This document shows, one piece after another, positions 1 to 22,402 of a stretch of 22,402 bases of DNA. Numbering within the stretch: position 1 is the stretch's first letter; each line of letters opens with the position of its first letter. Location: IMG/VR virus record IMGVR_UViG_3300033052_000115, positions 1-22,402 of that record; one strand, written 5' to 3'. Both the position numbers and the translations under genes were made by a program. The stretch is from a virus. The notes below the pieces were generated by a model. The model was not told the origin of the DNA. It did not search any database and saw only the letters and a program-made list of their open reading frames with translations.

Positions 1-1839
1 GTGGCCCTGTCTGGAACCTACGGCGGCAGCCCGCCAACAAGCATCGAACACCAGCTTTACGCGGAGGATGGCGTTACCGTTCTGCGCGCCTGGACGGCGA
101 TCCCGGGCGCGACCATCGGTGGCGGCACCTGGTCGGGGTCGGCCTCGATTCCGCGTGGCGGCCCATACCGGATCGCATACCGAAGGAATGATGGCGCAGT
201 ATCGTCCGTCAAGTCGAATCTGTTCCTGGTGGGCGGATTCCACCTGAGCTTCGGCTCCAGTAGCGCCGCGCGCATGTATACCAGCGAGTCCGGAACCGGC
301 TTCACCCCGGCCGCCAACGTGCGTAAGTACAAAGGCTCGTTTGCCAAGTTCGGCACCGATGGCTGCGCGATCCAGTATGCCAACAGCCTGGCCGCCCAAT
401 CAGGCGCGCCGGTCTGCATGATGGACTACGGCGTGGGCGGCACGCTGCTGGCGGATTGGCTCAACACCAGCGGCCCGCAGTGGACCGCGCTTGCCGCAGG
501 CGTGGCAGCCGTGGGCGGGAAGCTGGAAGCGGCGTACCTCACAGTCGGGTCTAACGATGCAGCCACGTCCACGGTCGCGTCGCGCGCTGCGCACCTGGCG
601 AACCTGCGGCAGCTCATCGCCAACCTGCGCGCCTTGACCGGCCAGCCGAATTTGCCTGTCCTGCTCTCGGGCATGAACCGCAGGATCAACCAATCGGTGG
701 GCGCCGCCACGCTGGCGATTCAGGCAAATCACGTGCGCATGGCAGAGAGCGACTTGGGCGACGATGAAAATGTCTGCCACGTCCAGACTCTAGACCTGCT
801 GCTGAGCGGTGACAACATCCACCTGTCGTCAGCCGGCGCAGGCTTCCCTGCGAGCGCGACGCGCGCCGCTTATGTGTTGGGTCGGAAGCTCTACGGTGAC
901 GGCGTGTACCACCGCGGCCCGAAGATTGCGGCTATTAACGCCCAAGGTAGCGCGATCACGGCGGCGCTCACGCACCGCGGCGGCAGCGACTTCACGCCGG
1001 CGTCCGGCATTACCGGCTTCACGGCCAGCGACGCCTCGGGCACTCTGACTCTGTCGCCTGTCGTGCGCGCCAATGCGACCACGATCACGATGACCGCCGA
1101 CCGCGCCATTGTTGCGCCGCTGACGGTCCAGTACCTGGCCGGCGGCGCGCCGGCGGTTGGGACGCCAGTCTTCGACAACGGTGCGACCGTGCTGCCGCTG
1201 ACGGCCGAGACGACTCTGGCGGCAACGGTCATTAGCCATGTGTCAAGCGACTACCAGCTCGCCTATGCGATCGAGCCGAACGTAGCCCTGGTCGCGGCGG
1301 ACTACCCGATCTCGTATGCGGTGGAGTCCTTGCTGACGCTCGTTTCGAATGACTTCACTTTTAGCTATTCGGTGTTCAACGACGGCAGCGTGCTCGACGC
1401 TGCTGCAGTGCCGGCGCCACGGGTAGTGGTGTTTGGGGGGGGATCGCGCGTCGTGACCTTCGGTGGCGGCACGCGCATGGTGGCATTTGATCTGCCGTGG
1501 GCAGGACAACTTAAAGGAGAGAACATGACGAATGCCCCAGAGCCGTATTTCAAGGACGGCAAATGGTGGGTCGACAAGGACCCGGACGAGCAAAGCTTCT
1601 ACGTGGCCAATCTGACAAAGGAACTGACGGATCGTGCTACCACGATTGTGTCGGTCGAGGCGATCGTCGAGGGTGTCGAGAAGCTTACCGAACCCGACGC
1701 CCAGGACAGCTTCGTCGTGATCAAGCTCGGCGGGCTGGACGTGGAGGAGGGCGCTGCGAACTTCTGGACCTGTCGCGTGACCTGTGCGAACGGTGAGCGC
1801 TTCGACCGCACGATGCACTTCAATCGGGTGGACAACTGA
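1..1839 (+). CDS. SGNH/sialate O-acetylesterase-like phage structural protein, 5'-truncated
   Basis: The reading frame is open from base 1 and already inside a beta-rich domain, so the real start is probably upstream. Residues about 80-300 look like an SGNH hydrolase of the SASA type: block I is G85-S-S-S88 where the family usually has GQSN, block II is DYGVGG near 142, block III is GSND (183-186), and D271/H274 in GDNIH fit the catalytic Asp/His pair. The family removes acetyl groups from sugars; here it could act on host surface polysaccharide. Residues about 310-490 are beta-rich and end in tandem VVxFGGG motifs. The last 104 residues look like a separate protein (see 1525). A run of eight G at 1435-1442 lies in the GGG-coding stretch, but both motif repeats stay in frame. 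The enzymatic role is inferred; the altered block I could mean loss of activity. Confidence 0.75.
   Translation: MALSGTYGGSPPTSIEHQLYAEDGVTVLRAWTAIPGATIGGGTWSGSASIPRGGPYRIAYRRNDGAVSSVKSNLFLVGGFHLSFGSSSAARMYTSESGTGFTPAANVRKYKGSFAKFGTDGCAIQYANSLAAQSGAPVCMMDYGVGGTLLADWLNTSGPQWTALAAGVAAVGGKLEAAYLTVGSNDAATSTVASRAAHLANLRQLIANLRALTGQPNLPVLLSGMNRRINQSVGAATLAIQANHVRMAESDLGDDENVCHVQTLDLLLSGDNIHLSSAGAGFPASATRAAYVLGRKLYGDGVYHRGPKIAAINAQGSAITAALTHRGGSDFTPASGITGFTASDASGTLTLSPVVRANATTITMTADRAIVAPLTVQYLAGGAPAVGTPVFDNGATVLPLTAETTLAATVISHVSSDYQLAYAIEPNVALVAADYPISYAVESLLTLVSNDFTFSYSVFNDGSVLDAAAVPAPRVVVFGGGSRVVTFGGGTRMVAFDLPWAGQLKGENMTNAPEPYFKDGKWWVDKDPDEQSFYVANLTKELTDRATTIVSVEAIVEGVEKLTEPDAQDSFVVIKLGGLDVEEGAANFWTCRVTCANGERFDRTMHFNRVDN
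1525..1839 (+). CDS. nested in-frame 104-aa phage protein from internal start
   Basis: An ATG at 1525 is preceded by AAAGGAG with five bases between, far better than an average in-frame Met. The encoded part begins MTNAPEPYFKDGKWW and is acidic and compact, unlike the repetitive beta domain before it. I infer that it is an independent gene whose upstream neighbour has lost its stop codon, or that both the long and short forms are made. The product is not recognised; its place before the capsid gene suggests a head-related accessory. It ends in TGATG overlap with the next ORF. Confidence 0.6.
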   Translation: MTNAPEPYFKDGKWWVDKDPDEQSFYVANLTKELTDRATTIVSVEAIVEGVEKLTEPDAQDSFVVIKLGGLDVEEGAANFWTCRVTCANGERFDRTMHFNRVDN

Positions 1840-2012
1840 TGATCAACGTACACGATCTCCCGGCGGTGCAGCAGCTGCTGGCCGAGGCGTTCCAGGAAGC
1901 CGCGCCAGAAGCTGAAAGCCCTGTCGCACGAAGCGACCAGGTGCCGGGGTACCCAGCCAAGAAACTGGTTTTGAAGGACGGTTTCTACCGCACCGAAAGC
2001 CACGAAAAGTAG
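1839..2012 (+). CDS. small phage protein, 57 aa
   Basis: ATG at 1839 overlaps the preceding stop (TGATG), implying translational coupling. The 57-aa product starts MINVHDLPAVQQLL, has an acidic, Ala/Glu-rich middle, and ends in a basic and aromatic segment (KKLVLKDGFYRTESHEK). There is no signal peptide or membrane segment. It is not recognised. Tight coupling and the position between an accessory structural gene and the capsid gene support a real gene. Confidence 0.6.
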   Translation: MINVHDLPAVQQLLAEAFQEAAPEAESPVARSDQVPGYPAKKLVLKDGFYRTESHEK

Positions 2013-2022
2013 GCATGTAAAA

Positions 2023-2053
2023 ACTGTCTCACTTTTCCGAGAATTGAGACAGT
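2023..2053 (+). repeat. 31-bp near-perfect palindrome, copy 1
   Basis: The outer arms ACTGTCTCA (2023-2031) and TGAGACAGT (2045-2053) are perfect inverted repeats. The middle TTTTCCGAGAA continues the dyad with one G-T type mismatch, centred on C2038. A second copy lies at 17800-17828. There is no T-run, so it is not an ordinary terminator, and the inner dyad would leave almost no loop in RNA; a DNA-binding site is more likely. It occupies most of the gap before the capsid gene. Function unknown. Confidence 0.75.
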
Positions 2054-2065
2054 GCAATAAGCAGA

Positions 2066-4150
2066 ATGGGATCCATGACGACGCCCACCTCTGCCCCAGC
2101 CCAGACCCGGACCGCGACCGATCCACGGAACATGCCAATGCTCAGCCGCTCGGCTGAGCTGGTCCCGGCGACCTTCAACGACGAAGACAACACTGTCGAA
2201 GTGGTCTGGACCACTGGCGCCCGCGTGCGCCGCTACGACTGGTGGACCGAGACCAGCTACGAAGAAGAACTGGCCGTCACGCCGGAAGCGGTTGACATGT
2301 CGCGCTTCGCAGCTGGCACGGTCCAGGTTTTCGACAACCACCGCACCCACGGCGGCATCGGCTCGATCCTGGGCGTGGCCATTCACGGCAGCATCGAGAA
2401 CGGCGAAGGCCGCGCTACGCTGCGCCTGTCGAAGCGGGCCGACATTGCCGACATCGTTGCCGATATCAAGTCCGGCATCATCCGCGCGATCAGCGTCGGC
2501 TACAACGTTAGCAAGTACGAGATCACCCGTACCAATGACCGCGCCGATGGTGGCACCGTGCCGCTGTACCGCGCCGTGTCCTGGCAACCCTTCGAAATCA
2601 GTTTTGTCACCGTTCCGGCTGACGCTGACGCAAGCACGCGCAGCCAGCCGACCAACGGTGTGCCGTGCGAGTTCATCACCCGGGCGCCCGCCCATTCCGC
2701 TCTAACCAACCAGGAAGACAATATGACCACTGCTACCCAGTCGGGCGCCCAGAACCCTGCGCCTGTCGAAGCCACTCGTTCGGCTGCAAGCCCGGCTCCT
2801 GCCGCAGCTGCACCAGCCCCTGCCGCCGCGCCGGCCGCCGATGACGCTGCTGCCCGCGCTGCCCAGGAAGCGGCCGCCCGCGCTGCCGATATCACCGAGC
2901 TGTGCGCTCGCCACAATGTGAGCGCCCTCGCTGCCGGCCTGATCCGCAGCGGCAACTCCATCGACCAGGCCCGCAGCGCGGTGCTGGAAGAACTGGCGCG
3001 CGGCGACGCCGCTGGCGGTGGCCACCGCAACGTGCGCATCGAGACCGTCTCGGACGAACACCAGACCCGCGTGGCTGGCATCGAAGAAGCGGTCATGCAC
3101 CGCATCCACGCCGGCACCAAGCTGACCGACAACGGTCGCCAGTTCCGTGGCATGAGCCTGCTCGAGATCGGCCGCGAGTTCCTGGAAGCCCGTGGCGTCA
3201 ACACGCGCGGCATGGACCGTATGAGCCTCGCGCAGCAGATGCTCCACTACCGCTCGGGCATGCACGGCACCAGCGACTTCGCCGCCCTATTTGCCAACGT
3301 CGCTGGCAAGCGCCTGCGTGCCGCATACGACGAAAACGCCGGCACCTACACCCAGTGGGCGCGCCGCGCGCCGAACGCGCCGGACTTCAAGAACATCAAC
3401 CTGGTGCAGCTGTCGGGTGCGCCGGAGCTGCTGCAGACCAACGAACACGGCGAATTCAAGTACGGCACGATGAAGGACGCCGGCGTGTCGTATGCCCTGG
3501 TCACCTTCGGCCGCATGGTTTCGCTGACCCGCCAGGCCATCGTGAACGACGACCTGCGTGCGTTCGAGCGCCTGGTGACGGCGTTCGGTGCCAGCTCCAG
3601 CCGCCTGGAGAACCGCCTGGTGTACAGCCAGCTGACCGGCAACCCGACCATGGGCGACGGCACCGCACTGTTCCACACTGACCACAGGAACCTCGGCACT
3701 GGCGCCGGTTCGGCGCTGCAGCTGTCGGCGCTGAAGGCTGGCCGCACCGCAATGCGCCTCCAGAAAGGCCTGCAGAACGAAGAGCTGAACCTGTCGCCGA
3801 ACTTCCTGATCGTCCCGGCTTCGCTGGAGCAGGACGCCTACCAGCTGACCAGTTCGAACTACGTGCCGGCCAAGCAGAGCGATGTGAACGAATTCCGCAG
3901 CGGCGGCCGCACCGCCGTCGAGCCGATCATCGAACCGATCCTGGACGGCATCAGCGACAAGGAATGGTACCTCGCCAGCAACAACAGCCAGGTCGACACC
4001 GTCGAGTACTGCTACCTGGACGGCGCCGAAGGGCCGGTTATCGACAGCCAGAACGGCTTCGAGATCGACGGCGTCACCTGGAAGTGCCGCCTGGACTTCG
4101 CCGCCAAAGCCGTCGACCACCGCGGCCTGTACAAGGGCGCCGGCGCGTAA
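2066..4150 (+). CDS. prohead protease / major capsid protein fusion
   Basis: The 694-aa product joins two head proteins. Residues about 20-200 are an HK97-type prohead protease (peptidase U35/S78): H92 in FDNHRTH and S143 in AISVGY are the likely catalytic residues. Residues about 225-270 are an Ala/Pro linker that probably leads into a scaffold-like delta region. Residues about 300-694 are an HK97-fold major capsid protein, ending in the characteristic VDHRGLYK. The protease cleaves the scaffold region during capsid maturation. Protease-capsid fusions of this kind are known in tailed phages. ATG 2066 and ATG 2075 are both possible starts and neither has a good ribosome site; an in-frame stop at 2045 excludes anything further upstream. 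The palindrome ends 12 bases before 2066. Confidence 0.9.
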   Translation: MGSMTTPTSAPAQTRTATDPRNMPMLSRSAELVPATFNDEDNTVEVVWTTGARVRRYDWWTETSYEEELAVTPEAVDMSRFAAGTVQVFDNHRTHGGIGSILGVAIHGSIENGEGRATLRLSKRADIADIVADIKSGIIRAISVGYNVSKYEITRTNDRADGGTVPLYRAVSWQPFEISFVTVPADADASTRSQPTNGVPCEFITRAPAHSALTNQEDNMTTATQSGAQNPAPVEATRSAASPAPAAAAPAPAAAPAADDAAARAAQEAAARAADITELCARHNVSALAAGLIRSGNSIDQARSAVLEELARGDAAGGGHRNVRIETVSDEHQTRVAGIEEAVMHRIHAGTKLTDNGRQFRGMSLLEIGREFLEARGVNTRGMDRMSLAQQMLHYRSGMHGTSDFAALFANVAGKRLRAAYDENAGTYTQWARRAPNAPDFKNINLVQLSGAPELLQTNEHGEFKYGTMKDAGVSYALVTFGRMVSLTRQAIVNDDLRAFERLVTAFGASSSRLENRLVYSQLTGNPTMGDGTALFHTDHRNLGTGAGSALQLSALKAGRTAMRLQKGLQNEELNLSPNFLIVPASLEQDAYQLTSSNYVPAKQSDVNEFRSGGRTAVEPIIEPILDGISDKEWYLASNNSQVDTVEYCYLDGAEGPVIDSQNGFEIDGVTWKCRLDFAAKAVDHRGLYKGAGA
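2723..4150 (+). CDS. major capsid protein from internal start
   Basis: ATG 2723 (residue 220 of the fusion) is in frame and preceded by CAGGAAG with five bases between, a good ribosome site that a mere internal Met would not need. It would give 475 aa beginning MTTATQSGAQNPAPVEATRS, that is, linker/scaffold plus capsid without protease. Capsid protein is needed in hundreds of copies and protease in few, so a separate strong start would set the ratio. The domain assignment is firm; use of this start is inference. Confidence 0.6.
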   Translation: MTTATQSGAQNPAPVEATRSAASPAPAAAAPAPAAAPAADDAAARAAQEAAARAADITELCARHNVSALAAGLIRSGNSIDQARSAVLEELARGDAAGGGHRNVRIETVSDEHQTRVAGIEEAVMHRIHAGTKLTDNGRQFRGMSLLEIGREFLEARGVNTRGMDRMSLAQQMLHYRSGMHGTSDFAALFANVAGKRLRAAYDENAGTYTQWARRAPNAPDFKNINLVQLSGAPELLQTNEHGEFKYGTMKDAGVSYALVTFGRMVSLTRQAIVNDDLRAFERLVTAFGASSSRLENRLVYSQLTGNPTMGDGTALFHTDHRNLGTGAGSALQLSALKAGRTAMRLQKGLQNEELNLSPNFLIVPASLEQDAYQLTSSNYVPAKQSDVNEFRSGGRTAVEPIIEPILDGISDKEWYLASNNSQVDTVEYCYLDGAEGPVIDSQNGFEIDGVTWKCRLDFAAKAVDHRGLYKGAGA

Positions 4151-4197
4151 GCGCCCCGGTAGGCCATCCGTCCAACGAACGATAGAAAGCACACGAC

Positions 4198-4530
4198 ATG
4201 AAAAACAAGATCCAGGCGGGCAAGGTGATCTCGGTCATCGCCCCCTACGCAGTAACCAGCGGCCAGGCCCTGCAGGTCGGCGCCCTGGTCGGTGTCGCCT
4301 CGAACGACGCTGCCAACGGCGCGCCGGTCGAGATCGACCGCCAGGGCGTCTACACCCTGGCAGCCGTCACCGCCGACACCGGCGCCGTCGGCGCCAAGGT
4401 GTACTGGGACAACACCGCCAAACGCATCACCACCACGGTGGGCAGTAACACCTTGGTCGGCTGCCTGACCGCGGCCAAGGCGAACGGCGACACCACGGCC
4501 ACCGTGCTGCTCGACGGCGTCATTCGCTAA
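4198..4530 (+). CDS. DUF2190-type head decoration protein
   Basis: This 110-aa protein directly follows the capsid gene. Its pattern (MKNKIQAGKVISVIAP, then GQALQVGALVGVA, then VYTLAAV, then VGAKVYWD, then a closing VLLDGVIR) matches the DUF2190 family of small beta-barrel phage proteins encoded beside capsid genes and thought to decorate or stabilise the shell. It has no signal peptide. The 47-base gap upstream shows no terminator, so it is probably co-transcribed with the capsid gene. Confidence 0.85.
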   Translation: MKNKIQAGKVISVIAPYAVTSGQALQVGALVGVASNDAANGAPVEIDRQGVYTLAAVTADTGAVGAKVYWDNTAKRITTTVGSNTLVGCLTAAKANGDTTATVLLDGVIR

Positions 4531-4542
4531 GCCTGGGCCGTC

Positions 4543-4839
4543 ATGTTCTTCGCCAACCTCGAAGTTGCCGTCAATGCGTCCGTGCTGAACCACCTGGCCA
4601 ATGTCCGGGTGGAGATCGCGGGCGAACTGGTGCCAGGCATTTTCCGCCGGCCTTCGAGCGTGGCGAACCTCGGTCATGGGTCGGCTGACACCAGCCCGAC
4701 CGTCACCGTCGCCTCGAGCGCGGTGATGGACGAGCCGGTCGACCAGCTGATTCACATCGCAGGCGTGCCTTACGCAATCCTCGCCGCCGCTCCAGACGGC
4801 ACCGGCCTGACGCTGCTGACCGTGGAGTGCGTGCAGTGA
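4543..4839 (+). CDS. head-tail joining protein (gpFII-like)
   Basis: The 98-aa product has a short N-terminal helix (VAVNASVLNHLANV) and then a beta-rich body with GELVPGIF, VTVASSAVMDEPVDQLIHIAGVPY and a terminal TLLTVECVQ. This layout and its place between the decoration protein and a tail-completion gene fit the lambda gpFII/Gifsy-2-type head-tail joining family. It would connect the filled head to the tail. Its stop overlaps the next GTG start (GTGA), indicating coupling. The family assignment is from pattern and order. Confidence 0.65.
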   Translation: MFFANLEVAVNASVLNHLANVRVEIAGELVPGIFRRPSSVANLGHGSADTSPTVTVASSAVMDEPVDQLIHIAGVPYAILAAAPDGTGLTLLTVECVQ

Positions 4840-5273
4840 GCACGGCGTTCTCCAAGGTCGTCAGCGCGGTGATTGCCGCGCTGGCCATGCAGCCGCCGGT
4901 CTGCCCTACCAAGGCGATCTACCGGGCGCGCACCGTCGAAATGCCCGACCAGGCGAACGAGACGATCAGTGTTCAGTGGGAGCAGGGCCTGCCTCGGCAC
5001 GGCTCGATCAACGGCGCGCCTATCGACTGGGAGACCCGCATCACCGTCGATTGCTTCGCACGCAGCGTCACGGAGACCGGCGACGTCGCTGTCGATCCCC
5101 TGCTGCAGCGTGTGTACGAACGCCTGGCCCAGGACCCGACGCTCGGCGGCATGGTGGACGACCTGGTCATTGCCGGCGTAGAGGCGGAGAACACCAGCGA
5201 AGGCAAAAAGACGGGGTGGGTCCGCCTCACCTACATAGCCCAGCACCGAACCGAAAACTCAATTTTGAGCTGA
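4836..5273 (+). CDS. minor tail / tail completion protein (gpU-like)
   Basis: I chose the GTG at 4836, which overlaps the previous stop as GTGA, over the GTG at 4827. The 145-aa product has an N-terminal helix (STAFSKVVSAVIAALA), a central beta segment (ISVQWEQGLPRHGSING, WETRITVDCFARS) and a C-terminal segment typical of tail terminator proteins (DPLLQRVYERLAQDP, TGWVRLTYIAQHRT). Position after the joining protein and before the tail tube supports a role in ending tail growth and docking to the head. Confidence 0.65.
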   Translation: MSTAFSKVVSAVIAALAMQPPVCPTKAIYRARTVEMPDQANETISVQWEQGLPRHGSINGAPIDWETRITVDCFARSVTETGDVAVDPLLQRVYERLAQDPTLGGMVDDLVIAGVEAENTSEGKKTGWVRLTYIAQHRTENSILS

Positions 5274-5274
5274 C

Positions 5275-5448
5275 ATGAAAAAACCTGAGGTATCGCACGA
5301 GCGCGCCATCCCACCGATTCCCGGCGGCGGCTCGTGGACTTTCAACGAAGAGCGCTGGGCATGGGTCTCGAACGACCCAGCACCCGACGCAGCCCCTGCT
5401 GCGGCAGGCAACGACCAGGCCGCACCATCGGCCCCAGACCAGGAGTAA
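5275..5448 (+). CDS. small phage protein, 57 aa
   Basis: ATG 5275 follows the previous stop by one base, and the ORF ends four bases before the next gene. The product carries PPIPGGGSWTFNEERWAWVS and then a low-complexity Ala/Pro/Asp tail. Its stop region (AGGAGTAAGAA) doubles as the ribosome site of the tail tube gene. Function is not recognised. Tight packing and the ordered first half argue for a real gene. Confidence 0.6.
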   Translation: MKKPEVSHERAIPPIPGGGSWTFNEERWAWVSNDPAPDAAPAAAGNDQAAPSAPDQE

Positions 5449-5451
5449 GAA

Positions 5452-6414
5452 ATGGGACGCAGCATCAAGAATACCGTCGTCACCGCCAAGGTCGAAACGA
5501 CCGTTGGCGTGGACGCAGCACCGACCGGTGCCGAAAACGCCGTGCTGGTGTCGGACGTCAGCATCACCCCGCTCGAAGCGCAAGCCATCGACCGCGGTCT
5601 GATCCGCGGCTCCTTCGGTGGCAGCGAGCAGCTGGTGGGTCCTGCCAGCGTGAAGATCAGCTACACGGTCGAGCTGGCTGGCTCGGGCACGGCTGGCACC
5701 GCGCCCGCCTGGGGCCAGCTGCTGCTGGGCTGCGCGGCTGCCGAAGGCGTGCTGGCCACGCCGGCACGTGTCGAATACTCTCCGGTCTCGGCCGCCCTGA
5801 AGTCGCTGACCCAGTACTACTACGACGACGGCGTTGTGCATAAGGTCTTGGCCTCCATGGGCAACTGCACGCTGTCTGCCAAGGTGGGCGATCGCCCCGT
5901 GCTTCGTTTCGAGTGGACGGGCCTGGACGGCGGCGTTACCGCGGTGCCGAACGCCACCCCGACCTACACGCCGTGGAAGAAGCCGGTGGCGATGACCAAG
6001 GCCAACGTGGTCGACGTCACGCTCGGCTGCACGTATGCCGCAGGCGCACTGACTGGCGGCACCGTCTACAACAGCACCGGCCTTGAGCTGAACTTCGGCA
6101 ACGTCGTCAACTTCACGGCAATGCTCAGCACCGAGACCGTCGATGTCACCGACCGCGACTCGAGCGCGACCCTGGAACTGGAGCTGACCGCAGCCCAGGA
6201 AGTGGCCCTGATGGAAACCGTCAAGGCCAACACGACCCAGAGCCTGGGCCTGACCATCGGCACCGCAGCCGGCAACAAGATCATCGTCTTCGCTCCGGCG
6301 GTGCAGCTGACCAACCCCCGCAAGAGCGAGCTGAACGGCAAGCGCCTGATCGGCTTCGACCTGCGCCTGGTTCCGGTCAACGGCAACGACGAGTGGCGGA
6401 TCGTCACCCAGTGA
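5452..6414 (+). CDS. major tail tube protein
   Basis: The 320-aa product has the hallmarks of a siphovirus tail tube subunit: an N-terminal segment (VVTAKVETTVGVDAAPTGAENAVLV), repeated beta-strand blocks, GSEQLVGPASVKISYTVELAGSG around 61-85, and an aromatic loop (SLTQYYYDDGVVHK). It sits right before the tail chaperones and tape measure, as tube proteins do. A strong AGGAG lies six bases upstream of ATG 5452. It should polymerise into the tail tube around the tape measure. Confidence 0.8.
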   Translation: MGRSIKNTVVTAKVETTVGVDAAPTGAENAVLVSDVSITPLEAQAIDRGLIRGSFGGSEQLVGPASVKISYTVELAGSGTAGTAPAWGQLLLGCAAAEGVLATPARVEYSPVSAALKSLTQYYYDDGVVHKVLASMGNCTLSAKVGDRPVLRFEWTGLDGGVTAVPNATPTYTPWKKPVAMTKANVVDVTLGCTYAAGALTGGTVYNSTGLELNFGNVVNFTAMLSTETVDVTDRDSSATLELELTAAQEVALMETVKANTTQSLGLTIGTAAGNKIIVFAPAVQLTNPRKSELNGKRLIGFDLRLVPVNGNDEWRIVTQ

Positions 6415-6445
6415 TCGACTTACCCATCGAAAAGGACCGCCAACC

Positions 6446-6778
6446 ATGGCATTTGTACTGAAAACGCTGAACAAGATTGCCGTTCAAATCAAGGGCAATC
6501 TGCCGGATGAAAACGGCAAGCCAATTAACTTTGACTTTGTCCTGCACTGCAAACGTCTCACGCAGGACGAGATCGAAGCTGTCATCCGTGACAAAGACGG
6601 CACCACGCAGGACTTCGTCCGCAGCGTCGCCGAAGGCTGGTCGCGCGTGCTGGGCGAGGATGGAGCGCCACTGGCATACAGCGAGGAAGGCCTTGATGCG
6701 CTGCTGAGCCAGGCTGGTATGCCAGTGCTTGTCTTCCAGTCCTATATCAAGCAAGTCGGGGCTGTTGCAAAAAACTAG
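6446..6778 (+). CDS. tail assembly chaperone, short form (gpG-like)
   Basis: The 110-aa zero-frame product, starting MAFVLKTLNKIAVQ, lies between the tail tube and tape measure genes, where lambda-like phages encode gpG. It has a beta-rich N-terminus and a helical acidic middle (LTQDEIEAVIRD, TQDFVRSVAEGWSRVLGE). An AAGGA site lies upstream. It ends TAG immediately after the slippery A-AAA-AAC, so normal decoding stops here and a minority of ribosomes should make the longer form. It probably coats the tape measure during tail assembly. Confidence 0.85.
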   Translation: MAFVLKTLNKIAVQIKGNLPDENGKPINFDFVLHCKRLTQDEIEAVIRDKDGTTQDFVRSVAEGWSRVLGEDGAPLAYSEEGLDALLSQAGMPVLVFQSYIKQVGAVAKN

Positions 6779-7134
6779 GTGAGGCTGCGCGCCTCCTGGC
6801 GCGTGGCCACCTACTGTTCGAACGTGAGCAGGTCAAATCTGAAGAGCAGATCAGCGACGCCCTTGCGGCATTCGGTCTTGTCGCTGAGGCCCAGCTGGCT
6901 GTTGAGGACGATGAATATTGGCTCTGGCCGGAGAACGAGGAGTCCTTCTCGTTCTGGCTCACTCTGCAAACCCAGTGGAACGTCGGCATGAGAGGCCCTG
7001 TCGGCCTCAACTACTCGGGTATTGAAGCGTGCATGCGCATGCGCGGCATCCGAGGAAGTGCGCGGTCTGCCATGTTCGAACAAATTCAGGTAATGGAGCG
7101 AGCGAGCCTCCAGGCCTGGGCAAACGAAACTTAA
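6446..7134 (+). CDS. tail assembly chaperone, -1 frameshift product (gpGT-like, DUF1799 C-terminus)
   Basis: Reading join(6446..6775, 6775..7134) gives 229 aa. The second part starts LGEAARLLARG and contains WPENEESFSFW, TQWNVGMRGPVGLNY and EACMRMRGI, the DUF1799 family found after phage tail chaperones. I found no good start of its own: its first ATG in frame lies near the middle of the domain, so a frameshift at 6769-6775 is the natural way to express it. The T-like domain would recruit the tail tube protein to the chaperone-coated tape measure. Confidence 0.85.
6769..6795 (+). promoter_or_regulatory. programmed -1 ribosomal frameshift site
   Basis: A-AAA-AAC at 6769-6775 is an exact X-XXY-YYZ heptamer in the zero frame and is followed at once by TAG (6776-6778). 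After a five-base spacer, GAGGC (6781-6785) can pair with GCCTC (6791-6795) around a five-base loop, a spacing typical of stimulatory hairpins. The -1 frame then encodes a recognisable DUF1799 domain. Frameshifting between two tail chaperones is widely conserved; efficiency cannot be read from sequence. Confidence 0.88.
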
Positions 7135-7150
7135 AATCCGGATTGCATCT

Positions 7151-10100
7151 ATGACGCAGGCAACAATCACCATAGGAGTCGACGGCGCCGAACAGAGCCG
7201 CCGTCAGATTGACACGGTTGGGGATGCGCTTCGCGGCATGAACGACACGTCGCTCCAAGGTCTGTGGAGCCAAATCAATTCTGTCGAAGGGGCATTGGGC
7301 GCACTTCGCGGGACCGTCGGTGCTGCGCTTGGGGCCTTGGCTGCGCTCGGAGCCGTTGGAGCCTTTGCAGGTTGGATCAAGAGCGCAATCGATGCCACCG
7401 ATGCCGCTGATGACCTCGCTCAGAAGACAGGCATCGCGGTTGAGGATCTGGCCGGGCTTGAACTCGCGTTTCAGAAGGGCGGCATGGAAGCTGCCGATCT
7501 GGAATCGAGCATGTCGAAGTTGTCCAAGCAGATCGCCGATGGGAACGATGCCTTCGAGAAGTTGGGCGTGAAAACCAAGGATGCCAGTGGTGCGCTCAAG
7601 ACAAACAAAGCGATGCTGTATGAGCTGGCGGATGAATTCGCCGGCATGGAAGACGGCGTTCAAAAAGCGGCGCTAGCGCAAGAAGCCTTCGGTAAGTCCG
7701 GCGCCGCGATGATCCCTTTGCTCAACGGTGGTTCCGAAGGGCTGCGCGAGATGGATGAGATGGCGCGCAAACTCGGTCTTTCGCTGAGCAAGGATGCTGT
7801 AGCGAAAGCAGGCGACTTCAACGACACGCTCGACCTGATCAAGCTTGGCGGGGAAGGGGTAGCACGCGGAATCGCAGCCCAGCTGCTGCCAACCCTGAGC
7901 AACCTTGCAGGTCAATTCCTCACCTCGATGACCACTGGCGATGGACTCAGGAAGACCGCTGACTTTTTGAGCGCGAGCCTAAAAATCCTCTATACCTCAG
8001 CCGTTGGCATCGTCGAGGTCTTCTCGACCGCGGGCAAGGCGATTGCCGGCTTTGCTGCGATCATGACGACCAATTTGATGGGGTCGATCGAAGGCCTGAA
8101 GTTATTGATGAAAGGCGATGTCGCCGGGGCGTTTGAAGTCGTCAAGCGCGCTTCGGTCTCGGCCAAGGGAGTCCTGTTGGACACCGCCAATGATATCGGG
8201 AGTGGCTGGGCCAAAACGGCAGACACAATCTCGAAGACCTGGGCGGGTGGCTCGGACGAGATGGTTGATTCCATGGTCGACATTCGGCAGCACTCCAGGG
8301 CACTCGCGCTGACCGCTGCGGAGGCAGCGAAGCAGGCCGAGAAGGCGGCGAAGGCGCGCCAGGAAGAGGCAAAGCTTCTCGCTGAAGAGACGAAGCTTCT
8401 CGGTGAAATGTCAGGCGTGACCGGGTCGTATATGAACGACCTGAACACCTTGGTTAGAATTCGCGACAAAGGCAACGTTAGCGAGGCTCGCTATGTGGAG
8501 CTGGTGACTGAGCTGATCGCCAAGCAGCCTGCTGCGAAGAAGTGGATGGACGATCAGAAGAAGTCGATGGAGGACCGCGCGAAGCTGGTTGAGGGTGCAA
8601 TCGGCCAAGACGCCGAAAGCCTGCTGCAGCTGCAGGATCGCGCGCGCGGCCTTGAACTGGAGATCGAACTGTACGGCCGCAGCGCTGAGGCTGCTGTCTA
8701 TGCCGAGGCGGCCAAGGTGCGCGCCACTGCGTCATCGCTTGCGATCAGCGAAGAGTACCGCGCCGAGCTGGTCAAGCAGGCCGAGGAGCTGGAGCGCATT
8801 GCGGGCCTGGTCGCGAAGAAGGAAGCGCTCGTCGCCAGCAAGAAGGCAGCGGACCAGATTGCGGAGGACCAGAGGCAACTGTGGGGCGACATCGAGCGCA
8901 CCGCGCATGACACCTTCATCAGCATCTTCGATAGCGGCAAGTCGGCCTTCGACCGCCTGAAGGACACGCTCAAGAACGGGCTGTACGAGCTGCTGTACCA
9001 GATGACGGTGAAGAAGTGGATCATCAATCTGAGCACCTCCAGCAGCGGCACCTCCCTCGCGCAGATGTTCTCGTCGATCGGGTCTGGCGGCAGCATCTTC
9101 GGCACTGCGTCGAATCTGTTCAGCGTCGGCAAGTCGATCTTCGGCGGTTTTCAGACCGGGCTATCGGCTTTTCTCGGCCAAGGCGTCTCCTACATCGGGA
9201 ACGCACTGGGTTCGAACGCGATGTTCAGCTTCGGCCAAGGCATGCAGGGGTTCAGTGCCGGTGGCATCGGCAGCGGGATCAGCGGCTCCGCTGCCGGCGC
9301 CGGGTCGGGCTTTGCATCGGCACTGTCGGTCGGTGGCTGGATCGCGGCCGGCATGGCTGCTGCAGATGCGCTCTATAAGAAAGGGTACGACCCGAACAAC
9401 GGCAGCACGAATACCGCCCTGACGAATCCGCTTATCCCGGGCGCTATGCATAACAACAAGATCTTCCAGGCGCTGGGCATGAACGCTCAGTGGGCCAACA
9501 TGTTCTCCGGTGCGAGCGTGGTGACAGCACTCTTCGGCCGCAAGAATCCGGAGGTGAAGTCGAGCGACCTGTGGGGGAACCTCACCGCGGCGACTGGATT
9601 CCAGGGTGCGCAGCGTGACCACTGGGAAGCAAAGGGTGGCGTGTTCCGCAGCGACAAGGAAGGCACCGCATACACCCCGGTCACTACCGAGGTGTACGAG
9701 TTCCTGTCCGACACCTACGCGGACCTGCGCGCCACGACCAAGGCATTGGCCGAGGCTTTGGGCGCTGACGCATCCAGCATCGCAACCCGCACCGACGCCA
9801 TCAACGTGGCGATCGGCAAGACCGAGGAGGAAACGCAGAAGAACCTGGCGGCCTACTTCGAAGGCCTGGCCGACACCATGGCCAAGGACCTGGTGCCGAG
9901 CCTGGCGCAATTCCAGCAGAAGGGCGAAAGCGCCGCGTCCACGCTGCAGCGCCTGGCGGCCGACTACACCACCATCGACGCGGTGCTGCAGTCGATCGGC
10001 ATGACGATGGGCGCTGTCGGCGTGTCCTCGCTGGGCGCGCGCGAGCGGCTCATCGAGGCGTCGGGCGGGCTGGAGGCGTTTGCCGTCAACGCGGAAGGCT

Positions 10101-11902
10101 TCGCGCAGAACTTCCTCACCGAAGCCGAGCGCCTGGCGCCGGTGCAGAAGTATGTGACTGAGCAGCTGGCCGCGATGGGCCTGGCCAGCGTGGACACCCG
10201 CGACGAGTTCAAGTCCGTCGTGCTGGGTCTGGACCTGACCACCGAGGCCGGCGCCAAGCAATACGGCGCCCTGATGCAGCTGCAGGCCGCCTTCGCCCAG
10301 GTGTACCCGGTGATCGAGGCTGTCGCGGAGTCGGCCGACAACGCTGCCGCCCGGCTGGCCGAGGTGAACAAGGGCTACCAGGATCAGATAGACGAGATCC
10401 TGCGCGGCCGCATGTCGCCGGACGACCGCCGCGCTGCGGAAATCCAGGGCATGGACGCTTCGACCGTCGCCCTCTATGACCGCCTGGCGGCACTGCGGGC
10501 GGAAGTGGCAGCGCTGGATGAGGCTGCGGCGCGCGCCCAGGCTGTGGCCGATGAGCGGATCGAGCTGCAGGATCAGCTCGACGCCCTCACGCTCAGCTCG
10601 GTCGCACTGCTGGACAAGCAGCGCGCGGCGCTCGACGCAAGCAACCGGTCGCTGTTTGACCAGGTGCAGGCGGCCACCCGCGCCCAGGCGGTGCTGGAAG
10701 AGCGCAAGTCGGTGCAGGAGCAGCTGGATTCGCTCACGCTGACCTCGACTCAGCTGCTGGAAAAGCAACGCAACGCCCTGGACGAAAGCAACCGCGCTCT
10801 CTTCGACCAGGTGCAGATCGCGCAGAAGGCTGCGGCCGTGCTGGCCGAAAGGACCAGCCTGCAGGACCGCCTGGACGAGCTGACGCTGTCGCCAGCCCAG
10901 CTGCAGGAGAAGCAGCGCGCCGCGCTCGACGAGAGCAACCGTGCGCTGTTCGACCAGGTCAAGGCAGCCGAAGCCCTCACCGGCGCCCGCACCGCCCTGA
11001 CGAGCGCCTACCAGTCCGAGTCCGACGCCATCAAGGCCACGACCGATCGGGTGGCGAACTTCGCCAAGACGTTGCGCGGCCTGCGCGACAGCACGCTGCT
11101 GGGCAACCTGTCGCCGCTCACCCCGATGCAGAAGTATCAGGAAGCGCGCGCTCAGTACGAGCGCACGGTGGCAGCTGCACGCGGTGGTGATGAGGCTGCC
11201 CAGGGCCGGTATGCGGATGCCTACAGGGCCTTCCTGGAAGCGTCGCAGCTGGTCAACGCATCGGGCGCGCAGTACCAGCAGGACTTTGCCTTTGCCCAGG
11301 CCGCGACCGAAGAGGCCGCGAAGTGGGCCGAGATGCAGGTCGATGTCGGCCAGGCCAGCCTGGAAGCGTTGAGGGCCCAGGTTGCCGGGCTGATCGATGT
11401 CCAGGGTGCGGTGCTGACGGTGCGCGATGCGGTGAACAACCTCAGCGCGCTCCTGATCGCTGCTGGCCAGCCGGTTCCGACTGGTGGCCAGGGTAACGCG
11501 ATCGAGTCGATCTACAAGTCGGTGCTGGGCCGCCAGGCCGATCCTGCTGGCATGGAGTTCTGGACCAAGCAGCTGCAGGCCGGCATCTCGATCCGCGACA
11601 TCACCGAGGCATTCAAGCGCAGCGACGAGTACCTGATGCAACAGGCGCCGATCCGGGCGCAGGACTACGGCACCGGAGCTTCGACCGCCCTGGTCGCCGA
11701 GATCAAGAGCCTGCGTGAGGAAAACGGATCGATGCGTGCGGAGCTGAAAGGGCTACGCGACGACCTGCGCAAGCAGACCGGCGACCAGATCCAGGCAGAG
11801 GCCGCGATCAGTGATCGTTCCACCAACAAGCTGACCCAGGCTCTCACCGAAGCGGTGCGGGCTGTTGGGCAGCGTGAACCAGCGAGGGTAGCACCTGTAT
11901 GA
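7151..11902 (+). CDS. tail tape measure protein with C-terminal DUF4214
   Basis: At 1583 aa it is the largest gene and follows the tail chaperones. The N-terminus has a hydrophobic helix (about 56-80) and a TAKQTG-like tape measure motif (AQKTGIAVEDLAG). The middle is long helical sequence with Ala/Lys/Glu coiled coils (about 385-570), then a Gly/Ser/Ala-rich hydrophobic stretch (about 630-740). Residues 1131-1277 are three tandem 49-aa repeats. Residues about 1448-1500 (IYKSVLGRQADPAGMEFW through SDEYLMQQ) are a DUF4214 domain. The protein sets tail length and may pass through the host envelope. The start has no clear ribosome site. Base composition looks lower in G+C up to about 8590 than after it. 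Confidence 0.9.
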   Translation: MTQATITIGVDGAEQSRRQIDTVGDALRGMNDTSLQGLWSQINSVEGALGALRGTVGAALGALAALGAVGAFAGWIKSAIDATDAADDLAQKTGIAVEDLAGLELAFQKGGMEAADLESSMSKLSKQIADGNDAFEKLGVKTKDASGALKTNKAMLYELADEFAGMEDGVQKAALAQEAFGKSGAAMIPLLNGGSEGLREMDEMARKLGLSLSKDAVAKAGDFNDTLDLIKLGGEGVARGIAAQLLPTLSNLAGQFLTSMTTGDGLRKTADFLSASLKILYTSAVGIVEVFSTAGKAIAGFAAIMTTNLMGSIEGLKLLMKGDVAGAFEVVKRASVSAKGVLLDTANDIGSGWAKTADTISKTWAGGSDEMVDSMVDIRQHSRALALTAAEAAKQAEKAAKARQEEAKLLAEETKLLGEMSGVTGSYMNDLNTLVRIRDKGNVSEARYVELVTELIAKQPAAKKWMDDQKKSMEDRAKLVEGAIGQDAESLLQLQDRARGLELEIELYGRSAEAAVYAEAAKVRATASSLAISEEYRAELVKQAEELERIAGLVAKKEALVASKKAADQIAEDQRQLWGDIERTAHDTFISIFDSGKSAFDRLKDTLKNGLYELLYQMTVKKWIINLSTSSSGTSLAQMFSSIGSGGSIFGTASNLFSVGKSIFGGFQTGLSAFLGQGVSYIGNALGSNAMFSFGQGMQGFSAGGIGSGISGSAAGAGSGFASALSVGGWIAAGMAAADALYKKGYDPNNGSTNTALTNPLIPGAMHNNKIFQALGMNAQWANMFSGASVVTALFGRKNPEVKSSDLWGNLTAATGFQGAQRDHWEAKGGVFRSDKEGTAYTPVTTEVYEFLSDTYADLRATTKALAEALGADASSIATRTDAINVAIGKTEEETQKNLAAYFEGLADTMAKDLVPSLAQFQQKGESAASTLQRLAADYTTIDAVLQSIGMTMGAVGVSSLGARERLIEASGGLEAFAVNAEGFAQNFLTEAERLAPVQKYVTEQLAAMGLASVDTRDEFKSVVLGLDLTTEAGAKQYGALMQLQAAFAQVYPVIEAVAESADNAAARLAEVNKGYQDQIDEILRGRMSPDDRRAAEIQGMDASTVALYDRLAALRAEVAALDEAAARAQAVADERIELQDQLDALTLSSVALLDKQRAALDASNRSLFDQVQAATRAQAVLEERKSVQEQLDSLTLTSTQLLEKQRNALDESNRALFDQVQIAQKAAAVLAERTSLQDRLDELTLSPAQLQEKQRAALDESNRALFDQVKAAEALTGARTALTSAYQSESDAIKATTDRVANFAKTLRGLRDSTLLGNLSPLTPMQKYQEARAQYERTVAAARGGDEAAQGRYADAYRAFLEASQLVNASGAQYQQDFAFAQAATEEAAKWAEMQVDVGQASLEALRAQVAGLIDVQGAVLTVRDAVNNLSALLIAAGQPVPTGGQGNAIESIYKSVLGRQADPAGMEFWTKQLQAGISIRDITEAFKRSDEYLMQQAPIRAQDYGTGASTALVAEIKSLREENGSMRAELKGLRDDLRKQTGDQIQAEAAISDRSTNKLTQALTEAVRAVGQREPARVAPV
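10541..10981 (+). repeat. three tandem 147-bp coding repeats in tape measure gene
   Basis: Units 10541-10687, 10688-10834 and 10835-10981 each encode 49 aa of the form AVxxERxxxQxxLDxLTL, then xxKQRxALDxSNRxLFDQV. No insertions separate them. Coiled-coil-like repeats of this kind can change tail length in steps when units are gained or lost. Confidence 0.85.
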
Positions 11903-13368
11903 CAGAGGAATCTTTCCTGGCCTGGCTGAAGGACCCCGCTGCGATCGGCGTCGTGCTGATCGAGGCGACGGCGCTTATCGGCGGCGTGGAAACCACCGTG
12001 CGCCTGGCCACCAAAGGCTTCAACACCGGGCCGGGCGACACGCCGCCGAACACGCACTACCGCCCCATCGCCCGCGTCGGCACGCTCTTCACCGAGCGGA
12101 TGTCGCTGGACGGTGACGGCATGCTGTCCGCTGGCGACATCGAGATCGACAACACCAGCGGGGAGCGCGATGCCTGGCTGGGCTACGTCTGGACGAACCG
12201 CCCGATCAAGGCATTCGTCGGCGACGTGCGCTGGGCCAGGGGCGACTTCCGTCTGATCTTCGACGGCATAGTGGCCGACATCGCACCGCGCGGCCGTGGG
12301 GCACTGGCCCTGCGCCTGCGCGACAAGCTGCAGCGCCTGAACGCGCCGGTCAGCGAGCAGCAGCTGGGCGGCTCGACACCGAACGCGGGCGAGCTGGTAC
12401 CGGTGACGCTGGGCGAGTGTCACAACGTCACGCCGCTGCTGGTCGACCCGGCCACGCTCACGTACCAGGTCCACGGCGGCCAGATCGAGCGCCTGATCGA
12501 GGTGCGCGACAACGGCGTGCCGGTGGCCGCCACCGCCAACCTGGCAGCCGGCACCTTCACGCTCGGCTATCAGTCGGCCGGCGCCGTCACCGCTTCTGTG
12601 CAGGGCGACAAGGCCGGCACGTACGCCAACACCGTCGTGCCGCTGGTGCAGCGCCTGGTGACCGGCTACGGCAAGGCCAGCGACCGCTTCACCGCCAACG
12701 ACCTGGACGCTGCGAACCTGGCCGCCTTCGGTGCTGCCCATCCGCAGCCGCTGGGCAATCACGCAGCCGAGCGCCTGAACGTGCTGGAGGCATGCCGCCA
12801 ACTCGCCGGTAGTGTGGGCGCCCAGCTCTCGATGTCGCGCTTGGGCAAACTGCGCCTGCTGAAGATCGCGCTGCCGCCGGCGGGCGTGCCGTTTGTCGTC
12901 CGCCCTGAGCACATGGTGGACCGCACCCTGCAGCCGGTCAGCCGCCCCGATGTCGTGGGCGCCGTGAAGCTCGGCTACTGCCGCAACTGGACGGTGCAGG
13001 AAGGGCTGGTGACGAACATCCCGGAGCAGCACCGCGACCTGTGCGCCACCGAGTGGCTGAGCGTGACGAAGAGCGACGCCGCGGTGCAGAGCGCCTACCG
13101 CCTGAGTGGGGAACCGGTGCAGCAGGACACCATGCTGCTGCGTAAGGTCGATGCTGAGGCCGAGGCGCAGCGCCGGCTGAATCTCTGGAAAACGCCGCGC
13201 ACCGTCTATGAGTTCGAAGGCATGCCCGAACTGCTCCAGCTCGAACTGGGCCAGGCCATCACCGTCTACAGCCCGCGCTTCGGCATGGAGTCTGGCGTGT
13301 CCGGCCAGGTCGTCGCCCTGGCTCCCGACTGGCTTACCCGCCGTGTGAAAGTGGAATTCATCGTATGA
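11899..13368 (+). CDS. tail-tip / hub-like structural protein
   Basis: This 489-aa gene overlaps the tape measure stop as ATGA and ends overlapping the fibre gene the same way. It is beta-rich. Residues about 60-135 (SLDGDGMLSAGDIEIDN and FDGIVADIAPRG) look like the first domain of distal tail/hub proteins, and residues about 330-489 include AVKLGYCRNWTVQEGL and ITVYSPRFGMESGVSGQVVAL, resembling the closing beta domains of tail-hub proteins. Position right after the tape measure is where siphoviruses encode tip proteins. The exact family is not certain. Confidence 0.65.
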   Translation: MTEESFLAWLKDPAAIGVVLIEATALIGGVETTVRLATKGFNTGPGDTPPNTHYRPIARVGTLFTERMSLDGDGMLSAGDIEIDNTSGERDAWLGYVWTNRPIKAFVGDVRWARGDFRLIFDGIVADIAPRGRGALALRLRDKLQRLNAPVSEQQLGGSTPNAGELVPVTLGECHNVTPLLVDPATLTYQVHGGQIERLIEVRDNGVPVAATANLAAGTFTLGYQSAGAVTASVQGDKAGTYANTVVPLVQRLVTGYGKASDRFTANDLDAANLAAFGAAHPQPLGNHAAERLNVLEACRQLAGSVGAQLSMSRLGKLRLLKIALPPAGVPFVVRPEHMVDRTLQPVSRPDVVGAVKLGYCRNWTVQEGLVTNIPEQHRDLCATEWLSVTKSDAAVQSAYRLSGEPVQQDTMLLRKVDAEAEAQRRLNLWKTPRTVYEFEGMPELLQLELGQAITVYSPRFGMESGVSGQVVALAPDWLTRRVKVEFIV

Positions 13369-15509
13369 GCGAAATTTTGAATGACCGCGACGTGCTGTTG
13401 CAGGCCGCTGGCCAGCGCACCACGCCGGCCACCGACCGCGCCCTGCTGCTGGCCGCGTCGTCCAACCTGATCAAGGTGCCGTCGTCCGGCTCACCGTCGC
13501 CGGCGACGATCACCATGGTGGCGACGCTGCTGAACATGACCGGCAGCGTGACCTTCACCACGTCGCCGGCCGCGCCCCTGACCGTGAGCGGCAACACTGC
13601 CACGCTGGCCGCCGCGAGCGTAGCTGGGCAGACCGTCGAGGTGACGGCCTCGATCACCAGGGACGGCATCCCCTACACCGCGAAACAGACGATCGCGCGC
13701 GTGGCTGACGGCGCATTCAAGGGTCTCGTTCTGGCTGCTAGCTCGCAGGTGTTCCAGGTCAACAAGTCTAACGTCGCTTCACCCAGCAGCATCACGCTGA
13801 CGGCGACCGCGAACGGGCTGACCGGCACGCCGAATTGGACGATCCCGGCGGGGACCGCCACCTTGTCCGCCGGCGCGGACGCGTGGCAGAAGGTGCTGAA
13901 CTTCGCCAACATGAGCACCGATACCGTGCGCGTGCGCGTGGAGCAGGATGGCCTCTTCGACGAGGTCACCATCGCCAAGCTGCGTGAAGGGCTGGACGGC
14001 AGGTCCGCGATCAACTTCCTGCTGTCGAACGAGGCGCACACGGTTCCGGCGGATACCGCCGGTAACGTCCTGTCGCTGGTCGGGGCTTCGACCGAGATGA
14101 CCGTGTACGAAGGCATCAACGACCTATCTGCATCGTGGTCCTATTCGGCATCGCCAGCGTCGAGCGGAACTGGCGTCCAGTACACGCTGTCCGGACGCAC
14201 GCTGACCGTGCAGAGCATTGCCCCCGGGGTCGACAGCGCGGTCATCACGATCACGGCGTCACGTATCGGCTATTCCTCGATCCAGAAGCTGTTCTCGCTG
14301 TCGAAGTCCAAGACCGGCTCGCAAGGGGCGCAAGGCCCCCAAGGACCGCAGGGGCCGCAAGGTCCACAGGGGCCGCAGGGATCAGCAGGCGCGACTGGCC
14401 GGCGCGGCACGATCGCTGTTGCGGTGAGCGGCTATGCCGGATACAAGAACAGCAACGGCACCGCCATGGCCACCAGCACGGCGAACAGCATCTTCACGGC
14501 AGCCACCGGCTACCAGCCCATCGACCGCGACCGCATGACGCTGCACAATGGCGTGACATCGGAGGAGCGCTTCTTCGATACCTACGACGGCTGGCTGACG
14601 ATGGCCGCTTACGTCAACGGGAACATGCTGGTGGACGGCACTCTGTCTGCCGACAAAATCCGGTTCGGAACCCTTGATGGCGTCATGGTCAAATTTGGTA
14701 CTGGGCACAGTGCCAGCCAAAGGGCCTTTGAGATTACTGATGCTGGGGTCGTTTATGCAGACAACCTGTTCTGCGGCATCGGTCGCTTTGACAATACTTT
14801 CTTTTCTGGCGCTGCCGCCAGGTGCGTCGGGTACGTTGCTGGCGCCAATGCGTTGGAAGGTACCATCGCCGCTGCTAACTCATCTGGCACGTCGCATGCC
14901 ATCTACGGCAAAAACTTCAATAAAGGATCTTCGGGCTACATCGGCGGCGGGAATTCGTATGACTTCTACGCAGACGGAACCGGTACAAACTACGGTCCGT
15001 TTACGGGCGCCCACGATGGGTTGGTACCGAACGATGCCGATGTGCAGCTGGGCGACCTGGTCGTCGACGTGGAGTGCGTGGCCGAGCGCGGCTACAGCAA
15101 CACGCTGTTCACGATGGAGCGCTCCTCGCAGCCCTACCAGCGCGGCGTGCGCGGCCCCGTGGCGGCAATCGTCGGGCCGCTGGCCGATCACGCGCCGGCG
15201 GCAATGGTGGACGCTCGCACGCCAGAGATGGATCTGATGTGCGGCTCCTACTACGAGCTGGCCGACACGCACACGCTGGTCGCCGTCAACTCGGTGGGAG
15301 AGGGGCAGATCAAGGTCTGCGGCGAAGGCGGCCCAATCGGTCCCGACGACCTGCTGGTGACCTCGAGCATCCCGGGCGTGGGCATGCGGCAGAACGACGA
15401 CCTGGTGCGCGGCTACACCGTGGCGAAGGCGCGCGTGGCCGCGGGCGGCGTCATCGACCTGGCGCCAGACGAAGTCGCAACCATTCCCTGCATCTACCTT
15501 GGAGGCTGA
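13365..15509 (+). CDS. tail fibre / tip adhesin with Ig-like modules and collagen-like stretch
   Basis: The 714-aa protein has three Ig-like modules starting near residues 27, 121 and 216, each opening with a pattern like LAASSxxxxV and closing with V-E-x-D-G-type strands. Residues 318-348 are Gly-X-Y triplets (QGPQGPQG), a collagen-like stalk. A distal region then follows: [16 protein letters not shown], a lower-G+C segment about 440-550 likely to hold receptor specificity, and a C-terminal [14 protein letters not shown] beta domain. This fits a trimeric host-recognition fibre. The start overlaps the upstream stop (ATGA). Confidence 0.75.
14316..14408 (+). repeat. collagen-like Gly-X-Y coding repeat
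   Basis: About ten Gly-X-Y triplets, dominated by GPQ, are encoded by near-repeats of the nonamer CAGGGGCCG. They lie between the Ig-like modules and the distal domain and probably form a triple-helical hinge. Repeats of this kind are prone to recombination and allow domain exchange. Confidence 0.85.
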
Positions 15510-15514
15510 ACCTG

Positions 15515-16351
15515 ATGCCCAACCTTCGCATCATCTCCGACAACGCGGTCGACCGCGCCGTCCTGACGGCATCGAGCCAGGCCAGCGCCGACATGGCGGT
15601 GGCGAACCTGCTCACCGACATCAAGACGCACGTGTGGCGCAGCACCGGCACCACCGCGACGCTCACTGCGACCTGGTCGGCGATGGAGACCATCGGCGGA
15701 GTGGTCCTGCCGTTCTGCAACCTGACGCCGCTGGCGACAATGCGTGTGCGCGGCTACAGCGCCGTCGGCGATGCCGTGCCGCTGTTCGACACTGGTGCCG
15801 TAGACGCCTGCCCGGGCCCCGTGCTTGGACTGTGGGGCTGGGGCGCCGCACCGCTCGGCAGCAACGCCTTCGCGTACGGCGGCGGGGTCTACGGCCGCGT
15901 GTGGACCCCGGTGCCGGGCGCCGTCCGGAAGCTGGTCATCGACATCAGCGACCCGACGAACCCGGCCGGCTACATCGAGGCCGCGCGCCTGGTCTGCGGC
16001 GCCTACTGGGAGCCGCAGTACAACGCCAGTTATGGTGCGCCGCTCACCATGGCCGACGGCACCACGCTGGTGGAAACGGCAGCAGGCGACCTGATGCCCG
16101 ACATCGGCACGCGCCGCCGGGTGCAAAGCATTGACCTGTCGCTGATGCCGGCGCATGACCGCGCTGCCTTCTGGGACATCGTCAACCGCAACGGGCTGGC
16201 CAGGCCGATGCTGTTCAGCCTGTATCCGAACGGTGCCGACGCCAGGCTGGAGCAGGCGCACCAGCTGTACTGCCGCCTGGATGAGCCGGCGACCATGAGC
16301 ACGCCGCATTTCCAGCACTACGCTACCAACCTCAAATTCAAGGAAGTCTAA
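15515..16351 (+). CDS. tail structural protein, unassigned family
   Basis: ATG 15515 follows GGAGG at 15501-15505 and gives 278 aa, much shorter than the open frame. The protein is beta-rich with many aromatic residues (VWRSTGTTATLTATW, GLWGWGAAPLGSNAFAYGGGVYGRVW, GAYWEPQYNASYGAP) and ends YATNLKFKEV. The layout suggests a jelly-roll-like or tail-associated beta domain, possibly sugar binding. It lies between two fibre-type genes, supporting a role at the tail tip. I do not recognise a named family. Confidence 0.65.
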   Translation: MPNLRIISDNAVDRAVLTASSQASADMAVANLLTDIKTHVWRSTGTTATLTATWSAMETIGGVVLPFCNLTPLATMRVRGYSAVGDAVPLFDTGAVDACPGPVLGLWGWGAAPLGSNAFAYGGGVYGRVWTPVPGAVRKLVIDISDPTNPAGYIEAARLVCGAYWEPQYNASYGAPLTMADGTTLVETAAGDLMPDIGTRRRVQSIDLSLMPAHDRAAFWDIVNRNGLARPMLFSLYPNGADARLEQAHQLYCRLDEPATMSTPHFQHYATNLKFKEV

Positions 16352-16683
16352 TGGCAGATCGCTTCACATACGGGATGCCCCCGGTCCAAGCCATCGCGAT
16401 GATGAACGAGCTGGACACCGAGGTACAAGCCCTGAAGGGCAGTGGCGGCGGGGCTGCCGCGCCGGTGGCGCACTGGTTCACCGGCGACGGCACTACCAAG
16501 GTGTTCAGCCTGCCTGCAGGCTTCCTCATCCACGCCGTGTATAAGCAGGGCCTGCTCATGCGGCCCGGCGCGGGCCACGACTACACAACCAGCTTCAGCA
16601 GCGTCTGGACGGCGACATTCGTCGACGCGCCGCTGGTTAACAACAACATCTGCATCATGGGGGTAAGCAATGCCGCAAACTAA
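16351..16683 (+). CDS. small tail-associated protein, 110 aa
   Basis: ATG 16351 overlaps the previous stop (TAATG). The N-terminus (RFTYGMPPVQAIAMMNELDTEVQALKG) is helical and could form a coiled coil; after a Gly/Ala linker, a beta domain runs from VAHWFTGDGTTKVFSLPAG to NNNICIMGV. It overlaps the next gene by 14 bases. It could be an adaptor between tail tip and fibre. Function is not recognised. Confidence 0.6.
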   Translation: MADRFTYGMPPVQAIAMMNELDTEVQALKGSGGGAAAPVAHWFTGDGTTKVFSLPAGFLIHAVYKQGLLMRPGAGHDYTTSFSSVWTATFVDAPLVNNNICIMGVSNAAN

Positions 16684-17743
16684 GTTGGACGCCGATTCGC
16701 TTGGCCTCAAAAACGAAATTTTCACCGACAACGGTGCTGGCCGGCTGACGCTAAGCCCCGCCTCGTTAACGAACATCTTCAGCTCAACCAGTGCTGGCTT
16801 CGCTGCATACCAGGGCGTGCGATATAACGCAGCTTCTCATGCCTGGGGCGTGGGCAGTTCTGCAGGTGGCACTACCGGCATGACGCTGGATGCCAGCAGC
16901 AATCTGCTGGTGGGCGTCCCGAACGGAGCATGTCACACGCTGCGGAAACCTGTTGCCGAGGGCGGCATGATCGCGGCAATTGACAACAATACCGGCGGCT
17001 CCTATTTTTACGGGGCGCAGGGGGTTGGAGTCAACACCGCCGGAACTGCGATTCTTCTCTACAAGAACACCACGACCGGGCGCTCGATCAATGCCGCCGG
17101 CACCCTCAACGCGGCAGGTGCCGACTATGCCGAGTATATGACCAAGGCGCCAGGCTGCGGCACGCTGGCCAAGGGCCAGATTGTCGGCGTGGATGCGGAC
17201 GGTCTGCTGGTGGATACCTGGGCCGATGCCGTGTCGTTCCTCATCAAGAGCACGGACCCGTCCTATGTGGGCGGCGACGCCTGGGGCAGCGAGGAAGCGC
17301 TGGGCCGCGCGCGCCCGGTCGAGCCCGTCTTCGTCCCGCCAGAGTATGTCGGTGCTGCTCACCCGGGCGAGGATGCCGACGAGGCAGCGGTGCTCGCCTA
17401 CGAGGCCGACCAGGCCGGGCACGCGCAACTGGTCGACGCCGCGCGCGCCACCTTCGACACCATCATCATGCCAGGCTACCAGGCAGAGATGGCCGACTTC
17501 GAAGCGCTGCTCGAGCAGGCCCGCCAGCGCGTAGACCGCATCGCCTATTGCGGCCAGGTGCCGGTGAACGTGCTGAGCGCAGTACCGGGCCAGTACGTGG
17601 TGCCGGTGCAGGACGGTGACGGCATCGGTGCGCAGCTGGTGGACGACGATGCGATCACGTTCGCGCAGTACCGCCGCGCCGTCGGCGTCGTGCAGAACCT
17701 GCTGCCCGATGGTCGTGCAAACGTCCGCGTCAAACCGGTGTAG
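16670..17743 (+). CDS. tail fibre / spike with peptidase G2-like C-terminal domain
   Basis: The 357-aa product begins with a short beta region (LTLSPASLTNIFSS, GVRYNAASHAWGVGSSAGG), then reaches ADYAEYM near residue 145, a motif typical of intramolecular chaperone or peptidase_G2-type fibre endings, followed by LAKGQIVGVDADGLLV. Residues about 235-290 are a helical Ala/Glu-rich segment, and the end (FAQYRRAVGVVQNLLPDGRANVRVKPV) is compact. Such domains help trimer folding and may cleave themselves off. Bases 16690-17100 look lower in G+C than the rest, as in exchangeable fibre tips. It is the last gene before the terminator. Confidence 0.65.
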   Translation: MPQTKLDADSLGLKNEIFTDNGAGRLTLSPASLTNIFSSTSAGFAAYQGVRYNAASHAWGVGSSAGGTTGMTLDASSNLLVGVPNGACHTLRKPVAEGGMIAAIDNNTGGSYFYGAQGVGVNTAGTAILLYKNTTTGRSINAAGTLNAAGADYAEYMTKAPGCGTLAKGQIVGVDADGLLVDTWADAVSFLIKSTDPSYVGGDAWGSEEALGRARPVEPVFVPPEYVGAAHPGEDADEAAVLAYEADQAGHAQLVDAARATFDTIIMPGYQAEMADFEALLEQARQRVDRIAYCGQVPVNVLSAVPGQYVVPVQDGDGIGAQLVDDDAITFAQYRRAVGVVQNLLPDGRANVRVKPV

Positions 17744-17766
17744 GTCCGCTCCACGCTCCCCCATCC

Positions 17767-17794
17767 AGCCCGCAACAGCGGGCTTTTTCTTTCC
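17767..17794 (+). terminator. rho-independent terminator after tail genes
   Basis: AGCCCGC (17767-17773) pairs with GCGGGCT (17778-17784) around AACA and is followed by TTTTCTTT. It lies 24 bases after the fibre stop and should separate the structural transcript from the lysis genes. Confidence 0.88.
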
Positions 17795-17799
17795 TGAAA

Positions 17800-17828
17800 C
17801 AGTCTCAGCTTTCCGAGAAATGAGACAG
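17800..17828 (+). repeat. palindromic element, copy 2
   Basis: CAGTCTCA (17800-17807) and TGAGACAG (17821-17828) flank a core CTTTCCGAGAA very close to that of the copy at 2023-2053. The dyad centre is C17814 and the arms agree over GTCTCA/TGAGAC. It lies just after the terminator and before the holin gene. As in copy 1, the location at an operon boundary suggests a regulator-binding or recombination site; its function is unknown. Confidence 0.75.
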
Positions 17829-17869
17829 CAACACCCTGAAACTGTTGGCTTCGGGGAACACAAACGACT

Positions 17870-18088
17870 ATGAAAGAACAATCAATGAGCAAAATGAGCG
17901 CGCCCGAGCTGGGCAGCTATGCCGGCGGAGCTACCGCCATCGGCGCATCCCTGACGCTGACCGAGATCGGCGTCATCGTCGGCATCATCACCGCCCTGCT
18001 GACATTCGCCATCAACGCGATCTATACATACCGCAGGGATCGGCGCGAGCAGGCTGAAACCGACGCCCGGCTGGGGATCGGTAAATGA
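17870..18088 (+). CDS. holin, HP1 family-like
   Basis: The 72-aa product has the pattern GSYAGGATAIGASLTLTEIG, then a hydrophobic segment about 34-54 (VIVGIITALLTFAINAIY), then a basic tail (YRRDRREQ). This matches small phage holins of the HP1 type. It should form membrane lesions or depolarise the membrane to trigger lysis. Met codons at 17870, 17885 and 17894 are all possible starts; 17870 has GGGG 12 bases upstream and none has an ideal site. It overlaps the endolysin start (ATGA). Confidence 0.85.
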   Translation: MKEQSMSKMSAPELGSYAGGATAIGASLTLTEIGVIVGIITALLTFAINAIYTYRRDRREQAETDARLGIGK

Positions 18089-18561
18089 ACCGGCGCGCCG
18101 CTGGGCTGGCCGGTATCGTCGGCGCCGTCGCAACAGCCGCTCTCCTCGCCTTCACGCCCACCTGGGAAGGCACGAGGCTGACCACCTACCGCGACTTGGG
18201 CGGCGTACTTACCTACTGCACCGGCGCCACCGAGAACGCGGCCTGGGGCCGGACCTACACGCCGGAGCAGTGCCGCGCGCAGCTCGACCGCGACCTTGAG
18301 CGGCACGCGGCCGGCATCGCCAGATGCATCCCGATGGACCGGCTGACGGATGGCCAGCGCGTGGCCTTTGTCGATGCCGCCTACAACATCGGCGTCTCGG
18401 CCTTCTGCGGATCCAGCATGGCACGCCGGGCCCGGGCTGGCGACATGCGCGGCGCGTGCGATGCCCTGCTGATATGGGACAAGGTGGATGGTCGGCAGGT
18501 GCGCGGCCTGACGCGTCGACGCCAGGCTGAGCGCGAACTGTGCCTGCGGGGGCTGGCATGA
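18085..18561 (+). CDS. SAR-type endolysin, GH24 lysozyme
   Basis: The 158-aa product is a phage lysozyme that cuts peptidoglycan glycan strands. The catalytic triad E28-D37-T43 keeps the exact 9 and 6 spacing of T4/P21-type enzymes, within WEGTRLTTYRDLGGVLTYCTG. YNIGVSAFCGSS and the RRQAERELCLRG ending are also typical. Residues 5-24 (AAGLAGIVGAVATAALLAFT) form a weakly hydrophobic Ala/Gly-rich segment, the usual signal-anchor-release type, so export by Sec and later release from the membrane is likely. It overlaps holin and Rz by ATGA. Confidence 0.92.
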   Translation: MNRRAAGLAGIVGAVATAALLAFTPTWEGTRLTTYRDLGGVLTYCTGATENAAWGRTYTPEQCRAQLDRDLERHAAGIARCIPMDRLTDGQRVAFVDAAYNIGVSAFCGSSMARRARAGDMRGACDALLIWDKVDGRQVRGLTRRRQAERELCLRGLA

Positions 18562-19061
18562 CCGCGCTCCACCGCCTTCTGTGCACCGTCCTGGCCGTGG
18601 TGCTGTTGGTGATTGGCGCGTGGCTCGGCGTTCGCCACTACAGCGCGGCGCGATACCAGGCCGGCTGGGATGCCGCCGTGGCAGCCGGCAAGGAACAGCG
18701 TGACCGCGACGCGGCTCTGGCCCGCGAAACCGAAACGGCCCTGCGCGCGCAGCTGCACGCCAGGGACACCGATGCCCATCGAAAGGAACAGGAATATGCA
18801 ACGAACCTCGAAGCTGCTCAGCGCCGCGTGCGTGCTGGCGTTGACAGCCTGCGCTGCCCCGCAAGGCCAGTACCAGCCGGCGCCGAGGCCGGTGATCGAC
18901 CCGCTGCCGCCGGACCTGCAGTTGACGGAGAAGGATCGGCAATTGTGCCGGAGGCTGCTGCAGAGATTCTCGGCGACGCCGCGGACATTGGACGAATCAT
19001 GCGGAACTATGACCGTGTCGTCGAGAGGTTTGAAGCCTGCAGGGCGGCAAACGAAAACTGA
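18558..19061 (+). CDS. Rz: i-spanin Rz
   Basis: ATG 18558 overlaps the lysozyme stop (ATGA) and gives 167 aa; an upstream in-frame start at 18540 is less likely. The N-terminus has one membrane segment (about 7-25), followed by a long charged helix (about 35-100) that would span the periplasm, then a Pro/Ala-rich stretch and a C-terminal helix ending RNYDRVVERFEACRAANEN. It should pair with Rz1 to fuse inner and outer membranes at lysis. The 3' third is overlapped by Rz1 in the +1 frame. A decayed copy of its end lies at 20596-20765. Confidence 0.88.
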   Translation: MTALHRLLCTVLAVVLLVIGAWLGVRHYSAARYQAGWDAAVAAGKEQRDRDAALARETETALRAQLHARDTDAHRKEQEYATNLEAAQRRVRAGVDSLRCPARPVPAGAEAGDRPAAAGPAVDGEGSAIVPEAAAEILGDAADIGRIMRNYDRVVERFEACRAANEN

Positions 19062-19077
19062 TGCGACCCGCCCGTAG
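18796..19077 (+). CDS. Rz1: o-spanin Rz1, lipoprotein
   Basis: This 93-aa ORF starts inside Rz in the +1 frame and ends 16 bases beyond it, so the pair is overlapped rather than fully embedded. AGGAA precedes ATG 18796. The signal peptide ends in lipobox LTAC with C19 as the lipidated residue. A Pro-rich stretch follows (APRPVIDPLPPDL) and then a helical part with CRRLLQRF, as in o-spanins. It is expected in the outer membrane, bound to Rz. Confidence 0.88.
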   Translation: MQRTSKLLSAACVLALTACAAPQGQYQPAPRPVIDPLPPDLQLTEKDRQLCRRLLQRFSATPRTLDESCGTMTVSSRGLKPAGRQTKTDATRP

Positions 19078-19078
19078 C

Positions 19079-19513
19079 TTACGCGTCACGCATGATCTCT
19101 GGGATGCAGCGTCCTGTCCCCTGCTTGAACCATTCGTCGATGACCTTCGGCCAGCCGCGCTGCTGGCGGCTAACGTTCGAATTCATGTAGATGACCATCT
19201 CGGTACCAGATTGCACAGGGCGCAGGCGCTGGATGTAGGCCACGGTGTCGCCCGACAGCCACGTTACGATAAGCTGACCATCGCCATCGGCCGCCTCATC
19301 CCGTCTGTGGTCGCCGCCGCACTGCGTTGCGATGCTGCGTAGCTTACCCATGACCTCGTCGACTGGCTTGTCGACTGTCACGGTCAAGCTCGCCGTCGAG
19401 CGGTTGGCGATTATGTCCTTCGGAACGTCTTTGGTGAACAGGCCGGCGTTCGTGTGCCCGCTGAGTAGGAGTGCCCCGGCCATTCCAGCGAAGGTGGCAA
19501 CGTTATTCTTCAT
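19079..19513 (-). CDS. small secreted protein of unknown function
   Basis: Convergent to the spanins, one base past the Rz1 stop. I chose ATG at 19513 because MKNNVATFAGMAGALLLSGHTNAG is a clear signal peptide; the open frame upstream has no such feature. Cleavage probably follows NA at about residue 23, leaving roughly 120 aa. The mature part has SLTVTVDKPVDEVMGKLRSI, WLSGDTVAYIQRLRPV and a C-terminal CIPEI; C65 and C136 could form a disulphide. No lipobox Cys is present. The family is not recognised. It is a possible lysogenic-conversion gene set between Rz and mini-gene A. No good ribosome site is visible. Confidence 0.6.
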   Translation of the reverse strand: MKNNVATFAGMAGALLLSGHTNAGLFTKDVPKDIIANRSTASLTVTVDKPVDEVMGKLRSIATQCGGDHRRDEAADGDGQLIVTWLSGDTVAYIQRLRPVQSGTEMVIYMNSNVSRQQRGWPKVIDEWFKQGTGRCIPEIMRDA

Positions 19514-19544
19514 GAAGTAGCCCGCGGTTTGAATGGAGGAAATA

Positions 19545-19772
19545 CTAGCGGATGGAAAAGCGGTCGACAAGAAGTTTGACCGGTAGCGACAACGCTCTTG
19601 CCTCAGCATATGTGCGGCGCTGCTTGGGATGTAAAAGTACCCGGCGAGCGAGCTCGAGCGGGATGCCCAGCCGGAATAGCTCTGCCGCGCCGGCAGGGAC
19701 ACCGTGCGATCCGGCCATATTCACGGCCAGGTCGACATGGAAGGCGGTCAGGCGGTCAGTTCTTTTATGCAT
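19545..19772 (-). CDS. RTD/LTA mini-protein, paralogue A
   Basis: The 75-aa ORF belongs to a family with three members here. Residues 1-53 align without gaps to paralogues B (37 identical) and C; 27 positions are the same in all three, including RTDxLTA (4-10), D14, A16, AGA (27-29), LF (32-33), G36-x-P38, ARR (42-44), LL (46-47) and QRR (51-53). The stretch AGAAELFRLGIPLELARRVL resembles a helix-turn-helix, which is only an inference. There is no signal peptide or membrane segment. The C-terminus after residue 53 is unrelated to B and C. Conserved sequence continues upstream of the ATG to an FNR-like site. I do not recognise a named family. Confidence 0.65.
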   Translation of the reverse strand: MHKRTDRLTAFHVDLAVNMAGSHGVPAGAAELFRLGIPLELARRVLLHPKQRRTYAEARALSLPVKLLVDRFSIR

Positions 19773-19805
19773 TCAGAAAGAATAACAGGCACCCGACTAC
19801 TAGGC

Positions 19806-19820
19806 TTGAGCCAGGTCGAA
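19806..19820 (-). promoter_or_regulatory. possible FNR/CRP-type site upstream of mini-gene A
   Basis: TTGAGCCAGGTCGAA (+ strand) begins 34 bases upstream of the mini-gene A start, exactly the distance of the better-formed site before mini-gene B. The intervening 33 bases also share CATTCAG, AAGAAT and CAGGC at identical offsets. The dyad itself is weak, so this is supported mainly by comparison with B. Confidence 0.35.
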
Positions 19821-19861
19821 GTGCCTGCTGAGATGCTGGCCGCTGCAGCGGCCGGTATTGC

Positions 19862-20437
19862 TTACGACTTCCGGCGACGTGAGAAACCCAAGCCGGCCAT
19901 GGCTAAACCAATTAGGGCAATCGATCCCGGTTCAGGAATGCGGGTATTCGTACGATCGTCCGTATACCATCGCACAAACGTCATATTTGAATATGTGTCA
20001 TTTATACCAAGACCAGAGATCGATTCAATGCGGTCGGGCATTTCAACAGCATTGTGAAATGCTATCGCTTTTACCATGTCGTCTTCCAGCAGATAAGGGG
20101 TAAAGAACCAACAGTCTCCGCCGAAGTCACACCCTGGAATTAGTGGGTTGAACTCAGAACCGTAAAAAACCTGGTTCGCAAGAGCCTCAGTAGCTGCCCA
20201 TGCTGACTCATAATTTTTGAAGCGAAAACCAACGTTGTCGCATCGCACTGCGAAGCTGCAAGGGCCTGCAAGGAAGTCAACGTTGTAGCTCGTACTGTTA
20301 ACAATAATACCTTTGACTCCCGTTAATGCTCCACTTTCATAAATGTAGGTAGGAGCCGCGTTTGCGCTTGTTGCAACTAATGCAGCTGAGAAAGAGAATG
20401 CTTTAAGAAGCGTTCCATATTGACGCGCAGTCTTCAT
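19862..20437 (-). CDS. PEP-CTERM sorting-domain protein
   Basis: The 191-aa protein has an N-terminal signal peptide ending near ANA (about 27) and a classic C-terminal PEP-CTERM signal: P168-E169-P170, a hydrophobic helix about 172-186 (SIALIGLAMAGLGFS), then RRRKS. Such proteins are processed by exosortase and usually linked to exopolysaccharide or floc formation. C60, C66, C103 and C109 could form two disulphides. The body (VDFLAGPCSFAVRC, DDMVKAIAFHNAVEMP) is not a named domain I recognise. Codon use is more A+T-rich than the phage genes. It needs a host exosortase, so it looks like host-derived cargo. A sigma-54 promoter lies at the proper distance upstream. Confidence 0.9.
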   Translation of the reverse strand: MKTARQYGTLLKAFSFSAALVATSANAAPTYIYESGALTGVKGIIVNSTSYNVDFLAGPCSFAVRCDNVGFRFKNYESAWAATEALANQVFYGSEFNPLIPGCDFGGDCWFFTPYLLEDDMVKAIAFHNAVEMPDRIESISGLGINDTYSNMTFVRWYTDDRTNTRIPEPGSIALIGLAMAGLGFSRRRKS

Positions 20438-20595
20438 TTGGGATCCAATAGAGTTTGACCTTTAATAACAAGCAAACTTTGTGCCATAAAAACTATTCTT
20501 TAATAATCAAAAGGTTGTAGTTTTGATAGTTTCGTAATGTAAATTTTTACGACACTGGTAGAGCCGATAGCTGGCATCAGCAATTCGAATCCTCA
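20438..20595 (-). promoter_or_regulatory. A+T-rich promoter region of the PEP-CTERM gene
   Basis: This non-coding stretch is visibly A+T-rich. It contains the sigma-54 promoter (20471-20486), an ATCAAAA/TTTTGAT inverted repeat (20506-20527) and a second dyad TCGTAA/TTACGA (20532-20552) with an inner GTAAA/TTTAC. Relative to the predicted transcript start near 20460 the second dyad lies about 70-90 bases upstream, the usual place for an enhancer-binding protein. No ORF is seen. Confidence 0.55.
20471..20486 (-). promoter_or_regulatory. sigma-54 promoter (-24/-12)
   Basis: Read on the - strand, TGGCACAAAGTTTGCT matches TGGCACGNNNNTTGCW at every fixed position except the G. GG and GC are 12 bases apart as required. 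Transcription should start near 20460, about 23 bases before the PEP-CTERM ATG at 20437. PEP-CTERM genes are known to be driven by RpoN with the PrsK/PrsR system in some betaproteobacteria, which fits. Confidence 0.75.
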
Positions 20596-20765
20596 GGTGG
20601 ACTAACCGCAACTGCCGGAACTACAGTTTACGAATAAGGACCAGACCTGGTGCCTGAGGATACTGCAGAGATTCTCGGCGACGCCACGCACCCTCAGCGA
20701 CTTTTGCGGAACTACGGTGCGTAGTCGAGCGGTTCGAAGCCTGCCGGGCGGTGAACGCGAAATAG
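20596..20765 (+). pseudogene. decayed 3' end of a second Rz/Rz1 spanin pair
   Basis: This stretch aligns with about 18890-19061 of the intact spanins. In the Rz1 frame it reads LPELQFTNKDQTWCLR, then ILQRFSATPRTL, then FCGTT. In the Rz frame it reads TAEILGDATHPQRLLRNYG and, after a one-base deletion, VVERFEACRAVNAK followed by TAG at 20763. CTGCAGAGATTCTCGGCGAC is identical to the functional copy. The 5' part with signal peptide and membrane helix is gone, so it cannot work. It is a remnant of another, related lysis cassette. Confidence 0.85.
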
Positions 20766-20926
20766 TCGCGACGCTGGCCGGGTTGGAGCAGCACCCGCCG
20801 GGCCAGCTCGAGCGGCAGCCCCAGATCAAACAGCGCGCGGGCGCCCGCAGCGACGCCGTGCGACTCGACCAAGTTTAGCGCGAGATCAATATATACGGCG
20901 GTCAGGCGGTCAGTTCGATTGTTCAT
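20621..20926 (-). CDS. RTD/LTA mini-protein, paralogue B
   Basis: The conserved core is residues 1-53 (20768-20926), 37 of 53 identical to paralogue A without gaps: RTDRLTA, DLA, SHGV, PLELARRVLL and QRR are shared. The core ends two bases from the stop of the convergent Rz remnant; after DY the 101-aa frame simply runs antisense through that remnant, so the C-terminal half may not be native. The same SHGVxAGA to ARRVLL block suggests a helical, possibly DNA-binding fold. There is no signal peptide. It is shared with A both in coding sequence and for at least 45 bases upstream. Function unknown. Confidence 0.65.
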   Translation of the reverse strand: MNNRTDRLTAVYIDLALNLVESHGVAAGARALFDLGLPLELARRVLLQPGQRRDYFAFTARQASNRSTTHRSSAKVAEGAWRRRESLQYPQAPGLVLIRKL

Positions 20927-20959
20927 TCAGCAAGAATGGCAGGCCGCCAGCGCTCGGGT

Positions 20960-20973
20960 TTGATCTAGCTCAA
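20960..20973 (-). promoter_or_regulatory. FNR/Anr-like box upstream of mini-gene B
   Basis: TTGATCTAGCTCAA differs from the FNR-family consensus TTGAT-N4-ATCAA at one base. It is centred about 40 bases upstream of the ATG. Mini-gene A has a related sequence at the same distance, and C has a more distant TTG-containing stretch at 21278, also 34 bases upstream. Control by an oxygen-responsive regulator is inferred. Confidence 0.45.
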
Positions 20974-21031
20974 CAGTCCACATTGTCCTTGTCGGTGTCG
21001 GCGAGCTTGATTCGGTCGATATGGCAGTCGC

Positions 21032-21244
21032 CTAGGCAGTCTGAAGCTGGCCGGAAGGTGAACTCTTCTGATCCCCGTAATCTCGCCGCCGTTGACCGAC
21101 CCGAAGGAGTATCCGGCGAGCGTCTACGATCGGCATGCCCAACCGGAACAGCTCCGCGGCGCCGGCAGCAATGCCTGACGAGTCCGCAAGTCTAATTGCC
21201 ATGTCTACATGAAGGGCGGTCAAACTATCGGTTCTGATGCGCAT
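21032..21244 (-). CDS. RTD/LTA mini-protein, paralogue C
   Basis: The 70-aa ORF keeps the whole 53-residue core (21086-21244) without gaps: RTDSLTA, HVDMA, AGAAELFRLG, ARRILL and GQRR. It is the most divergent of the three. Like B, it continues with a DY and then runs antisense over the spanin remnant (SSPSGQLQTA). Its upstream region faces the + strand gene at 21310, so the two starts are divergent with about 65 bases between. Function is not recognised. Confidence 0.6.
   Translation of the reverse strand: MRIRTDSLTALHVDMAIRLADSSGIAAGAAELFRLGMPIVDARRILLRVGQRRRDYGDQKSSPSGQLQTA
21036..21063 (+). pseudogene. possible third Rz 3'-end remnant
   Basis: This 28-base stretch matches 20729-20756 (the EACRAVN part of the Rz remnant) at 21 positions without gaps. 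In the same frame it reads SEAGRKVN. It lies in the same place relative to mini-gene C as the longer remnant does to B: convergent, just past the conserved core. Alone it is too short to be certain; the matching layout supports it. Confidence 0.45.
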
Positions 21245-21309
21245 GTAAGTACAGTAGCATGCTTAGGCTGTCCGGAATTGGAAAATCGACTAAATGCTAC
21301 ACTCGGCGC

Positions 21310-21609
21310 ATGTTCGGAAAAGTGAAACGCCTGCGCAACGCGGGCAAGCGCCTCTCGGACCTCGATATCGGCCGGTCGGACTTCGTCCAGGGCGAGGTGC
21401 GCGTCTATGGCATGGCCGGTGTGATCATGGCCAGTGTCACCAACGCGGATAGCCAGGTGGGCGCGTCGCTGCTGCCGGACCTCTACCACGCACGCCTGAT
21501 CACGATGCATGGCCACGGCATGCTGCTGTACGGCGAGGAAAGGCCGCAGGGCGATGCTGGGCCGGCGTACGTGCAGGAGTGGTCAGTGATGGTCGGGGCA
21601 GGGGGCTAG
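21310..21609 (+). CDS. conserved-looking small protein, unknown function
   Basis: I chose ATG 21310 (MFGKVKRLRNAGKRL) over the upstream in-frame ATG at 21259, because the extra 17 residues are cysteine/basic and cover a likely promoter. The 99-aa protein has a basic N-terminus, then a beta-type body (DFVQGEVRVYGMAGVIMASV, ARLITMHGHGMLLYGEERP, YVQEWSVMVG). There is no signal peptide or membrane segment. High G+C and strong codon bias mark it as a real gene. TGCTACACT, an extended -10-like sequence, lies just upstream at 21295-21303, so the transcript could have almost no leader. Family not recognised. Confidence 0.6.
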   Translation: MFGKVKRLRNAGKRLSDLDIGRSDFVQGEVRVYGMAGVIMASVTNADSQVGASLLPDLYHARLITMHGHGMLLYGEERPQGDAGPAYVQEWSVMVGAGG

Positions 21610-21613
21610 AAAC

Positions 21614-21684
21614 GCTCCACAAAGCGATTCGGCACCGCATGAATGCTACGTTCTAGGCGGCCTTCTCAGCGGTTTTTGTGGAGC
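21614..21684. repeat. 10-bp inverted repeat with 51-bp spacer
   Basis: GCTCCACAAA (21614-21623) and TTTGTGGAGC (21675-21684) are perfect inverted repeats in the gap after the 21310 gene; the spacer holds no gene. It could be a long-loop transcript end between convergent genes, a small RNA, or the ends of a tiny mobile sequence. None of these is supported beyond the repeat itself. Confidence 0.5.
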
Positions 21685-21745
21685 AGCAATAGGTCAGCAA
21701 ACCGCATGGTTGAGCGATTCTATATACGGCTTCCCAAGCTTACGA

Positions 21746-22402
21746 CTATGTTGAAACTTGTCGAAGTTTCTTACGTAGACGCTGTATATCTCGGCTATTT
21801 ATTAGCATTTGTCCTATGCTCAGTAGCTCAAAATAGATCGCATTTTTGTCTGCATACTGCCAGCCGCCTTTCCGTAAACGATCGAGCAATTCGAATTTTT
21901 CCTCTAGAGGATCTCCGGCTTTACGTTTCGGGTCGTAGTGTGCGCCACCAAGTTTGTTCGCGACATATTTGATGACTTCCTCATGGAAGATTCGTTTGCC
22001 ATCGATGATGAAACTTGTGTGACGGAGGAAAGGTCCAAGCTTTACGGGGATGCTCTTGGTCCGTTTCTGTCCTATCAAGTAAGCGAGCTGCTCAATTTCC
22101 AGATTGGTCATTGCGCGATTCATTAAGGACATGGAGGACACTTGCAAGCCGTTCTGCTTGGCCCCTCCAGCTTGCCAGAAGACGTGATCGGTCGGTGCGA
22201 GGACGGCTCCCAAATCCTCATACGCCATAATTCGGACGTCGAGGTCAACTACCCTTGCGGCAAGGTTTAGCTTGTTCTCAACGAACAGCGAACGAAGACT
22301 CGTGCTGGCGCGCCTCAGAGAAGCTTCGCTAGTATTTTGCTCCCATTCCTTGGAAAGGTAATCTAGTTCGTCCGCGACATACGTCACGAGGTCAAGGTCC
22401 AC
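21746..22402 (-). CDS. unknown protein, cut by window end
   Basis: The frame stays open to the last base; the codon at 22400-22402 is GTG, so either this is the start or the gene continues outside. The 218 aa visible are mixed helical, soluble and charged, with VIKYVANKLGGAHYDPKRKAGDP near residue 145 and a basic C-terminus (IQRLRKKLRQVST). There is no signal peptide or membrane segment. It is markedly lower in G+C than the phage genes, suggesting another origin. I do not recognise the family. A + strand ORF at 21643-21972 overlaps it and looks spurious. Confidence 0.7.
   Translation of the reverse strand: MDLDLVTYVADELDYLSKEWEQNTSEASLRRASTSLRSLFVENKLNLAARVVDLDVRIMAYEDLGAVLAPTDHVFWQAGGAKQNGLQVSSMSLMNRAMTNLEIEQLAYLIGQKRTKSIPVKLGPFLRHTSFIIDGKRIFHEEVIKYVANKLGGAHYDPKRKAGDPLEEKFELLDRLRKGGWQYADKNAIYFELLSIGQMLINSRDIQRLRKKLRQVST

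Follow-up and report, generated by a model that had tools for sequence, protein, structure and literature searches.

A small array of three related mini-genes lies beside the lysis genes of the window (the whole stretch of DNA that was analysed, a 22-kb fragment and virus record of 22,402 bases), and the region is best explained as the att-proximal end of a Massilia-type prophage. Taken as a whole, it appears reasonably probable that this array at the prophage end was built by stepwise joining of lysis arms, which would have left an Rz scar, and that its members would be transcribed from an FNR-type leaderless promoter. The features are given in Table 1.

Table 1. Lysis genes, mini-genes and promoter elements, in positions of the window
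Feature	Position	Strand	Basis or nearest relatives
Endolysin, current lysis cassette	18085..18561	+	phrog_7 endolysin, E 4e-47
Intact Rz, inner-membrane spanin	18558..19061	+	phrog_2466 Rz-like spanin, E 1e-6
Intact Rz1, out of frame, partly inside Rz	18796..19077	+	lipobox-like LALTAC; phrog_16495 Rz-like spanin, E 0.015
435-bp inserted gene, 144 aa, signal-peptide-like N terminus	19079..19513	-	window-specific
Mini-gene A, 75 aa, facing the intact spanin cassette	19545..19772	-	L004 (77% aa), L008
Extended -10 of A, TGTTATTCT, 6 nt before ATG	19779..19787	-	upstream alignment
FNR-type box of A, TCGACCTGGCTCAA, 1 mismatch	19806..19819	-	pattern scan
PEP-CTERM protein gene, low G+C, upstream of A	19862..20437	-	PF07589, 28.5 bits
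A+T-rich junction between the two putative arms, about 37% GC	20438..20595	.	base composition
Rz/Rz1 3'-end scar, broken	20596..20765	+	repeats 18891-19061
Mini-gene B, 101 aa ORF, conserved core 20768-20926	20621..20926	-	ORF and family comparison
Extended -10 of B, TGCCATTCT	20933..20941	-	upstream alignment and pattern scan
FNR-type box of B, TTGAGCTAGATCAA, exact	20960..20973	-	0 mismatches
Mini-gene C, 70 aa, divergent from the gene at 21310	21032..21244	-	L006 (77% aa)
Extended -10 of C, TGCTACTGT	21251..21259	-	upstream alignment
Place of the degenerate FNR-type box of C, AGTCGATTTTCCAA	21278..21291	-	upstream alignment
Extended -10 of partner gene, TGCTACACT, 6 nt before ATG	21295..21303	+	sequence; element also in relatives
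Divergent partner gene, 99 aa, ATG 65 nt from the ATG of C	21310..21609	+	54 relatives in viral_contigs

As in the spanins of the lambda type, the current pair of the window consists of a normal Rz with an out-of-frame Rz1 partly within it, whereas the second copy, at 20596-20765, is a broken 3' stub. Rz has the hydrophobic N terminus of a membrane segment and homologues with 60-69% identity in L004, L009, L012 and L164, and the Rz1 counterparts in L004, L009 and L012 are 64-76% identical to the Rz1 of the window. When the region was compared with phage records at the DNA level, the endolysin alone matched. The order proposed by the sequence-only reading, from the intact Rz/Rz1 through the 435-bp open reading frame (19079-19513, minus strand) to A, was confirmed from the coordinates. 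This 435-bp gene was never present between the spanin and the mini-gene of relatives, and a search for its relatives in viral_contigs and in the 62 genomes of the genus of G001 found none. A homologue (62%) of the PEP-CTERM gene lies directly upstream of an A-type mini-gene in L049/L220; a PEP-CTERM protein seems unusual as prophage cargo.

The three minus-strand mini-genes belong to one family and share a 137-nt repeat with 70-72% nucleotide identity, and the proteins of B and C are 55% and 50% identical to that of A. Substitutions in the mini-gene cores are concentrated at codon position 3, with 13, 6 and 28 at the three positions between A and B, 11, 8, 32 and 11, 6, 24 in the L017/L060 pairs and 3, 1, 27 between L013 and L048, and the third-position excess is also seen between array members with decayed stubs. 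Judged from these sequence counts, what selection keeps in the mini-genes is the protein.

A 170-bp remnant of Rz/Rz1 had been described two bases from the core of B, and it is real, with a score of 134 against a maximum of 27 in shuffled sequence. It comprises only the 3' 170 bp of the spanin pair, is 72.9% identical to the Rz of the window, 72.9% to that of L009 and 74.1% to that of L012, and contains a one-base gap, a frameshift and stops in all frames, and does not form an open reading frame. Only 2 nt separate its stop codon (20763-20765) from the B core (20768). The intact equivalent of this junction is found in L009, which with L046 is the nearest relative of B, and in which the mini-gene has 72 aa and ends 54 nt inside Rz. 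The tail of B is an antisense reading through the scar, and B has 101 codons versus about 72 because the one-base gap in the scar shifts the frame past the stop found in L009. A second, 28-bp Rz-like remnant claimed beside C was not above chance: the best match there, 17 of 21 nt to the scar of B, was equalled by 4 of 500 shuffles with eight Rz references tried, and a wider scan gave a score of 24 against a shuffle maximum of 29. Instead of three versions of one layout, the window holds one intact and one broken spanin end.

The relatives comprise Massilia genomes and IMG/VR contigs obtained from searches, in which 50 phage-type loci were classified. In L004, L009, L012, L029, L046 and L048 a window-type Rz/Rz1 is the direct neighbor on which the mini-gene converges, several of the pairs overlapping, so that the arrangement of Rz and mini-gene side by side without the 19079-19513 gene does exist. 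Spanins of a second type are the convergent neighbor in L011, L031 and L032, and the mini-gene converges on or adjoins a DUF1353-like gene, named from sequence resemblance, in L005, L008, L014 and L069. As the nearest recognized opposing gene, 17 of the 50 loci had a spanin of the window type, 11 had one of the second type (either intact or as a stub) and 8 had a DUF1353-like gene, with 14 in which the opposing gene was unrecognized; convergence on a spanin or other end-of-lysis gene was found in 36 of 50, and 28 of these had intact or partial spanin matches. The convergent layout in relatives makes the association of spanin and mini-gene real. The sequence-only reading had held that mini-genes free of any spanin would reduce this association to chance, and such mini-genes do occur, as chromosomal paralogues and in phages with the DUF1353-like gene in that place; what the mini-gene is linked to is therefore the terminus of the lysis operon and of the prophage, not spanins as such. 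The suggested accessory slot between Rz and the mini-gene is weakly supported: a space of about 0.3-1 kb is found there in a minority (L185, L191, L015, L189, L213 and the window), and most relatives have no room for it.

It might be argued that the mini-gene transcript is an antisense RNA acting on the spanin genes, with the ORF incidental, since the mini-gene of L009 shares 54 nt with the spanin 3' end, and those of L011, L031 and L032 extend into Rz1 in the antisense direction. We find this most improbable in view of the third-position excess and the conserved protein core, the varying nature of the gene opposite the mini-gene (two spanin types, DUF1353-like or none) and the existence of chromosomal mini-gene paralogues without a spanin. 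Our preferred reading, in which the protein is what counts, is that the mini-gene, which has its own promoter and is oriented against the phage operon, probably serves as an accessory gene (moron) under host regulation at the end of the prophage; it points away from the prophage end, against the late lysis operon, and its own end lies at or near the spanin stop codon.

Spanin scars were not confined to the window. In about ten additional mini-genes, 42-207 nt of a spanin 3' end are present, with a common starting point and often in tandem arrays. Stubs of the second-type Rz1 are present in L013/L014, L016, L017 (two), L030, L060 (three) and L070, and start at about nt 164 of the mini-gene, where intact relatives have the Rz1 stop. 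The distal mini-gene of L016 has the stub and a second, degenerate mini-gene faces an intact spanin pair, while in L013 the distal, partner-side mini-gene has the stub and a second one faces the DUF1353-like gene. Two chromosomal arrays contain 4 mini-genes with 5 Rz1 fragments (L218) and 3 mini-genes with 3 Rz1 fragments (L219). As a rule, stubs are kept by the older mini-genes farther out, and the one closest to the current cassette has no scar; the window fits this rule, as A faces the current cassette and B retains a stub. A putative DNA adenine methyltransferase gene, named by resemblance, was also seen among the scarred mini-genes of two related arrays (L218, 9689-10477; L017, 6353-7048).

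The earlier proposal of repeated recombination or integration leaving scars is supported by the recurrence of this scar type in other phages and in chromosomal arrays (L013, L016, L017, L218, L219), and successive exchange is also backed by A, B and C having their nearest relatives in different phages. The best reading is one of successive lysis-arm replacements or tandem-prophage deletions, each leaving an older mini-gene and a spanin stub. The array would have been built stepwise: a lysis arm consisting of the intact Rz, the inserted gene, A and the PEP-CTERM gene would have joined an older prophage end consisting of B, C and the partner gene, through recombination or through deletion between tandem prophages, and a join inside the old Rz would have left its 3' end beside B as the scar. 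The Rz-A-PEP-CTERM segment looks like one arm because L220 also has a PEP-CTERM gene upstream of an A-type mini-gene, and B-C-partner looks like the other, with the two apparently joined in the A+T-rich 20438-20595. The direction of the swap and a benefit to the host are inferred.

Plain tandem duplication within one phage, in which unequal crossing-over copied a unit of Rz 3' end plus mini-gene and the copies then diverged, would account for the unit being repeated in the same order in one genome and for A and B being 70% identical in nucleotides. It is nevertheless very unlikely, since the nearest relatives of A (L004/L008), B (L009/L046) and C (L006) are not one another, and the scar is no closer to the Rz of the window (72.9%) than to those of L009 (72.9%) or L012 (74.1%). 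A recent duplication of A, B and C was rejected, as their nearest relatives lie in different foreign phages. That the mini-gene is a mobile cassette, picking up the ends of neighboring genes as it moves, seems barely credible: copies are indeed many per genome (1-10) and form tandem arrays, but the scars are always spanin 3' ends with one starting point, and no terminal repeats were seen around the units.

A closer competitor to the replacement of a lysis arm by recombination is that related prophages integrated in tandem at a single att site and a deletion followed; we consider this rather unlikely. The module lies at the prophage end, with tRNA genes close by in L008, L046 and L119 and another next to the lone relative of C in L006, and deletion between tandem prophages would give the same product; however, the junction had no tRNA or Rfam match, and no partner gene is left between A and the scar. 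No att core was found at the 20438-20595 junction, so that tandem integration stands as a conjecture. A decayed tRNA at the junction, proposed from the words TTCGAATCC and GGTAGAGC near 20555-20600, was rejected because the spacing is wrong and both ARAGORN and Rfam were negative. The closest relative of C (L006, 6001-6408) stands alone, with a tRNA-Gly gene at a distance of about 100 nt, and resembles a prophage relic at an attachment site.

The upstream regions of the mini-genes align gaplessly on the ATG, with TTGA-N6-TCAA at -47 to -34 and an extended -10, TGnTAnnnT, at -15 to -7, separated from the ATG by six bases. Among 53 dereplicated upstreams, exact boxes numbered 17 and, within 150 nt, all lie at -47, -48 or -49; the extended -10 at -15 was found in strict form in 23 and with one mismatch in 40. 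The chance expectation of the FNR-type box is 0.05, even allowing up to 2 mismatches, and the promoter pattern fits only A and B in the window. We searched with a pattern of box, -10 and spacing, using the reversed pattern as a control. In the 62 genomes there were 10 matches, of which 6 were mini-genes, and none with the control. In viral_contigs, all 14 of the 14 newly read matches with an ORF of at least 56 aa were family members, although L102, L105, L122 and L129 count as such through an iterated profile only. The -10 ends 6-7 nt before the ATG, and 39 of the 53 upstreams have no SD-like tetramer, the exceptions being mostly chromosomal copies. The mini-gene mRNA is therefore predicted, from its promoter layout, to be probably leaderless and FNR-activated, with a transcript that would start at the ATG itself. 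The main chromosomal group (MDRRTDYKTALL) keeps the -10-to-ATG spacing and has no FNR-type box; leaderlessness is least certain in that group because its TTAGGAT could be a ribosome-binding site. Members of this conserved paralogue lie beside a LysR-type gene, for example in L024, L025, L026, L036, L038, L041, L043, L045 and L050.

Class II Fnr promoters have the site TTGAc/t-N4-g/aTCAA centered mostly at -40.5 to -42.5 (PMC7713065). The mini-gene TTGA-N6-TCAA, centered at about -41 and accompanied by a -10 element, is of the same kind, and the box near -41.5 is exact in B, has 1 mismatch in A and is degenerate in C. The mini-gene promoter differs in that its transcript is predicted to lack a leader, its target is a prophage gene, and its box is common to a divergent promoter that the box would overlap. 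Activation would come from a regulator of the CRP/FNR family bound at this class II site, most likely the oxygen-sensing FNR of the host; we infer this identity, as well as the transcript start and expression in lysogens. A canonical FNR was found in six of the six Massilia-type genomes checked, all of which carry these genes, with CX2CX5C, a later cysteine that precedes EIPF, and the motif ExxSR in the recognition helix. The same genomes have a second conserved CRP/FNR-family regulator (L152-L157) with no N-terminal cysteines and the recognition helix ETVSR, and this relative speaks for the idea that the box is bound by another regulator, either a FixK/Dnr-like FNR relative or a phage protein. 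We judge that idea decidedly unlikely, since the sequence and position of the mini-gene box agree with class II Fnr promoters (PMC7713065) and a canonical FNR is found in all six genomes checked.

In its usual arrangement the mini-gene diverges from a second, probably leaderless gene, here 21310-21609, whose promoter overlaps the same box and might be shut off by binding there. A mini-gene stands opposite the partner gene in 34 of 52 usable loci (31 plus L187, L211 and L215), at a distance of exactly 65 nt, as in the window, in 15 loci, and it is missing in 18 of the 52, showing that it is not universal. In 36 of the 52 usable loci GCTACACT lies 6-8 nt before the partner ATG. The FNR-type box falls at -32 to -19 of the partner gene, and a regulator bound there would probably block it. 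Among the 32 contigs with a length of 30 kb or more, 21 have the partner gene no farther than 2.5 kb from the contig end, and this position, together with the nearby tRNA genes, places it at a prophage end. A LexA-type box (TACTGTACGCCCATACAGTA and variants; TACTG-N10-CAGTA-like) instead overlaps the partner promoter in L182, L184, L190, L194-L197, L199 and L203, which suggests that the partner gene is under SOS control in another phage lineage. In many relatives (e.g. L118, L139, L143) the partner -10 lies within a short inverted repeat, AGTG-CTA-CACT, that may be an operator. Ten of 12 partner-gene proteins matched phrog_5560, of unknown function (best E 1e-5), whereas the protein of the window itself reached only E 0.029 over half its length. 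The AF2 model of the partner protein is beta-rich with a pLDDT of 92.7; a Ran-binding/PH-like fold was considered and rejected, as the best PDB matches (E 0.02, TM about 0.5) were not convincing.

The mini-genes are an undescribed family of small proteins of about 65-75 aa, found in many prophages and in every one of the 62 genomes searched from a single Massilia-type genus (that of G001), at 1-10 copies each, which in many genomes include the conserved copy beside the LysR-type gene, with family E-values that are modest for the most diverged short members. The product had no significant match in Pfam, PHROGs or NCBIfam, and no match to the mini-gene was found in 50,697 phage records. The AF2 model of the protein has three to four helices and a pLDDT of 65.8, and it gave no usable PDB match; a lone low E-value in the search for a PDB sequence relative, to a 32-residue stretch of 8erw, was taken as helical composition and set aside. 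One guess is that lysogens produce it as a small helical protein, basic at one end, which is perhaps a regulator or an exclusion factor.

In phage lambda, bor adjoins Rz; the bor annotation was absent from the lambda copy that we examined. Both lom and bor of lambda are expressed in lysogens (PMC7067206). The mini-genes resemble such bor-type moron or lysogenic-conversion loci in being accessory genes that have a promoter of their own, sit close to the lysis end and are directed against the late genes. They differ in that the mini-gene protein is unrelated, an FNR-type leaderless promoter is predicted, and the mini-genes have a divergent partner gene and form arrays with spanin scars.

Mosaic exchange among phages is usually inferred from whole-genome comparison, while the broken spanin ends mark single events and their order at one spot. 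The promoter of the family is regular enough for new members to be found by it alone. Should the FNR reading hold, prophage accessory genes would be tied to the oxygen state of the host in a direct and testable way; we found no report in the literature of such a link in this group, and it seems unreported. It is tempting, as a tentative speculation only, to join three elements in one reading: a two-gene oxygen switch at the prophage end, in which a host FNR site would activate the leaderless mini-gene and shut off the divergent leaderless gene 65 nt away, a related lineage with a LexA-type box over that second gene, and retention of the mini-gene. If this were true, the prophage would read both the oxygen and the DNA-damage state of its host, and the mini-gene would be valuable enough to survive repeated swaps of the lysis cassette.
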